64,000 nucleotides of DNA from an uncultured bacterium. Lineage in GTDB: Bacteria; Verrucomicrobiota; Lentisphaeria; Victivallales; UBA1829. This document shows positions 1-64,000 of the stretch, piece by piece (the stretch's first letter is position 1; every line of letters starts with the position of its first letter). The notes beneath the pieces were generated by a model. The model saw nothing but the letters and a program-made list of their open reading frames with translations. It had not been told where the DNA came from and ran no database searches. Location: assembly GCA_949297765.1 (NCBI GenBank), contig CASFTV010000004.1, positions 1-64,000 on the forward strand, read 5' to 3'. A program made the position numbers and the translations under genes.

Positions 1-102
1 GGATTTTGTCGGCAAACAGCCCTCTCTCCATTCTCTGCAGAGAATTATGTATCAAAGGTAAAATGTTGCAAATCCCTTTGACACAAGGGGTTTTACGCAA
101 GA

Positions 103-128
103 AATAAAAAAGCCCGAATCAAAGGGCT
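103..128 (-). terminator. Terminator of tRNA-His
   Basis: Read on the minus strand, stem AGCCC/GGGCT (124-128 with 111-115) is followed at once by a run of six T. It lies 22 bases past the tRNA 3' end, the right place for an intrinsic terminator. Bases 1-102 show no gene; they contain only a short CCCTT/AAGGG dyad near 74-90. Confidence 0.7.
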
Positions 129-150
129 GACTCGGACAGAGAAATCGTAA

Positions 151-228
151 TGGGGTGGTAAACGGGGCTCGAACCCGCGACCTCCTGGGCCACAACCAGG
201 CGCTCTAACCAACTGAGCTACAACCACC
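151..228 (-). tRNA. tRNA-His (anticodon GTG)
   Basis: Cloverleaf on the minus strand. The anticodon stem CCTGG/CCAGG encloses loop TTGTGGC, giving anticodon GTG. The T arm is GCGGG-TTCGAGC-CCCGT. The gene carries the extra 5' G (G-1, at 228) opposite C73, the hallmark of tRNA-His recognised by HisRS. The CCA end is encoded (151-153). One acceptor pair near the inner end (T6-T67) appears mismatched. A promoter precedes it and a terminator follows, so it is a single-gene transcript. Confidence 0.95.
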
Positions 229-258
229 AAAAATGCCGGAAAATTCCGACTGCCTTTT

Positions 259-286
259 ACTATATCGCATCAAAAGAAAATTGCAA
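259..286 (-). promoter_or_regulatory. Promoter of tRNA-His
   Basis: On the minus strand, -35 TTGCAA (281-286), 16 bp spacer and -10 TATAGT (259-264), about 30 bases upstream of the mature tRNA 5' end. Confidence 0.6.
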
Positions 287-306
287 ATCAAATTCCTTAT
301 TTTTTA

Positions 307-1107
307 TTACTTTCTCCGCTTTTCTGAGGTTTTCGCTTCTTCCCAAAGCGCTTCCATCTCCGGCAAAGAGGAATCACTCAGCGTTTTTCCCCGCTTCGCA
401 AGCGCTGTCTCTATATACCGGAAACGCGTCGCGAACTTCCGGTTCGCTGCGGCAAGAAGTTCCTCTCCGCTCGAACGCTTCCGGAAACGGGAAAGATTCG
501 CCACGGCAAACAGTAAATCCCCCAACTCCTCATCCGCATGTTCCGGATCCCCGGATGCAAGCGCAGCCTTCAATTCATCCAGTTCCTCCTGAATCTTCTC
601 AACAATCTGCGCCTCGCAGCTCCAGTCAAATCCGTATTTGGAAACCCTCTTCTGAATCTTCTCCGCCTGAAGCAGCGCCGGACAGTGATACGCAATCCCG
701 TCCAGAATTGATTTCCGATCCGCCTTCTCCTGTTTCTTCACCCGTTCCCAGAGTCCCAGAACTTCCGTGGAATTCCGGACCGACTCCTCCCCGAACACAT
801 GCGGATGACGGCGAATCATCTTTTCCGAAATGCCGTCCACTACATCCCCGAATGTAAACGCACCGCGCTCCTCTGCCATCACGGAATGGAGAACCACGTT
901 CATCAGGACATCTCCCAGTTCTTCGCACATCTCATGGTCATCTTCCGCGTCGATGGAGTCCATCAGCTCGGCGCACTCCTCCATCAGACACTTCTTCAGC
1001 GACTTGTGCGTCTGTTCCCGATCCCACGGACAACCTTCCGGAGACCGCAGTTTTTTCATGATCTCCTCCAGTTTCCGCATCTTCTCTCCCGTTGTCGAAT
1101 CACTCAT
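307..1107 (-). CDS. mazG: Nucleoside triphosphate pyrophosphohydrolase MazG
   Basis: 266 aa, the usual length of two-domain MazG, a cytoplasmic house-cleaning enzyme that hydrolyses (d)NTPs to NMP and PPi. The family start CPWDREQTH is at residues 26-34. The metal-binding EExxE (43-47) and EExxD (62-66) pairs of the first helical domain are intact. A second MazG domain with EELDEL and DEELGD lies at about 170-205. It begins 3 bases after the stop of the ABC-F gene and is probably co-transcribed with it. The last gene before a tRNA. Confidence 0.95.
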   Translation of the reverse strand: MSDSTTGEKMRKLEEIMKKLRSPEGCPWDREQTHKSLKKCLMEECAELMDSIDAEDDHEMCEELGDVLMNVVLHSVMAEERGAFTFGDVVDGISEKMIRRHPHVFGEESVRNSTEVLGLWERVKKQEKADRKSILDGIAYHCPALLQAEKIQKRVSKYGFDWSCEAQIVEKIQEELDELKAALASGDPEHADEELGDLLFAVANLSRFRKRSSGEELLAAANRKFATRFRYIETALAKRGKTLSDSSLPEMEALWEEAKTSEKRRK

Positions 1108-1110
1108 TTT

Positions 1111-3009
1111 TCATCCCCGTTCCTGAAACGATTCCTTTTTCGACTCCAGCTCCTCCCAGCGGCTGTATGCCTTCTCAAGAAGTGCCGCCGTTTCTTCGCG
1201 TTCCCGGCTGAGAACGGCAGAGTCCTGTCCATGTTTCGCAAAAAACTCCGGATCGGAAAACATCTGTTCGATTTCCGCAATCCGCGTCTCGTATTCCGCA
1301 ATCGACTTCTCCAGCGATTCCAGTTCCCGTTCCTCCTTGAAACTCAATTTCTTCGGAAGATTCTTCTTCTCTGGCGGAGAGGAAGAAACCTTCGTCTCCG
1401 TTTTCCGGGAATTTTCCCGCGCCGCCTCCGACCGCTCCTTCTTTTTGAGCTGATAGTAATCGAAATCTCCTGCCGTGTCAAAAAGACGTCCCTCCCCTTC
1501 AAAGGAGATGATATGGTTGCAGACCCGGTTCAGAAAATAGCGGTCATGACTGACCACAACCAGACATCCGCCATAGTCCGCCAGAGCCTCCTCCAGAATC
1601 CGGAGGGAAATCAGATCCAGATCATTGGTCGGCTCGTCCAGAATCAGGAAATTTCCTCCTCCGCGAAGAATCTTCGCCAGCATCAGACGCGCTTTCTCTC
1701 CGCCGGAAAGATATTGAATCTGTGAATTGATCCGCTCGTCCTCGAACATGAAGCGTTTGAGATATCCCCGGATGGAGATCCGCTCCTCCCCCAGATTGAC
1801 AGATTCCCGTCCCTCCCCGATCTCCTCCCAGACCGTATGCTCCGGATTCAAAGCAACCCGTGCCTGATCCACATAGTTGAATTCCACGGTCGGCGCAACA
1901 AAAATCTCTCCCGCGTCCGGCCGGAGCTGTCCTGTCATCAACTTCAGAAGCGTTGTCTTTCCGCAGCCGTTCACTCCGACAATCCCGATCTTCTGTCCTG
2001 CCGCAAACTCAAAGGAAAATTCCCGGATCAGCATTTTCCCCCCGCGGGAAAACGAAACATTCTTCAGATCCACCACCTTGTTGCCCAGATGCGACGCCCG
2101 CGGAATCACCAGTTCCATCCGTCCGGTCCGCACCGGCGCACTCTGCGATGCGATCTCGTCATACCGCTTCAGCCGCCCCAGATTCCGGCGCAGGCGGGCT
2201 TTCGGCGACCGGCGCACCCACTCGATCTCCCGCCGGAGAAAACTTCTGCGCCGGTTTTCCGCCTGATCCTCCGCGTACTCCCGTTCCTCCTTTGCAATCA
2301 GAAAATCGGCATACGCCCCCTCACAGGAAAAGAATTTTCCATTGTCCAATTCAAGGATCCGTGTTGCAATACGGTCCAGGAAATAGCGGTCGTGAGTCAC
2401 GAACAGACAGGCCCCCCGATAGCCGGCGAGGAACTCCTCGATTTCCGCCACCGTCTCCACATCCAGATGGTTGGTCGGCTCGTCGAGCAGCAGAAGATCC
2501 GGCTCCGCGAGGATCGCCCGTGCCAGAACCACCCGCCGAAGCTCTCCGCCGGACAGCTCCCGGCATTTCCGGTCCAGACCGGACAGCGACAGTTTATGAA
2601 GGGCCGTTTCCAGTTTATTCTGCGGATGCCACGCATCGTGCGAAGTCAGAAAATGTTCCAGTTTCTCGTGTTCCGGGGAATCCGCCGGAAGCGTTTCATA
2701 GCGCTGCAGAAGAGACTCGAAACGGGCGATTCCCTCCCGGACGACCTCCCGGGCGGAAAGCTCCGGATCCGGTTCAAAATTCTGCGGCATGCAGGATATG
2801 CAGATATTCCGGGCAATGCTGATCTCTCCCGCAGACGGCTGTTCCTGACCGGCAATGATTTTCAGAAGCGTGGATTTTCCACATCCGTTCCGGCCGACCA
2901 GCGCCACCCGTTCCCGGTCGTGAACGGACATCGCCGCATGGTCGAACAACACCTGACGACCGATTTCCATGCACAAATTTTCCACATTCCAAAGGACTCT
3001 GTCCGCCAT
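1111..3009 (-). CDS. ABC-F family ATPase (Uup-like)
   Basis: 632 aa soluble tandem ATPase without membrane segments, the ABC-F plan. These proteins act at the ribosome or, for Uup, on DNA and ribosomes. Walker A GRNGCGKST is at 39-47; the first signature is LSGGELRR with LLLLDEPTNHLD, the second LSGGEKAR with LILDEPTND. A charged inter-domain linker (EEREYAEDQAENRRRSF) and a C-terminal coiled coil from about 560 are Uup-like features. I start it at 3009 because AAGGAG precedes that ATG; an upstream in-frame extension to 3108 lacks a ribosome site. Forms an operon with mazG. The exact ABC-F subfamily is uncertain. Confidence 0.9.
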   Translation of the reverse strand: MADRVLWNVENLCMEIGRQVLFDHAAMSVHDRERVALVGRNGCGKSTLLKIIAGQEQPSAGEISIARNICISCMPQNFEPDPELSAREVVREGIARFESLLQRYETLPADSPEHEKLEHFLTSHDAWHPQNKLETALHKLSLSGLDRKCRELSGGELRRVVLARAILAEPDLLLLDEPTNHLDVETVAEIEEFLAGYRGACLFVTHDRYFLDRIATRILELDNGKFFSCEGAYADFLIAKEEREYAEDQAENRRRSFLRREIEWVRRSPKARLRRNLGRLKRYDEIASQSAPVRTGRMELVIPRASHLGNKVVDLKNVSFSRGGKMLIREFSFEFAAGQKIGIVGVNGCGKTTLLKLMTGQLRPDAGEIFVAPTVEFNYVDQARVALNPEHTVWEEIGEGRESVNLGEERISIRGYLKRFMFEDERINSQIQYLSGGEKARLMLAKILRGGGNFLILDEPTNDLDLISLRILEEALADYGGCLVVVSHDRYFLNRVCNHIISFEGEGRLFDTAGDFDYYQLKKKERSEAARENSRKTETKVSSSPPEKKNLPKKLSFKEERELESLEKSIAEYETRIAEIEQMFSDPEFFAKHGQDSAVLSREREETAALLEKAYSRWEELESKKESFQERG

Positions 3010-3127
3010 ACGCGCTCCTTCCGTTTCCGACGCATTCAGGCGGTAATATACAGTCGCCGGGCCGATTATTCCAGTTTTCCCGCGGCAGGATCTTCCGAAA
3101 ACGGACAAATTCTGTTGATTGTCCCCT

Positions 3128-4030
3128 TCATCGTTTTCCGGCGGAGGGAGCGGCGGCCCCCTCCCCTTCCGGACCGCAGGAAATCTTCCGATACTGCAGG
3201 GGCGTCATGCCGAATGCCTTCCGGAACACAAAGCAGAAATATTCCGCATGGCTGAACCGGAGCCGATCCGCAATTTCCCAGATACTCAAACGGCTCTCCT
3301 TCAGAAGACGGCAGGACTCCTCCAGTCTGAGTCCGAGGACATACCGAGCCGGTGTCAGCGGCATATACTTCTTCCAGTTCCGGAAGAAGGCCCGGCGGGA
3401 AAACCCGTTTTCGCGGGCCAGATCGTCGTAGTCGATCGTTTCCGTGAAATGGAGCTGGAGCCAGGAACAGACCCGTTTGATCTGTGCGGAAACCGGATCG
3501 GCGTTCCTTGCGGAATCACGGTCGATCATCAGCTCCTCCCAGATCTGAAGAGCGAGAAGATCCAGTTCATCCGCCACGCCGTCCTCCAGATGGCGGTCGA
3601 GCAGCCGGTCAACCAGATGGAGACGCTCCAGCAGCGAAGGGGTCAGACGGCACTCCCAGATCAGTGGTGGTTCGAGCAGGCCCGCGGCCCTCATTGCATC
3701 CGCCAGAGACGGATCATAGCTGAAGAACACGGAATCCCGCGGACTGCGGATCTCCTGCGTGTGCGCGATTCCGGGAACTTTGAGGATCACTGCCGGATAC
3801 CGGGTCCGATACTCCTTCCCGTCGAGAGTCTCCTTCAGAATCTCCTCCGAAGAGGCAAGACGGATGGACAGTTCCAGTTTCCGGTCGTTGGTCTCCCGCG
3901 GAAAAGTCAGATTTCGGATAAAGCCCGCCTGACGCAGACGGAAGGCACACTGGAATCTGCGCGGAAGATGCTGGAGGGTGGCAAAGCGCCAGTGGACCGT
4001 CGCATTTGGCTGTTTCTGATTCCCGCTCAT
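3128..4030 (-). CDS. AraC family transcriptional regulator
   Basis: 300 aa. The N-terminal two thirds should form a ligand-sensing domain that I cannot name. The C-terminal ~100 residues are a double helix-turn-helix of AraC/XylS type (LARENGFSRRAFFRNW, then SIWEIADRLRFSHAEYFC and GMTPLQYRK). I chose the ATG at 4030 because a promoter (TTGAAA-16-TATTTT, 4053-4080) lies just upstream and GGAG sits 9 bases before it. The open frame continues to 4165, but that start would lie upstream of this promoter. Divergent from the pseudopilin/glycosidase operon, whose promoter carries a tandem repeat typical of an AraC site, so it is probably the local activator. Confidence 0.9.
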   Translation of the reverse strand: MSGNQKQPNATVHWRFATLQHLPRRFQCAFRLRQAGFIRNLTFPRETNDRKLELSIRLASSEEILKETLDGKEYRTRYPAVILKVPGIAHTQEIRSPRDSVFFSYDPSLADAMRAAGLLEPPLIWECRLTPSLLERLHLVDRLLDRHLEDGVADELDLLALQIWEELMIDRDSARNADPVSAQIKRVCSWLQLHFTETIDYDDLARENGFSRRAFFRNWKKYMPLTPARYVLGLRLEESCRLLKESRLSIWEIADRLRFSHAEYFCFVFRKAFGMTPLQYRKISCGPEGEGAAAPSAGKR

Positions 4031-4052
4031 CTTTTTCTGCTCCATGGTGTTT

Positions 4053-4080
4053 AAAATATCATGGTCTGTCATTTTTTCAA
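4053..4080 (-). promoter_or_regulatory. Promoter of the AraC regulator gene
   Basis: Minus strand: -35 TTGAAA (4075-4080), 16 bp spacer, -10 TATTTT (4053-4058). It predicts a transcript starting only about 15-20 bases before the ATG at 4030, which decides the start of that gene. Confidence 0.55.
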
Positions 4081-4235
4081 GGAATCTCATTGGAAGGCCG
4101 ACCGGATCGGCAATCACCGGAACAGAAGCTCTCTTCCAGCGGAAAGGAGGATTTTTTCTGTTCAATCAACACTGCCATATCTGCATCAGGGAAAAAGGAA
4201 AGAGAGGATTCCACGGGAAAAAGATCTTCCGGAAC

Positions 4236-4268
4236 GGCACAAAATCTATATTTTATTGGCACAAAAAA
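4236..4268 (+). promoter_or_regulatory. Candidate AraC operator, copy 1
   Basis: Two direct repeats GGCACAAAA (4236-4244 and 4258-4266) with 22 bp period and an A/T-rich spacer. The second repeat ends 27 bp before the -10 box of the 4337 gene. Nearly the same arrangement, including the spacer sequence, recurs on the minus strand at 42519-42548. Two half sites about two helical turns apart next to -35 is the classical AraC-type activator layout; assigning it to the adjacent AraC protein is inference. Confidence 0.6.
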
Positions 4269-4271
4269 CTA

Positions 4272-4299
4272 TTGCTGTTTCCGGGTTTCGGAGTATAAT
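4272..4299 (+). promoter_or_regulatory. Promoter of the pseudopilin/glycosidase operon
   Basis: -35 TTGCTG (4272-4277), 16 bp spacer, -10 TATAAT (4294-4299). The string TTTCG(G)AGTATAATTAA around the -10 is shared with the promoter at 10161-10189 of the second glycosidase operon. Confidence 0.7.
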
Positions 4300-4336
4300 T
4301 AATTAAGAAAAAATGGAAAACTGACGAGGCGGAAAA

Positions 4337-5074
4337 ATGAGAAAAAAATTGTTTACTCTGGTGGAGTGTCTGGTCTGCGTGGCCATTCTGGCGATTCTGG
4401 CGGCACTCCTGCTTCCGGCACTGAACAAAGCAATGGAACAGGCGAGAAGTCTGGAATGCAAAACCAATCTGAAACAGATCGGTCAGACCGCAGTACTCTA
4501 TGCACAGGATCATAACGAATCACTCCCGTGGAACACTGCGGAGGCGTTCGGAAAGGATTCCTATTATACGCTGCCCGCCTTCCTGTGGATGTACTACGGA
4601 AAAATCAATACAAAAGCGGAACTGGAGAAGAGTCTGGAAATGCCGCGTCCGCGCGGACTGCTCTTCTGCCCGTCGGACAACGGCGTGGAAGGGGCGACAA
4701 GGTATCTGACCTCCTATGGCATCACCGTGGATTCCACCGCAAAAGGAGGCTGTCCGCGGACCGGAGCCTGGCTGGGTTACCGGGAATTCAGCACCGTCAT
4801 GGAAGGAACAAAACTCTCCCGTCTTCTGAGCGGAGGGGTCCTGATCCACTCGCAGAAACTGCGTCTGGCCCCGCCGGATTTCGGAGTCGTTGCCAATGCG
4901 ACAATCTGGTATACGCACGACTCGTTCATTCAGGCAAACCGGCTCGCAAGTGTCACCAGCAAGTCCCCCATGTACATTCATTTCGGATACGAACCGCTCC
5001 TGATCTCCGATTTCAGCGTCAAGGACATCCGCGTCAACGGAAACGGCGCAACAAACCAGTGGGTCCTGAAATAA
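4337..5074 (+). CDS. Pseudopilin-like protein with prepilin N-terminus
   Basis: 245 aa. It begins with a type IV prepilin signal: short basic leader MRKKL, then FTLVE, with Glu at +5 of the mature protein and a ~20-residue hydrophobic helix ending LLLPALNKA. The rest is a globular domain ([25 protein letters not shown]) typical of the DUF1559-like secretion pseudopilins that are abundant in Planctomycetes and Lentisphaerota. The residue before the cleavage Phe is Leu rather than the usual Gly, so processing is uncertain. First gene of the operon; the glycosidase-like gene follows 54 bases later. Molecular role unknown; a link to secretion or surface display of that enzyme is inference. Confidence 0.85.
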
Positions 5075-5128
5075 AACTCTTCCGACACCAGCTGCCATTC
5101 CAATACCAACACACGAAAGGACTTTTCC

Positions 5129-8100
5129 ATGAACTTGAAAGACAAAGGTCTGCTGCTCCTCCTCGTTTCCCTTCTTCTGCTTCCGTTCGGGGGCGAAGCG
5201 GCACCGTTTGCGCCGCTCGACTACTCCGCCGGAAGCAGAGCACTCCCCGCCGAATGGGCGGTTCAGCCGGCAGACGCGGCCTCCTTCCGGACCGCCGGGG
5301 ACGGTACGGCAATCCTCCGTCTGGAATCCGCCGGGGGGAAGAGCACCTCACTGCTCTCTCCGCGAAGTGAGATTGCGGGGAAAGAGAGAATTCTCCGATT
5401 CTCCGTCTCCCTGCAGTCGGAAAACCGGAAAGGGAAGGCCATTCTTTATCTTCTTGATTCGCGCGGAAAGGTTCTGGAGAACAAGCGACTGGAGATCGGA
5501 GACGTCCGGGAGGAGATTTCTCTTTCCGTTCCGCTCTCCCGGATCGGAGAACCCCGGATCGTCCGTTTCCGAGTTGATGCGGCAAAAGACGCCGTTCTTC
5601 AAATCTCGAACTTGAAAACCTCCCTCGTTCCGGAGACGGCGGACAACAGGAAACGGAAGGCCGATCCGAAACCGGGGACAATGCCGTCCGCCTGGTTCGC
5701 CGTCGAAAACCGGACGCCCGAATGCGGCTGGAACCGCGATTTCCAGTTCCGCGGCCGCAAAGGAGTGCTGCGCCTCCGCGCAGACTCCCGGACGTTGACG
5801 GTGCATTCTGAAAAACAGAATCCGCTTCCGGATACGGAAAAACTGCTTCTTACTCTTTCCGCCCGTTCCGCCGGGAGTTCCGGATCCGCGACCCTTTTTC
5901 TGATCGAGGAAAAATATCGCTTCCACACGAACAAAAAAATTATGCTGAATGAGACATGGCAGGATTTCCGTTTTGAAGTTCCGATTCCCGAAAAGTGGAA
6001 AAAAAGCCGCTTCTTCTTCCGGATCGACGTTCCCGCGGGCGGCGATCTGCTGATCGGAGACCTGAAAATCTCCCGGGGGAAAGCCCCCCGCCGCACGGTC
6101 CGGACCGGAAATCTCCTGAAAAACGGCGAATTCCTGTTCGGTTCCGCCGGCTACGATGCCCTGAAATACGGACGCGATCCGCTGTTTCAGAACCCCTATG
6201 CGCGCTTCCGCGACGGCAGCTGCATTCTCCACGCACCCTATTTCCTCCTGACCGACATGATCCCGTATGAGCCGGGCAAAGAGTATACGGCACTCGTCCG
6301 GATGCGGCGGGCAAAACGCGGCGAACCGGCAACAGCGCTGGTCATCATGACGCCGACCGACTGGCAGAAAGTCTACGGATACAAGATTCCGCTGACCGAT
6401 GAATTCAAAGATTATCCTCTGACCGGAAAATTCACCGCCTCGTTCTTCAATCTTCTCTCGTTCCGGATCGACGCCCGGGCGGGGGCCGTCGAAATCGCAA
6501 GAATCCAGTTTGTCGAAGGAACGCGGAAAACCTTTCTCGACCGTCCGGAACTCGAAATCGGCGGAAAGGGCGGCGCGACCTTCCGTCTGGAGGAAGCGGA
6601 TGCCGCCGTCACCGTCCGAATCCGGAACAACGGAAACGCCCCGACTCCTCCCCTCCGCGTCCGCATCCGCGACGACAGCGGCCGGGAGCTCTCCCGCAGG
6701 GAATTTCCCGTTCCAGCCGGACGCGATCAGGAACTCCGCATCCCCGTCGACACCGGAAAACGCGGCGTCTTCCTTCTTGATCTGCAATGCGGTTCCGCCG
6801 TCAACGAATGGCGCTATGCCGTCCTGAAGGATCTGCGCGGAAAATCTCTTCCCGACAATCTTCTCGGCGGACATTTCCATCCGCTCTTCAAACCCGACCT
6901 GAAGCTGTTTCAGCCGTATCTTCCGATGCAGGTCTGCAACCGCTTCTTCCCGCCCGCACCCGAACTTCTGGAGAAGGAAAACGTTCAGGCCTGCTTCCGG
7001 GAATTCCCGATCCGGCACAACATCATCATCTTCCCACTGAAACGGGTTCAGGAAGCGGGTCTGGGCACCCGGCTTCCGGAGAAACTCCCCCCGGAACTGG
7101 AACAGCGTTTCCTCCGGGAAGTCGAATGGTTCGCCAAACTGGCCGGAAAATGCGGATTTCATGGAGTCGAACTCTTCAACGAACCCTTTCTCTGGCGCGT
7201 GAAGAAGGGACCGGACCGAGGCAAACCCACGATGCCGCCCGAACTTGTGGCGCATCTTTACAAGCTGGCGTATCCGGTACTGAAAAAACACGCGCCGTTC
7301 CTGACCGTCTACGGTCCCTGCACCTCGAATACCGATTCGGTGCGGGAATACAACGAGCGCTTTCTGAAAGCGGGCGGCGCGGAGGGGATCGACATCTTCT
7401 CCTTCCACTCCTACAACGGAGATCCGGACCTCGAAAAAGTCGCCGAACAGAACGAGGCCATCCGGAAGATGGCGAATGCGGCAAAACCGGGACTGCCCAT
7501 CTGCAACACGGAGGTCTACTACGGCGTCCGGAGACACAAACGCTTCTTCGACGACATGGAATCCCGTAAATCCTACTGCAAGGATTCCGAACGCGAACTT
7601 GCATCCGCCTATGCCGCATTCCATGCCAATTCGATCGTCTCCTCCACCCCCTTCTCCCTGTTTGCGCCGGAATACTGCATCGGCGGCGTACCGGGCACAC
7701 CGGAACAGTATCCGCTGGCCTCGGCGTGCGCCCTGAATGCGGGAATCGAACTGCTCGGCAATGTCGGGAAGGAGCGGAAGATTCTGCGTCTGGACGACTC
7801 CATCCGCTGTTTTCTGTTCCCGCAGGCGGAAGGCGGACCGGTCGCCACGCTCCGCAATCTGACCTCCTCCGAAGCACACATTCTCCTTCCCGACGGAGTC
7901 CGGGCGTTCGACCTTTACGGGAATCCGCTGGAAGGGGGAAAACAACCTCTGGATACCGCGCTTCTCTATCTGCGCTTTCCGAAAGGAGCCGATGCGGAAA
8001 ACCTTCTTTCCTCGATCGAATTCGAGGGGCTGGGCGCGCCGTTCGACACCCGCATGACCATGCTGAATGAAACCACTCCTGTTCTCCGGCTCCGCAACCG

Positions 8101-8974
8101 CACGGCCCGTGCCTGCACCATCTCCGTCACGCCAATCCGTTTTCCTGCGGACTGGAAGGCCGTCAGCATGCGGAAACAGGAGATCCGTCTTGCCCCGTTC
8201 GCGGAAGGATTCCTTCGCTTCCCGATGAAGGCACTCTCCTTCCGGGGAGAAAAAAATCAGATCGTCCTCTCTCTGGAATCCGGCTCATGGCGGAATGAAA
8301 GAGTGTACGACCTGAACCTGATCCCGGTCCGCCGCTCGAAAACGTTTGACTTCCGCCCCTCCGACTATGCGCACTTCGGTGCAAATCACCGGAGCAGGGA
8401 ATTCGGAAAACGCCCGAACCGGGATGAAAAGGACTGTTCCGCCGAAGTCGCGGCACTCTGGAACGAACGCGGATTGAAACTCTCCGTCAAAGTCACGGAC
8501 GACCGGTATCTCCCGCCGCAGAAGGAATATGCCAATGCCTATCACTACGATTCTCTGCAGCTCTACTTTGCCATGAACAACGGAGAAAAAAAGCAAAAAG
8601 CGGACCGCTCCGGTCATCTTCAGTACAGCATCGGCCTTCTGGACGGGAAAACGCCCTTTGCATGGATGGAATTTTCCGGGGGAAACCGTTTCATCGGAGC
8701 CGCCAATGCCACGGTCGGTCTGGATGATGCCGTCAAAGTGGATGCCCGGCGCGGAAACGGTGGCTGCGTGGAATATGAAATCTTTCTGCCGAAAGAGGTT
8801 CTCTATCAGGTCAACTTCGTTCCCGGTTCCGTCTTTGGATTCGCCCTCCTGGTCAACGACAATGACGGTGACGGACGGAAACAGGGAATCACAACAACCG
8901 CTCCGGGTACCGAACCGTATGGAAACGAACACCGTTTCCCCTCCATGGTCCTGCTCTCTCCGCAAAAGAAGTAA
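5129..8974 (+). CDS. Large exported glycoside-hydrolase-like protein with CBM-like modules
   Basis: 1281 aa with a clear signal peptide (hydrophobic LLLLLVSLLLLPFGG, cleavage near EAA-PF). Three consecutive beta-rich modules at about 25-165, 180-320 and 325-470 resemble carbohydrate-binding (galactose-binding-like) domains. A TIM-barrel region follows at about 570-890, with ELFNEP (Glu685, acid/base candidate) and NTEVYY (Glu795, nucleophile candidate), the clan GH-A pattern. The C-terminal ~200 residues look like a CBM9/DOMON-type domain (ALWNERGLKLSVKVTDDRY, FGFALLVNDNDGDG). I cannot place it in a numbered GH family. Expected to act on a polysaccharide outside the cytoplasm. Co-transcribed with the pseudopilin. 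Confidence 0.8.
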   Translation: MNLKDKGLLLLLVSLLLLPFGGEAAPFAPLDYSAGSRALPAEWAVQPADAASFRTAGDGTAILRLESAGGKSTSLLSPRSEIAGKERILRFSVSLQSENRKGKAILYLLDSRGKVLENKRLEIGDVREEISLSVPLSRIGEPRIVRFRVDAAKDAVLQISNLKTSLVPETADNRKRKADPKPGTMPSAWFAVENRTPECGWNRDFQFRGRKGVLRLRADSRTLTVHSEKQNPLPDTEKLLLTLSARSAGSSGSATLFLIEEKYRFHTNKKIMLNETWQDFRFEVPIPEKWKKSRFFFRIDVPAGGDLLIGDLKISRGKAPRRTVRTGNLLKNGEFLFGSAGYDALKYGRDPLFQNPYARFRDGSCILHAPYFLLTDMIPYEPGKEYTALVRMRRAKRGEPATALVIMTPTDWQKVYGYKIPLTDEFKDYPLTGKFTASFFNLLSFRIDARAGAVEIARIQFVEGTRKTFLDRPELEIGGKGGATFRLEEADAAVTVRIRNNGNAPTPPLRVRIRDDSGRELSRREFPVPAGRDQELRIPVDTGKRGVFLLDLQCGSAVNEWRYAVLKDLRGKSLPDNLLGGHFHPLFKPDLKLFQPYLPMQVCNRFFPPAPELLEKENVQACFREFPIRHNIIIFPLKRVQEAGLGTRLPEKLPPELEQRFLREVEWFAKLAGKCGFHGVELFNEPFLWRVKKGPDRGKPTMPPELVAHLYKLAYPVLKKHAPFLTVYGPCTSNTDSVREYNERFLKAGGAEGIDIFSFHSYNGDPDLEKVAEQNEAIRKMANAAKPGLPICNTEVYYGVRRHKRFFDDMESRKSYCKDSERELASAYAAFHANSIVSSTPFSLFAPEYCIGGVPGTPEQYPLASACALNAGIELLGNVGKERKILRLDDSIRCFLFPQAEGGPVATLRNLTSSEAHILLPDGVRAFDLYGNPLEGGKQPLDTALLYLRFPKGADAENLLSSIEFEGLGAPFDTRMTMLNETTPVLRLRNRTARACTISVTPIRFPADWKAVSMRKQEIRLAPFAEGFLRFPMKALSFRGEKNQIVLSLESGSWRNERVYDLNLIPVRRSKTFDFRPSDYAHFGANHRSREFGKRPNRDEKDCSAEVAALWNERGLKLSVKVTDDRYLPPQKEYANAYHYDSLQLYFAMNNGEKKQKADRSGHLQYSIGLLDGKTPFAWMEFSGGNRFIGAANATVGLDDAVKVDARRGNGGCVEYEIFLPKEVLYQVNFVPGSVFGFALLVNDNDGDGRKQGITTTAPGTEPYGNEHRFPSMVLLSPQKK

Positions 8975-9067
8975 GGAAAGGGAGAAAAACCGGATGCGGA
9001 AACACCTTCTCCCCGGGCGGAACTCCAATCCGGGGAAACGGCGGGAAATCCTCCGGCCCGCGACAGA

Positions 9068-10063
9068 TCAGCGGATGATTCCGGAACGCACGGCGGCGGT
9101 GCTCTGCCGGAGAATCAGCTTCGGCTGAACAAGACGGTCCGGCGGAGTCTGGTGCGTCTCCACCATCTCGCAGAGCAGATTCAGAGACTCCTCCGCGAGC
9201 TTCGGGAAATCGGAAGCGACTGTGGTCCTCGGCGGATCCAGATATTCCGAAACGCCTTCGAATTCCCAGTCGATCAGAGAGATCTCCTCCGGGACGCGCA
9301 CCCGCATGGCGTGCAGCGCGGCGTTCACCTTGAGCGTATGCTGGGAATTGACACAGATCAGCGCCGTGCATCCCTGATGAAACACTTCATCAAACGCCCG
9401 GATCAGCAGCCGCTGATCGGTATGGGCAAATCCGGAAAAGAAAATGCACTGTTTCTCCGGTTCTGCACAGCCGAATCCGCGCATGGCGTTCAGAAATCCC
9501 TGCCAGCGGAGAGTCGCCTTGCGGCTTTCCGACGCCCGGCCTTCCAGAGAAACATAGCGGATATCCCGGTGTCCGAGATCCCAGAGATGCCGCACCGCCA
9601 TGGCCGCGCCGGCCGCGCTGTCCTGATTCACGGAACAGATGTTCTGGAGATGATTCGACGGTCCGTTGACCCACACCATCGGAAGAGGATACGCGGACGC
9701 AAGCTCCTCCAGATACGGATGACTGAGAACGAGAACTCCCCGCAGCGGACGCAGTTCCGCTCTCTGCTCCAGCTGTTTCCAGATCGGCACCATCTGGAGT
9801 CCGTGCCGTTCCAGCTCTTCAAAGACCGCGGAGAAAATCCCGGCATAATAGCCGTTCGCATCGCCGGGCGGGAATCCGATCAGAACGCCGACCGACCAGC
9901 GTCCGGAAGCCGGACGCATGTCATACGAGAGTGAACGCGCCGCCGCAAGGACTTTCCGCCGGGTGTCGTCGCCGATCCGGGGATCCGACGTCATCACCCG
10001 GGAAACCGTCGACTGCGACACACCCGCCGCCCGTGCCACATCGCGCCCGTTGACTCGTTTCAT
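9068..10063 (-). CDS. LacI family transcriptional regulator
   Basis: 331 aa. The N-terminal helix-turn-helix (GRDVARAAGVSQSTVSRVM, residues 5-23) is the canonical LacI DNA-binding domain. It is followed by a hinge helix and a periplasmic-binding-protein-like sugar-sensor domain (SVGVLIGFPPGDANGYYAGIF; LIDWEFEGVSEYLDPPRTTV). Start at the ATG at 10063, with GGAGG 8 bases upstream; a GTG 15 bases further up is less likely. Divergent from the glycosidase operon at 10214. The shared 150-base intergenic region holds palindromes suitable as its operator, so it probably controls that operon and itself in response to a sugar. Confidence 0.92.
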   Translation of the reverse strand: MKRVNGRDVARAAGVSQSTVSRVMTSDPRIGDDTRRKVLAAARSLSYDMRPASGRWSVGVLIGFPPGDANGYYAGIFSAVFEELERHGLQMVPIWKQLEQRAELRPLRGVLVLSHPYLEELASAYPLPMVWVNGPSNHLQNICSVNQDSAAGAAMAVRHLWDLGHRDIRYVSLEGRASESRKATLRWQGFLNAMRGFGCAEPEKQCIFFSGFAHTDQRLLIRAFDEVFHQGCTALICVNSQHTLKVNAALHAMRVRVPEEISLIDWEFEGVSEYLDPPRTTVASDFPKLAEESLNLLCEMVETHQTPPDRLVQPKLILRQSTAAVRSGIIR

Positions 10064-10089
10064 CTTCTCATCCTCCACCCTTCCCGCGG

Positions 10090-10118
10090 AATATAGCGCC
10101 GATTGAACTCATTTGCAA
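10090..10118 (-). promoter_or_regulatory. Promoter of the LacI regulator gene
   Basis: Minus strand: -35 TTGCAA (10113-10118), 17 bp spacer, -10 TATATT (10090-10095). The -35 lies inside the perfect palindrome ATTTGCAAAT (10111-10120), consistent with autoregulation. Confidence 0.6.
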
Positions 10119-10132
10119 ATTTTGATGCAAAA
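10111..10132. promoter_or_regulatory. Candidate LacI operator palindromes
   Basis: Two adjoining dyads: ATTTGCAAAT (10111-10120) and TTTTG-ATG-CAAAA (10120-10132). They sit between the LacI gene and the glycosidase operon, overlap the LacI -35 box and lie ~30 bp upstream of the divergent -35. Which of them is bound is not decidable by eye. Confidence 0.45.
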
Positions 10133-10160
10133 ATATGCACAAATCTCTCGGCTTCCTCCA

Positions 10161-10189
10161 TTGTTTTTTCGGGGTCTTTCGAGTATAAT
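10161..10189 (+). promoter_or_regulatory. Promoter of the GH5-like/pseudopilin/glycosidase operon
   Basis: -35 TTGTTT (10161-10166), 17 bp spacer, -10 TATAAT (10184-10189). The -10 context TTTCGAGTATAATTAA matches the promoter at 4272-4299. Confidence 0.65.
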
Positions 10190-10213
10190 TAAAAAAAACG
10201 AGGACGGAATGCA

Positions 10214-11566
10214 ATGAAGAAACGAGTGGATGTCAGCGGGCGGGACCCGCATTATTTTGAGAATGAAAACGGAACGACCTTTCTTCCGGTCGGCTGCAAT
10301 CTCAGCTTTCTGCGGGGAGCGGAAAACCTCCCGGAAGAGACCGTTCTGGAAACCTACCGCACATGGATGACGGAATTTGCCGCAAACGGCGGAAACTTCA
10401 TCCGGATCTGGCTCGGTGTTCCGTTTTTCGATGTAATGCCCGAACGGATCGGCTGTTACGACGAAACTGCGCTTTCCCATATCCGGTTCATCGTCGACCT
10501 GGCGGAAAAGCTCGGACTGCGGATCAAGTTCACAATGGAGCATTTCCGCAGCATCGAAGGAAAGAAAGAAGCCGAATCCTTTCCCGGCGTTGTCGATTTC
10601 AGAAAACCGCTGTATGCGGGAGTGGTTTCCACCATGCGGGAGTACCTGCGGTCGCCGGAATGCCGGAGCATCTATCTGGGGAAAGCGCGCTATCTGGCGG
10701 AAAGCGGACTCGGAGAATCCAAAGCCGTGATCGCCTGGGAACTCTGGAACGAAATCAACTCCATCGGTTCACTGGAGGAGATCAGGCCGTTCAGCGATTT
10801 TCTGCTGGCAGAGCTTCCGAAACTCTTTCCGCGCCAGATGATCGTGCAGAATCTCGGCAGTTTTTCCGGCTGTACCTCCTGCCGGAGCTACGACTACCTC
10901 GGAAGGCTCGGCAACAACGCATTCCTCCAGGTGCACCGGTATCTGGATCCGGGAGCGGAACTGGATGTCTGCCGCGGACCGATGGATCTGCTCTGTGCCG
11001 ACGCCATCCGGGAACTCCGGGACCGGAACAACCGGATTCCCGCGGTCCTGGCCGAATGCGGCGCGGTCGAAGCCAACCATGCGCGCTATTCCGATCTTTA
11101 CGAATCCGACCGGGAGGGAACTCTGCTGCACGATATGCTCTTTGCGCCCTTCTTTGCAGGGAGCGCCGGCTGCGGCCAGCCCTGGCACTGGGACCACATC
11201 TATCTGGCAAAGCACCATCTCTGGCACCACTTCGCCCGTTTTGCCGGAGCGGTGGAGGGAATTGATCCGGCAGCGGAACAGTTCGTCCCGTTCCGCACGG
11301 AAACCCGGCGGCTGCGCATCTACGGTCTCCGGGGAAACACGATGAATCTGCTCTGGTGCCGCGACAAGAGGAATGACTGGGAAAGCGAACTGGTCCGCCG
11401 CATCCCGCCGGAACTGCTGCACGGAGAGCGGATTCCGGTCGCACATTCCGGCGAGTGCGTCTGTTTTCTTCCCTGGGAGAACAGGTCCGTCGCCGTTCCC
11501 GTGAAGGACTTTTGGTGCGAACTGCCGGACTTCCGGCGTTCCATCGTCGTCCGTCAGGCTCACTGA
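10214..11566 (+). CDS. GH5-like glycoside hydrolase (clan GH-A), cytoplasmic
   Basis: 450 aa, no signal peptide. A TIM-barrel glycosidase of the cellulase/mannanase (GH5) type is indicated by FIRIWLGVP in an early strand, AWELWNEIN with Glu180 as acid/base candidate, and VLAECGAVE with Glu281 as nucleophile candidate. A small beta domain probably closes the C-terminus. Lack of an export signal suggests action on imported oligosaccharides. First gene of an operon with a pseudopilin and a second large glycosidase-like protein, divergent from a LacI regulator. Substrate unknown; family assignment is by motif only. Confidence 0.8.
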   Translation: MKKRVDVSGRDPHYFENENGTTFLPVGCNLSFLRGAENLPEETVLETYRTWMTEFAANGGNFIRIWLGVPFFDVMPERIGCYDETALSHIRFIVDLAEKLGLRIKFTMEHFRSIEGKKEAESFPGVVDFRKPLYAGVVSTMREYLRSPECRSIYLGKARYLAESGLGESKAVIAWELWNEINSIGSLEEIRPFSDFLLAELPKLFPRQMIVQNLGSFSGCTSCRSYDYLGRLGNNAFLQVHRYLDPGAELDVCRGPMDLLCADAIRELRDRNNRIPAVLAECGAVEANHARYSDLYESDREGTLLHDMLFAPFFAGSAGCGQPWHWDHIYLAKHHLWHHFARFAGAVEGIDPAAEQFVPFRTETRRLRIYGLRGNTMNLLWCRDKRNDWESELVRRIPPELLHGERIPVAHSGECVCFLPWENRSVAVPVKDFWCELPDFRRSIVVRQAH

Positions 11567-11617
11567 ATGAGAATTGACGCAGAACAGCGTTTCATAAAAA
11601 CAAGGAGAACACGCATC

Positions 11618-12394
11618 ATGCAAACAAGGCGGAAACTCAGATTCACTCTGATAGAGCTGATCATCGTTGTTGCCATCATCGCCATCCTGGTGGCGCTGCT
11701 GCTTCCGGCGCTCTACCGGGCGCGCAATGTGGCGCGGGGAATCAGCTGCAAAAACAATCTGAAACAGGTCGGAATCACCATTCATCTGTATGTCGGGAAC
11801 AACAACGATTTCTTTTTTCCGTATGTTCAGCCGGACGCGCACTGGACCGCGCGGATGGTTGCGGACAAATATCTGACCAAAAATCAGCTGAAATGCCCGG
11901 AGCGCTCCCGGATTCTGCCAAGCTCCACCTGGTACCGGGACTTCTGGGACAACCCGAAAATGAAACTCGACTCCCTCGCCGACAGCGACTGGACCATCTG
12001 TGATTACGGAATCAATTACAAATATGTTGCGCCGGCCGCCGACGGAATCCGTCTCTCGATGTTCCGGCGGAGCACCGACACGGTCATGGTGGTCGAGTCA
12101 GCCCGGAAAAGCCGCGAACTTGCCGATCCCGCGCCGCTCGGATACTACACGGTGAACAACTCCTACTCCGCACCCGGATCCGGCGAAACGGTCTGGCCCG
12201 CACACAACGGACTGACCGAATGCAATGTCGTCTATGTGGACGGCCATGTTCTCGGAGCGCGCTCCATGCGCATCGGCGAAGAGGGGGCGAAACAGCTCCT
12301 CGCCAATCCGGGATCGCCGCTCTACGGACCGTGGGTCGATTCCACCTACCGCAACGATGCAAGCAAATGGGTCCGTCATGATGGAGTGTTCTGA
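11618..12394 (+). CDS. Pseudopilin-like protein with prepilin N-terminus
   Basis: 258 aa. Leader MQTRRKLR is followed by [24 protein letters not shown], a textbook prepilin helix with Glu at +5. The globular part ([21 protein letters not shown]) resembles the pseudopilin at 4337. Near the C-terminus, [16 protein letters not shown] resembles the His...Asp-Gly motif common in this family. I start it at 11618 because AAGGAG lies 10 bases upstream; the open frame reaches back to 11567 without a ribosome site. It sits between two glycosidase genes of one operon, with one base to the next start. Exact function unknown. Confidence 0.88.
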
Positions 12395-12395
12395 A

Positions 12396-15300
12396 ATGAA
12401 AAAAAGATTTTTTCTCTCCCTCTTTCTGCTGATTCCGGCGCTTTGCATGGCGGCCGGCAAACCGCTCTACAAAGAAAAATTCCGTCAGTTCCAGCTTCCG
12501 GGAACCATCGAAGCCGAAGCAGGAACCGTTGAACTGACTCTGAATCCCGCCAAGCCAGCCTCGGAATTCCTGAATGAGTGGGCATTTGCATTTTCCGTGG
12601 TGCCGGCGCGGGAGGGGAACGCATCCGAACGCAATCTGCTCGGGCTGTGCATCTCCAGCGGAGAACACGGACTGCGCGGACTGCTCGGTGTCGCGCGAAA
12701 TGAACAGCAGACCGCCCGCGTCCACATTCCGAATGAACAGGTGTTCGAAAAAGGAAAGGCGGTGAATGTGGCGCTGAGCTGGGGAAAGGCCGGACTGATT
12801 CTCAGCGTCAACGGAAAGGAACTCTCCCGCGCGAAATTCTCCGGGAAACTTTCGCCGCTGCCGGGAGGATTCATCGTCTCGGCGGGACCGCCGTTCTTTG
12901 TCAGCGCGCTGCGGATCTCCGCCGCCCAGCTGCGGAACGCGGAACTGGACGCAACGCCCGACACGCCGTTCTCCGCGGGAAAATCCACAACGCTCCTGGC
13001 GGATTTCCGTTCGGGAAAAGAGCAGCTTCTGACTTCGCCGGATCAGAAGGGAATCACTCTTCTTCCGGTCTGGACGTTCGATGACGCCGTCTCCTGCGGG
13101 AACGAACCGTCGATTCTGCGCCTTTCCGGAGCCAACTTCTCCGGGGAGGACCGGGAAGTCCGCGTGCGGATCTCCGGAAAGGAAACCGGTGGAGAAGCTC
13201 TCGCGGAAACAGAACACATCATCCGTCTTCCCGCCCGGACCCGTCAGAAGGAGTTCCGGATTGAACTCCCGCTGAAAAATCCGGGTCACTACGCCCTCTC
13301 GGCGGACATCGGAGGCGAACGGTACGACTTCGCCCGCGCCCGGCTGAACATGCCCGATGCACAGCTGCCGGACGGACGCTTCGCCGACTATATCGGACAC
13401 CATCTGTTCGATCTTCCGGAACTCCTTGCAAAACTCGGAATCCGCAACAGCCGCAGCGACGCTTTTCACTGGTTTCTTGTCGAACCGGAAAAAGGGAAAT
13501 TCGACTGGAGATGGAGCGATGCGATCGTGGAACGCAACCGGAAAGCAGGCATCCGGATGCTCGGCATTCTGGGCTCTCCTCCGGTCTGGGCGGCCGATCC
13601 GACCGTTGTTCCGACGCACAAGAACGCCTACATGTCCGCGCGGCGGAAACCCGCCAGTCCGGATGACTGGGAACGCTATGTCCACGCGGTCGCCGCACGG
13701 TATCGCGGCAAGGTCGCGGCATGGGAAATCTGGAACGAAGTTGACTGGCATCCGCCCGTTCCCGCGGCCAGTTTCTCCGGCACCACCGCCGACTATCTGG
13801 AGCTTCTGAAACGGGCGCACCGGGCAATCCGCTCCGCCGACCCCGATGCGAAAATCCTGGTCAGCGGATTCGGATACGGAACTGCCTGCGACAATAAAAT
13901 GCCGTTCGATCTGCTGAAAATGGGCGCCGCACAGTACTGCGACTTCTACAATGTCCACTCCTATCAGGGACTCAAGGGAATCGGGGAACTGAAACGCGCG
14001 GTGGCAGAGGCGCGTCCGGGGATGAAGCTCTGGCAGTCCGAACAGATGTGGCACACCATCTCCGATCCGGCCATGCAGGCAAAACTGACCGCCGCAATCC
14101 AGTTCTGGTTCATTGAGGAGGGATTTGAGAAATATTTCAATTTCGGAGAGGATTTCTTTTTCTCGCATCAGACGCTGTCGCCGATTCCGTCGCTTCCTGC
14201 GCTGACCTTTGCACAGGCGATGCTGCGCAAGTGCGACCGCTATACCGGACCGGCGACCTCGCTTCCGCTTGATCTGCGTCACACCTTCCGGCGGACCGAC
14301 GGAAGCGTCCTGACCGTTCTCGGACGGACCTCGGCACCCGCGATCTGGGAACTGACAGGAGATGTCCGCGCCGTCTACGATCTTTATGGACGCAGCGTGA
14401 AGAGGACTCTCTCCGGCGGAAAATGGCGGACGCAGCACCCGACAGAAATTCTGTATGTCGTCAGCGGAAAACCGCTCACCGGAATCCGGGAAATTGCGGA
14501 AACGGTCAACTTCTGTCCGAATCCCTCGTTTGAGGAGCTCTCGGGCGACGTGGCAACCGGAGGACTCGGCAATGCGCTCCCGCTCCAATGGCAGCTCCGC
14601 GAGAAAACCGCCGATCCGAACGGCCGCATTGCCGTCACGCGGGACGCGGCAACCGGGAAGTATGCTCTGAGCCTGACCTCCTCCGGCGCCGGACGCGTCT
14701 ACCTCTTCTTCGACGCCCGCATTCCCGGACCCGACCGGGGAATCCTGAGCGGCAGCTTCAAAAATACCGGCGACAAACCCGTCTCCCCCTTCTTCGACGT
14801 GTTCGACCGGTACAGCGGCTACTTCAAACGCTATCATACCTCCCCGGTTCCGCCGCGAAGCGGATTTGTCCGCCGCGAAGCGGAAATCGCGATTCCGAAA
14901 AGCGATTCCACGCTGGTCTTCTGCGTCGGCATTGAGCAGGCGGGGACCCTGATCGCGGACGACATCTCGCTGATGAGACTCTCCGACACCCCCCTCTCCT
15001 CGTGCACCCCGCTTGCCCTCCCCTCTCCTGCGGAAAACCGCGGAGCCACCCGCGGAAAAGAGCACATCGACACGCGGGAACTGGGCAAGGCTCTGCACGG
15101 CGACCGGACCATCCAGCGGATTCCCTTCCGCTTTTCCGGATCACCCGTACTCCTCTCTTCCGGAGCGTGGAAAGGCGTGCACGGGAAGAGTCTGACTCTC
15201 TCTCTTCCGACCCCCCGGGTGGAAACGCTCTATCTGCTTGCAAGCGCCGCCTATGTCCCCGGGAAGGCGGATCTTCTGGGGCGAGTCACGTTTATCCTGC

Positions 15301-15548
15301 GCGACGGGAAGCGGTCCGCGCCGCTCGAACTGCGGAACAAACGGGATCTTCGCGACTGGTTCCTCGCCTCGGACAGCCGCGGCATTCCGCCCGCTTTCCG
15401 CTTTGTCACGCCGCGGATGCTGGAATACGGCCTTTTTCTTGTGAAACTGGACAATCCCGTCCGGACACAGGATGCCGCGGCTGTCGAAATTGAAGCATCC
15501 GGCGACGCCGTTCTGATTCACGCCGGAGCGACGATCCGCGCAAAATAG
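12396..15548 (+). CDS. Large exported glycoside-hydrolase-like protein
   Basis: 1050 aa with signal peptide (KKRFFLSLFLLIPALCMAAGK). The N-terminal ~250 residues are a concanavalin-like or CBM-like beta domain, followed by a second beta domain. A clan GH-A barrel at about 330-640 includes AAWEIWNEVDWHPP (Glu448, acid/base candidate) and LWQSEQMWH (Glu549, nucleophile candidate), most like GH39-type enzymes. At least one more beta-sandwich module with NPSFEELSG at its start, typical of a CBM, occupies about 700-860. Start chosen at 12396 with GGAG 9 bases upstream. Third gene of the LacI-linked operon; substrate and GH family unassigned. Confidence 0.8.
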   Translation: MKKRFFLSLFLLIPALCMAAGKPLYKEKFRQFQLPGTIEAEAGTVELTLNPAKPASEFLNEWAFAFSVVPAREGNASERNLLGLCISSGEHGLRGLLGVARNEQQTARVHIPNEQVFEKGKAVNVALSWGKAGLILSVNGKELSRAKFSGKLSPLPGGFIVSAGPPFFVSALRISAAQLRNAELDATPDTPFSAGKSTTLLADFRSGKEQLLTSPDQKGITLLPVWTFDDAVSCGNEPSILRLSGANFSGEDREVRVRISGKETGGEALAETEHIIRLPARTRQKEFRIELPLKNPGHYALSADIGGERYDFARARLNMPDAQLPDGRFADYIGHHLFDLPELLAKLGIRNSRSDAFHWFLVEPEKGKFDWRWSDAIVERNRKAGIRMLGILGSPPVWAADPTVVPTHKNAYMSARRKPASPDDWERYVHAVAARYRGKVAAWEIWNEVDWHPPVPAASFSGTTADYLELLKRAHRAIRSADPDAKILVSGFGYGTACDNKMPFDLLKMGAAQYCDFYNVHSYQGLKGIGELKRAVAEARPGMKLWQSEQMWHTISDPAMQAKLTAAIQFWFIEEGFEKYFNFGEDFFFSHQTLSPIPSLPALTFAQAMLRKCDRYTGPATSLPLDLRHTFRRTDGSVLTVLGRTSAPAIWELTGDVRAVYDLYGRSVKRTLSGGKWRTQHPTEILYVVSGKPLTGIREIAETVNFCPNPSFEELSGDVATGGLGNALPLQWQLREKTADPNGRIAVTRDAATGKYALSLTSSGAGRVYLFFDARIPGPDRGILSGSFKNTGDKPVSPFFDVFDRYSGYFKRYHTSPVPPRSGFVRREAEIAIPKSDSTLVFCVGIEQAGTLIADDISLMRLSDTPLSSCTPLALPSPAENRGATRGKEHIDTRELGKALHGDRTIQRIPFRFSGSPVLLSSGAWKGVHGKSLTLSLPTPRVETLYLLASAAYVPGKADLLGRVTFILRDGKRSAPLELRNKRDLRDWFLASDSRGIPPAFRFVTPRMLEYGLFLVKLDNPVRTQDAAAVEIEASGDAVLIHAGATIRAK

Positions 15549-15566
15549 CGCGAATTTGTCTTTTTT

Positions 15567-15600
15567 CCGTCTTCCGGACAGATCCCCGGAAGACGGCTTC
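15567..15600 (+). terminator. Terminator after the glycosidase operon
   Basis: Perfect 11-bp stem CCGTCTTCCGG (15567-15577) with CCGGAAGACGG (15585-15595) and a 7-base loop. It is followed by CTTCTTT on the plus strand; on the minus strand it is followed by six A. Placed 18 bases after the stop at 15548. Confidence 0.65.
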
Positions 15601-15666
15601 TTTCCGGGCATCCGGGCGAAAATTCTCAGAAGAGAACGACTCTTTCCCCATTCTTCCGCCCGGCCC

Positions 15667-15694
15667 TTGTTTTTCCGGTTTGACATGATATAGT
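15667..15694 (+). promoter_or_regulatory. Promoter of the 5'-nucleotidase gene
   Basis: -35 TTGTTT (15667-15672), 16 bp spacer, -10 TATAGT (15689-15694), 39 bases before the ATG at 15734. Confidence 0.55.
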
Positions 15695-15733
15695 ACACTC
15701 CCGGAAACACATACCAACACAACAGGATCTGAA

Positions 15734-16663
15734 ATGGCGTTCCAAATTGAAGACAAACTGGTGATCGGCGTCGCCTCCAGCGCTCTGTTCGAACTGGATG
15801 AAGCGGACGCGGTCTTCCGCCGGGAAGGACTTTCCGCCTACCGGGCCTATCAGCACGAACACCAGCACGATATTTTGAAGAAAGGCGTGGCATTTCCCTT
15901 TGTCAAGCGTCTGCTGGCGATGAACCGCTACCATCCCGACAGCCAGCCGGTCGAAGTGGTCCTTCTCAGCCACAACGATCCCGACACCGGACTGCGCGTG
16001 TTCAATTCGATCCAGCATTACAAGCTCAACATCATCCGCGCGGCTTTCACGACGGGAGATTCTCCGTTCAAATACATTCCCGCCTACAATGTCTCGCTGT
16101 TTCTCTCGGCCAACGCCGCCGACGTGGAAAAGGCCAACACGGAGGGATACGCCGCCGGACAGGTCCTCGCCAGCACCGCCGAAGACGACGAAAACGATGA
16201 GGAACTGCGCATCGCCTTCGACTTCGACGGGGTCATCGCCGACGACAGCGCCGAATACGTCTACCAGAAAGCCGGAATCGACCGCTTTTACGAAACCGAA
16301 AAAGCCAAAGCCGCCATTCCGCATACCCCCGGTCCCCTCGCCGACCTGTTCGCCAAGCTGGCAAAGCTCCGCGACCTTGAGGATGAGCGGGTCAAAAACG
16401 AACCGGGATACCGCCGCCATATCAAAACCGCGATCGTGACCGCCCGGAGCGCACCGGCCCATGAACGGGTCGTAACCACGCTGCGCGCCTGGAACATCAA
16501 CGTGGATCAGACCTTCTTCCTCGGAGGAATGGACAAGGGACGGATCCTCGCAATCCTCAAACCGCATATTTTCTTCGACGATCAGGTGGATCCGCATCTG
16601 ACCTCGGCAAGTCAGTTCACGCCGTCGGTCTACATTCCGATCAGCGGCGGAGTGCTGAAATAG
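15734..16663 (+). CDS. 5'-nucleotidase (cytosolic NT5C1 type)
   Basis: 309 aa, cytoplasmic. It matches the bacterial relatives of cytosolic 5'-nucleotidase I, which dephosphorylate nucleoside 5'-monophosphates. The N-terminal part contains VVLLSHNDPDTGLRVFNSI, and a HAD nucleophile motif FDFDGVIADD begins near residue 161. Further HAD motifs are AIVTARSAPAHERV and FLGGMDKGRIL, with the acidic FFDDQ at the end. Own promoter; the azlC gene starts 26 bases downstream. Physiological substrate cannot be read from sequence. Confidence 0.88.
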   Translation: MAFQIEDKLVIGVASSALFELDEADAVFRREGLSAYRAYQHEHQHDILKKGVAFPFVKRLLAMNRYHPDSQPVEVVLLSHNDPDTGLRVFNSIQHYKLNIIRAAFTTGDSPFKYIPAYNVSLFLSANAADVEKANTEGYAAGQVLASTAEDDENDEELRIAFDFDGVIADDSAEYVYQKAGIDRFYETEKAKAAIPHTPGPLADLFAKLAKLRDLEDERVKNEPGYRRHIKTAIVTARSAPAHERVVTTLRAWNINVDQTFFLGGMDKGRILAILKPHIFFDDQVDPHLTSASQFTPSVYIPISGGVLK

Positions 16664-16689
16664 CCGCCGGCCCTGCGCAAGAGTGTATC

Positions 16690-17391
16690 ATGACGGGAAC
16701 CGTGTTCAAGGCCGCTTTTGTTGCCACGCTGCCTGTGCTGGCAGGCTATTCCGCAATGGGATGCGCGTTCGGAATCCTTCTCGACGCCAACGCCGGACTC
16801 GGCGCAGGGTGGAGTTTCCTGATGAGTCTGACAATCCTTTCCGGGAGTCTGCAGTTCGCCGCAGTGGAGATTCTCAACGCGGGATTTCCGTTCTACAAAG
16901 TGGCGCTCCTGACCTTCTTCATCAACATCCGCTACGCAATGTACGGATTCGCCCTGATTGAACGATTCCGGGGAAAAGGATGGAAAAAGCTCTACATGAT
17001 CTTTGCGCTCACCGATGAGACCTATGCGCTCCAGGTGGAAAACAAAGCCCCCGATCCGAAAGACTCCACCGATTACTGCTTCGCGGTCGCGCTGCTGAAC
17101 CAGTGTTACTGGATTTTCGGCTGTCTGCTCGGAAGCGTCGCGGGAAAGTGGATGGACTTCAACAAGAAAGGGATTGATTTTGCAATGACCGCCCTCTTTC
17201 TTGTGATTCTGACCGACCAGTGCAGGGAAAAACAGAACCGGCTGCCGAGCCTGATCGGAGGAGCGGCAACGCTGCTCTGCCGGATTGTGTTCGGTCCGGA
17301 CCGGATGCTGATCCCCGCCATGCTGCTGATGCTGACCGGCTTTCTCCTTCTGCGGCGCCGTCTGGACATCGAACCGGAGGAAGTGCGATGA
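16690..17391 (+). CDS. azlC: AzlC family branched-chain amino acid exporter, large subunit
   Basis: 233 aa integral membrane protein with about six to seven hydrophobic segments. AzlC hallmarks are GYSAMGCAFGILLDANAGLGAGWSF near the N-terminus, the SGSLQFAAVEI motif and the FFINIRYAMYGF segment. With its small partner AzlD it exports branched-chain amino acids and analogues. The next gene starts inside its stop codon (ATGA overlap at 17388), so the two subunits are translationally coupled. Confidence 0.93.
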   Translation: MTGTVFKAAFVATLPVLAGYSAMGCAFGILLDANAGLGAGWSFLMSLTILSGSLQFAAVEILNAGFPFYKVALLTFFINIRYAMYGFALIERFRGKGWKKLYMIFALTDETYALQVENKAPDPKDSTDYCFAVALLNQCYWIFGCLLGSVAGKWMDFNKKGIDFAMTALFLVILTDQCREKQNRLPSLIGGAATLLCRIVFGPDRMLIPAMLLMLTGFLLLRRRLDIEPEEVR

Positions 17392-17714
17392 GCTTCTCCT
17401 ATCTGTTTGGTGCTGTGATGGTGATGGCCGCGGTCACGCTGCTTCTGCGGGCGTTTCCGTTCCTGCTGTTCGGCGGACGGAAACCGCCGGAGATCGTCCT
17501 CTATTTCGGACGGGTCGTCTCACCGGGAGCAATCGCGATGCTGGTGGTCTACTGCTTCAACGCAGTCACGCCCGGGGCGTATCCGTTCGCGATTCCCGAA
17601 CTGCTCGCATCCGCTCTGGTGGTCGGACTCCATCTGAAGCTCCGAAATCCGCTGCTGTCCATTGTCACCGGGACCGTGTTCTATATGATTCTGGTGCAGT
17701 TCGTCTTCGCATGA
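17388..17714 (+). CDS. azlD: AzlD family transporter, small subunit
   Basis: 108 aa with four hydrophobic segments, the size of AzlD. Its features are LLLRAFPFLLFGGRKPPEIVLYFGRVVSPGAIAMLVVYC split over two helices and a C-terminal pair. The start is the ATG at 17388, which overlaps the azlC stop by ATGA; the same frame is open back to 17220, but that part lies within azlC. Functions with AzlC in amino acid export. Confidence 0.92.
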   Translation: MSFSYLFGAVMVMAAVTLLLRAFPFLLFGGRKPPEIVLYFGRVVSPGAIAMLVVYCFNAVTPGAYPFAIPELLASALVVGLHLKLRNPLLSIVTGTVFYMILVQFVFA

Positions 17715-17780
17715 AACGAGGTGGATTTTCCGGAAAAATCCTTTTTCCCCTCTTGATTTTCCCGCAAAGAAAGATACGTT

Positions 17781-17797
17781 AATATTACAATAATATT
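17781..17797. promoter_or_regulatory. Candidate operator of the IclR gene
   Basis: AATATT-acaat-AATATT dyad 12 bases upstream of the IclR start. A weak -35 TTGATT is at 17753-17758. Autoregulation by the IclR protein is plausible but unproven. Confidence 0.3.
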
Positions 17798-17808
17798 GGA
17801 CAGTAAAA

Positions 17809-18558
17809 ATGCAGACAAAGAAACCACTCATTCAGGTTCTGGAGCGGGCATTCAACATTCTGGAGATGCTGGCCCGGAACGGGAAAACGTTCCGTTCGTC
17901 GGAGATCGCGGCGGAACTGAATCTCAGCCAGCAGACGGTGAACAACCTTCTCCGAACGCTGTATGAACGGGGATATCTTTCCCAGAATGAACGCCGGGAA
18001 TACCGTCTTGGCGGCCAGTGCTTCTATCTGGGGGCGTGCGCCGACCGGTGGCAGGAGCTGCGGAAGCAGACAGGGAAAATCCTCCCGGCTCTGCGGAAGG
18101 AGACAGGACTGACCGTGTTCGTCGGAGTCCTTGAAAACGACCGTCTCTTCTGCGTTGCGATGAACGACCTGACCCCCGACCGGATCGCTCAGAACTGGAC
18201 GGAAGAACTCCATTCGACCGCAAGCGGACAGATTCTCCTGAGCGCACTTTCCGCAATCGAACGGAAAAAACTGTTCGCCCGCGGACGGAGGAAAAAGATG
18301 ACTCCTGCCACCGTCGTCAACGCGGACGCCCTGGAAAAACTGTGCAGACGGATCGGAGAGGAAGGGTATGCGGAAATCCGGGGCCAGTCGCGTCCGGCGG
18401 TCTGCTCCATTGCGGTGCCCGTGCGGGATACGGCCGGCCGCGTGGCGGCGGCACTCGCGCTCTCCGGCGATGAGGAGAACTGGGACCGAATCCCGCTGGA
18501 ACGGAAACTGAGCCTGCTCCGGGATGCGGCGGGCAAGGTGCGGATCGCTCCATGCTGA
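17809..18558 (+). CDS. IclR family transcriptional regulator
   Basis: 249 aa. The N-terminal winged helix-turn-helix (VLERAFNILEMLARNGKTF, then EIAAELNLSQQTVNNLLRTL) and a C-terminal GAF-like effector domain (HSTASGQILLSAL; YAEIRGQSRPAVCSIAVPVRD) are both characteristic of IclR. Its 3' end overlaps the start of the EamA permease gene by 7 bases, so the two form an operon and the permease is its likely target. Effector unknown. Confidence 0.92.
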   Translation: MQTKKPLIQVLERAFNILEMLARNGKTFRSSEIAAELNLSQQTVNNLLRTLYERGYLSQNERREYRLGGQCFYLGACADRWQELRKQTGKILPALRKETGLTVFVGVLENDRLFCVAMNDLTPDRIAQNWTEELHSTASGQILLSALSAIERKKLFARGRRKKMTPATVVNADALEKLCRRIGEEGYAEIRGQSRPAVCSIAVPVRDTAGRVAAALALSGDEENWDRIPLERKLSLLRDAAGKVRIAPC

Positions 18559-19418
18559 CCGGCTTTCTTCTGGCGATCTTCACCGGGCTGACCTGGTGTG
18601 CGATCGGAATCGTCCTGAGCCGCTGCGCCCGGGATGATTTCGATGCGGTCGCATACAGTCTGATTCAGGGAGCGGGCAGCGCCGCGTTCACATTCTTCTG
18701 CTATGTCCGGATGGAGGCGTTCGAGTTCGGGCAGGCGCTGCCGCTGATTCTGCTGATTCTCGGGGCGGGTGTGGTGAACGGGACGTCTCAGGCACTGGTG
18801 AAACGGGCAATGAGCAGAGGAAATCACGGACCGGTCTGGGCGATCTCGCAATCCGCACTGGTGCTGCCGTTCCTTTTTTCCTGCGTTGTGTTCGGAGAGA
18901 GGGGAACGGTGTTCCAGTGGATGGGAACTGCTCTGATCACCGCAGGGATTCTGATTCCGGTCGCGGGGGAATTCCGAAGGGCGAAGGAGTGGTTTCTTCC
19001 GGCGTTCCTGTCGTTTCTGATGTTCGGGCTGTGCCAGATTTTCTATCTGTTTCCGTCGCGGGATCCGCTGTTTTCGGATCCGTCGCATCTGCGGCCGACG
19101 CTGGTCTGTCTGGGAAATCTGACGGGGTGGAGCATCGTGGGAATCTGCCGTGGAAAGCGGCCCCGCTTTTCCAGAGCGGTCACCGCTGCGGGAATCGGAA
19201 TGGCTCTGCTGAGCGTGTTCAGTCTGAAAGCGTTTTTCGAGTCGCTGGATCTCCTGACGGAACACGGACTGGGCGGAATCGGAATTCCGCTGGTGGTCGG
19301 CTCCAACATCGCGTTTTTTTCGATTTACGCGCTGGCAATTCTGAGAGAAAGAAACTCGCCCCGCGACTGGGCCGGACTGACGGCCGTTCTCGCGGGGATC
19401 GTCTGCATCGCGGTCTGA
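18552..19418 (+). CDS. EamA/DMT family permease
   Basis: 288 aa, nine to ten hydrophobic segments arranged as two similar halves, as in the drug/metabolite transporter superfamily. It starts at the ATG at 18552 inside the end of the IclR gene. Segments such as ILGAGVVNGTSQALVKRAM and VVGSNIAFFSIYALAILRERNSP fit DMT proteins. Converges on bioA with a 9-base gap and no obvious terminator. Substrate unknown. Confidence 0.82.
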   Translation: MLTGFLLAIFTGLTWCAIGIVLSRCARDDFDAVAYSLIQGAGSAAFTFFCYVRMEAFEFGQALPLILLILGAGVVNGTSQALVKRAMSRGNHGPVWAISQSALVLPFLFSCVVFGERGTVFQWMGTALITAGILIPVAGEFRRAKEWFLPAFLSFLMFGLCQIFYLFPSRDPLFSDPSHLRPTLVCLGNLTGWSIVGICRGKRPRFSRAVTAAGIGMALLSVFSLKAFFESLDLLTEHGLGGIGIPLVVGSNIAFFSIYALAILRERNSPRDWAGLTAVLAGIVCIAV

Positions 19419-19427
19419 GAGAGAAGA

Positions 19428-20768
19428 TCAGGCACGGACCGTCTCGTTCAACGCGGCGACCGAGGCTTCCGCCATCCGGTCGAGCAGATCGTCGGGCGTA
19501 TTCAGCGGAGGGAGGAAGTAGAAACTGTCGCCGATCGGGCGCAGCAGGACTCCGTGCTCCACAACACGCTTGAAAAATTCAAATCCGATCCGCCGCTCCT
19601 TCGGGAAGGGCTTTCCGGTGGCGGGATCGACAATATCCGCCGCAACGGCAAAACCGATTCCCCGCAGATGGGTCAGCGCTCCCGTTTCCGCGGCGACCTT
19701 CTCCATTCTTCCGCGCAGTGCGGCGGCCCGCTCCGCAACCGATTCCACAATTCCCTCCTCCCGGAGCGTGCGGATCACGGCGAGAGCCGCCGCGGCACCG
19801 GGCGCATATCCGGAATAGGTGGTGGAGTGCATGAAGGTGCGGCCGGTGGAATAGTCGGCATAGAATGCGTCAAAGACCCTGGAAGAGGTCATCACAACCG
19901 CCATCGGCGCAAATCCGGAGGTCAGCCCTTTGGAGAGAGTCATGAAGTCGGGACGGATTCCGGCCCAGTCGCAGGCAAACCATTTTCCGGTCCGTCCGAA
20001 ACCGGTGAAAATCTCGTCGGCGATCAGGTGGACGTTGTTCCGGTCGGCCCAGGACCGAAGGCGGCGCAGAAGATCGGGCGAATAGACGCGCATTCCGTTC
20101 GCGCCCTGAATCACCGGTTCGAACACAATCGCGGAGAGCGTCTCTGCATGGGGAGCAAGCAGACGTTCCAGAGAATTCCACTCCTCCTCCGGCATGACAT
20201 CCCAGTCGGCGGCGGAGGGACCGGTCCGGTAGGGAATCGGTCCCAGCTTGAGAATGGAGGGGACCAGATGTTTGAACGGACGGGAATAGACGTCGCAGTC
20301 TCCGACCCCCATCGTAAGCACCGTTTCCCCGTGATAGCCGTTGTGCAGTCCGGCGAAATGGCATTTTTCCGGATGCCCCGTCTGGGCATGATACTGCAGA
20401 CTCATCTTCAACGCGACCTCCACCGAAACGCTTCCGTTTTCCGCAATGAAGACGCGATCCAGCGGCGGCAGAAGTCCGGCCAGCGTCGCACAGAGTTCCG
20501 CGACCGGTTCGGCGGAGCAGTTCGCCATGATGACATGTTCGAATTTCATCACCTGGTCCACAAACGCCTTCCGGACGGCGGGATGACCGTGTCCGAGACT
20601 TTTGCACCACCAGGAGCTGATGCCGTCCACCAGTTCGCGTCCGTCCCGCAGAAACAATTTGGAGCCGAGCGCATGATCGACCAGCAGGGGTTCAAAATTT
20701 TCATAATCCTTCATCTGGGTCGCAGGACGCCAGAAATGACGGAGATCCTTTTCCACAATCGGATTCAT
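19428..20768 (-). CDS. bioA: Adenosylmethionine-8-amino-7-oxononanoate aminotransferase BioA
   Basis: 446 aa class III PLP aminotransferase of biotin synthesis (KAPA to DAPA, with SAM as amino donor). Motifs in order: FWRPATQMKDYE at the N-terminus, DGISSWWCKSLGHGHP, FIAENGSVSVEVALKMSLQY, the HNGYHGETVLTMGVGD segment, LIADEIFTGFGRTGKWF, and the PLP lysine in TLSKGLTSG. Length and order match BioA. Its start overlaps the stop of the upstream helical-repeat gene by 4 bases (ATGA). No other biotin gene lies in the window. Confidence 0.94.
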   Translation of the reverse strand: MNPIVEKDLRHFWRPATQMKDYENFEPLLVDHALGSKLFLRDGRELVDGISSWWCKSLGHGHPAVRKAFVDQVMKFEHVIMANCSAEPVAELCATLAGLLPPLDRVFIAENGSVSVEVALKMSLQYHAQTGHPEKCHFAGLHNGYHGETVLTMGVGDCDVYSRPFKHLVPSILKLGPIPYRTGPSAADWDVMPEEEWNSLERLLAPHAETLSAIVFEPVIQGANGMRVYSPDLLRRLRSWADRNNVHLIADEIFTGFGRTGKWFACDWAGIRPDFMTLSKGLTSGFAPMAVVMTSSRVFDAFYADYSTGRTFMHSTTYSGYAPGAAAALAVIRTLREEGIVESVAERAAALRGRMEKVAAETGALTHLRGIGFAVAADIVDPATGKPFPKERRIGFEFFKRVVEHGVLLRPIGDSFYFLPPLNTPDDLLDRMAEASVAALNETVRA

Positions 20769-21655
20769 GGTTTCGATCCTTTCTTTTTTTCGAGACAGAC
20801 TTTGAGTTTGATCCGGGCGATCTGCTTCATATTCTCCGGCAGGGAAGCCCGTTCCAGAAAGGAGCGGAGCAGCTGTTCCGCCTTTTCCGGCTTGCCGCGC
20901 TCCAGATACGCATCGGCCATGCTGAAGAGGGCGGCGCAGTAGTCGGCGGGTTTCTGATCCGGCGGGATCAGTTCGCCGAGGCGCCGTTCATCCTGACCGA
21001 GCCGGACAAGATCGCTCCCGAGGCGCGCCGTGAACGGAGCAGTTCCTGTTTCCGGCAGGATTCGCTCCCCGGCTTCCAGAGTCGCCCGGATCGCCTCCTC
21101 CGGACGTTTGTGACGATACAGAGTGTTGACATAGGCGGTATAGGCGGGACGGAACATCGGCTGGGAAGCGGCGGCAATCCGTTTTTTGAACTCTTTTGCT
21201 GCTTCATCAATCCCGTCCCGTTCCGCGATGCAGCGGATCCGTTCGCCGAGGACGGCGCCGCGGACCGCCGGAGTCTGACCGGTCATTGCCTCAATCCGGT
21301 CGAGGGTTTCCAGCGCCCGGGAGAAGTCCCGTTCGCCGATATAGGAGGTATAGTCGGAAAAATCATAGAAATAGTCCGGATAGGCGCTTTTTCCTCCGGC
21401 TTCGCGCATCAGCCGGTTGAGTCTCCGGATCTCCGGAAACATCTTCTTCCGGAAGAAGCCGTGTTCGAGGCGGGAGTATTTGAGGCCGACGACCTCGGCG
21501 TCCGCGGCGGCTTTGCTCTTGAGGAATTTTTTCATCTCCCGGAGTTCCGGGACCGGCTCGGCAAAATGATGTTTCCAGACGGAGTATCCCAGCACGGCAC
21601 ATGCGGCCGCCAGAACGGCGGCAAGTTTCAACAGAATCCGTTTGTCCCACTTCAT
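20765..21655 (-). CDS. Membrane-anchored helical-repeat (TPR-like) protein
   Basis: 296 aa. One N-terminal membrane anchor (LKLAAVLAAACAVLGYSVW, about 10-28) precedes an alpha-helical body. Repeated A/Y-rich helical pairs (FSRALETLDRIEAMTG, KAEQLLRSFLERASL, ALFSMADAYLERGKPEKAEQLL) suggest tetratricopeptide repeats facing the periplasm. Not recognised further. Translationally coupled to bioA by an ATGA overlap, though a functional link to biotin synthesis is not evident. Confidence 0.7.
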   Translation of the reverse strand: MKWDKRILLKLAAVLAAACAVLGYSVWKHHFAEPVPELREMKKFLKSKAAADAEVVGLKYSRLEHGFFRKKMFPEIRRLNRLMREAGGKSAYPDYFYDFSDYTSYIGERDFSRALETLDRIEAMTGQTPAVRGAVLGERIRCIAERDGIDEAAKEFKKRIAAASQPMFRPAYTAYVNTLYRHKRPEEAIRATLEAGERILPETGTAPFTARLGSDLVRLGQDERRLGELIPPDQKPADYCAALFSMADAYLERGKPEKAEQLLRSFLERASLPENMKQIARIKLKVCLEKKKGSKP

Positions 21656-21787
21656 GACCTCTTGTCCTTTCCTGATGAACCAGAAATTCTTTTAAAATAC
21701 ACAACCTGCCTTCTTTTTTCAACCGGACCGGAGAATTTTTCGGAAGAGATTCCCGGATCTTTTCCGAAAAAAAGCGGTGAGCGGGAA

Positions 21788-21815
21788 TTGCAAAAACGCG
21801 ATTGTGTGATATCTT
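21788..21815 (+). promoter_or_regulatory. Promoter of the fused PFK gene
   Basis: -35 TTGCAA (21788-21793), 16 bp spacer, -10 TATCTT (21810-21815), 36 bases before the ATG at 21852. Confidence 0.5.
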
Positions 21816-21851
21816 GTCGGAAATATGAATTCAGTTTGGGAGGTCCTCATC

Positions 21852-24080
21852 ATGGATGCACAGCAGAAAAGAGCGATCGCAGTGCTGACAAGCGGCGGCG
21901 ACGCACCGGGAATGAATGCGGCGGTCCGTGCCGTTGTCCGCGCGGGAATTGCCTATGATATGGAAGTTTACGCCGTCTATGAAGGTTATCAGGGCCTGAT
22001 CGAAAACAATATTGTCCGCATGGAGTGGAATTCCGTATCGGGGATCATGCAGGAGGGCGGAACCATCATCGGAACCGCGCGCAGCAAGGAATTCCGGACA
22101 CAGGAAGGACTTCTCACAGCGGCGGAAAATCTGATCCGCCGCGGCATCACCTCCCTGATCGTGATCGGCGGAGACGGCAGTCTCTCCGGCGCGGATGAGT
22201 TCAGCCGGCAATGGAAAGACCTCGCGGAAAAACTCGCCGCGGCAGGACGGATCACGGAAGCGGAACGGGCGCGCTGTCCGAACCTGCGCATTGTGGGCCT
22301 CATTGGCTCCATCGACAACGATATGGCGAACACCGATATGACCATCGGCGCCGACACCGCCCTTCACCGCATCACCGACGCCATCGACGATCTCCGCAGC
22401 ACCGCCTACAGCCATCAGCGGATTTTCATTGTCGAAGTCATGGGCCGCAACTGCGGCTATCTCGCCCTGATGAGCGCGATTGCCACCGGAGCCTCCTGGG
22501 TCTTCATTCCGGAACGTCCGCCGCAGGAAGGCTGGGAAGATGAACTCTGCACCCTCCTTCAGGACGGGAAAAAAGCCGGCCGGCGCGACAACATCATCAT
22601 CGTTGCGGAAGGCGCCCGGAACACAAACGGCGAACCCATCACCTGCGCACAGGTGCAGGAAATGATCGAAAGCCGTCTGAATCTGGAATGCCGGATCACG
22701 ATTCTGGGGCATGTCCAGCGCGGCGGAGCACCAAGCGCCTACGACCGCTACATGAGCACCGCATACGGATACGATGCCGTCAAAGAACTCGTCAAACATC
22801 CGGAAGCGACCGATTCGGTGATCATCGTCACGAAAAACAACCGCATCACCACCGCTCCGCTGATCGAATCGGTGGAAAAAACCCGTGCGACCGCCGCCGC
22901 CATCAAGGCAGGGGAATACGACAAGGCGGAATCCATGCGCGGCATCGACTGGAGCCGCGTCTGCCAGCTGGTCACCGTGCAGGCGCAGCTGAAACCGGCG
23001 CAGGAGGTCACGGATTCCAGTCCGCGGATCGCCATCATGACATCCGGATGGCCCGCCCCCGGAATGAACAACGCCATCCGCACGGTCGTCCGCGTCGCGA
23101 TGAATCAGGGGCACCGCGTCATCGGAATTGAAGACGGTGTCGAAGGACTGATCGCCGGACGCTTCCGCGAGCTCTCCTGGATGGAGGTCGACAACTGGGC
23201 GGGAACTGCGGGAACCAAGCTCGGAACCAACCGGACCCTCCCCACGGAAAAGGATTTCTACCGCATCGCCGTCAACCTGGAAAAAAACCGGATCAACGGA
23301 CTGCTGATCCTCGGCGGATGGACCGCGTTCACACTCGCCACCCAGCTCCACAAGCACCGTGACACATTTGAGATCTTCCGCATCCCCCTGATCTGCATTC
23401 CCGCGACCATCAACAACAACATGCCCGGCGTGGAACACTCCATCGGCTGCGACACGGCGCTGAACACCATCGTCCAGGCCATCGACAAGATCAAAAACTC
23501 CGCCGACAGCGCCCGGAGGCTCTTCATCGTGGAAGTCATGGGCCGCTACTGCGGCTTCCTTGCCATGATGAGCGGAATGGCCACCGGCGCCGAATACATC
23601 TACATGCACGAGGTCGGCATCAACGTCGACATGCTCGAAAAACACACTCACGCCCTCGTGGACAGCTTCAAACTCGGCCGGAGAACCGCTCTGATCATCC
23701 GGAACGAACACGCAAACCCGACCTACGACATCAACTTCATCGCCGCCCTTTTCGAACAGGAGAGCGGCGGATGGTTCGACGTCCGGAAAACCATCCTCGG
23801 GCCGATGCAGCAGGGCGGGAACCCCAGTCCGTTCGACCGCACCCTCGCCGCCCGCCTTGCCTACGAGGCAACCACAAACATGATCGACCGCATCGCACAC
23901 AACATCGACAGCTGTGCAATCGTCGGACAGGCAGGCGGAAAAGCAATGATCTTCGAAGAAGCCATTCTCGAAAAAATGGTCAACATCCAATGGCAGCGTC
24001 CCATCCGTCAGTGGTGGGAAAGTTTCTACGAGGTTTCCCACATCCTCGCGAAACTGCCGCAGGCGCAGGAGATCCGCTGA
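21852..24080 (+). CDS. pfkA: Tandem-domain ATP-dependent 6-phosphofructokinase (eukaryotic type)
   Basis: 742 aa, two PFK domains in one chain (about 1-375 and 390-742), the layout of animal and fungal PFK rather than the ~320 aa bacterial enzyme. The N half is catalytically complete: TSGGDAPG (13-20), GGDGS (106-110) and GSIDND (152-157). Gly in the second and third motifs, where PPi enzymes have Asp and Lys, points to ATP as donor. The C half has GGWTA (488-492) and TINNN (519-523), losing the catalytic Asp residues as in eukaryotic regulatory halves. Start at 21852 with GGGAGG upstream. Glycolysis, cytoplasmic; allostery is inferred from the family. Confidence 0.92.
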   Translation: MDAQQKRAIAVLTSGGDAPGMNAAVRAVVRAGIAYDMEVYAVYEGYQGLIENNIVRMEWNSVSGIMQEGGTIIGTARSKEFRTQEGLLTAAENLIRRGITSLIVIGGDGSLSGADEFSRQWKDLAEKLAAAGRITEAERARCPNLRIVGLIGSIDNDMANTDMTIGADTALHRITDAIDDLRSTAYSHQRIFIVEVMGRNCGYLALMSAIATGASWVFIPERPPQEGWEDELCTLLQDGKKAGRRDNIIIVAEGARNTNGEPITCAQVQEMIESRLNLECRITILGHVQRGGAPSAYDRYMSTAYGYDAVKELVKHPEATDSVIIVTKNNRITTAPLIESVEKTRATAAAIKAGEYDKAESMRGIDWSRVCQLVTVQAQLKPAQEVTDSSPRIAIMTSGWPAPGMNNAIRTVVRVAMNQGHRVIGIEDGVEGLIAGRFRELSWMEVDNWAGTAGTKLGTNRTLPTEKDFYRIAVNLEKNRINGLLILGGWTAFTLATQLHKHRDTFEIFRIPLICIPATINNNMPGVEHSIGCDTALNTIVQAIDKIKNSADSARRLFIVEVMGRYCGFLAMMSGMATGAEYIYMHEVGINVDMLEKHTHALVDSFKLGRRTALIIRNEHANPTYDINFIAALFEQESGGWFDVRKTILGPMQQGGNPSPFDRTLAARLAYEATTNMIDRIAHNIDSCAIVGQAGGKAMIFEEAILEKMVNIQWQRPIRQWWESFYEVSHILAKLPQAQEIR

Positions 24081-24101
24081 TTTTCCTCCCCTGCTCAGGA
24101 C

Positions 24102-24135
24102 AAAAAAAACGGGATTCCGCATCCCGTTTTTTTTT
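24102..24135. terminator. Bidirectional terminator between PFK and the DUF167 gene
   Basis: A-run, stem ACGGGAT (24109-24115) with ATCCCGT (24121-24127), 5-base loop, T-run. The symmetrical A/T flanks let it serve both converging genes (stops at 24080 and 24137). Confidence 0.9.
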
Positions 24136-24136
24136 G

Positions 24137-24469
24137 TCATCCTCCGGCGTTTCCGAACCGTTCCCGGAGGATTTTTCCTGCCTCTCCCGCGGAGAGTCCG
24201 GCCAGTTCCACGATCTTGTTTCTGCCGGTCTGCCCGGAAACCACACTCACGGCGGATTTCGGCAGATGAAACAGCTCTGAAAAGAATTCGCAGAGAGCGG
24301 CATTCGCCTTTCCATCCACCGGAGGGGCGGTCAGAGCGACCTTCAGGGCACCGCCCAGAATCCCGGCCACCGCCGTGCGGGAGGCTCGGGGCTGAACCCG
24401 GCAGGCGATGCGCGTTCCGCTCCGGCAGCCGCTCACAGCAATGCTCAGATCCGGTTCCGGAAGCGGCAT
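24137..24469 (-). CDS. DUF167 (YggU family) protein
   Basis: 110 aa, the size of the YggU/DUF167 family. The core CRVQPRASRTAVAG, LKVALTAPPVDGKANAALCE and VVSGQTGRNKIVEL is diagnostic for these small alpha/beta proteins of unknown function. I start it at the ATG at 24469, which begins 1 base after the ftsH stop; the frame is open to 24586, but that part lies inside ftsH. Co-transcribed with ftsH. Confidence 0.88.
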   Translation of the reverse strand: MPLPEPDLSIAVSGCRSGTRIACRVQPRASRTAVAGILGGALKVALTAPPVDGKANAALCEFFSELFHLPKSAVSVVSGQTGRNKIVELAGLSAGEAGKILRERFGNAGG

Positions 24470-24470
24470 T

Positions 24471-26444
24471 TTATTCCGCGTCCGTTTTTTCCGGAGAATC
24501 CTGCACGACCGGTTCTTCCTCGTGATGAGCCGGAGGCATTCCGAGAAGTTCGCGGATTTCAGCGGCGTCGAGCGTCTCCTTTTCAAGGAGGGCGTTGGCG
24601 AGTTTGTCGAGCTGATCGCGATGTTCGGTGAGAATTCTTGTGGCGGTCTCCTTCGCCTCCATCACGATGCGTTTGACTTCGAGGTCAATCTCCCGCGCGG
24701 TCTCTTCGCTGAAGGATTCGCTTCGGGTGATGTCGCGTCCGAGATAGATGTGGTCGGCCCGTTCACCATACTGAACCGTCCCGAGCTTGTCGCTCATGCC
24801 GAACGCGCAGACCATCGCCTTGGCGACCTTCGTGGCGTGTTCAATATCTGCGGCGGCGCCGCTCGTGATGTCGCCGAGGACCAGTTCCTCCGCGACGCGT
24901 CCGCCCATGGAGAGCGCCATGTCGTCCAGCATTTCGAGTCGGCTCTGGGAATAGCGGTCCTCCTCCGGCATCATCATTGTAACGCCGAGAGCGGGTCCGC
25001 GCGGAATGATCGTAACCTTGTGAAGGCTCATCGCATGTTTGCAGTGGAGATTGACAATCGCGTGTCCGGCTTCATGCCATGCGGTGAGACGGCGTTCGCG
25101 GTCGGAGATCTTGCGGCTTCGGCGTTCGCGGCCCCAGCAGACCTTGTCGCGCGCCTCCTCCAGATCCGCCTGCGTGGCGGCCTTCCGGTCGTTGCGGGCG
25201 GCGAGCAGCGCGGCTTCGTTGATCAGGTTCGCAAGATCGGCTCCGCTGAATCCGGACGTGCTCTTTGCGATCACATCCAGATCCGCGGCGGGATCCAGTT
25301 TGATGTTCTTCGCATGGACATTGAGGATCATTCTGCGCCCGCGGATGTCGGGCAGATCCATCACGATCTGACGGTCGAAACGTCCGGGCCGCAGCAGAGC
25401 GGGATCCAGCACGTCCGCGCGGTTGGTCGCCGCCAGGACGATGACGCCTTCCTGCGTTTCGAGTCCGTCCATCTCCACCAGCATGGCATTGAGGGTCTGT
25501 TCGCGTTCGTCGTGTCCGCCGCCGATTCCGGTGAAGCGGGAGCGGCCGACCGCGTCGATCTCGTCAATGAAGATCAGGCAGGGAGCGTTTTTGCGCGCCT
25601 GTTCGAACATGTCGCGGACGCGGCTTGCGCCCACACCGACAAACATTTCCACGAAATCCGATCCGCTGATCGCGAAGAACGGCACATTTGCCTCTCCGGC
25701 GACCGCTTTTGCCATCAGGGTCTTTCCGGTTCCCGGGGGACCGAGCAGCAGTGCGCCTTTCGGGATGCGTCCTCCGAGCATTTTGTATTTCAGGGGATCC
25801 TTGAGGTAATCGACGATCTCCTTGGTTTCCTCTTTTGCCTCGTCGCAGCCGGCGACATCGTCGAATTTCTTTTTATTTTCATCGGCGGTAATCATGCGGG
25901 CACGGCTTTTTCCGAACTGCATGGCACCCTTCCCCGCCATTTTCAGCTGACGGGAGAAGAGGAAATAGATGAATCCGATAATCAGCATGCCGATCACCAG
26001 ATTCACAATAAGATTTGTCCACCAGTTTTCCCTCTGGAGGATTTCGACCTGGCGGAGTTTTTCCAGCCCCTCCATAATGGCGGCGGTCTTGATGACGCGG
26101 GCGGAATAATAGAGTTTTCCGCCGGGCTTTGCGGTAAGCGTGAGATTGGTCTCGTTCGAGGCGGAGAAGGATTCGCGGCGTTTGAATTCGCCCCGGATGT
26201 TCATGACATCATCCGATTCCGGCGTAATTACGGCGGTGACAACGTTTCCGGCTTTCAGGTTCTGTTCAAATTCCGTCTGACTCCACTCGATTCTGTTTCC
26301 GACGGAGGGGGTGTACTTGTAGACAAACAGCGTCACCATCATCATGATGACGAGCAGCCAGATCAGGATCGAAACAGGGGGACGGCGGGAAGGCAGTCCG
26401 GGACGGTTCGCCGGAGGCGGATTTTTTCCGGGCTCATTACTCAT
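24471..26444 (-). CDS. ftsH: ATP-dependent zinc metalloprotease FtsH
   Basis: 657 aa inner-membrane AAA+ protease degrading misfolded membrane and regulatory proteins. TM1 is at about 24-43 and TM2 at about 145-166, with a periplasmic domain between. The AAA domain has Walker A GPPGTGKT (~235) and Walker [10 protein letters not shown], followed by the arginine-finger region [12 protein letters not shown]. The zinc site HEAGH is near 456-460, and the family hallmarks LPDIRGR and GLGGRVAEE-like [10 protein letters not shown] are present. The acidic C-terminus ends SPEKTDAE. Complete; heads an operon with the DUF167 gene. Confidence 0.97.
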
Positions 26445-26508
26445 TCGTTTTTACCTTTTTCTCTTTTTCCGGCATGCGGCTGCCGGAACTCTTGTTACTG
26501 ATAACGGA

Positions 26509-26529
26509 GCGCCGGGGGAAACCCGGCGC
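26509..26529. other. GC-rich hairpin between the FHA gene and ftsH
   Basis: 8-bp perfect stem GCGCCGGG/CCCGGCGC with a 5-base loop in the 136-base gap after the FHA gene. No T-run follows on the minus strand, so it may be a processing or attenuating structure rather than a terminator. Confidence 0.45.
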
Positions 26530-26580
26530 CGCATCTTCATCAAACTGTTCGGGAAGAACGGAAAACAACAGATTCGGAAA

Positions 26581-27096
26581 TTACTTCTTCAGCAGAATGA
26601 CAACGAACACGATGCCCGCAATGATCAGCAGCGTCAGGACAATCAGCAGAATGATGATGATCAGATGGGTCCAGTTTTTCTTCTGGATTTTCCCCTGCGA
26701 CACGGTTTCCAGGCGTTTGAGCGTGGACGTCCCGACGGTCGAAGTGGAAGAAATATCGATCTTTGTCATTGTTTTCAGTTCACGGGTACTGCCTTTTTCC
26801 TGGCAGTCGTACAGCATTTCCACGTTTCCAAGCTGGATCATGTCGGAGCTTTTGAGTTCGACATCGCCGGTTACCGGCACATTGTTCACCTTGGAGCCGT
26901 TGGTTGAATTGCGGTCTCTCAGAATATATGTGGCGCCCTTCCGGATGAAATCCGCATGATAGGAACTGACGGAAGGATCCTTGATGCAGATATCGCGCGC
27001 ATCCACCCGCCCGGCGGTATGCAGATCTTTGGTCAGCTCAAAGACTTTGCCTCTGAACTGTTCCGACAGAACAATCAGTTTCGGTGTTTCAGACAT
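26581..27096 (-). CDS. FHA domain protein with C-terminal membrane anchor
   Basis: 171 aa. Residues ~5-110 form a forkhead-associated domain with the conserved GR (AGRVDARDICIKDPSVSSYHADF) and the RDRNSTNGSKVNN loop that binds phosphothreonine. After a Ser/Thr-rich linker (SSTSTVGTSTL) comes one very hydrophobic helix at about 142-168 ending LLKK, so it is a tail-anchored protein with the FHA domain in the cytoplasm. GAGGAG precedes the start. It implies Ser/Thr protein kinase signalling, but no kinase is in the window. Lies just upstream of ftsH on the same strand. Confidence 0.88.
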   Translation of the reverse strand: MSETPKLIVLSEQFRGKVFELTKDLHTAGRVDARDICIKDPSVSSYHADFIRKGATYILRDRNSTNGSKVNNVPVTGDVELKSSDMIQLGNVEMLYDCQEKGSTRELKTMTKIDISSTSTVGTSTLKRLETVSQGKIQKKNWTHLIIIILLIVLTLLIIAGIVFVVILLKK

Positions 27097-27238
27097 GACA
27101 GCTCCTCAAATTGCTTGCAAACATGCAAATTACCATACGGCATGGAATGTAACGCTGTTTTCCAGTGTTGTCAATAGAGAATCGCGGGAAAAATGAAAAA
27201 AAATCAACTTTTTCTTCCGTTTTTTTCGAAAAGCGGAC

Positions 27239-27267
27239 TGGAAAAATTGCCACTTCCGGGTTATATT
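27239..27267 (+). promoter_or_regulatory. Promoter of the tig-clpP-clpX operon
   Basis: -35 TGGAAA (27239-27244), 17 bp spacer, -10 TATATT (27262-27267). It leaves a leader of about 70 bases before the tig ATG. Confidence 0.45.
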
Positions 27268-27342
27268 CATTAGTTCAGTAGTTTTTATAAAAACGCATCA
27301 CTGCGCCCAAAAGCAAACGTTTTAATGAAAGGTGGATCAGAT

Positions 27343-28665
27343 ATGTCTGCGGACTCTTTGAAAAGCGCGATTCAGACCGAATACCAGGAAACCGCTCCCT
27401 GCACTCAGGACGTCACTGTGAACATCCCGGCTCCCGAAGTGGAAAAGGCATTCAACGACATTGTGAAGGAAGTCTCCCGGGAAGTGCAGATCCAGGGCTT
27501 CCGCAAAGGCAAAGTCCCGACCGCCATCATCAAGGCACGGTTTGCCAAAAACATCGTCGAGGACACCGCAAAGCAGCTCCAGAACGCCGCCATTGAAAAA
27601 ATCCAGGGCGAGCGCGAACTTGTCGCCGTCACCGCTCTCGACGACGGGAAGAAAATGCCCGAAGCCAAGCAGGACTACTCCTTCAAGCTCACCATCGAAG
27701 TCGCTCCCGAGATCCAGCTGCCGGACTACAAAAAACTCTCCATCGAAGTCCCCCGGGGCGAGGATCCTGAAAAAATGGTGGAGGAGCGCATTGCAAACCT
27801 CAAGGACATCTATGCGGACGATGTGAAGGTCGATACGGAATCCGTCAGCGGCGACATGCTCAAGGTCTCCTATGAGACCGACTTCGTCCCCGCGGAGGAC
27901 GCTGCGCCCTCCCTTAAACGCATGGCGAAAGCCGATGAAGCGTGGATCTGGCTCCATGATCCGGAATACGTTCCCGGCGCAAATGCCGCCCTGACCGGAG
28001 CAAAAGCCGGCGAAACCAAAGAGTTCACCGCCGTCTTCCCCGCCGACTGGCGCGAATCCGGTCTGGCCGGAAAAACCGTCAAATACACGGTGAAGATCAA
28101 CGAAATCCAGCGCAAGAAACCCATTACCAACAACGCCGTGCTCGCGGAAAAACTGCACATGGACTCCTTTGACAAACTCAAGGAGGAGATCCGCAAGTCC
28201 ATCGACGCGAAAATCGAAAACGACCGTAAAAATGCCGCACGGGAAAAGGTTCTTGATCTCCTGATGGAGGAGGTCGGGGAAATTCCGCTGCCGAAGAGCA
28301 TCCTCGACGGAGAAACCGAACGCGAATTCACGAAAATCGCCAATCAGACGGTCCGCAGCGAAGCCGATGTCGAAAAGTTCAAGGCGGAAAAGGAGAAACA
28401 TCTGGCGGACGCAAAGAAAGAGGCTGAAAAGAGCCTGAAGCGCTTCTTCGTCATCAAAAAGATTGCGGGCGCGGAAAAGCTCGAAGTCTCCAGAGAGGAG
28501 TTCGACACCCAGATCAAGCAGATGAGCTCCTATTTCGGCTACAAGGAAAAAGATATGCTGAACGCGATCCGGCGCAACGGAGCGATCGGAGAAATCCATG
28601 CGGATCTTCTGACCGGAAAAGTGCTTGACCACATCGTCTCCACGGCCGACATCAAGGAAGTCTGA
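27343..28665 (+). CDS. tig: Trigger factor (ribosome-bound peptidyl-prolyl isomerase chaperone)
   Basis: 440 aa, normal length. The N-terminal ribosome-docking motif appears as [20 protein letters not shown] (compare family GFRxGKxP). A degenerate FKBP-type PPIase domain follows in the middle ([28 protein letters not shown]), and the long helical C-terminal arms carry the chaperone activity. Start at the second ATG (27343), preceded by AAGGTGG; the first, at 27325, has no ribosome site. First gene of the conserved tig-clpP-clpX order. Confidence 0.95.
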
Positions 28666-28697
28666 CTCCGCTCAAACAACACCATTCAAGGGAAGGA

Positions 28698-29306
28698 ATG
28701 AACCGCATGATCAAGAATTCTATGCTTGTGCCCATGGTGGTCGAACAGACCGGCCAGGGAGAGCGCGGATATGATATCTACTCCCGGCTGCTGAAGGACC
28801 GGATCATCTTTCTCGGAACGCCGATCGACGATGTCGTGGCGAACCTGATTGTTGCGGAACTGCTCTACCTTCAGTCGGAAGACCCGAAAAAAGACATCGA
28901 CCTCTATATCAACAGTCCGGGCGGAGTCATCACGTCCGGGCTGGCGATTCTCGACTGCATGAAGGTCATCTCCTGCGATGTGAAGACCTACTGCGTCGGA
29001 CAGGCGGCAAGCATGGCCGCGGTCCTGCTCTGCGCGGGAACCAAAGGGAAACGCTTTGCGCTTCCGAACGCACGGGTCATGATCCATCAGCCGCGCGGAG
29101 GTTCCGAGGGAACCGCCGCCGACATCGACATCCAGGCAAAGGAAATTCTCGCGATGCGGACCAAGCTCAATCAGATCATCGCATCCGCAACCGGACAGAC
29201 CGTGCAGAAGGTCTCAAGAGATACGGACCGCGACTATTTCATGTCCGCCGAGGAAGCGCTGAAATACGGAATCATCGACAGCATCATTCCGCACCGCACA
29301 GTCTGA
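28698..29306 (+). CDS. clpP: ATP-dependent Clp protease proteolytic subunit ClpP
   Basis: 202 aa. The serine-protease triad is visible: Ser105 in [11 protein letters not shown], His130 in MIHQPRGG and Asp179 in DTDRDYFMS. The [11 protein letters not shown] oxyanion segment is intact. It forms the barrel that degrades substrates unfolded by ClpX. GGGAAGGA upstream of the ATG; 32 bases after tig and 10 bases before clpX. Confidence 0.97.
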
Positions 29307-29316
29307 GAGGCCGCGA

Positions 29317-30618
29317 ATGGGAAAAGATCAATTCCGAAACGACGTTCCCCGCTGCTCGTTCTGCGGACGCACCGCGAATGAACCGGGAATCGGACAGATC
29401 ATCTCCAGTCCGCTCGGTGCGGCGATCTGCTCCGACTGCGTCAAGACCTGCGAGGAACTGCTGAACCCGGAACGGAAAAAGCCTTCCGCCCGCGATGGTC
29501 AGGCAAAAGATCCGGTCGCGGCTCTCAAAGTTCCAAAACCGGCGGAAATCAAGTCGGAACTGGACAAATTCGTCGTGGGGCAGGAAGATGCAAAAAAGAT
29601 TCTCTCCGTCGCGGTCCACAACCACTATAAACGCCTCCAGACGCGGGATGGAAACGCGGATGACGGGGTGGAAATCGAAAAAAGCAACGTTCTTCTGATC
29701 GGACCGACCGGAAGCGGGAAAACCCTGCTCGCCCGGACAATGGCAAAAATGCTCGACGTTCCGTTCTGCATCGCCGATGCAACCACGCTGACAGAAGCCG
29801 GTTATGTGGGCGAAGATGTGGAAAACATCATTCTCCGCCTGCTCCAGGCGGCGGAATTCGATGTGGCGCGCGCACAGATCGGAATCATCTATGTGGATGA
29901 GATCGACAAAATCGCGAAGAAGAGCGAAAATGTCTCCATCACACGCGACGTTTCCGGAGAAGGCGTCCAGCAGGCGCTGCTGAAGATTCTCGAAGGGACG
30001 GTTGCCAACGTTCCCCCGAAGGGCGGACGCAAGCATCCGAATCAGGAATATATTCAGGTGGATACCACCAACATCCTCTTCATCTGCGGAGGGGCGTTTG
30101 TCGGACTGGACAAGATCATTCAGCGGCGAATCGGCAAACGGGTGCTGGGATTCCACCGTCAGCAGTCGGATCTCCAGCAGGATCTTGAGCTGGACAGCTC
30201 CAAGGCGCTCTCCCATACGGAGCCGGAGGATCTGGTCCGCTACGGAATTATTCCGGAATTTATCGGACGGCTGCCGGTGGTAACGGCGCTCCGTCCGCTG
30301 TCGAAAGAGGATCTGATGAAGATTCTCGTCGAACCGAAAAACGCGATCACCCGCCAGTACGAGAAACTGCTGGCGATGGAAGGGGTGAAACTGGTCTTCG
30401 AAAAAGAGGCGCTGGAAGCCATCGCGGAAAAGGCATGCGAGAAAGGAACCGGAGCCCGCGGACTGCGCTCCATCATTGAATCGCTGATGCTGGATCTGAT
30501 GTTTGAACTACCTTCGCGCAACGACGTGGAAAGCTGCATCATCACGCGCAAAACCGTCGAAACCGGCGTACCGGAACTGGTCAAGCGCAAGACGAAACTT
30601 TCCAGAAAAAGCGTCTGA
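29317..30618 (+). CDS. clpX: ATP-dependent Clp protease ATP-binding subunit ClpX
   Basis: 433 aa AAA+ unfoldase. The N-terminal zinc-binding domain (CSFCGR ... CSDCVKTC) recruits substrates and adaptors. Walker A GPTGSGKT (~130), Walker [11 protein letters not shown] and sensor motifs follow. The IGF-type ClpP-docking loop region falls within [13 protein letters not shown], and the C-terminal [10 protein letters not shown] is typical. Partner ClpP is encoded immediately upstream. Confidence 0.97.
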
Positions 30619-30670
30619 TTCCGGGCGCGGCCCGCAGGACCGCGCTTCCCAATCCATCAGGATGAAATCT

Positions 30671-31810
30671 ATGGAAAACAACGTTGAGATTCGAAAAAAG
30701 CTGGTACAGTCCTGCAAACGCATTGTGATCAAAGCCGGAACCCGTCTGCTGACGGATGCGGAGGCGCTGGCGCTTCTGATCCGTCAGATCAAAACCGTGC
30801 GCGATTCGGGCATTCAGGTTCTGCTGGTCTCCTCGGGAGCGGTCGGGACCGGAATGCGGACGCTCGGACTGAAGAAACGTCCCCGCAAACTTTCCGAGGT
30901 GCAGGCGCTGGCCGCCATCGGACAGATCCGCCTGATGTCCGTTTATGAAACGGAATGTGAAAAACTCGGATTTCACGCGGCGCAGATTTTGCTCACGGCG
31001 GACGATCTCCGCTCCCGGGAACGGCATCTGAACGCGCTCAACTGCATCGAAACCCTGCTGGCGCAGGACATTCTGCCGATCATCAACGAAAATGACCCGA
31101 TCTCCGTGGACGAGCTCAAATTCGGCGACAACGATATTCTCGCGGCGCTGCTGGCGTCCATGACGCGATCGGATCTGGCGATCATCCTGACAACGGTGGA
31201 CGGACTGATGCGTCCGAATCCGGACGGAAGCCTCGGCGACCGCATTTCGGTCGTCCACGGCGTAACCGACGAACAGAGAGACATGGCGAACGGAACCGAT
31301 GATGCCAGCATGTCGATCGGCGGCATGAAATCGAAACTGCGCTGTGCGGAAATTCTGAATTCGGCGGGAGAATGTCTCTGGATTGCGTCAGGCAAAGACC
31401 CGCATGTGATCGAAAAGATCTTCAACGCGGAGGATATCGGAACCGTTTTCATTCCGCGCCACCGCACGAAAGTGGAGTCGCGCAAACGCTGGATCGCCAC
31501 GTTTGCGAAAACCTCCGGAAAACTGATTATTGATTCGGGCGCAGTCCGGGCGCTGGAGACCCACGGAAGCAGTCTGCTGCCGGCAGGAGTGAAATTCGTG
31601 CAGGGGACCTTCAAACGGGGAAGCGTCGTGGAAATCTGCGCCCTTGACGGAGAGACGATCGCCAAAGGACTGGTCAACTTCAGCTCGGAAGAGTGCATGA
31701 AGCTGACCGGATGCCAAAGCTCGAAAATTCACGACATTCTCCGCTGTGACGCCGACCACGAGATCATCCACCGCAACAACATGGCGATTCTCAAGGACGC
31801 GGACGAATAA
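30671..31810 (+). CDS. proB: Glutamate 5-kinase ProB
   Basis: 379 aa, first enzyme of proline synthesis (glutamate to gamma-glutamyl phosphate). The amino acid kinase domain shows RIVIKAGTRLL, VLLVSSGAVGTGM, INENDPISVDELKFGDND and the ATP-site TTVDGLM. A PUA domain occupies the last ~80 residues (GSSLLPAGVKFVQGTFKRGSVVEI). I start at 30671 (CAGGA 8 bases upstream) rather than earlier in-frame codons within clpX. No proA nearby; it sits in the clp operon, 3 bases before miaB. Confidence 0.94.
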   Translation: MENNVEIRKKLVQSCKRIVIKAGTRLLTDAEALALLIRQIKTVRDSGIQVLLVSSGAVGTGMRTLGLKKRPRKLSEVQALAAIGQIRLMSVYETECEKLGFHAAQILLTADDLRSRERHLNALNCIETLLAQDILPIINENDPISVDELKFGDNDILAALLASMTRSDLAIILTTVDGLMRPNPDGSLGDRISVVHGVTDEQRDMANGTDDASMSIGGMKSKLRCAEILNSAGECLWIASGKDPHVIEKIFNAEDIGTVFIPRHRTKVESRKRWIATFAKTSGKLIIDSGAVRALETHGSSLLPAGVKFVQGTFKRGSVVEICALDGETIAKGLVNFSSEECMKLTGCQSSKIHDILRCDADHEIIHRNNMAILKDADE

Positions 31811-31813
31811 TCC

Positions 31814-33139
31814 ATGAAGATCTACATCAAGACCTACGGCTGCCAGATGAACGAACGCGACAGCGACGCAGCCGCCGCCATGCTCGCCGCGGACGGACAT
31901 ACGATCGTCTCATCGGAAGAGCAGGCGGATCTGATTCTTCTCAACACCTGCAGCGTGCGCGATCAGGCGGAGCGGAAAGCCGTGGGCAAGCTGGGCATTC
32001 TCAAGCGTCTGAAGGAGGAGCATCCGCATCTCCTGTTCGGGATCATGGGCTGCATGGCGCAGAGATGCGGAGAGGAACTGCTGAAGACGATTCCGCATTT
32101 GAATTTTGCGGTCGGGACCGACCGGATCCACGAACTTCCGGAGATTGTCGCCTCCCTCCCCTCCCCCCGCAGAATCGCGGCGACCGGGCACGACAATCTG
32201 AATGACGTGGATGGAATCGACGCTCATCTCCGCCGCGGCTTTTCCGACTTCATCACCATCATGCGCGGATGCAACCGGTTCTGTTCCTACTGCATTGTCC
32301 CGTACGTCCGGGGACGCGAGCGGAGCCGTTCGCCGGAGAGCATTCTGGAAGAGGCGCGCAAGCTGGCGGATGACGGCGTGAAGGAAATCATGCTTCTCGG
32401 ACAGAACGTCGCCGCCTACGGAATCGACGGGATTCATTTTCCCGAAACGTTCTCTCCGTTCGCCGATCTTCTGGAATCTCTTGCGGAAATCGACGGCATC
32501 AAACGGATTCGTTTCACCTCGCCGCATCCGGCCTTTTTCAACACCCGGCTGATCGACGCGATTGCCGGAACGCCGAAGGTCTGCAAGAGCATCCATCTTC
32601 CGCTGCAGTCGGGGTCCGACCGGATTCTCAAAGCGATGAACCGCCCCTACACGGCGGAACAGTATCTCCGTATCGTGGATTCCCTGAAAGAAAAATGCGG
32701 AGAGATCGCCTTCTCCACCGACATCATCGTCGGCTTCCCCGGAGAAACCGACGCCGATTTCGAAGCAACGCGTACGATCCTGAACCGGGTCGCTTATGAC
32801 AACGCGTTTATTTTCAAATACTCTCCTCGTCAGGGAACCAGAGCCGCGGAACAGATGGCCGACGATATTCCGCAGAGTATCAAGGAAGAACGCAACCAGA
32901 TTCTGCTGAAGGATCTTTCCCTCTGTTCCGAACGGGCGAACCTTTCGTTTGTCGGACGCACCGTCGAAGTGCTGGCGGAAGGGATCAGCAAGCGCAACAC
33001 CGCCCGCTGGTGCGGACGCTCCGATCTCAACAAACTGGTGGTCTTCGAACCCGATGCTCAGATCCGTCCTGGAGACCTTGCGCCGGTCCGGATCGAGCGT
33101 GCATCGGCAATGACCCTTTTCGGAACGCTGGTCCGCTGA
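31814..33139 (+). CDS. miaB: tRNA-2-methylthio-N6-dimethylallyladenosine synthase MiaB
   Basis: 441 aa radical SAM methylthiotransferase modifying A37 of tRNAs reading UNN codons. The N-terminal UPF0004 domain begins IKTYGCQMNERDS (Cys10), with further cluster cysteines in LNTCSVRDQAE and GCMAQRCGEE. The radical SAM CxxxCxxC is MRGCNRFCSYCIVPYVRGRERSR. A C-terminal TRAM domain is present (SFVGRTVEVLAEG). The CQMN and RGRERSR signatures favour MiaB over RimO or MtaB. Last gene of the tig operon; a terminator follows. Confidence 0.95.
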   Translation: MKIYIKTYGCQMNERDSDAAAAMLAADGHTIVSSEEQADLILLNTCSVRDQAERKAVGKLGILKRLKEEHPHLLFGIMGCMAQRCGEELLKTIPHLNFAVGTDRIHELPEIVASLPSPRRIAATGHDNLNDVDGIDAHLRRGFSDFITIMRGCNRFCSYCIVPYVRGRERSRSPESILEEARKLADDGVKEIMLLGQNVAAYGIDGIHFPETFSPFADLLESLAEIDGIKRIRFTSPHPAFFNTRLIDAIAGTPKVCKSIHLPLQSGSDRILKAMNRPYTAEQYLRIVDSLKEKCGEIAFSTDIIVGFPGETDADFEATRTILNRVAYDNAFIFKYSPRQGTRAAEQMADDIPQSIKEERNQILLKDLSLCSERANLSFVGRTVEVLAEGISKRNTARWCGRSDLNKLVVFEPDAQIRPGDLAPVRIERASAMTLFGTLVR

Positions 33140-33157
33140 TCCACCCTTCTGCCTCTC

Positions 33158-33192
33158 CTCCTGAAAAACAGCTTCATAGGAGCAGATTTTTT
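33158..33192 (+). terminator. Terminator after miaB
   Basis: Stem CTCCT-GAA (33158-33165) with TTC-AT-AGGAG (33173-33182), containing a 2-base bulge and a 7-base loop. CAGA and six T follow. Confidence 0.6.
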
Positions 33193-33212
33193 AGCATTTT
33201 TCATTTTCATTG

Positions 33213-33241
33213 TTGAAATTTATTTTTATCTGTGATATTTT
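33213..33241 (+). promoter_or_regulatory. Promoter of the IclR-SDR-oxidoreductase operon
   Basis: -35 TTGAAA (33213-33218), 17 bp spacer, -10 TATTTT (33236-33241), 23 bases before the ATG at 33264. Confidence 0.6.
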
Positions 33242-33263
33242 TAAAGAGAAGGAGACCGAAGAG

Positions 33264-34037
33264 ATGAAAGAGACAGCCTCATCGAAACATTTGTACCGTG
33301 TTCCCGCGCTGGAGCGGGGAATCCGGATTCTGGAACTGCTCTCGCGTCATCCGGAAGGGCTTCTGATGACGGAGATGGGAGGACTCGCCCTTCCGCCGGC
33401 AAGCCTCTACCGGATGCTAACCACGCTTGTTGAACTGGGATATGTGATCCGGGACGGGAACGACCGCTACCATACCGGGAGAAAACTTCTGGCACTCGGA
33501 TTCCGCGGAGCGGACGAATCGTCGCTTCTGGAGAAGGCGCTCGGACCGATGCGCGGGCTGCGCAACTGGACGGGAGAGACCGTCATGCTCGGTGCGCTGC
33601 ATGGAGAGGAAGGGGTGGTCATCGGCTCGGTGATGTCGGATCAGGCGGTCTGCGTCTCGGTCCGGATCGGGCATCACTATCCGCTCCACACGGCGGCTCC
33701 GGCGAAGGCGATGCTGGCGTTTCTCCCCGACCGCGAACGGAAGGAACTTCTCTCCGGGATCGTCTACACGAAATTCACGGAACGGACCGTCCGCGACGCG
33801 GAAGATCTGGAACGGGAACTTGCGGAGGTCCGGCGGACAGGGATCGCCTACGACCGCGGGGAGGAACTCCCGGAGCTGCGATGCGCCGGAGCGCCGATCC
33901 GGAGCGCCAGCGGATATCCGGTTGCGGCACTCTGGATCGGCGGACCGGAGTCGCGGCTGGATGAAAAAACGCTCCGGAAACGGGGAAGAGAGGTCGCGGA
34001 AACGGCGCAGGAAATCCAATCCTTCATTCTTCAATAA
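33264..34037 (+). CDS. IclR family transcriptional regulator
   Basis: 257 aa. The winged HTH comes first (VPALERGIRILELLSRHPEG; LALPPASLYRMLTTLVELGYV) and then an effector-binding GAF-like domain (LHTAAPAKAMLAFLPD; GIAYDRGEELPELRCAGAPI). Start at 33264 with AAGGAG 9 bases upstream; the frame extends to 33210 without support. First gene of an operon with an SDR dehydrogenase (19-base gap) and an FAD oxidoreductase, so it probably responds to the compound they oxidise. Confidence 0.92.
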   Translation: MKETASSKHLYRVPALERGIRILELLSRHPEGLLMTEMGGLALPPASLYRMLTTLVELGYVIRDGNDRYHTGRKLLALGFRGADESSLLEKALGPMRGLRNWTGETVMLGALHGEEGVVIGSVMSDQAVCVSVRIGHHYPLHTAAPAKAMLAFLPDRERKELLSGIVYTKFTERTVRDAEDLERELAEVRRTGIAYDRGEELPELRCAGAPIRSASGYPVAALWIGGPESRLDEKTLRKRGREVAETAQEIQSFILQ

Positions 34038-34056
34038 TGCAAAAAGGAGAAAATTC

Positions 34057-34776
34057 ATGAATCTCAAGGGAGCAAACGTTCTTGTAACGGGAGGATCCGA
34101 CGGATACGGACGCGGAATTGCGAAATCGTTCCGGGATGCGGGCGCGGAAGTCTGGATCACCGGACGGAATGCGGAAAAACTGGAACGGACCGCACGGGAA
34201 CTCGGAGTCCGGGCGATTCAGGCGGACGCATCCTCCGGAAGCGACTGGGACCGCGTCATGAAGGAGGTCGGCGAACTCGACATCCTGATCAACAACGCAG
34301 GCTTCGGCGGGAAAATCCGGCCGGTCGCCGAACAGGAGGACGAGGACATCTTCCGCACGATCAGCACGAATCTGACCGGAGCGATTCTCGGCTGCCGGCG
34401 GGCGGGCGCGGTGATGGCGCGGCGGAGACGGGGGATGATCGTCAATATCTCGAGTGTCTGTGCGCTGTATGCGTGGCCGGGCTGGAGTGTTTACACGGCG
34501 GCAAAGGCGGGACTGTCGAAATTCAGTCACGGGCTGTATACGGAACTTCGTCCGTTCGGTGTGCGGGTTGTCTGCGTGACGCCGTCGTGGGGACGGACAG
34601 GATTCAATCAGGCGGCGGAAATCCGGGGCGCTTCGGAAGATCCCGAACTTGCGGCGCAATGCATCGCTCCGGAGGAACTCGGAGCAATGATCCGCTTCCT
34701 GGCGGAGCAGCCGGATCACCTGGCAGTTCCCGACATCACCGTTCAGCCGATGATTCAGGACATCTCGCCGATGTAA
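34057..34776 (+). CDS. Short-chain dehydrogenase/reductase (SDR)
   Basis: 239 aa classical SDR. NAD(P)-binding TGGSDGYGRGIA follows the first strand, the structural NNAG is in ILINNAGFGG, and the catalytic Ser is in IVNISSV, with YxxxK as YTAAK. ITGRN after the second strand, with Arg, suggests NADP(H). Start at 34057 with AAGGAG. Middle gene of the IclR operon; probably oxidises or reduces a sugar-derived alcohol or ketone, but the substrate is not evident. Confidence 0.92.
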   Translation: MNLKGANVLVTGGSDGYGRGIAKSFRDAGAEVWITGRNAEKLERTARELGVRAIQADASSGSDWDRVMKEVGELDILINNAGFGGKIRPVAEQEDEDIFRTISTNLTGAILGCRRAGAVMARRRRGMIVNISSVCALYAWPGWSVYTAAKAGLSKFSHGLYTELRPFGVRVVCVTPSWGRTGFNQAAEIRGASEDPELAAQCIAPEELGAMIRFLAEQPDHLAVPDITVQPMIQDISPM

Positions 34777-34814
34777 AAATTTCTGTCCGGAAAAACAAAA
34801 AGGGAGCTGAAAAG

Positions 34815-36740
34815 ATGAACAGTCTGTTTCTGGAAGCCGAATCGTTTCAGAAGCGGGGCGGCTGGGTGGCGGATCCCTCCGCAATGGAAGAGATGGGGTC
34901 GGCGTATCTGATGGCGCACGGAGCGGGAATCCCGGTTGCCGATGCGGAAACGGAAATCGAGATTCCTGAATCCGGCGAATACCATGTCTGGGCGCGGACG
35001 CGCAACTGGACCGCTGTCTGGAAGCGCGGCACTCCGGCGGGACGCTTCACCGTCCGGATCAGCGGATTCGAGCTGCCGGAAATCCTCGGGACCAACGGAG
35101 AAAAATGGGCGTGGCAGAAAGCGGGAATGCTCCGGCTTTCCGCGGGAATTCACACCATTGCGCTGCACGACCTTACCGGATTCAACGCCCGATGCGATGC
35201 CCTCTACCTTTCCTCCGACCCGGAAGATGTTCCGCCGGACGGCGGTCGTGAACTGGAAGAATTCCGGAGGAAACAATCCGGGATCCCCATTTCGGACGAT
35301 CCGCAGGAATACGATCTGATCGTCATCGGAGGAGGGATTGCCGGAACGGTCACGGCGCTTGCCGCGGCTCGTCTGGGACTCAGAAGCCTTCTGCTGCAGG
35401 ACCGGTCCGTCCTCGGAGGCTGCAACAGTTCGGAGATCCGTGTTCCGCTCGGCGGATGCACGCACATCGGGCCGTATCCGAATCTCGGCAACACGGTCCG
35501 GGAGATCGCTCCGGTTTATCTGACGCCCGGAGCAAAGCCGGGCGCATGGTACGAGGACACCCGGAAGGAAAATGCGTTCCGGGCGGACTGCGCGGGAAAA
35601 GCGGAACTGCGCCTCAACGAACGGGTGACGGAGGTCGAAACCGATCCGGAAGATCCGACCCGGATCCGGGCGGTCGTCACCCGGCATACGCTGACGGGAA
35701 AGGAGACCCGTTACCGCGGACGCCTCTTCTCCGACTGTTCCGGAGACGGAAGTGTCGCGCTTCGGGCGGGCGCCCGATATCTTTACGGCACCGAAAGCAG
35801 ACAGATGTTTGATGAATCGCTCGGCGCGGAGGAGTCGTCGAACGAAGTGATGGGCCTCTCCCTGCTCTGGACCAGCTCTGAGGAAGACCGGCCGGTCCCC
35901 TTCCCCGATATCGACTGGGGAATCCGCATCACCGAAGAAACCTGCCGGCCCGTCACCGAAGGAGACTGGGAAAATGAAAGCGGCCAGTACCGCAATCAGG
36001 CGGAGGAGATCGAATACATCCGGGACTACGCCCTGATGACCACGTTTGCCAACTGGTCCTTCCTGAAGAATCACTTCTCCCGGAAGGCGGAATGGGCAAA
36101 CCGGAAGATCGACTGGATTTCCTCCTGCGGCGGAAAACGCGAAAGCCGCCGCTTCCTCGGCGACTACATCATGACCCAGAAGGATATCGAAGAGGAAAGA
36201 CCCGTCGATGACGGAACCGCCTCCATCTCCTGGTCGATTGATCTGCACTATCCCGAGCCGGAAAATAAACGGTCGTTTGCGGAACCGTTCCGCTCCTGCG
36301 CCTATCACCGGTCCATTCCGGCGTTCCGTCCGGTGCCGTACCGGTGTCTGTATTCACGGGATGTAAAGAATCTGTTTCTCGGAGGGCGGCTCATCAGTCT
36401 TTCGCATGTTGCGTTTTCCGCGGCGCGCGTGATGCGCACGCTGGGCATGCTCGGGGAAGTCGTCGCAATGGCGGCAAAAATCTGCGTGGAACAGGATGCC
36501 CTGCCGCGCGGAGTGTATGAAAACCATCTGGAAAAACTGAAGGAAAAGATGCGCGCGGGAATTCCAACGCCGGAACAATTTGCCTGTCCATCGGTCGGCC
36601 GCTGGGAGTCGTATCATTTCAAGGATCTCGGCTATTTCCATTACGACGAAAACATGCAGTGCTACGGTCTGAATGAAAAAACACGGGAGGCCATCCGGTC
36701 TCTGAACCGGGAACATCTGTTTGGGCATACCGGAAAGTAG
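34815..36740 (+). CDS. FAD-dependent oxidoreductase with N-terminal carbohydrate-binding-like domain
   Basis: 641 aa. Residues 1-135 form a beta-sandwich-like domain opening LFLEAESFQKRGGWVAD, with GEYHVWARTRNW and GIHTIALHDLTGF, as in CBM35/CBM6-type or DUF5077-like modules. A linker leads to the FAD domain at ~165 (YDLIVIGGGIAGTVTALAA; GGGIAG 172-177, then LGGCNSSEIR), of the FAD_oxidored group seen in PVC bacteria. The FAD-contact DCSGDG and late NLFLGGRLISLSHVAF segments are present. No signal peptide, so the sugar-binding-like module would be cytoplasmic. GGGAGC precedes the ATG. Third gene of the IclR operon; substrate unknown. Confidence 0.85.
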   Translation: MNSLFLEAESFQKRGGWVADPSAMEEMGSAYLMAHGAGIPVADAETEIEIPESGEYHVWARTRNWTAVWKRGTPAGRFTVRISGFELPEILGTNGEKWAWQKAGMLRLSAGIHTIALHDLTGFNARCDALYLSSDPEDVPPDGGRELEEFRRKQSGIPISDDPQEYDLIVIGGGIAGTVTALAAARLGLRSLLLQDRSVLGGCNSSEIRVPLGGCTHIGPYPNLGNTVREIAPVYLTPGAKPGAWYEDTRKENAFRADCAGKAELRLNERVTEVETDPEDPTRIRAVVTRHTLTGKETRYRGRLFSDCSGDGSVALRAGARYLYGTESRQMFDESLGAEESSNEVMGLSLLWTSSEEDRPVPFPDIDWGIRITEETCRPVTEGDWENESGQYRNQAEEIEYIRDYALMTTFANWSFLKNHFSRKAEWANRKIDWISSCGGKRESRRFLGDYIMTQKDIEEERPVDDGTASISWSIDLHYPEPENKRSFAEPFRSCAYHRSIPAFRPVPYRCLYSRDVKNLFLGGRLISLSHVAFSAARVMRTLGMLGEVVAMAAKICVEQDALPRGVYENHLEKLKEKMRAGIPTPEQFACPSVGRWESYHFKDLGYFHYDENMQCYGLNEKTREAIRSLNREHLFGHTGK

Positions 36741-36888
36741 CCGGAGTTTCTGTTCCGAAGGACGGACTCTCCGCACGGTCCGTCGGACCGCGGCGGAGGA
36801 GCCGTTCCGAACCGGGGAATGCCGAGGAATTCTCCCGGAGGAAGCTTCGCGCTCCGGAAGACCGGTTATGCGCGGAGCTCAGGCTGGA

Positions 36889-37269
36889 TCAGTGACCGCA
36901 GGAGCAGTCGTCGTGGTGGTGTTCGCCTTCGCAGGAACACTCCTCGGACGTGATCGGGGTATACCATGCGTCGATGAACTCCCCGGCTTCGACCTTCTCC
37001 ACGCCGGGCAGTTCCCGGATGAAGGCGAGGAATTTTTCCTTCCGTTCCGCCTCGTTGGTGTTGATCCGTCCCGTGACGGCGAACAGATCGCAGTGGTCGA
37101 GTTCGAAGGATCCTCCGCAGGAGATGTTGAGTTCTCCTGCCCTGTCGAGGATTTTGTCGACGAACTCATCCGCCGTTTCCGGCGTGAGCTTCGCATACGC
37201 TGCCGTGAGATTGAAGGCGAGTTCCTGGAATTCGCCGCGGCATTTTTTCTTGCGGATCCGTTTGTTCAT
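36889..37269 (-). CDS. YggL-like (DUF469) protein with Cys/His-rich tail
   Basis: 126 aa. Residues 1-105 match the YggL/DUF469 family (basic RIRKKK start, GEFQELAFNLT, then an acidic helical middle and a WY near the end of the domain); E. coli YggL binds the 50S subunit. Unlike E. coli YggL, it ends in an extension with Cys111, Cys113, His117-119, Asp120-121, Cys122, Cys124 and His126, which looks like a metal-binding tail. It follows purL by 21 bases on the same strand and is probably co-transcribed. Assignment is by pattern and moderately firm. Confidence 0.75.
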   Translation of the reverse strand: MNKRIRKKKCRGEFQELAFNLTAAYAKLTPETADEFVDKILDRAGELNISCGGSFELDHCDLFAVTGRINTNEAERKEKFLAFIRELPGVEKVEAGEFIDAWYTPITSEECSCEGEHHHDDCSCGH

Positions 37270-37290
37270 ACATTCTCTCCGATTGTTGGA

Positions 37291-40254
37291 TTACACTCCG
37301 GCGAGTGTGGCTTTGTAGCTGGCAACCATCTCTTCCACGGGGATATCGACATTTCCCGCGGCGGAAATAAATTCCAGAGAGCTGCCCGCATTGGTTTCTC
37401 CGATTTCCGCGAACGGAATTCCGGCAAAGATTTCCCGGAGTCCGGCGACATCCTCTTTCGCACAGGTGACAAGGAAGCGGCTGTTCGATTCGGAAAACAG
37501 CGTTTCGATATCGGAAAGGGATCCGCATTTCGGGACATCGTCAAGCCGGATGGTCATTCCGAGCCGTCCGCCCATTGCGGCGCGCGCCGCGGCAACGGCG
37601 AGTCCGCCGATCGCGGGAGAAATCGAAGAGTGGAACAAGCCTGCATTCAGAGCCTTATAATAGGCGGCGTAGGTCTTGTTCGCCATTTCCGCATCGACCT
37701 TCGGGACATCGTTGCCGATCCTGCCGAGCATTGCGAAATATTCGCTTCCGCCGAGTTCGCGTTTTGTTGCGCCGATCATGCAGACCGCGTCGCCGGGGAG
37801 CTTGGCGTCGATGGAGACCGCTTTGGAGATGTCGCCGATCTTTCCCATCACGCTGAAGAGGACGGTCGGGGGAATGGAGATTTTCCGTCCGCCGCGGGTG
37901 CTGTCGTTCTTCATGCTGTCCTTTCCGGAGACACACGGAACGGTGAAGGCGAGCGCATAGTCGTAAAGCGCCTTGTTCGCCCGGACAAGCTGGGCGAGCT
38001 TGTATTCGCCGTCGGGAGTTTTTTCGCTCTGCACCGGATCGGGCCAGCAGAAGTTGTCCAGACCGGCGAGATGCGCGGGATCGGCGCCGACGGCAACCGC
38101 CTGACGGATCGCAACATCCATTGTGGACGCCATCATATGATAGGTGTCGATATCGCTGTAGCGCGGCATGATTCCGGCGGAGAGGACCACGCCCTCGGTC
38201 GACAGAGGCTCGATCATGAAAACCGTCGCATCGGAGGCGACATCCCGCTTCACGCCGGTGTAGGGTTTGATCACGCTGAGTCCCTTGACCTCGTGGTCGT
38301 ACTGGCGCGCCTTGTATTCGCAGGAGCAGATGTTGAGACGTCCGAGCATGGAAATCAGATCCGCTTTGACGGAGCGTCCGGCCAGCTCCGGCTCCTCGAA
38401 ATGCTTCGGTTCCCAGACCGCCTTGAGATGGAGACGGGGAAGACCGTCGTGCATGAACGCGATATCGAGACATGCGACCACCCGGTCGCCGTAGAGAATA
38501 CAGAATTTTCCGTCATCCGTGAATTCGCCGAGAACCGTAGCCTCCACGTCGCGTTCCTTTGCGACCCGGAGAAATTCATCGAGGTTTTCAGGCGGCACAG
38601 CGAAGCTCATCCGCTCCTGCGCCTCCGACACGAGAATCTCCCACGGCTTAAGTCCGGCGTATTTCAGCGGCGCCTTTGCGAGATCCATGCGGCATCCGTT
38701 GGAGATTTCGGCCATTTCCCCGACACTGGAAGAGAGACCGCCCGCGCCGTTGTCCGTAACGAAACGGTAGAGGTTGCGTTCGCGGATTTCATAGATGAAA
38801 TCGGACATCTTCTTCTGCGTGATCGGATCGCCGATCTGCACGGCCTGGACGGGGCTGTCCTTATGCAGTTCCTCGCTGGAGAACGTTGCGCCGTGAATGC
38901 CGTCCTTTCCGATGCGTCCGCCGGTCATGACGATCTTGTCGCCCGGTTTGATGGTCTTGAATGCGCCGGGGACCTTGCCGACCATTTTCGGGAGGGTTCC
39001 CAGCGTGCCGCAGTAGACCAGGGGTTTTCCGATGTAGCGGTCGTCGAAGCGCTCCCATCCGATTCCGTAGGGGATTCCGCTCTGGTTTCCGCCGTCGATC
39101 ACGCCCTTGTGGACGCCGTCGCGGAGGCGGCGCGGATGGAGCAGTCCTTCCGGGACATCCTTCGGATCGGTGAACGGCGAGCCGAGGCAGTAGCCCCAGA
39201 CGTTGACCAGAAGATCAGCGCCCTGCCCGGTTCCCAGCGGATCGCGGTTCACACCGACGATTCCGGTCATTGCGCCGCCGTAGGGATCGAGCGCGGAGGG
39301 GCTGTTGTGCGTCTCCACCTTGTAGACAAGATCCAGTTTGTCGTTGAATTTGATCACGCCCGCGTTGTCGGTGAAGACCGAAACAAGCCAGTCGACTTTT
39401 TTGGCAATCTCCTTTGTCCCCTTCTGGATAAAGGTTTTGTAGAGGGAAACGTAGGTTTCCTGTTCCCCGGTGGTCTTGTCGGTGTAATCGACCTCCGCAC
39501 TGAAGATTTTATGTTTGCAGTGTTCGGACCAGGTCTGGGCGATGACTTCGAGTTCCACATCGGTGGGTTTACCGAGTCCGTAGCGGGCGCGGTCTTTGGC
39601 GTTCCGGAAATAGTTCTGAATGGATTTCATCTCCTCCAGCGTGAGGGCGAGCGTCCCTTTCCGGCTGATTTCCATGAGGTCCGCGTCGGAGACTTCGAGG
39701 TCGATCAGACGGACCTCTCCGCCGCCGGTTCCGTTGACGACCGGCTTGTTCAGCGGCATGCCGTTTTTTGCGACCTCCTCCCGTGAGAGGACCCGGACCG
39801 ATTCGATCAGTTCGTTCGCGAGAATGCCCCTCGCGATTCCGGCGACCTGTTCGCGGGTGAGATTTCCGCCGCGGAACAGATATTCGATGGAGCTGTACAC
39901 GTTTTCATTGCCGGTCAGCTTGCGTCCGATGATGTCGCCGACGGCTTCGCGGGCGGTGCGGCCGACATTGTCCGTCACGCCGGGGCGGAACCCGACCGCG
40001 ACCACCCAGTCAAATTCGAAAACCTCGCCCGGGGCGGTCTCTCCCAGACGGTGGTACTGAAGAACGGGATTGGAGAGTTCGGCGGCGATCTTCTCCGCCT
40101 GTTCCTTTGTGATGTCCGCGGAGACGGTGAACACGTCTCTGGTCCGGATGAACTCCACATGTTCCTGGAGAAAATCGTTGATTTTCCGGAGTGCGCCTTC
40201 GCCTCTGGCGTCGCGCCATTCCGGCTTGACCGCAATTTCAATTCTGTAATCCAT
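37291..40254 (-). CDS. purL: Phosphoribosylformylglycinamidine synthase, PurS-PurL fusion
   Basis: 987 aa. The first ~170 residues contain PurS-like ferredoxin folds (YRIEIAVKPEWRDARGEGALRKI; FDWVVAVGFRPGVTDNVGRTAREAV). The large PurL part carries two AIR-synthase-type ATP modules: QTWSEHCKHKIF, VYKVETHNSPSALDPYGGAMTGIVGVNRD, and later VSGKDSMKND and SISPAIGGLAVAAARAAMGG. The C-terminal glutaminase (PurQ) domain of single-chain FGAM synthases is absent, so a separate PurQ must supply ammonia. Start at 40254 with AAGGTGG. Purine synthesis step 4, cytoplasmic. Confidence 0.93.
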   Translation of the reverse strand: MDYRIEIAVKPEWRDARGEGALRKINDFLQEHVEFIRTRDVFTVSADITKEQAEKIAAELSNPVLQYHRLGETAPGEVFEFDWVVAVGFRPGVTDNVGRTAREAVGDIIGRKLTGNENVYSSIEYLFRGGNLTREQVAGIARGILANELIESVRVLSREEVAKNGMPLNKPVVNGTGGGEVRLIDLEVSDADLMEISRKGTLALTLEEMKSIQNYFRNAKDRARYGLGKPTDVELEVIAQTWSEHCKHKIFSAEVDYTDKTTGEQETYVSLYKTFIQKGTKEIAKKVDWLVSVFTDNAGVIKFNDKLDLVYKVETHNSPSALDPYGGAMTGIVGVNRDPLGTGQGADLLVNVWGYCLGSPFTDPKDVPEGLLHPRRLRDGVHKGVIDGGNQSGIPYGIGWERFDDRYIGKPLVYCGTLGTLPKMVGKVPGAFKTIKPGDKIVMTGGRIGKDGIHGATFSSEELHKDSPVQAVQIGDPITQKKMSDFIYEIRERNLYRFVTDNGAGGLSSSVGEMAEISNGCRMDLAKAPLKYAGLKPWEILVSEAQERMSFAVPPENLDEFLRVAKERDVEATVLGEFTDDGKFCILYGDRVVACLDIAFMHDGLPRLHLKAVWEPKHFEEPELAGRSVKADLISMLGRLNICSCEYKARQYDHEVKGLSVIKPYTGVKRDVASDATVFMIEPLSTEGVVLSAGIMPRYSDIDTYHMMASTMDVAIRQAVAVGADPAHLAGLDNFCWPDPVQSEKTPDGEYKLAQLVRANKALYDYALAFTVPCVSGKDSMKNDSTRGGRKISIPPTVLFSVMGKIGDISKAVSIDAKLPGDAVCMIGATKRELGGSEYFAMLGRIGNDVPKVDAEMANKTYAAYYKALNAGLFHSSISPAIGGLAVAAARAAMGGRLGMTIRLDDVPKCGSLSDIETLFSESNSRFLVTCAKEDVAGLREIFAGIPFAEIGETNAGSSLEFISAAGNVDIPVEEMVASYKATLAGV

Positions 40255-40291
40255 GTATCCACCTTCTGTTCTGGTTGAAATTCGTATTGGT

Positions 40292-40320
40292 AAGATACAT
40301 CGGATTCCGGTGTTTTTCAA
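40292..40320 (-). promoter_or_regulatory. Promoter of purL
   Basis: Minus strand: -35 TTGAAA (40315-40320), 17 bp spacer, -10 TATCTT (40292-40297), 37 bases upstream of the ATG. Confidence 0.65.
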
Positions 40321-40341
40321 TCGGTTCCGCGAGGAAAAATC

Positions 40342-40358
40342 AAAAAGCCTCCGGGAGG
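40342..40358 (-). terminator. Terminator of the lipocalin gene
   Basis: On the minus strand CCTC-CCG-GAGG is followed by C and TTTTT. Short stem, but well placed between the lipocalin stop and the purL promoter. Confidence 0.5.
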
Positions 40359-40404
40359 AAAAGAACGAATCCCGCCCCGGAAGCGGACCGGCGGTTTTTC
40401 ATGC

Positions 40405-40938
40405 CTACTGTTCCGGATATTCGATCCGGGAAATATCGAACCCCCACGCACGGATCTGTTCAAGATACTTCTCCAGCGTCCCGTTCGGCAGGCGCGGCGT
40501 GCGGGAGAGGATCCACAGGTACTCTTTTGTCGAGCTGGTCACGACCGCGCTGGAGTAATCGGGCGCGAGTTCGATGATCCGGTAATCCCCGTAAAACGGA
40601 CCGAAGAAGGAGACCTCCAGCTCGCCGACATCCGTTCCGCCTTTGAAACGGGCTTTGCCGACGGCTTCCCGTTCCTTTCCGTCCCGCTGTCCGCGATTGA
40701 CCACGCGGAGGCTTCCGTCCGGCTGTTCCGAATAGTGCGCGGAAACAAAATTCATATTCCGCTCAAAACGGTGCGGGAGACGGGCGATCTCGTACCATTT
40801 GCCAAGATACCGTTTCGAGTCGAAATTCCGGACCGCCGGAATCTGTTCTGTCGACGCCGCGCAGCCGCACAATGTCAGAAGCACCGGAAAAGCGATGCTC
40901 CATGCGGCAATGTTTCTTATGGTTGATTTGATTTTCAT
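40405..40938 (-). CDS. blc: Outer-membrane lipoprotein lipocalin (Blc family)
   Basis: 177 aa. A type II signal peptide ends in LTLCGC, with the lipid-modified Cys at about 27. The mature protein starts the lipocalin barrel with the diagnostic FDSKRYLGKWYEIARLPHRFERN motif, and has YSEQPDGSLRVVNRG, FFGPFYGDYRIIEL and YLWILSRTP, all as in bacterial Blc. These bind fatty acids or lysophospholipids at the inner face of the outer membrane. Its promoter is framed by a perfect 10-bp inverted repeat. Confidence 0.93.
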   Translation of the reverse strand: MKIKSTIRNIAAWSIAFPVLLTLCGCAASTEQIPAVRNFDSKRYLGKWYEIARLPHRFERNMNFVSAHYSEQPDGSLRVVNRGQRDGKEREAVGKARFKGGTDVGELEVSFFGPFYGDYRIIELAPDYSSAVVTSSTKEYLWILSRTPRLPNGTLEKYLEQIRAWGFDISRIEYPEQ

Positions 40939-40947
40939 TGCAGAATT

Positions 40948-40989
40948 CCCCCTTCCGCTTTACTATACGCCGGAAGGGGGAAATGTCAA
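40948..40989 (-). promoter_or_regulatory. Lipocalin promoter with inverted repeat around the -10 box
   Basis: Minus strand: -35 TTGACA (40984-40989), 16 bp spacer, -10 TATAGT (40962-40967). Arms CCCCCTTCCG (40948-40957) and CGGAAGGGGG (40971-40980) are perfectly inverted and enclose the -10, so the dyad could be a repressor site. It also could fold in read-through RNA from the glycosidase gene just upstream, but no T-run follows. Confidence 0.6.
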
Positions 40990-41009
40990 GGGGAAAGGAT
41001 TCCTCCCGT

Positions 41010-42428
41010 TCAGGACTCCATTTCCGCAAAATCCCCGAATGTGAGCAGCAGGGGAGAATCCTTGAGGGGAATGTTTTTGAAGATCCGGACTCCTCTTCCG
41101 TTCTCCTCAATATTCTTTGCCGGGATTTCATAGACCGTTCCATCGAGAATGTCGATCAGGCGGGGGGTTCCGTCGACCAGAGCGGTTTCCACCGTAATGG
41201 TGCCCTCATAGGACGTGGTCAGCAGCTCTTTCGGGACCCAGTAGGCGACGGCGCAGGAACCGTTCGGTTTCCGGAAGCACTTCCGGAGCAGCTCCCGGAC
41301 CGGATCCTCGTTCCGCAGCAGGCGCGCGGAACCGCGGGAGGCGAAGAAGACCGGGAACTCCTCTCTTGAGAACTCTTCCCGGAAAATCGACGCGATCACC
41401 TGCAGCGTCCGATAGGAAGGTTTCGGGCGGTACGTTCCGGATGCGACTCCGTTTTCATCGAATTCCGCGCCGAGAACGCCGAAATAGCCGTAATCCTGGT
41501 AACTGGCCGTGTCGCCCACTCTTCCGAAGAGAGCTTCCGCCATGTCCACACAGGAAAAGTAGGAGGCGAACAGAATATTCTGGAACAGATCGGAAATCAT
41601 GTGGCGGGCGAGGAATTTTGCCTGACGTTCCGGAGTCCATGCGGCCCCTCGGAGCGCGCCCTGCCCGTCGCTGCGGGATTGTGCGCCGGTCTCGCCCTGG
41701 ATCAGCTGAATGGCGGGATTGTACGCCCGGCAGATCCGCCGGAGGGAATCGACCCGCTCGAAAACGCCGGTTTCGTCGGTTGCATACGCATGGTAGGTCA
41801 GGGCATCCATCACGTTTCCGGCGCCGGTCGCCAGGACGTCGTTGATCCAGCCGAGGCCTTCCAGGCAGGTGGAGCCGCCGATCACTTTCGCGTCGGGATC
41901 TCCGGCTCGAACAGCCGCCGCGGTCGCCTTGACGAACTCGCCGTATTCCGTTCCGCTCACGCCGTGTTTCCAGCACCAGGAGCCGTCGGGTTCATTCCAC
42001 ACCTCGTACCACTGCACCTTTCCGCGATACCGGGCCGTGAGAGTTCTCACATAGTTGTGCCATGCCTCTCTCTGTTCCTGCGTATGAATCGGAGGGCACC
42101 CCGCCGCGCCGAACACTTTTGCCGCCGCGGCGTCGTACAATCCGTTCCCGTAGCACAGGCAGACCCACGGCTGGAGGCCGCGCCGGAGAAGATTGTCGAT
42201 GATCGAATCCAGCCATTCCCAGTGATAGATCCCTTTTTCCGTTTCCGTCCGCGCCCAGCCGGACTGGATCCGAATCCATTTGACTCCGAGCTCCGCGACC
42301 TTGTCGTATGCCTTCTCCGGATCGAACACGCCCCGGTCAAGCTTTTCAAACCCGAGTCCGATCGGCGACGTTTTCACCTCTGAAGACAAAACCGCTTTCA
42401 CGTTTCCGGCAATCTTCCAGCCATCCAT
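41010..42428 (-). CDS. Clan GH-A glycoside hydrolase (GH39-like), cytoplasmic
   Basis: 472 aa, no signal peptide. TIM barrel with ELGVKWIRIQSGWARTE early, the acid/base Glu146 in WYEVWNEPDGSW and the nucleophile candidate Glu246 in QLIQGETGAQS; a C-terminal beta domain from about 390 (PVRELLRKCFRKPNGSCAVAYW). The pattern resembles GH39 and neighbouring families, but no family number is justified. AAGGAG before the ATG at 42428. Its promoter carries the same tandem GRCACAAA operator as the AraC-linked operon at 4337, so it probably belongs to that regulon. Confidence 0.8.
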   Translation of the reverse strand: MDGWKIAGNVKAVLSSEVKTSPIGLGFEKLDRGVFDPEKAYDKVAELGVKWIRIQSGWARTETEKGIYHWEWLDSIIDNLLRRGLQPWVCLCYGNGLYDAAAAKVFGAAGCPPIHTQEQREAWHNYVRTLTARYRGKVQWYEVWNEPDGSWCWKHGVSGTEYGEFVKATAAAVRAGDPDAKVIGGSTCLEGLGWINDVLATGAGNVMDALTYHAYATDETGVFERVDSLRRICRAYNPAIQLIQGETGAQSRSDGQGALRGAAWTPERQAKFLARHMISDLFQNILFASYFSCVDMAEALFGRVGDTASYQDYGYFGVLGAEFDENGVASGTYRPKPSYRTLQVIASIFREEFSREEFPVFFASRGSARLLRNEDPVRELLRKCFRKPNGSCAVAYWVPKELLTTSYEGTITVETALVDGTPRLIDILDGTVYEIPAKNIEENGRGVRIFKNIPLKDSPLLLTFGDFAEMES

Positions 42429-42486
42429 TTTGAACTCTCCTTATTTTTTATATGGTTGAAATTCTTCTGATCTGGTTCTGGCGAGA

Positions 42487-42548
42487 AATATAATGCTGTT
42501 TCCATGAGAAAAAATTCGTTTTGTGCCAAAAAATATAAAGTTTGTGTC
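42487..42548 (-). promoter_or_regulatory. Candidate AraC operator (copy 2) and promoter of the GH39-like gene
   Basis: Read on the minus strand: GACACAAA (42541-42548), A/T-rich spacer, GGCACAAAA (42519-42527), then 26 bp to a -10 TATATT (42487-42492). Repeat period 21 bp. Sequence, spacer and distance to -10 match the element at 4236-4299. On the plus strand the half sites read as TTTG-N3-CAAA dyads. A -35 is not clear, as expected for an activated promoter. Confidence 0.6.
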
Positions 42549-42597
42549 AAACTACGGGAAACTCGGAACGGAAGGGGAGCGAAGGAGTGTATCGGGA

Positions 42598-42687
42598 TTT
42601 CGTGCTCCGCACGACCAGCGTTTCGCCGCTGGACCGCGACAAGGACAGAGTCCTTGATCCGGAAAAATGCCGCTGCATTTTTCCGTT
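42598..42687 (+). repeat. Four-hairpin intergenic element, copy 1
   Basis: About 90 bp in the 371-base gap between the divergent genes at 42428 and 42800. In order: CGTGC-tcc-GCACG, CCAGCG-tttcgc-CGCTGG (written CCAGCG...CGCTGG), AAGGAC-aga-GTCCTT, and GGAAAAATGC-cgct-GCATTTTTCC ending GTT. A second copy lies inverted at 63128-63220. Differences fall in loops or as paired stem changes. Remaining bases of the gap hold the two flanking promoters and no gene. Confidence 0.85.
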
Positions 42688-42700
42688 CCTAACAGCGGGC

Positions 42701-42729
42701 TTGAAAACGGAAAGAAACGGTGCTATTGT
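42701..42729 (+). promoter_or_regulatory. Promoter of the DUF4886 gene
   Basis: -35 TTGAAA (42701-42706), 17 bp spacer, -10 TATTGT (42724-42729), starting 13 bases after the four-hairpin element. Confidence 0.55.
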
Positions 42730-42799
42730 ACGTCTTCGGGAACGGATCCGGTGGTCTGTCGTCCGGCCGGAAAATTCCAAATCAACAGAAAGGAATCGT

Positions 42800-43729
42800 A
42801 TGTCAAGAACTCTTCTGATGGCGGCGGCGCTGTTCGCGGCCGCGACTCTCTCCGCAAAGGAACTCAAGGTTCTGATGATCGGGAACAGTTTCTCGCAGAG
42901 CGTGCTGGCGTATCTGCCGAGAATTGTCAAAGCGGAAAAGAATCACAACCTTCTGCTGGCGCAGATGATGATCGGCGGCTGCACGCTGAACCGTCATATC
43001 GCCGAACTGAAAAAGGCGGAGGATGATCCGAAGTACAAGCCCTACGGGACCAACTATCAGAAACGCCGGAAAGTCAATCTCCCGGAGATGATCAAGGCGG
43101 AAAAATGGGACATTGTGACCATTCAGCAGGGAAGTCATGAAAGCTGGAACAAGGAGAAATTCCAGCCGGCCGCAAACGAGCTGATTGCCTATATCCGAAA
43201 GAATGCGCCCCAGGCGGAAATTGTCGTTCATCAGACATGGTCCTACCGCAACGCCGACGGACGCATCGGCGGACAGAAGCCTTCCTGGGGATTCGATCAG
43301 AATGGAATGTATGACCGTCTCACGGAAAACTATACGAACCTTGCCAAAGAACATAAACTCCGTGTAATCCCGGTCGGCAAAGCCGTTCAGCTTTTCCGCG
43401 AAAAGACTCCGGTGAAATATGCGGCGCCCTCCGCGGAGGAGAAGAAGAACTGTGTCTGCCCGGATCTGCCGAAACGCGCCGGTGAAGTCGTCGGCAACGA
43501 CTGGTGGGCAAAAGATAACAAGACCGGTGAAATGGTCATAAAAAGCGATAATATCCATCTGAACAATGACGGGAATTATCTTCAGGCGTGCGTCTGGTAC
43601 GGCTTCCTGTTCGGAGAGGATCCCGCCTCCATCAAGTTTGTTCCCCGGAACATCGGAAAGAAGCAGGCCGAACTGCTCCGCGCCTGCGCTTCCGAAGCGC
43701 TGAAAACCTTTCCGCAGGTGAAGAAGTAA
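42800..43729 (+). CDS. Exported DUF4886 (SGNH-hydrolase-like) protein
   Basis: 309 aa. Signal peptide SRTLLMAAALFAAATLSAK. The mature protein begins KVLMIGNSFSQSVLAYLP, the GNSFS block of DUF4886, an SGNH/GDSL-like fold with Ser in block I; WDIVTIQQGSHES and NIHLNNDGNYLQA supply later blocks, with His in the last. Family members accompany polysaccharide-degradation genes and may be esterases, which is not proven. I start at 42800 (AAAGGA upstream); the frame is open to 42542, but that part crosses the repeat and promoter. Divergent from the GH39-like gene. Confidence 0.85.
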   Translation: MSRTLLMAAALFAAATLSAKELKVLMIGNSFSQSVLAYLPRIVKAEKNHNLLLAQMMIGGCTLNRHIAELKKAEDDPKYKPYGTNYQKRRKVNLPEMIKAEKWDIVTIQQGSHESWNKEKFQPAANELIAYIRKNAPQAEIVVHQTWSYRNADGRIGGQKPSWGFDQNGMYDRLTENYTNLAKEHKLRVIPVGKAVQLFREKTPVKYAAPSAEEKKNCVCPDLPKRAGEVVGNDWWAKDNKTGEMVIKSDNIHLNNDGNYLQACVWYGFLFGEDPASIKFVPRNIGKKQAELLRACASEALKTFPQVKK

Positions 43730-43754
43730 GTTCTGCGGAAGGCTTTGAAGTTCA

Positions 43755-43790
43755 TGAAAAAACGCCGTCGGTCTGACGGCGTTTTTTTTT
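43755..43790. terminator. Bidirectional terminator
   Basis: A-run, stem AACGCCGTC (43761-43769) with GACGGCGTT (43775-43783 region) and a short loop, then a long T-run. Serves the converging genes ending at 43729 and 43804. Confidence 0.92.
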
Positions 43791-43803
43791 GGAATCCTGC
43801 GGG

Positions 43804-44499
43804 TTATTTGTTTTTCCGCTGATAGAGGGTGCCGAAGCAGCCGCCCTCCTTCCGGGGAGTCAGTCCGATGATCAGCATGGAGGAGGAGTCGTTCCGCAGG
43901 AAGATGTCTCCGCTTCCGTCCGCGGGGTTCAGATGTTCTCCGGAGACGCTGCTCCACCCCATGCTCTGCAGGGATGCCGCCAGAGAGGGCAGTGTTTCCC
44001 GGATGTTGAATTTTGATGTGAATGCGCCGTAGACGGCGTTGCGGGAGGGAAAACGCATGGTCATGACCGGCGTTGAACCGGGGGGAAGCGGAAATTCGGA
44101 AGGCCATTCGGAAACCTTCATGCCTGAGGGCGGGAGATCCATCGAAAAGGAGATCACCGGATAGACTCCGTCGATTGCGAGCAGGTAAAGACGCCGCCGC
44201 AGACCGTTTTTGAGGGGATGTTCCACCAGCAGGGAGTTTGCATTCTCGGCGAACGAGGCGTTCGGATAGATCTTCCGGAGATTCCGGCGGCAGACGTCGA
44301 GCGGGTTCCGGTTCAGCGACACCGTCAGCTCCAGAGAACGCCCGTTCACGATGACCTTTTCCGTCCAGAGCGGAGCGGGGCGCGTTGCCTCTTCCATTCC
44401 GATCCCGCCGCTGCCGGAAAACGGCCAGAGCGAGAACACCTCGGCGGAGAGAAACAGCGGAGCGCAGAGAAGCGACAGGGAAAAAAGCAGTTTGTTCAC
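43804..44499 (-). CDS. Exported protein of unknown function
   Basis: 231 aa. Signal peptide NKLLFSLSLLCAPLFLSAE; no membrane segment afterwards. The mature protein is mixed alpha/beta with no family I recognise (VNGRSLELTVSLNRNPLDVC; FNIRETLPSLAASLQSMGW; SSMLIIGLTPRKEGGCFGTLY). Two similar-looking blocks, each ending in a short hydrophobic strand, may be repeats. Follows the zinc-ribbon gene by 25 bases on the same strand, so probably an operon. Periplasmic by inference. Confidence 0.7.
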   Translation of the reverse strand: MNKLLFSLSLLCAPLFLSAEVFSLWPFSGSGGIGMEEATRPAPLWTEKVIVNGRSLELTVSLNRNPLDVCRRNLRKIYPNASFAENANSLLVEHPLKNGLRRRLYLLAIDGVYPVISFSMDLPPSGMKVSEWPSEFPLPPGSTPVMTMRFPSRNAVYGAFTSKFNIRETLPSLAASLQSMGWSSVSGEHLNPADGSGDIFLRNDSSSMLIIGLTPRKEGGCFGTLYQRKNK

Positions 44500-44524
44500 G
44501 GCGGGTCCTCCTTCCCTGCGGCTC

Positions 44525-44776
44525 TCAGTGGATGCGCATCCGGGCGGCGAGTGCGGAAGTGGAGTTCATCCACTGGGCGACAAGCGGAGCCAGAATAAAG
44601 TCCTCCAGATCGTTGCTGTATTCCAGGTGCGTATTGCAGAACGGACAGGTCGCAAACGATTCAATATCCGCCGGTGCAAGCATCTCCTTGCATTTCGGGC
44701 AGATCAGATAGCGCGCCTCCGGCAGCAGTTCCGGGTTCGGACGCAGAAAATGATATTTTGCATTCAGATTTTTCAT
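44525..44776 (-). CDS. Small zinc-ribbon protein
   Basis: 83 aa. Cys26-x2-Cys29 (CPKC) and Cys44-x2-Cys47 (CPFC) form a rubredoxin-like zinc ribbon. The C-terminal ~30 residues are helical (LEDFILAPLVAQWMNSTSALAARMRI). Function unknown; not membrane bound. Lies just upstream of the exported-protein gene. Confidence 0.75.
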   Translation of the reverse strand: MKNLNAKYHFLRPNPELLPEARYLICPKCKEMLAPADIESFATCPFCNTHLEYSNDLEDFILAPLVAQWMNSTSALAARMRIH

Positions 44777-44860
44777 GGTAGAGAACTAATACCGCCGTTT
44801 TTCAAAAAAGCAAGTCCCCTCCCCGATTTTCGAACGGAAAAAACAGGGATCGCGGGCGGG

Positions 44861-44889
44861 TTGCATTTTTCGCGGACAGGAACTATAGT
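44861..44889 (+). promoter_or_regulatory. Promoter of cysK
   Basis: -35 TTGCAT (44861-44866), 17 bp spacer, -10 TATAGT (44884-44889), 51 bases before the ATG. Confidence 0.6.
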
Positions 44890-44940
44890 ATCCGGACATC
44901 CCGCCAGACAAGCGGCGGGGGAAAAACCGGGGAGATCACG

Positions 44941-45867
44941 ATGAGTCGGATTGCAGACAATGTCATGGAACTGATCGGCAACACGCCGCTTGTGCGGATC
45001 GGGAAACTGAACGAAGGGAAAGCGGAAATTCTGGTCAAGGCGGAATATTTCAATCCGGGTTCGAGCGTCAAGGACCGCATCGGGTTTGCGATGATCGAAG
45101 ACGCGGAACGGCGGGGTGTTCTCAAGCCCGGCGCCCTCATCATCGAACCGACCTCGGGCAATACCGGAATCGGACTGGCGCTGGTCGCCGCGGTGAAGGG
45201 ATACCGTCTGATCCTGACCATGCCCGAAACCATGAGCATCGAACGCCGGAAACTGCTTCAGGCCTACGGTGCGGAAATCGTTCTGACCGATGGAGCTTCC
45301 GGCATGAAGGGGGCAATCGCCAAAGCAGAAGAACTCCATGCGGCAAATCCCGGATCGTTCATTCCCCAGCAGTTTGAAAATCCCGCAAATCCCGCCTGGC
45401 ACGAACAGACAACCGGACCGGAAATCTGGCGCGATACCGATGGAAAAATCGACGCGTTCATCGCCGGAGTCGGAACGGGCGGCACCCTGAGCGGTGTCGG
45501 GAAATTCCTGAAGGGAAAGAACCCCTCCGTCCGGATTTTTGCGGTTGAGCCCGATACATCCGCTGTTCTCAGCGGCGGAAAAGCGGGACCCCATCTGCTT
45601 CAGGGCATCGGTGCGGGATTTGTTCCCACCACGCTCGACACAGGGATCATTGACCGGGTCTTCCCCGTTTCGGCGGAAGATGCCGGAAACACCGCCCGCA
45701 GCGCAGCCAAAAAAGAGGGACTTCTGATTGGAATTTCCGGCGGAGCCGCTCTTTCGGTCGCCCTGAATCTGTCGAAGGAAGCCGAATGGGCGGGCAGACG
45801 GATCGTCGTTCTTCTGCCCGACAGCGGAGAACGCTATCTTTCCACCTGGCTGTTCCAGACGGCATAA
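44941..45867 (+). CDS. cysK: Cysteine synthase A (O-acetylserine sulfhydrylase)
   Basis: 308 aa fold-type II PLP enzyme making cysteine from O-acetylserine and sulfide. The PLP lysine is in [15 protein letters not shown], the substrate loop is [12 protein letters not shown], and the phosphate-binding [12 protein letters not shown] and the late [12 protein letters not shown] are intact. Length and [11 protein letters not shown] near the start are typical of CysK. Monocistronic with its own promoter; converges on the C_GCAxxG gene with a 5-base gap. Confidence 0.96.
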
Positions 45868-45872
45868 GGAAT

Positions 45873-46340
45873 TCAGTGTCCGGCGGAGGAGTCCTGCTCC
45901 TTCAGGAACTCCTCCAGAATCCCGGCGGCGAGAGCAACCATCTCCGCACAGGGCCGTTTGCGGTAATATTCGGCGGTCCGCGCCTCGGAGACCGGTGAAT
46001 CCGGACTCTTTCCGGAAAGTCCGAGCAGTTCACGGCAGACAATGGATCCCGTTTCCGCCTGAAACCGCCCGCAGAGGGATTGAATCCGTGCATAATGGGC
46101 GTCCTTTGCCGCCTTGTCGGAAAGATCCGAAACACCGTATCTCATGCTTGCAACGAGAATCATCGCGGAAACAGCGCCGCAGACCTCGCGCATGCGCCCC
46201 ATTCCCGCACCGAATCCCGATGCGAGTTTCAACGCGGATTCCATCTCCAGTCCGCATTCGCGGTGGAATGCGCCGAGAACGGCCTGCGCACAGTTCGCGC
46301 CGGCTTGGAACAATGCTTTTGCCTCTTCCGGTTTTGTCAT
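45873..46340 (-). CDS. C_GCAxxG_C_C family protein
   Basis: 155 aa. Conserved cysteines match this putative redox family: GANCAQAVLGAF, then FGAGMGRMREVCGAVSAM, SLCGRF, GSIVCRELLG and RPCAEMV. Family members are often near metal or redox enzymes and some are predicted secreted; this one has no signal. Start chosen at the ATG at 46340 with GGAG upstream, 14 bases after the preceding gene's stop; the frame is open to 46481, but that part overlaps that gene. Function unknown. Confidence 0.88.
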   Translation of the reverse strand: MTKPEEAKALFQAGANCAQAVLGAFHRECGLEMESALKLASGFGAGMGRMREVCGAVSAMILVASMRYGVSDLSDKAAKDAHYARIQSLCGRFQAETGSIVCRELLGLSGKSPDSPVSEARTAEYYRKRPCAEMVALAAGILEEFLKEQDSSAGH

Positions 46341-46354
46341 TTTCCGGTCTCCGG

Positions 46355-47578
46355 TCAGGTGTTCCGGCGGAGCAGCCAGTAGCCGTGCAGAAGATTGATG
46401 ACGCCGTCCGTGGAGGCGTTCGGGAAATCCTGACGCGCCATCAGGGAGACGAAGGAGTCGTGCAGATCCGCCGGCATACACCAGTCGCCGTCCAGCGCGC
46501 AGGCGATCAGATAGTTTCCTGTTCCCCGCAGATAATTGAACACTTTCCGGTATTCGTCGGGATAGACGGGATTCAGATAGGTTTTTCCGCCGAGCACCGC
46601 CGAGCCGCCGGTGATTTTCAACACCTCATTCTGAAGCAGGAAGGGGCGGGTTCTCCAGTCGGCATTCCGACTGGTCCAGCTGCCGTTGTATTCGAGAGCC
46701 GAATGCAGCGTCTCGCGGAGTTTCTCCTCCGACTTGGCCGCGACGCGGTGAATGAGTCCCGTGAGGGCGGATTCCATTTCCGGGAACAGCCCGATCTCGC
46801 GAAACATGGAGAGTGAAATCTGCATCTGCATGAGGGAGATATCCCACCAGCAGGAATCCTCCGGATTGAATTCCAGCGATTCGGCAAGAGCGCGCTCCGC
46901 GCAGGTTTCCGCCGCGTGCGCCCAGTGACGGTCTCCGGTGCAGTCGAACGCCGCCGCATAGATCATCGGCAGACGCAGCCACTCGTGAACGGAACATTCC
47001 CACATTTTGGAAACCAGTGCGGGATGCCCGTCGAGCCGGAGCAGATCGTAATGGTTTTTCTCCGTAATGGTTGCTTCGCAGTAGCGGGCAATGGAGACAA
47101 GGGCATATTCCGCCTGTTTCCGGGCTTGCTCCGACGCACCGGTCCAGGTCTTGAGGAAACGCCAGAGACCGAAAACGGCGAGCGTGAACTGGTCGCGGGA
47201 AGAGTTTGTATAACAGCTTTTTCCGTCCGGAGCGACCCCGCGGACCAGGAAGCCGTCCCTGCCATGCACGGTCGCACAGCGGTGAATGCCGTCGATGACC
47301 TTCTCGGCGAGTCCGGCGTTCGTCTCCCCGAGGAGTTGTTCCCGCAGGCGGAGGACATCGAGAACGGAACCGGAATTGAGCATGCAGTCTTCCATTCCGG
47401 TTCCCCATCCGCAGGGATTCGGCACCTGGGCCTCAATCTCCTCCGGACGCGGCAGATGACGGAGCGACTCATCCCCCTGCCCGGTCAGATAGTCGTAAAA
47501 AAGATTGGTTTTCGGGAAAAAGAGCCTGGACCAGATGAACTGCCATCCCTGCTCCATTTGATCGCACAGCTGTTTCAT
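46355..47578 (-). CDS. Helical-barrel (six-hairpin-like) protein, possible glycosidase
   Basis: 407 aa, soluble. Predominantly helical with repeated aromatic-acidic patches (WGTGMEDCMLNSGSVLDVL; SRDQFTLAVFGLWRFLKTW; SKMWECSVHEWLRLPMIYAAAF), as in (alpha/alpha)6-barrel glycosidases. Candidate catalytic acids are in GMEDC and SSRDQF. I cannot name the family. Upstream and co-directional with the C_GCAxxG gene (14-base gap). No export signal, so it would act on imported or endogenous glycans if it is an enzyme. Confidence 0.65.
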   Translation of the reverse strand: MKQLCDQMEQGWQFIWSRLFFPKTNLFYDYLTGQGDESLRHLPRPEEIEAQVPNPCGWGTGMEDCMLNSGSVLDVLRLREQLLGETNAGLAEKVIDGIHRCATVHGRDGFLVRGVAPDGKSCYTNSSRDQFTLAVFGLWRFLKTWTGASEQARKQAEYALVSIARYCEATITEKNHYDLLRLDGHPALVSKMWECSVHEWLRLPMIYAAAFDCTGDRHWAHAAETCAERALAESLEFNPEDSCWWDISLMQMQISLSMFREIGLFPEMESALTGLIHRVAAKSEEKLRETLHSALEYNGSWTSRNADWRTRPFLLQNEVLKITGGSAVLGGKTYLNPVYPDEYRKVFNYLRGTGNYLIACALDGDWCMPADLHDSFVSLMARQDFPNASTDGVINLLHGYWLLRRNT

Positions 47579-47698
47579 TGAGGCACCCCTGCTCCGGATT
47601 CCGGCAAAGATCCGTTTTTCTGTTTTTCCGTTTCCGGAGTTTCCGCTCCGTCTCCGGGAGAGAAGACGAAAGCGGGAAACCGGCGGATCCGGCGTGTT

Positions 47699-49033
47699 TC
47701 AGCGCCCGTAGATTTTCCGGCTGAGATAGGCGGAAAGATTGTCGATGGAAACGCGTTCCTGCGCCATGGTGTCGCGATCCCGGACCGTGACGGAGTTGTC
47801 CGTTTCGGAATCGAAATCGTAGGTTACGCAGAAGGGAGTCCCGATCTCGTCCTGGCGGCGGTAGCGTTTGCCGATGTTGCCGGTGACATCCGCCTCCGTC
47901 CGGAAGGAGTTCCAGAGTTCCTTGCGGAGCGCAAGAGCCTTGTCGTTCAGCTTTTTCGACAGCGGCATGACGGCGACCTGAACCGGAGCAATGCGGGCGG
48001 GAAGATGAAGGACGATGCGGACATCCTCGTCCATTCCCTCCTTCTTTGTGGGAGCCTTCTCCTCGTCGTAGGCGTGGGAAAGGACCGCGAGGAAGGTGCG
48101 GTCGAGTCCGACCGAGGTTTCGACAACGGTCGGCAGGAATTTCTCTCCGGTCGCCGGATCGAAATACTCCAGATTTTCGCAGGAAAACTCCTGATGACGG
48201 GACATATCCCAGGTTCCGCGGTGATGGATTCCTTCGAGTTCTCCCCATCCGAACGGGAATTTGAATTCGATATCCACGGCGGCTTTCGCATAGTGCGCGA
48301 GCTTTTCATGGACGTGGAACTGGATTTCATCTTCGCGGAATTCGAGCAGATCCCGGTAGTATGCGTAGCGGGTGTCGCGCCAGTGTTCCCAGATCTCCAT
48401 GGAGTTTTTGTCATGGCAGAAGTATTCCATCTCCATCTGCGTGAACTCGCGGGAGCGGAAGGTGAACATGCGGGGGGTGATTTCGTTGCGGAAGGATTTT
48501 CCGATCTGGGCGATTCCGAACGGGAGCTGCATGCGCGTTGCAATGCGGATCAGGTGGAAATCGACAAAGATCGGCTGGCAGGTTTCGGCGCGGAGGTAGG
48601 CGACATGATCGTCGTCGAACACCGGTCCGACATACGTTTTCATCATCAGATTGAACTCCCGCGGCGGGGTCAGATCGGTGGATCCGCAGTTCGGGCAGAC
48701 TTTCGGATCGGGCATCTGGTCGACGCGGTGGCGGGCTTTGCAGTGCTTGCAGTCGCACATGACGTCTCCGAAGCGGTCGATGTGGCCGGAGGCCTTCCAG
48801 ACTTTCGGATGGCAGATGACCGTGGAATCCAGGCCGACGACATCATCGCGTTTCTCGACCATTTCATTCCACCAGAGCTGTTCGATCGCCCGTTTCATTG
48901 CAGTTCCATAGGGGCCGTAATCCCAGAACCCGTTGTACCCTCCGTAAATTTCCGAACTCTGAAACACGAAACCGCGGCGCTTGCAGAGCGTCACGATCTT
49001 ATCCATCAGTTCGCCTTCCGTGGTGACAGCCAT
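47699..49033 (-). CDS. glyS: Glycyl-tRNA synthetase (alpha2, class II)
   Basis: 444 aa, single-chain homodimer type as in Gram-positives, PVC bacteria and eukaryotes, not the alpha2beta2 form of E. coli. Class II motif 2 is in IGKSFRNEITPRMFTFRSREFTQMEMEYF (split here only for reading), and motif 3 ends SVGLDRTFLAVL. A zinc-binding insertion is suggested by CDCKHCKARH and CPNCGS. An anticodon-binding domain follows (VAVMPLSKKLNDKAL; GKRYRRQDEIGTPFCVTYD). Start at 49033 with AAGGAG 7 bases upstream, not the open frame to 49252. Confidence 0.95.
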   Translation of the reverse strand: MAVTTEGELMDKIVTLCKRRGFVFQSSEIYGGYNGFWDYGPYGTAMKRAIEQLWWNEMVEKRDDVVGLDSTVICHPKVWKASGHIDRFGDVMCDCKHCKARHRVDQMPDPKVCPNCGSTDLTPPREFNLMMKTYVGPVFDDDHVAYLRAETCQPIFVDFHLIRIATRMQLPFGIAQIGKSFRNEITPRMFTFRSREFTQMEMEYFCHDKNSMEIWEHWRDTRYAYYRDLLEFREDEIQFHVHEKLAHYAKAAVDIEFKFPFGWGELEGIHHRGTWDMSRHQEFSCENLEYFDPATGEKFLPTVVETSVGLDRTFLAVLSHAYDEEKAPTKKEGMDEDVRIVLHLPARIAPVQVAVMPLSKKLNDKALALRKELWNSFRTEADVTGNIGKRYRRQDEIGTPFCVTYDFDSETDNSVTVRDRDTMAQERVSIDNLSAYLSRKIYGR

Positions 49034-49148
49034 AACAAAACTCCTTGAGAAAATAGTGAAATTGTTGAAATCAAAACCATAAGATACCCTCTTTTTCCCG
49101 GAAATCAAATGAAAAGGGAAAAATCGTCCGGAAATAGCGTCCGGAAAT

Positions 49149-49177
49149 TTGCAAGAAGAGGAAAGAGAGGGTATATT
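49149..49177 (+). promoter_or_regulatory. Promoter of the HPr-trkA-trkH operon
   Basis: -35 TTGCAA (49149-49154), 17 bp spacer, -10 TATATT (49172-49177). A divergent glyS promoter (TTGATT-16-TATCTT on the minus strand) lies at about 49080-49110, so the 250-base gap is fully regulatory. Confidence 0.6.
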
Positions 49178-49284
49178 GAAAGGAACTGATTGCGAACGAT
49201 TCCTGAAACAGGAAGGCAAACGGAATCCGGAAGGCGCTCCGTTTGTGTGCATCTGTCCAGCAACGAGGAAGGAGCTGACCCGTC

Positions 49285-49563
49285 ATGGTCGAAAGAAGAA
49301 TCACTGTCAGAAACAGAGCCGGCATACATTGCAGGCCGTCGAGCGTCATCATGACGGCAGCGGATCAATTCCCGGAGGTGGAGTTCAAACTGATTACCGA
49401 AAACGGGAGTTCCTCCATGCACAGCATTCTGGAACTGCTCGCCCTGGGGCTTCAGCAGGGGGACGAAGCAACGCTTCAGGCGACGGGAAAGAACGAACAG
49501 GAAGCCTGCGACACCGTGGCGGCCGCGTTGGAAAAAGAGTATGATTTTCCCCCAAAAAACTGA
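49285..49563 (+). CDS. HPr family phosphocarrier protein
   Basis: 92 aa. RAGIHCRPSS holds the phosphorylated His15 of the PTS carrier HPr; HSILELLALGL places Ser47 where HPr kinase phosphorylates Ser46 in other bacteria (KSIMGVMSLG). Full-length fold. Could be a true HPr or a regulatory paralogue: no EI, EIIA or HPr kinase gene is near. First gene of an operon with trkA (12-base gap) and trkH. Confidence 0.9.
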   Translation: MVERRITVRNRAGIHCRPSSVIMTAADQFPEVEFKLITENGSSSMHSILELLALGLQQGDEATLQATGKNEQEACDTVAAALEKEYDFPPKN

Positions 49564-49575
49564 TCCGGGAACTGT

Positions 49576-50931
49576 ATGAAGATCATTATTATCGGGGCCG
49601 GGGAACTCGGCCGTCTGCTTGCCTCCACGCTGTGCGCGGAGAATCACGATGTGGTCGTGGTCGACTCCTCCAGCGAGAATTTTGAACGACTCAAGGAAAA
49701 ACTCGACCTGATGGTCATTGAGGGATCCTGCTCGGATGTGTCGATCCTCAAACAGGCCGGAGTCCAGAGCTGCGATGCTCTTCTTGCGGTCAGCGGAGAC
49801 GAAGCGGCCAACATCGTCGCCTGCAAGATCGCGCGCAAGTTCGGAGTGAAAAAGACCATCTGCCGTTTCTACTCCCTGGACTGTTTTTCGCCGTCGGACG
49901 GAATCACGCCGGAGTTTTTCGGGATCTGGCGGGCGTTTTCTCCGCCGGAACAGTGCGTGCGCAAAATCAGCGACATTCTGGACAATCCGATCTGCCTGGA
50001 GAAGATCCAGTTCACCAATCCGGGTGCGCTGATGGAGGTGATTTCGATTACGCCGAGTTCCATGCTGGCGGGAACGCGGATCAAGGATATTCCGATCACG
50101 GAACTGCTTTCGAAAATCCGTTTTGCCGCAATTGTGCGCGACCGCCATTTTCTGATTCCCCACGGGGATACCCTGCTGGTCCCGGGCGATAAGGTCTATG
50201 TTGCGGGGAAACGGGGCGACGTGGAGGATTTTCTCGAACTCATCTCCCCGCCCGACCAGACAAAGATTCTGCGGGTCATCGTCTCGGGCGCCACGGAAAC
50301 CGGCTATCTGCTGGCGCAGAATCTGCTTCAGGAACGGATCGAAGTGCGGTTCATTGAAAAGAGCGGGCGGAAAGGGGAATCTCTCCTGGACTCCATGCCG
50401 CAGGGAATGCTGGTCATCCACGGCGACCCGACCGACGAAGAAGTGATGGAGGAGGCCGGTATTCAGAACTGCGACGTCTTCATTGGAACGGCCGATGACG
50501 ACGAGGAAAATATTCTGGGGTGCATCATGGCAAAGCGGCTCGGTGCGAAGAAGTCGGTCACGATCACCCACAAGCCTGAATACATCCGGATTGTCCCGGC
50601 AATGGAGATGATCGACTGCGGCATCAGCTCCACTCTGGTCTCGGTCAACACAATTCTGCGGATGCTGGAAACGGGAACCATGCGGATCGACGCGAAACTC
50701 CAGCGCTTCCACGCGCATCTGACGGAGTTCACGATTTCCGCGAAATCCCCTCTGGCGGGCAAAATGATTGTCAACTGCAAACTTCCGCCATCGGTGGTGT
50801 TTGCGCTTTTGTTCCGCGGAGCGGATGTCATCACGCCGTCCGGGAACACCGAGTTTCAGGCGGGCGATGTGGTGGTGGCCATTGTCACACCGGAAAGCCG
50901 CAAGGATCTTGAACCGCTTTTCCCGAAATAA
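49576..50931 (+). CDS. trkA: Trk potassium uptake regulatory protein TrkA
   Basis: 451 aa with two RCK units, each an NAD(H)-binding Rossmann domain plus a TrkA-C lobe. The first begins MKIIIIGAGELGRLLAS with acidic VVVVDSS after the second strand; the second starts near 232 (ILRVIVSGATETGYLLAQNL). It gates the TrkH channel in response to nucleotides from the cytoplasmic face. TrkH follows 5 bases later. Confidence 0.95.
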   Translation: MKIIIIGAGELGRLLASTLCAENHDVVVVDSSSENFERLKEKLDLMVIEGSCSDVSILKQAGVQSCDALLAVSGDEAANIVACKIARKFGVKKTICRFYSLDCFSPSDGITPEFFGIWRAFSPPEQCVRKISDILDNPICLEKIQFTNPGALMEVISITPSSMLAGTRIKDIPITELLSKIRFAAIVRDRHFLIPHGDTLLVPGDKVYVAGKRGDVEDFLELISPPDQTKILRVIVSGATETGYLLAQNLLQERIEVRFIEKSGRKGESLLDSMPQGMLVIHGDPTDEEVMEEAGIQNCDVFIGTADDDEENILGCIMAKRLGAKKSVTITHKPEYIRIVPAMEMIDCGISSTLVSVNTILRMLETGTMRIDAKLQRFHAHLTEFTISAKSPLAGKMIVNCKLPPSVVFALLFRGADVITPSGNTEFQAGDVVVAIVTPESRKDLEPLFPK

Positions 50932-50936
50932 AATTC

Positions 50937-52481
50937 ATGAATCTGCATACGGTCATCTATCTGGTTTCGGTTTTGACGGCGTTCATCGGAACGGCGATGT
51001 TCGTCTGCCTTCCGGTGGGCTGGCTGATGAACGATCCGGACCGCGTTCTCCTGGAGTTTTCAGGATGTGCGATTCTGACGATCATCGCAGGCGTGGCGGG
51101 GGCGCTCCTGACCCGGAAACGCAGGGACAAGGCGGCAAAAACCGGCGTCCGGGAGGGATTTGCAACGGTGACATTCGGCTGGCTTGCCGCATTGCTGTTT
51201 TCCGCACTGCCGTTTCTGCTGGTGACTCACATGTATCCGCAGGATGCGATTTTCGAAGCGGCATCCGGGTTCACCACAACCGGGGCGTCGGTGATTGATT
51301 CCGCACTCCCGCTGTGGGATGGATCGCGTCTTCCGAAAGGGGTGGAAAGTCTTCCGTCGTGCATTCTGTTCTGGCGCAGTCTGATCTCGTGGCTGGGAGG
51401 AATCGGGATTGTGGTGTTCGCGCTGGTGGTGATTCCGTTTCTGGGAATCGGGGCGCCGCAGCTGTACAACGCGGAGGTTCCGGGAGTGAAGATGAACTCC
51501 GATCAGCTGACACCGCGGATCACGGGAACGGCAAAGCTGATCTGGTGTACCTACATTGTGTTGACGGCGATTCAAGCGACCTGTCTGAATCTGGGCGGGA
51601 TGCCGCTGTTCGACGCGGTCTGCCACTCCTTCTCGACGATCTCAACCTGCGGATTTTCGACGAAGCAGGCAAGCATTGCATTTTATCCGAGTCCGTTCAT
51701 CCAGTGGACGTTCATTGTATTTCTGTTTCTCGGGGCATGCAACTTCACTCTGCTGTTCAAGGCGATTCTGACCCGGCGGCACCTGATCTATTTTCAGGAT
51801 GCGGAATTCCGGTTTTTTCTTGCCGTGGTGCTGGTCTCGACCGCAGTGATCGCAGTGGTTCTCCACAGGACCTACCCGGAGGGAATCCAGTCGATGACGG
51901 GAACGGTTCAACCGAACAGCTGGCACACCTCGCTGCGGTATGCGGCGTTTCAGGTGATGTCGATCATTTCGACCGGCGGATTTTCCACGGCGGACTTCAT
52001 CCACTGGCCGACCACGACCATGGCGGTGCTGTTTCTCCTGATGCTTCTCGGAGGCTGTACGGGATCGACCGCGGGCGGAATCAAATGTGTACGGATTCTG
52101 CTGCTCGGGAAGCATGCGCTCTCGGAGATCCGGCGCTGTCTGTTTCCGCGTTCGATTCCGGACATCCGGCTGAACGGGGAACGGATTCAGCCGGCGACCA
52201 TCAACAAGACACTGGCATTCATTGCACTCTATCTGGGAATCATTTTCTTTGTAACGCTCCTTCTTCCATTCCTGTCGGAGATGGATTTTGTGACGGCGCT
52301 GACGGCGACAGTGGCCTGCATCAGCAACGTCGGCCCCGGATTCGGCGAGGTCGGCCCGGCGGTGACCTACGGCTGGATGAGTGCGCCGGCAAAACTGCTG
52401 CTTTCGTTTGCGATGGTGCTTGGCCGACTCGAAATCTATACGCTCCTCGTCATCTTCCTCCCGTCGTTCTGGAAGCATTGA
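50937..52481 (+). CDS. trkH: Trk potassium uptake protein TrkH
   Basis: 514 aa integral membrane potassium channel subunit with about ten to twelve segments in four repeats. Selectivity-filter-like motifs occur after pore helices: ASGFTTTGASV, FSTISTCGFSTKQ, SIISTGGFSTADF and ACISNVGPGFGEVGP. Complete, ending LVIFLPSFWKH as in the family. Takes up K+ with TrkA. Confidence 0.95.
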   Translation: MNLHTVIYLVSVLTAFIGTAMFVCLPVGWLMNDPDRVLLEFSGCAILTIIAGVAGALLTRKRRDKAAKTGVREGFATVTFGWLAALLFSALPFLLVTHMYPQDAIFEAASGFTTTGASVIDSALPLWDGSRLPKGVESLPSCILFWRSLISWLGGIGIVVFALVVIPFLGIGAPQLYNAEVPGVKMNSDQLTPRITGTAKLIWCTYIVLTAIQATCLNLGGMPLFDAVCHSFSTISTCGFSTKQASIAFYPSPFIQWTFIVFLFLGACNFTLLFKAILTRRHLIYFQDAEFRFFLAVVLVSTAVIAVVLHRTYPEGIQSMTGTVQPNSWHTSLRYAAFQVMSIISTGGFSTADFIHWPTTTMAVLFLLMLLGGCTGSTAGGIKCVRILLLGKHALSEIRRCLFPRSIPDIRLNGERIQPATINKTLAFIALYLGIIFFVTLLLPFLSEMDFVTALTATVACISNVGPGFGEVGPAVTYGWMSAPAKLLLSFAMVLGRLEIYTLLVIFLPSFWKH

Positions 52482-52532
52482 GAAATTCCCGCAGCGGAAG
52501 TTCCGAAAGCGGCGGAAGGTTCAAAAACCGCC

Positions 52533-52560
52533 TTGACTTTTTGCGCTCCGCCGATATATT
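52533..52560 (+). promoter_or_regulatory. Promoter of the PLD-family gene
   Basis: -35 TTGACT (52533-52538), 16 bp spacer, -10 TATATT (52555-52560). The start codon at 52585 leaves a short leader. Confidence 0.6.
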
Positions 52561-52584
52561 GTCCGGATAGATTCCGAGGAAAGT

Positions 52585-53790
52585 ATGAGCCGAAGCAAAG
52601 TTGCGAAAAAGAAAACATCCACGAAAGTCCGGAACGGAGGAGTCCGAACCCTTTCCCGCCGGCTGAAGATCTGGGCGGCGGGAGCGGCACTGGCTCTGTG
52701 CGGCGCCGGATTTCTGTTCACCTTTGTTCCGGAAGAGCGGGTTCCCGCCCTGCTCGAACCGGTGCATACCGATCTGCTCCGCACCCGCAATACGGCGATT
52801 GCGAAATATCTTCCGGGGATCTCCCGCTACGAGGACACGGCACAGATCCAGATTCCGGGAACTTCACCGATCCGCCTCTATTTTGCTCCGTCGCAGAACA
52901 TCCGGAAGGGATTGTGCGAATTCATTGATTCGGCGAAGGAATCGGTGGACCTGTGCATTTACGATCTGGATCTGCGGGAGGTGGCGTACTCGCTGACGGA
53001 GGCGAAGAAACGCGGGGTTGCCGTCCAGGTCGTCACCGACGAGGACAATGTGATGCTTGACGCTGTGGAGAGCCTGAAAAAAGCGGGCATCCCCGTGATT
53101 CCGGACAACCGGCCGGCGATCATGCACAACAAGTTTGTGGTGGTCGACTCGAAATATGTCTGGACGGGGTCGTTCAATTTCACGGTCAACGGAATGCGGA
53201 AGAACGACAACAATGCGCTGATTCTGGAATCGCCGCAGCTCGCGGCGTGCTACCGGAGCAAATTCCGGGAATACTGTTCCGGGAGATTCGGACCGAAAGC
53301 CCGTCAGAAGACGGTCGGGGGACGGGTGCTGATCGGCGGGACAATGCCGGTCATCGCCGCGTTTTCTCCCGCGGACGGCATCGAAAAACTGCTTCTGGAG
53401 GAGCTGTCGAAAGCGAAGAAGGAGGTCCGGATGATGGCGTTCTCCTTCACGTCGCAGAAGATTGCGGACGAGCTGATCCGTCTGAAGGAGAAAGGGGTCA
53501 CGGTCCGCTGTCTGTTCGACCGCGGCCAGGCGGCGGGGAAGTTCAGCCGGGATGAATATCTGGAAGAACGCGGGATCCGGATCTGCCGGGCGCCGAACCG
53601 GTCGGGAAAAATGCATCACAAGGTGATCCTCATTGATGACGAAACGGTCATCACGGGGAGTTACAATTTTTCAAAAAACGCCGAAACCAGCAACGACGAA
53701 AACATTCTCATTCTGAAAAACAGGGATCTCGCCCGCAAGTTCAGACAGGAATTCCGGCGCTGCTGGCGCGGGACCAAGGGTTATCCGTAA
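52585..53790 (+). CDS. Membrane-anchored phospholipase D family protein
   Basis: 401 aa. Basic N-terminus and one anchor (AGAALALCGAGFLFTFV, about 32-50), then two PLD half domains. Both HKD motifs are intact: HNKFVVVDSKYVWTGSFNF and HHKVILIDDETVITGSYNFS. The two-HKD layout fits enzymes that cleave or transfer phosphodiesters: cardiolipin synthase-like, phospholipase or nuclease (mitochondrial MitoPLD/Nuc type). Which applies is not decidable. Upstream of the outer-membrane genes skp and lpxD, which favours an envelope lipid role. Confidence 0.85.
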   Translation: MSRSKVAKKKTSTKVRNGGVRTLSRRLKIWAAGAALALCGAGFLFTFVPEERVPALLEPVHTDLLRTRNTAIAKYLPGISRYEDTAQIQIPGTSPIRLYFAPSQNIRKGLCEFIDSAKESVDLCIYDLDLREVAYSLTEAKKRGVAVQVVTDEDNVMLDAVESLKKAGIPVIPDNRPAIMHNKFVVVDSKYVWTGSFNFTVNGMRKNDNNALILESPQLAACYRSKFREYCSGRFGPKARQKTVGGRVLIGGTMPVIAAFSPADGIEKLLLEELSKAKKEVRMMAFSFTSQKIADELIRLKEKGVTVRCLFDRGQAAGKFSRDEYLEERGIRICRAPNRSGKMHHKVILIDDETVITGSYNFSKNAETSNDENILILKNRDLARKFRQEFRRCWRGTKGYP

Positions 53791-53811
53791 ACAGAGGAAA
53801 GGAAGAAACCG

Positions 53812-54381
53812 ATGAAAAAAATCATGCTTGCCGCTCTGCTCGCGTTCACGGCCGCGGGATATGCGGCGGATCACAAAGTCGCCGTTGTGGATCTCGACCG
53901 GGTTCTGCAGGAGTATTACAAGACGAAAATCGTGGAGGCGAACCTGAAACGTCAGGCGGACGTCTACAAGGACTATGCCCAGAAACTCATGGAATCGCTC
54001 ACGAAACTTCAGAACGAGTTCACGGCTCTCCGCGACGCGGCGCAGAACATTGCACTCACCGACGCCGCGCGCGAAAGCAAACGCCTTGCCGCGCAGGACA
54101 AATACAAGGAGATCGCGGCAAAAGAACTGGAACTGCGGACCTACAACCGGGAGAAGCAGGCACAGCTCCGCGACGAACGCGACCGGGAACGCGCCGCCAT
54201 TCTGACGGACATCCGGAAAGCGGTGGAAAACCATGCGACGCTTGCCGGCTTCTCTCTGGTCGTCGACAAATCCGCGCTTTCGGCCAACGGCATGCCGGTC
54301 GTTCTTTACAGCAGCAAGGCGGTGGAGATCAGCGAACCCGTTCTCAAGGAACTCAACACCGGCCGCGGCGCCGGGAAATAA
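53812..54381 (+). CDS. skp: OmpH/Skp family periplasmic chaperone
   Basis: 189 aa. Signal peptide KKIMLAALLAFTAAGYAA, then a conserved strand HKVAVVDLDRVLQEYYKTK and a long charged coiled coil (about 35-140), ending in the FSLVVDKSAL strand of the beta core. This is the jellyfish fold that escorts outer-membrane proteins. Located just before lpxD, the usual Skp-LpxD neighbourhood. Confidence 0.9.
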   Translation: MKKIMLAALLAFTAAGYAADHKVAVVDLDRVLQEYYKTKIVEANLKRQADVYKDYAQKLMESLTKLQNEFTALRDAAQNIALTDAARESKRLAAQDKYKEIAAKELELRTYNREKQAQLRDERDRERAAILTDIRKAVENHATLAGFSLVVDKSALSANGMPVVLYSSKAVEISEPVLKELNTGRGAGK

Positions 54382-54404
54382 CCATCCCTAAAGAGGAGCA
54401 GAAT

Positions 54405-55451
54405 ATGAAGACTTTTACGGCAAAGCAGCTGGCGGAACTCGTCAACGGAACAGTGGCGGGAGAGGAACAGCGGACCATTTCAGGAGTCAACTCTCTCAAG
54501 CTGGCCACCGCGGATGATGTCTCGTTCCTCGGTTCCCTGAAGCACCGCAAACAGTTCGATGAGACAAAAGCGGGAATCATTCTGGTTGAAAACGGCATGA
54601 AACTGGAACCGGCGGAAACCCGAACCCTGATTTTCTGCGAATCACCCGACAAGGCGTTCACCCGGATCTGCAATGAGTATGCACCGGAACCGATCCGTTA
54701 CGAACCCGGGATCTGTCCCGGCGCCTATGTCGATCCGACCGCGACCATCGGCGAGCGGGTGTACATCGGTCCCAACGCGGTGATTCAGGCACATGCGGTA
54801 ATCGGCGACGGAACGGTCATCTGTGCCGGAGCATACGTCGGCCATTACACGACCATCGGAAAGGACTGCGTCATCAACGCGAATGTCTCCATTCTGCACC
54901 GCTGCATTCTGGGCGACCGGGTCATCATCCACGCCGGTTCCGCGATCGGAGCGGACGGGTTCGGCTACACCCCCACCTTCCGCGGACTGGTCAAGGTTCC
55001 GCAGAACGGCATCGTCCAGATCGACAACGATGTGGAGATCGGCGCAAATTCCTGCATCGACCGCGCACGCTTCGGAAAAACCTGGATCAAGAAGGGCGCG
55101 AAAATCGACAATCTGGTTCAGGTGGGCCATAACGTCATTCTCGGCGAATCCTCGGTCCTGATCGGCCAGTCCGGCGTTGCGGGAAGCGCGGAGATCGGAC
55201 GCGGCGTCATCGTCTCCGCCCAGGCCGGAGTCAACGGCCATATCACGCTCGGCGACGGCTGCTTTGTCGCAGGCGCCTCTGCCGCGCAGCGCAGCGTTCC
55301 CCCCGGAGTCTCCGTGTTCGGAACGCCCGCCGAGACCGATGCGGAGTTCTTTGAACGCCATACCCTTCCGCGCAAGGTGAAGCGTCTGATTGCCCGCATC
55401 GAATCGCTGGAGCAGGAACTTCAGAAGCTGAAGGAGGGGAAAAGCGAATAA
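54405..55451 (+). CDS. lpxD: UDP-3-O-acylglucosamine N-acyltransferase LpxD
   Basis: 348 aa. The N-terminal uridine-binding domain (MKTFTAKQLAELVNGTVAG; VSFLGSLKHR) is followed by left-handed beta-helix hexapeptide repeats (IGERVYIGPNAVI, IGDGTVICAGAYV). The catalytic His region is LVQVGHNVILGE, and GADGFGYTP is an LpxD hallmark. A C-terminal helix (RIESLEQELQKL) completes it. Third acylation step of lipid A, hence an LPS-bearing outer membrane. Overlaps the next gene by one base (TAATG). Confidence 0.96.
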   Translation: MKTFTAKQLAELVNGTVAGEEQRTISGVNSLKLATADDVSFLGSLKHRKQFDETKAGIILVENGMKLEPAETRTLIFCESPDKAFTRICNEYAPEPIRYEPGICPGAYVDPTATIGERVYIGPNAVIQAHAVIGDGTVICAGAYVGHYTTIGKDCVINANVSILHRCILGDRVIIHAGSAIGADGFGYTPTFRGLVKVPQNGIVQIDNDVEIGANSCIDRARFGKTWIKKGAKIDNLVQVGHNVILGESSVLIGQSGVAGSAEIGRGVIVSAQAGVNGHITLGDGCFVAGASAAQRSVPPGVSVFGTPAETDAEFFERHTLPRKVKRLIARIESLEQELQKLKEGKSE

Positions 55452-55804
55452 TGGATCTTTCCCGTTTCCGCTGCCGCCGCTGCGGCGCCTGCTGCAAATG
55501 GGAAGGACCGGTCCGCGTCTCCGAAGAGGAAATCAAAAAAATCGCCGACTTCCTGCAGATGGACGTCCGGGAGTTCATCAACACCCGGACGGTCCTGACT
55601 CCCGACCGGCGCGGACTCTCCCTCACGGAAAAATCCGACGGAAGCTGCTTCTATTACGATGACGCGGCAAAATGCTGCCGGATCAATCCGGTGAAACCGC
55701 GCCAGTGTTCCGATTTCCCGGCCAGATGGAACTTTCCCGGCTGGGAAACGCTCTGCGAGGGAGGACGGGAACTGGCGAACGGGAAATCCCGGACCGGTCA
55801 CTGA
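55451..55804 (+). CDS. YkgJ family cysteine cluster protein
   Basis: 117 aa. The N-terminal cluster CRRCGACCKW and later cysteines (GSCFYYDDAAKCCRINPVKPRQCSDFP, in two parts) match the YkgJ/UPF0153 family, thought to bind zinc or an Fe-S cluster. Translationally coupled to lpxD. Its last 7 bases overlap the 3' end of the convergent esterase gene. Confidence 0.88.
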   Translation: MDLSRFRCRRCGACCKWEGPVRVSEEEIKKIADFLQMDVREFINTRTVLTPDRRGLSLTEKSDGSCFYYDDAAKCCRINPVKPRQCSDFPARWNFPGWETLCEGGRELANGKSRTGH

Positions 55805-57168
55805 ATTCCGGATTTCCGGTTCGGAGAATGCGTCTCCATACGGTTTTTGCGGGCGGAATCCATCCGGAACAGGAATTTCGCGATGTCATCCGCCACCGTT
55901 TCCGGAATACGTCCTTTCACAGCATACTCCGCCATCCCTGCCGGCCCGGTTCCGGGAAGCATCAGGTGGTTCAGGGAATCGTACAGGATGTACTGGCGTT
56001 CCGCCGATTCGCCGAGAGCTTTTTTCCAGAGGTCCAGATGGCGCGGCGACACCTGAAAATCGCGTCCGCCCTGAAGGAACAGCAGCGGACGCTGCATGCG
56101 CGCGGCTTCCGCGGTCTGGGAGTAGACGCTCAAGTCCTTCCAGTATGCATACTGGCTGCCGGGGATCTCCTTTTCCGTCGGATGCTTCAGGATTTCCGTC
56201 TGCCGGCGCAGAGCGGAAACAGCGCTGTTCCGTTCCTCCTCCGTGCAATTCGTCTGCTGTTTCAGAAGGAAAAGCCCCTGCTCCTCCAGAAGATCCGGAA
56301 GCGGACTCGCGGGAGCGGCCATGAAAATATAACCGGCAGGGACCTTCGTCCGGGAAGCGATCCGCGGAAGCAGCATCCCGCCGAAACTGTGGCCGAGGAG
56401 CCAGATCCGCTGTGCGTCGATTTCGGGAACCGTCTTCAGAAATTCAATGGCGCGCAGCACGTCGTCCACGGTCTCGTCATCCGCGGTGAAGGATCGCCGG
56501 TTCCGGAACCATTCCGGATGTGCGAACGTGCGCTTGTCATATCGAAGGACCGCAATACTCCGGCGCACAAGCAGAGCGGCAAGATCGCGGAACGGCTTGT
56601 TCTCAAACACCGTGGAATCCCGGTCGCGGGGACCGGACCCGTGAATCAGAATCACAACGGGATGGGGCGGTTTTCCCTCCGGAAGCGTCAGCGTGCCGGA
56701 AAGGAACGGCTCCTCTTTTCCGATCCGGACCTCGCGCTCCCGCGGCGAAACGGGCGCCGACGAAACGGGAAGACTCTTTTTCTGTTCCGGAATCACGCGG
56801 AAGCCGCAGAGTTTCCCGGCGGAATCGAAACTGACCAGCGCGGTCAGATTCCCCCGTTCGAACCGCAGATTCTGCGCATAGACGGCGATGGATTTCTCCG
56901 GAGAGGCAATCCGCGCAGGCTCACCCTCCGCGGCGATCAGCTTCCCGAAGACCGTCGAAAGCTGCAGAAGAGAAAGAGAAAGGCTCCCGCTCCGATACGC
57001 TTTTTCCAGTTCGGGAGAAAATTCTCCGCGCAGGGATTCCGCCGCGCCGTCGGAAAACGCCCGGCAGATCCGCCGGACCCGCACCTGCGGGGCTTCTCCG
57101 GAAACAGCGGAAAGAGATCCGCAGCACAACCAGAGAACGGACGTCAGCAGAACAGAAATGCGGCGCAT
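55798..57168 (-). CDS. Exported alpha/beta hydrolase with N-terminal DUF3887-like domain
   Basis: 456 aa. Signal peptide RRISVLLTSVLWLCCGSLSAVSG. Residues ~30-125 resemble the DUF3887 domain often found before such hydrolases. The hydrolase part has the oxyanion HGSGPRDRD, the nucleophile elbow GHSFGG, an acidic residue in LQGGRDFQVSP and a terminal His in YDSLNHLM, so the triad is complete. Periplasmic esterase or peptidase of unknown substrate. Follows gatB's reading direction on the minus strand. Confidence 0.85.
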   Translation of the reverse strand: MRRISVLLTSVLWLCCGSLSAVSGEAPQVRVRRICRAFSDGAAESLRGEFSPELEKAYRSGSLSLSLLQLSTVFGKLIAAEGEPARIASPEKSIAVYAQNLRFERGNLTALVSFDSAGKLCGFRVIPEQKKSLPVSSAPVSPREREVRIGKEEPFLSGTLTLPEGKPPHPVVILIHGSGPRDRDSTVFENKPFRDLAALLVRRSIAVLRYDKRTFAHPEWFRNRRSFTADDETVDDVLRAIEFLKTVPEIDAQRIWLLGHSFGGMLLPRIASRTKVPAGYIFMAAPASPLPDLLEEQGLFLLKQQTNCTEEERNSAVSALRRQTEILKHPTEKEIPGSQYAYWKDLSVYSQTAEAARMQRPLLFLQGGRDFQVSPRHLDLWKKALGESAERQYILYDSLNHLMLPGTGPAGMAEYAVKGRIPETVADDIAKFLFRMDSARKNRMETHSPNRKSGIQ

Positions 57169-57176
57169 GCGGATAA

Positions 57177-60131
<2,955 letters not shown>

Positions 60132-60209
60132 CGACGCAGCGCCGGGCGGACCTTTCCATTCCCGTCCGGCGGCCGGAATGCCGGCCCGGGAATGTGAGAT
60201 GAAGAAGGA

Positions 60210-61370
60210 ATGCCGCTGATTCATGACAAAAAACTGACCGAAACACCTCCGGTTCTGGTGCTTCTCCGGTCTTTTTTTTCCCGCTTCGACCTGTTGCAGA
60301 TTCTTCCGGCGGCGGGACTGCTCATGACGGGAGTTCTGTTCATCTACGGCACAGGCCAGCAGATCGGCGGGATTTATGCGCTTCACTGGGAACGTCAGCT
60401 GCTGTGGATCGGAATCGGGCTGGTGTTCTGGCTCGCGTTTTCGCTGTTTGACTACCGCCATTACGGAGTGCTTGCGCTGCTGCTCTATCCGTTCGGACTT
60501 TTTCTTCTGATCTATGTGCTTGCCGCCGGCGATGTGCGGTACGGCGCACGGCGGTGGCTGGAGATCGGAGGAGTGAGTCTTCAGCCGTCGGAGATCGTGA
60601 AACTGCTGACGATTGTTCTTGCCTCGTGGATTTTTTCTCTGGAACGGTTTCGGATCACCCGGTGGAAATCGCTGGGGATTCTGGTGCTTCTGGCGGCCGT
60701 TCCGGGCTTTCTGATTTTCCGTCAGCCGAATCTGAGTACGGCGCTGACGCTTGTCTTCGGACTGTTTGCGGTTGCGTTCGCGGCGGGACTGCGGCTGCGG
60801 ATCATTCTGATCGGGCTGGTGATGTTTGCGGTCTGCGCGCCGGTCGGATATTCCATGCTGCGTCCGTACCACAAGGCGCGGATCCATGTATTTCTGAATC
60901 CGGGAGCCGATCCGCTGAACAAGGGATGGAATCAGATGCAGTCGGAACTGGCGGTCGGGAGCGGGGGGTTGACGGGAAAAGGATTCATGCAGGGAACGCA
61001 GAATCAGCTTGGATATCTGCCGCAGACCGTGTCCAATTCGGATTTTATTTTTTCGGTGATCGCGGAAGAGACGGGATTTGCGGGGTCGATCCTGCTTCTT
61101 GCGATGTATGTTCTTCTGATGATCTCCATTTTCCGGACGGCGCTGATCGCGCCGGACGATTTCGGGCGCTATCTCTGTGCGGGAATCGGCGCCGTTCTTG
61201 CCCTGCATTCGATCGTGAACATCGGGATGAGCATCCGTCTGATGCCGGTGACCGGACTGCCGCTCCCGCTGGTGAGTTACGGAGGCACCTTCATGCTGGC
61301 CACGCTCAGCTGTCTTGGCATGGTGCAGTCTGTTTACGCAAAGAGCAACCGGCCCGAGGAGGAACGCTGA
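60210..61370 (+). CDS. rodA: Rod shape-determining protein RodA (SEDS glycosyltransferase)
   Basis: 386 aa, about ten membrane segments. SEDS signatures are SLQPSEIVKLLTIV, RQPNLSTALTL and HKARIHVFLNPGADPLNKGWNQMQSELAVGSGG (read in parts), then GYLPQTVSNSDFIFSVIAEETGF and LPLVSYGG near the end. RodA polymerises lateral peptidoglycan with a class B PBP. SDFIFSVIAEE and GWN favour RodA over FtsW. Co-directional with purA and the radical SAM gene (1-base gap to the latter). Confidence 0.93.
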   Translation: MPLIHDKKLTETPPVLVLLRSFFSRFDLLQILPAAGLLMTGVLFIYGTGQQIGGIYALHWERQLLWIGIGLVFWLAFSLFDYRHYGVLALLLYPFGLFLLIYVLAAGDVRYGARRWLEIGGVSLQPSEIVKLLTIVLASWIFSLERFRITRWKSLGILVLLAAVPGFLIFRQPNLSTALTLVFGLFAVAFAAGLRLRIILIGLVMFAVCAPVGYSMLRPYHKARIHVFLNPGADPLNKGWNQMQSELAVGSGGLTGKGFMQGTQNQLGYLPQTVSNSDFIFSVIAEETGFAGSILLLAMYVLLMISIFRTALIAPDDFGRYLCAGIGAVLALHSIVNIGMSIRLMPVTGLPLPLVSYGGTFMLATLSCLGMVQSVYAKSNRPEEER

Positions 61371-61371
61371 A

Positions 61372-63114
61372 ATGTATGAATCCGTCCCCTTTCTACCGAT
61401 GACAAAACAGGAGATGGAGGCCCTCGGCTGGGATTCCATCGACATTCTTCTGCTGACCGGCGACGCCTATGTGGAACACCCCTCGTTCGGGACCGCGGTG
61501 ATCGGACGGTACCTGCTGGACAAAGGCTTCCGGGTCGGAGTGATCGCTCAGCCGGACTGGAAAAATCCCGACTCCCTCAAGACGATGGGACGGCCGAACA
61601 TCGCCTGCGGAGTCTCCTCGGGAAACATGGACTCGATGGTCTGCATCTACACGGTCGGACGGCGTTTCCGCAAAGACGACATGTACTCTCCCGGCGGAGC
61701 GACAGGGAAACGTCCTCCGCTGGCGTCGGTGGTCTACGCCCAGCTCGCAAAACGGGCGTTTCCCGGACTGCCGATCGTTCTCGGCGGCGTGGAAGCAAGT
61801 CTCCGCCGGGTGGCGCATTACGACTACTGGCAGGACAAAATGCACCCCTCGGTGCTGGTCGATTCCAAAGCCGACATCCTGATCTTCGGGATGGGGGAAA
61901 CCGCCTCGCTGGAGGTCTACACCCGTCTCCGCGACGGAAAGGAACTCGACGGCATACCGGGGACCGCCCGGTTCCTCGGCGGCAACGCAACCCGGAATTT
62001 CGATTCCACCGGCTGCGTCGAACTGCCCTCTTATGAACAGATCTGCGCCGATCCGAAGGAGCTTCTCCGGCAGACGATGAAAATCGAAGCGGAAATGAAT
62101 CCGTGGTGCGGACGCCGTCTGATTCAGCGGTACCAGGACCGCCTGCTTCTTCTGGAGCCTCCGGCGCCGCCGCTCTCCCAGAAGGAGTTCGACCATGTCT
62201 GCGAGCTGCCGTACGGAATGGGTCCGCATCCAAGCTACAAGGAGCCGGTTCCCGCCTATGAATGCGTCAAATTCTCGATTCCCGCGGTGCGCGGCTGTCC
62301 GGGAGGATGCGCGTTCTGCGGACTGGTCTCCCACCAGACGCGCCATCTGGTCTCCCGTTCGCCGGAATCGGTGCTGCGGAGCATTGAACGCCTGAAACAA
62401 CTGCCCGGATTCCATGGGATCGTCAGCGACATCGGCGGCGCCGCTTCGAACATCTTCGGAAACCGGGTTGCCGACCATGCAATGTGTGAAAAATGCCGCA
62501 GAGTCTCCTGCATGTGGCCGAAGCCGTGCCGCAACTACATACCCGACGGCTCCGTGCTTCTGAAGCTGCTCCGGACGGCTCGGAAAATGCCGGGAATCCG
62601 CAAGGTCTTTCTGAATTCGGGGATGCGTCTGGATCTGGCGCTCCGCCAGGAGGAGCTGACAGGCGAAATCATCCGCAATCATGTTTCGGGACATCTCAAG
62701 GTTGCTCCGGAACATCTCCATCCCCGGGTCCTGAATCTGATGCGGAAGGGCCAGCCCGGTGAGCTGGAAGCCTTTATGAAACTTTTCGAACGCTGCTGCC
62801 GGGAGGCGGGGAAGGAACAGTATCTCATTCCGCTTTTCATCTCCAACTTTCCGGGCTGCACCGAGCGGGAAATGAAGGTCGTGGACGATTTTCTGGAACG
62901 CCGCCACTGGAGCCCCCAGCAGGTTCAGGACTACATTCCCCTGCCGATGACCATGGGCGCCGCCATGTACTGCAGCGGCAGAAACCCCTATACAGGAGAA
63001 GAGATCGAAGTCAACCGCGGACTGCGGGAACGGCGGACACAGATCCACATGCTGAAAAAGAAACGTCCTTCCCAGTACCGGAAAGATTCCTCCCGGGGCA
63101 GCAAATACCGCTGA
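61372..63114 (+). CDS. YgiQ family radical SAM protein
   Basis: 580 aa. N-terminal B12-binding-like domain (DILLLTGDAYVEHPSFGTAVIGRYL; GGVEASLRRVAHYDYW) and the radical SAM cluster CPGGCAFCGL (CxxxCxxC). YgiQ hallmarks IVSDIGGAASN, GCGRCxxxSCMWPKPCRNY-like CEKCRRVSCMWPKPC and LKVAPEHLHPRVL are present. Reaction unknown in all bacteria. Start at 61372, GAGG upstream, immediately after rodA. It is followed by a stem-loop that belongs to the inverted repeat element. Confidence 0.93.
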   Translation: MYESVPFLPMTKQEMEALGWDSIDILLLTGDAYVEHPSFGTAVIGRYLLDKGFRVGVIAQPDWKNPDSLKTMGRPNIACGVSSGNMDSMVCIYTVGRRFRKDDMYSPGGATGKRPPLASVVYAQLAKRAFPGLPIVLGGVEASLRRVAHYDYWQDKMHPSVLVDSKADILIFGMGETASLEVYTRLRDGKELDGIPGTARFLGGNATRNFDSTGCVELPSYEQICADPKELLRQTMKIEAEMNPWCGRRLIQRYQDRLLLLEPPAPPLSQKEFDHVCELPYGMGPHPSYKEPVPAYECVKFSIPAVRGCPGGCAFCGLVSHQTRHLVSRSPESVLRSIERLKQLPGFHGIVSDIGGAASNIFGNRVADHAMCEKCRRVSCMWPKPCRNYIPDGSVLLKLLRTARKMPGIRKVFLNSGMRLDLALRQEELTGEIIRNHVSGHLKVAPEHLHPRVLNLMRKGQPGELEAFMKLFERCCREAGKEQYLIPLFISNFPGCTEREMKVVDDFLERRHWSPQQVQDYIPLPMTMGAAMYCSGRNPYTGEEIEVNRGLRERRTQIHMLKKKRPSQYRKDSSRGSKYR

Positions 63115-63127
63115 CCCCCGCCCCGTC

Positions 63128-63220
63128 AACGGGAAAAACGAGAATGCGTTTTTCCCGGGTCAAGGACCGCTGTCCTTGCCGCGGTCCAGCGGCGAAACGC
63201 TGGTCGTGCGGAAGCACGAA
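63128..63220 (-). repeat. Four-hairpin intergenic element, copy 2 (inverted)
   Basis: On the minus strand, in order: CGTGC-ttcc-GCACG, CCAGCG-tttcgc-CGCTGG, AAGGAC-agcg-GTCCTT, and GGGAAAAACG-cattct-CGTTTTTCCC ending GTT. Same order and nearly the same sequence as 42598-42687. On the plus strand its last hairpin (63131-63156), 17 bases after the radical SAM gene, could end that transcript. The rest of the 372-base gap (63221-63404) is A/T-rich near its end, with no gene seen. Confidence 0.85.
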
Positions 63221-63404
63221 CTCCCCCGTCCCCACCCTCCCCACCAAACCGCCATATACTCATTCATTTCCCCACCCATCCAAACGAATCTCAATCCCCG
63301 CCCCCGAGCATCGGAAGGATCATTCTGCCCGGCGACTCCAACCACTTTCCGAATATAAAAAAGACCGACTCTTCTAAAAATTTGCTTTTTTTTCAAAAAA
63401 ACTC

Positions 63405-63432
63405 TTGAAAGTAGCGGAAAAAAGGTTATTAT
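63405..63432 (+). promoter_or_regulatory. Promoter of the dcw cluster (mraZ)
   Basis: -35 TTGAAA (63405-63410), 16 bp spacer, -10 TATTAT (63427-63432). Immediately followed by the triple MraZ-type repeat. Confidence 0.65.
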
Positions 63433-63457
63433 TAGGGACATATAGGGGAGAATAGGT
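63433..63457 (+). promoter_or_regulatory. Probable MraZ operator
   Basis: Three direct repeats TAGGG (63433-63437), TAGGG (63443-63447) and TAGGT (63453-63457) with exact 10-bp period, downstream of the -10. Known MraZ sites are three to four TGGGN-type repeats of 10-bp period before mraZ, so this fits autoregulation. Confidence 0.7.
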
Positions 63458-63486
63458 GTAATTAGCATCGAGATGGAGTAAAACGG

Positions 63487-63939
63487 ATGGCGACGGGGAA
63501 CGAGCCCACATTTTTTCTTGGGGAGTATGAGCATACGCTTGACGCCCAGCGGAGAGTTGCGATTCCGGCCGGCTGGCGCGGGTGCGGGCGTTTCATACTT
63601 CTTCCGGGGAAAGATCACTCCATTCAGATGATGACGGTTGAAACGTTCCGGGAAATGGTGCTGGACAAGACGAAAAAACTTTCGCTCGGGAACATGGAGG
63701 ATGCGCGGAATCTGGCCCGTCTGGGATCGCGTGCGCAGGAATGCGTGTGCGACAAGCAGGGACGCATCCAGATCTCGCAGCAGCTTGCATCGTATGCGAA
63801 TCTGAGGGAGAAAGTGGCACTGGTCGGCTCTGTTTCGATGATTCTTCTCTATCCTCCGGAGGCGTGGAATCTTCTGCGCGACGGGAACGGGGAAGAACAC
63901 TGCTTTGATATTTTCAACCGCCTTGACACGGAGAGATGA
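63487..63939 (+). CDS. mraZ: Transcriptional regulator MraZ
   Basis: 150 aa with two AbrB-like SpoVT/MraZ domains: FFLGEYEHTLDAQRRVAIPAGWR in the first (the family DxKGRxxxP site appears as DAQRRVAIP) and CVCDKQGRIQISQQLASYA in the second. A ring-shaped DNA-binding protein that represses the division and cell-wall cluster. First gene of dcw; its stop overlaps rsmH by ATGA. TAGGG repeats upstream are its likely own operator. Confidence 0.95.
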   Translation: MATGNEPTFFLGEYEHTLDAQRRVAIPAGWRGCGRFILLPGKDHSIQMMTVETFREMVLDKTKKLSLGNMEDARNLARLGSRAQECVCDKQGRIQISQQLASYANLREKVALVGSVSMILLYPPEAWNLLRDGNGEEHCFDIFNRLDTER

Positions 63940-64000
63940 CAGTGGAGTCGGACGGCTTTACCCATATTCCGGTTCTTCCCGAAGAGACGGTATCGGTGTT
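63936..64000 (+). CDS. rsmH: 16S rRNA methyltransferase RsmH, 5' end only
   Basis: Starts at the ATG overlapping the mraZ stop (ATGA) and runs off the window. The 21 visible residues include HIPVLPEETV, the conserved N-terminus of RsmH (MraW), which methylates N4 of C1402 in 16S rRNA. An alternative GTG start lies at 63942. Its position after mraZ is the standard dcw order. Confidence 0.85.
   Translation, partial: MTVESDGFTHIPVLPEETVSV

Follow-up and report, generated by a model that had tools for sequence, protein, structure and literature searches.

Two probable AraC-type tandem operators in a Lentisphaeria genome and the relation of half-site spacing to regulator phylogeny

Do two promoters that carry closely similar tandem repeats answer to one regulator, or is each read by its own? 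The question arises in the window, by which we mean the whole stretch of 64,000 nucleotides analysed here, where one pair of repeats (copy 1) precedes an operon with a pseudopilin-like gene and a second pair (copy 2), on the other strand, precedes a GH39-family gene. The genome lies within the Lentisphaeria, its named relatives being Oligosphaera, Victivallales and Lentisphaerae records, and contains 148 HTH_18 (AraC-type) matches in 4.23 Mb.

Geometry and surroundings of the two sites

The repeats in front of both promoters and their distances to the -10 elements (27 and 26 bp), as described in the first-pass annotation, could be confirmed, and so could the standard AraC activator layout: tandem direct half-sites 22 or 21 bp apart, the proximal one adjoining the -35 region, and a -10 element 36 or 35 bp from it (Table 1). 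The -35-like element of copy 1 is weak, and a TTG at roughly its place recurs in sites of relatives. The pattern GRCACAAA-N11..16-GRCACAAA occurs exactly twice in the 4.23-Mb genome, as copies 1 and 2, with no occurrence of its reversed-pattern control; in Markov-1 versions of the window 0.005 pairs are expected on average, a post hoc figure, the sites themselves having supplied the pattern. Copies 1 and 2 are very probably AraC-type activator operators, for which binding and sugar-dependent activation are predicted. A sigma-54 reading (TGGCAC...TTGC) was rejected, the element-to-element distance being wrong as judged by eye, and an Rfam scan of the window returned one tRNA only, with a riboswitch at neither promoter.

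Table 1. Positions of the sites and genes discussed (window positions unless a contig is named)
Feature	Position	Strand	Remarks
AraC-family regulator P0001	3128..4045	-	divergent to copy 1; start codon chosen by eye
Copy 1, whole site GGCACAAAATCTATATTTTATTGGCACAAA	4236-4265	+	tandem repeats, first G to first G 22 bp
Copy 1, distal half-site GGCACAAA	4236..4243	+	
Copy 1, proximal half-site GGCACAAA	4258..4265	+	22 bp from distal half-site
Copy 1, weak -35-like TTGCTG	4272..4277	+	14 bp past proximal G
Copy 1, -10 TATAAT	4294..4299	+	36 bp from proximal G; 27 bp after second repeat
Pseudopilin-like P0002	4337..5074	+	first gene of copy 1 operon
P0003, 1281 aa	5129..8974	+	N-terminal hydrophobic signal-like segment, C-terminal CBM9 domain
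GH39-family enzyme P0004	41010..42428	-	putative target of copy 2; signal peptide not seen
Copy 2, -10 TATATT	42487..42492	-	35 bp from proximal G; 26 bp after second repeat
Copy 2, proximal half-site GGCACAAA	42520..42527	-	21 bp from distal half-site
Copy 2, distal half-site GACACAAA	42541..42548	-	
Copy 2, whole site GACACAAACTTTATATTTTTTGGCACAAA	42548-42520	-	spacing 21 bp
GH42 operator, contig C16	C16:75628-75691		
Orphan AraC candidate, contig C11	~C11:37.66-38.52 kb		counterparts in all four congeners (own_C11/G034_C95/G033_C384/G035_C111)

The C-terminal part of P0001 is an AraC/XylS helix-turn-helix domain (HTH_18, PF12833; 62.6 bits, cut-off 33.6, E 4.2e-17), and the protein matches the structures of MarA, Rob, SoxS and XylR; residues 1-200 gave no Pfam match. 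The proposal that the targets are carbohydrate genes held where Pfam made glycoside hydrolase calls, GH39 included, and the putative copy 2 target is a GH39-family enzyme in which a signal peptide was not seen. It was not supported for the supposed glycosidase of the copy 1 operon: in Pfam, NCBIfam and PDB sequence searches P0003 gave CBM9 as its sole Pfam hit and no PDB match. Elsewhere in the window (9068-15548) we observed a second module of regulator, pseudopilin and glycosidase, comprising a LacI-type gene (9068-10078, minus strand), then 10214-11566, a DUF1559 pseudopilin-like gene (11567-12394) and a 1107-aa GH42/GH10-like ORF (12225-15548).

The operator across the genome and the order

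The general layout is TGGCA-N16/17-TGGCA, followed by a -10 element some 36 bp on from its second copy; it is found again throughout the order, in most cases next to a gene that belongs to one AraC subfamily. Over 23 sites of this and related genomes, a set chosen partly because its members fitted, the proximal G lies mostly 36 bp from the -10 (range 34-39). Within this genome, pattern search placed TGGCA pairs in promoters before genes of GH16 (contigs C7 and C48), GH36 (C26), DUF6259 (C13) and GH42 (C16), and the pairs on C7, C13, C26 and C48 adjoin AraC genes. Profile searches started from 15 sites and were continued with a 66-position profile of 22 operators that excluded copies 1 and 2. 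This held-out profile recovers copy 1 at an E-value of 3.6e-8 and copy 2 at 3.1e-4 per genome; at least 15 of the 20 other hits listed at E <= 1e-3 in the family adjoin an AraC gene, and an HTH_18 gene is present at 17 of the 21 held-out loci inspected. Across the order the profile matches in 51 of 137 genomes at E <= 0.01, a threshold whose stated value implies about one chance match.

The first-pass annotation had asked whether a matrix scan would find the motif scattered at random. The profile finds both copies, and its hits lie mostly beside AraC genes; the bare pair TGGCA-N16-18-TGGCA is found 14 times in the genome, below the 38 occurrences of its reversed-pattern control. The operator signal is location, not number. 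Likewise, a spacing spectrum of TGGCA alone over the AraC genes of this genome is weak, because most of them use other half-sites, while a count of direct repeats upstream of AraC genes, irrespective of their letters, has a peak at spacings of 21 and 22 bp (13 and 8 repeats, most other spacings having 1-4); this spectrum is also raised at 15 and 27 bp, probably through coding triplets. A different arrangement was noticed at G000:C39:29080-29106 (L077), apparently intergenic, where three TGGCA on the minus strand succeed one another every 11 bp, a geometry unlike that of the usual AraC pairs.

The spacing of the half-sites goes with the phylogeny of the AraC proteins: on a tree of 51 AraC sequences it changes twice, against at least seven changes in each of 300 label shuffles (mean 10.6). 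GH39 orthologues in the related genomes G014 and G006 have 22-bp operators and a divergent AraC of another clade, so the target gene does not determine the spacing. For the letters of the half-site, the HTH1 segment offers one comparison: SRRxFFRxW is nearly identical in many TGGCA-type paralogues, and a paralogue on contig C6 of this genome has SRRSFYFYW. Ahead of the gene of this paralogue (L212, G000:C6:133600-137000) stands a perfect repeat of ten letters in which the half-sites read CTGCACA, with a spacing of 21 bp, and the -10 TATAAT follows at about the distance found in TGGCA sites. This single correlation fits a reading of the half-site by the HTH1 helix.

Regulators of copy 1 and copy 2

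At copy 1, the nearest homologues of P0001 among the matches listed (G018, G033, G034 and G035; about 40% identity) show TGGCACAAAA...TGxCAC between the divergent genes, with 22 bp from repeat to repeat and the -10 element at 36-37; pseudopilin operons or putative polysaccharide enzymes lie downstream. We take this recurrence of the same operator in the same place as a phylogenetic footprint that marks P0001 as the regulator of copy 1, so that the annotated control of copy 1 by its divergent AraC gains support, and P0001 very probably owns this site. In G034 (C36:676-1516) the match to a P0001-like AraC gene is split in two, at 41% and 48% identity, and this gene may be what is left of a P0001 counterpart after decay.

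Copy 2 gave a different picture. No AraC gene adjoins it in this genome, and its link to an AraC gene comes through the GH39 orthologues of G002 and L316, which have a 21-bp TGGCA operator and divergent AraC genes 55% identical to each other, while copy 1 is linked directly. In letters, copy 2 agrees with the GH42 operator of this genome at 24 of 29 positions and with those of the congeners G033, G034 and G035 at 26 of 29, against 21 of 29 for copy 1, no higher than its agreement with the C48 operator. The string CTTTATATTTTTTGGCACA is identical in the GH39 and GH42 operators of this genome and in the GH42 operator of G033. The GH42 operator lies about 70-100 bp before its gene and is kept in all four congener species (this genome, G033, G034 and G035). 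Copy 2 is thus no more like copy 1 than it is like other operators of the genome, and the two copies differ in spacing by 1 bp, a difference to which the first-pass annotation did not point and which appears to matter for which AraC reads each copy.

Relatives vary in what stands before GH39. In G033, G034, G035 and G017-G019 the gene follows an IclR-type gene, and no TGGCA-type operator was seen at these loci. In G002 the end of an IclR-like protein precedes GH42 (loci of the two IclR arrangements: L224, L225, L226, L282, L298, L300, L314). GH42 orthologues outside the genus showed no AraC adjacency. Given the varied GH39 arrangements, copy 2 is lineage-specific here, and its regulator is not simply readable from relatives. 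GH39 and GH42 seem to trade regulators between species, as would be expected if both act in one pathway.

As a regulator of copy 2 we put forward, as a hypothesis, the orphan AraC on contig C11, the best candidate among the AraC matches listed. It is present in four species, has no site of its own (no tandem operator was found beside AraC genes of the C11 group) and has a weakly placed position in the tree; in BLAST, the GH39-linked AraC of G002 finds its best congener match in the counterpart G033_C384. In approximately unbiased (AU) tests, joining the C11 group with this G002 protein was not rejected (p 0.42), nor was joining the G002 protein with the P0001 clade (p 0.20), and joining the P0001 clade with the C11 group was weakly rejected (p 0.033). 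A stronger rejection, of the P0001 clade together with G002_C375 (p 0.0016), was discarded, as that test left out the sister of G002_C375; with the sister and L316 included, p is 0.20.

The arrangement which we consider fairly probable is therefore divided, with copy 1 belonging to P0001 and copy 2 to a separate GH39 and GH42 regulon under a paralogous AraC that would prefer 21-bp spacing. The first-pass annotation had instead joined both promoters under one AraC, so that P0001 would bind both copies in a regulon of two operons, pseudopilin/CBM9 and GH39. Such a link may exist, but a separate GH39 and GH42 regulon is likelier, and we regard the link as doubtful. It would account for both copies being the only GRCACAAA pairs in the genome and lying within one 64-kb stretch, in which P0001 is the nearest AraC of the right subfamily. 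AraC-type proteins can, moreover, tolerate a shifted or altered half-site arrangement, and Carra and Schleif reportedly found in 1993 that AraC tolerates shifted half-sites, which makes a spacing of 21 instead of 22 bp compatible with P0001 at copy 2. However, all seven operators of the P0001 clade have 22 bp, and the GH39 operator is nearer to the GH42 operators, which are present in G033 and G035, two genomes whose listed matches include no close counterpart of P0001 (best about 40%); on these grounds the joint regulon was not supported.

That ownership is not exclusive at all, with paralogous AraC proteins cross-talking on TGGCA half-sites and copies 1 and 2 being shared by a network, is in our view unlikely: the near identity of the HTH1 segment across many paralogues and at least five AraC-linked TGGCA operators in this genome speak for it, but the clade-specific spacing points to separated specificities. 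Taking separation further, spacing (21 or 22 bp) and flanking bases might form an inherited specificity code that keeps regulons apart in genomes of about 150 paralogues, many of which share TGGCA, a generalisation we think improbable as it stands. Finally, an A/T-rich promoter with a coincidental octamer repeat has the frequency of the octamer on its side, GGCACAAA alone being seen 4 times in the window against 1.6 expected, but the held-out profile E-values, the adjacency of AraC genes and the conservation in relatives render mere chance highly implausible.

Proposed mechanism and relation to known systems

We propose a model in which the activators of both sites belong to one AraC subfamily, expanded in this Lentisphaeria order. 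Each monomer of an AraC dimer would contact one TGGCA(C)AAA half-site, both on one face of the DNA, and the proximal monomer would stand against the weak -35, the -10 lying some 36 bp past the proximal half-site, so that RNA polymerase would be recruited when sugar is bound. At copy 1, P0001 would switch on the pseudopilin/CBM9 operon, while GH39 and the GH42 gene on contig C16 would be read by a paralogous AraC with a 21-bp preference, for which the C11 orphan is the best candidate. We infer the steps of this model, namely binding, activation, the sugar signal and the AraC acting at copy 2, from what is known of the AraC family.

The closest parallel is E. coli AraC, whose mechanism at araI1/araI2 is described in PMC6018408. 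Shared with AraC at araI1/araI2 of araBAD are the helix-turn-helix family and tandem direct half-sites about two turns apart next to the -35, and, as is generally known of araBAD, the divergent regulator gene and a target in sugar catabolism. In contrast to E. coli AraC, the half-site is TGGCAC-AAA, the spacing is 21 or 22 bp depending on the clade, and Pfam recognises nothing in the N-terminal part of P0001. Among named NCBIfam models, that of RhaS comes closest to the helix-turn-helix part of P0001, with a score of 66.8 bits, far short of the 288-bit cut-off; P0001 resembles RhaS and other AraC/XylS sugar activators in its C-terminal part only, and the genomic context differs. In the open-licence PMC literature searched, no description of AraC operators from Lentisphaeria was found.

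The analysis provides a computationally validated and searchable operator for one AraC subfamily, in a phylum for which the literature searched describes none, and links regulators to GH39, GH42, GH36, GH16 and DUF6259 targets from sequence alone. The regulon itself is new but of a known type, and the general operator with its relation of spacing to phylogeny is of greater interest. Since spacing tracks regulator phylogeny, a paralogue can be proposed for a distant target, and how a large family of regulators avoids cross-talk becomes testable.
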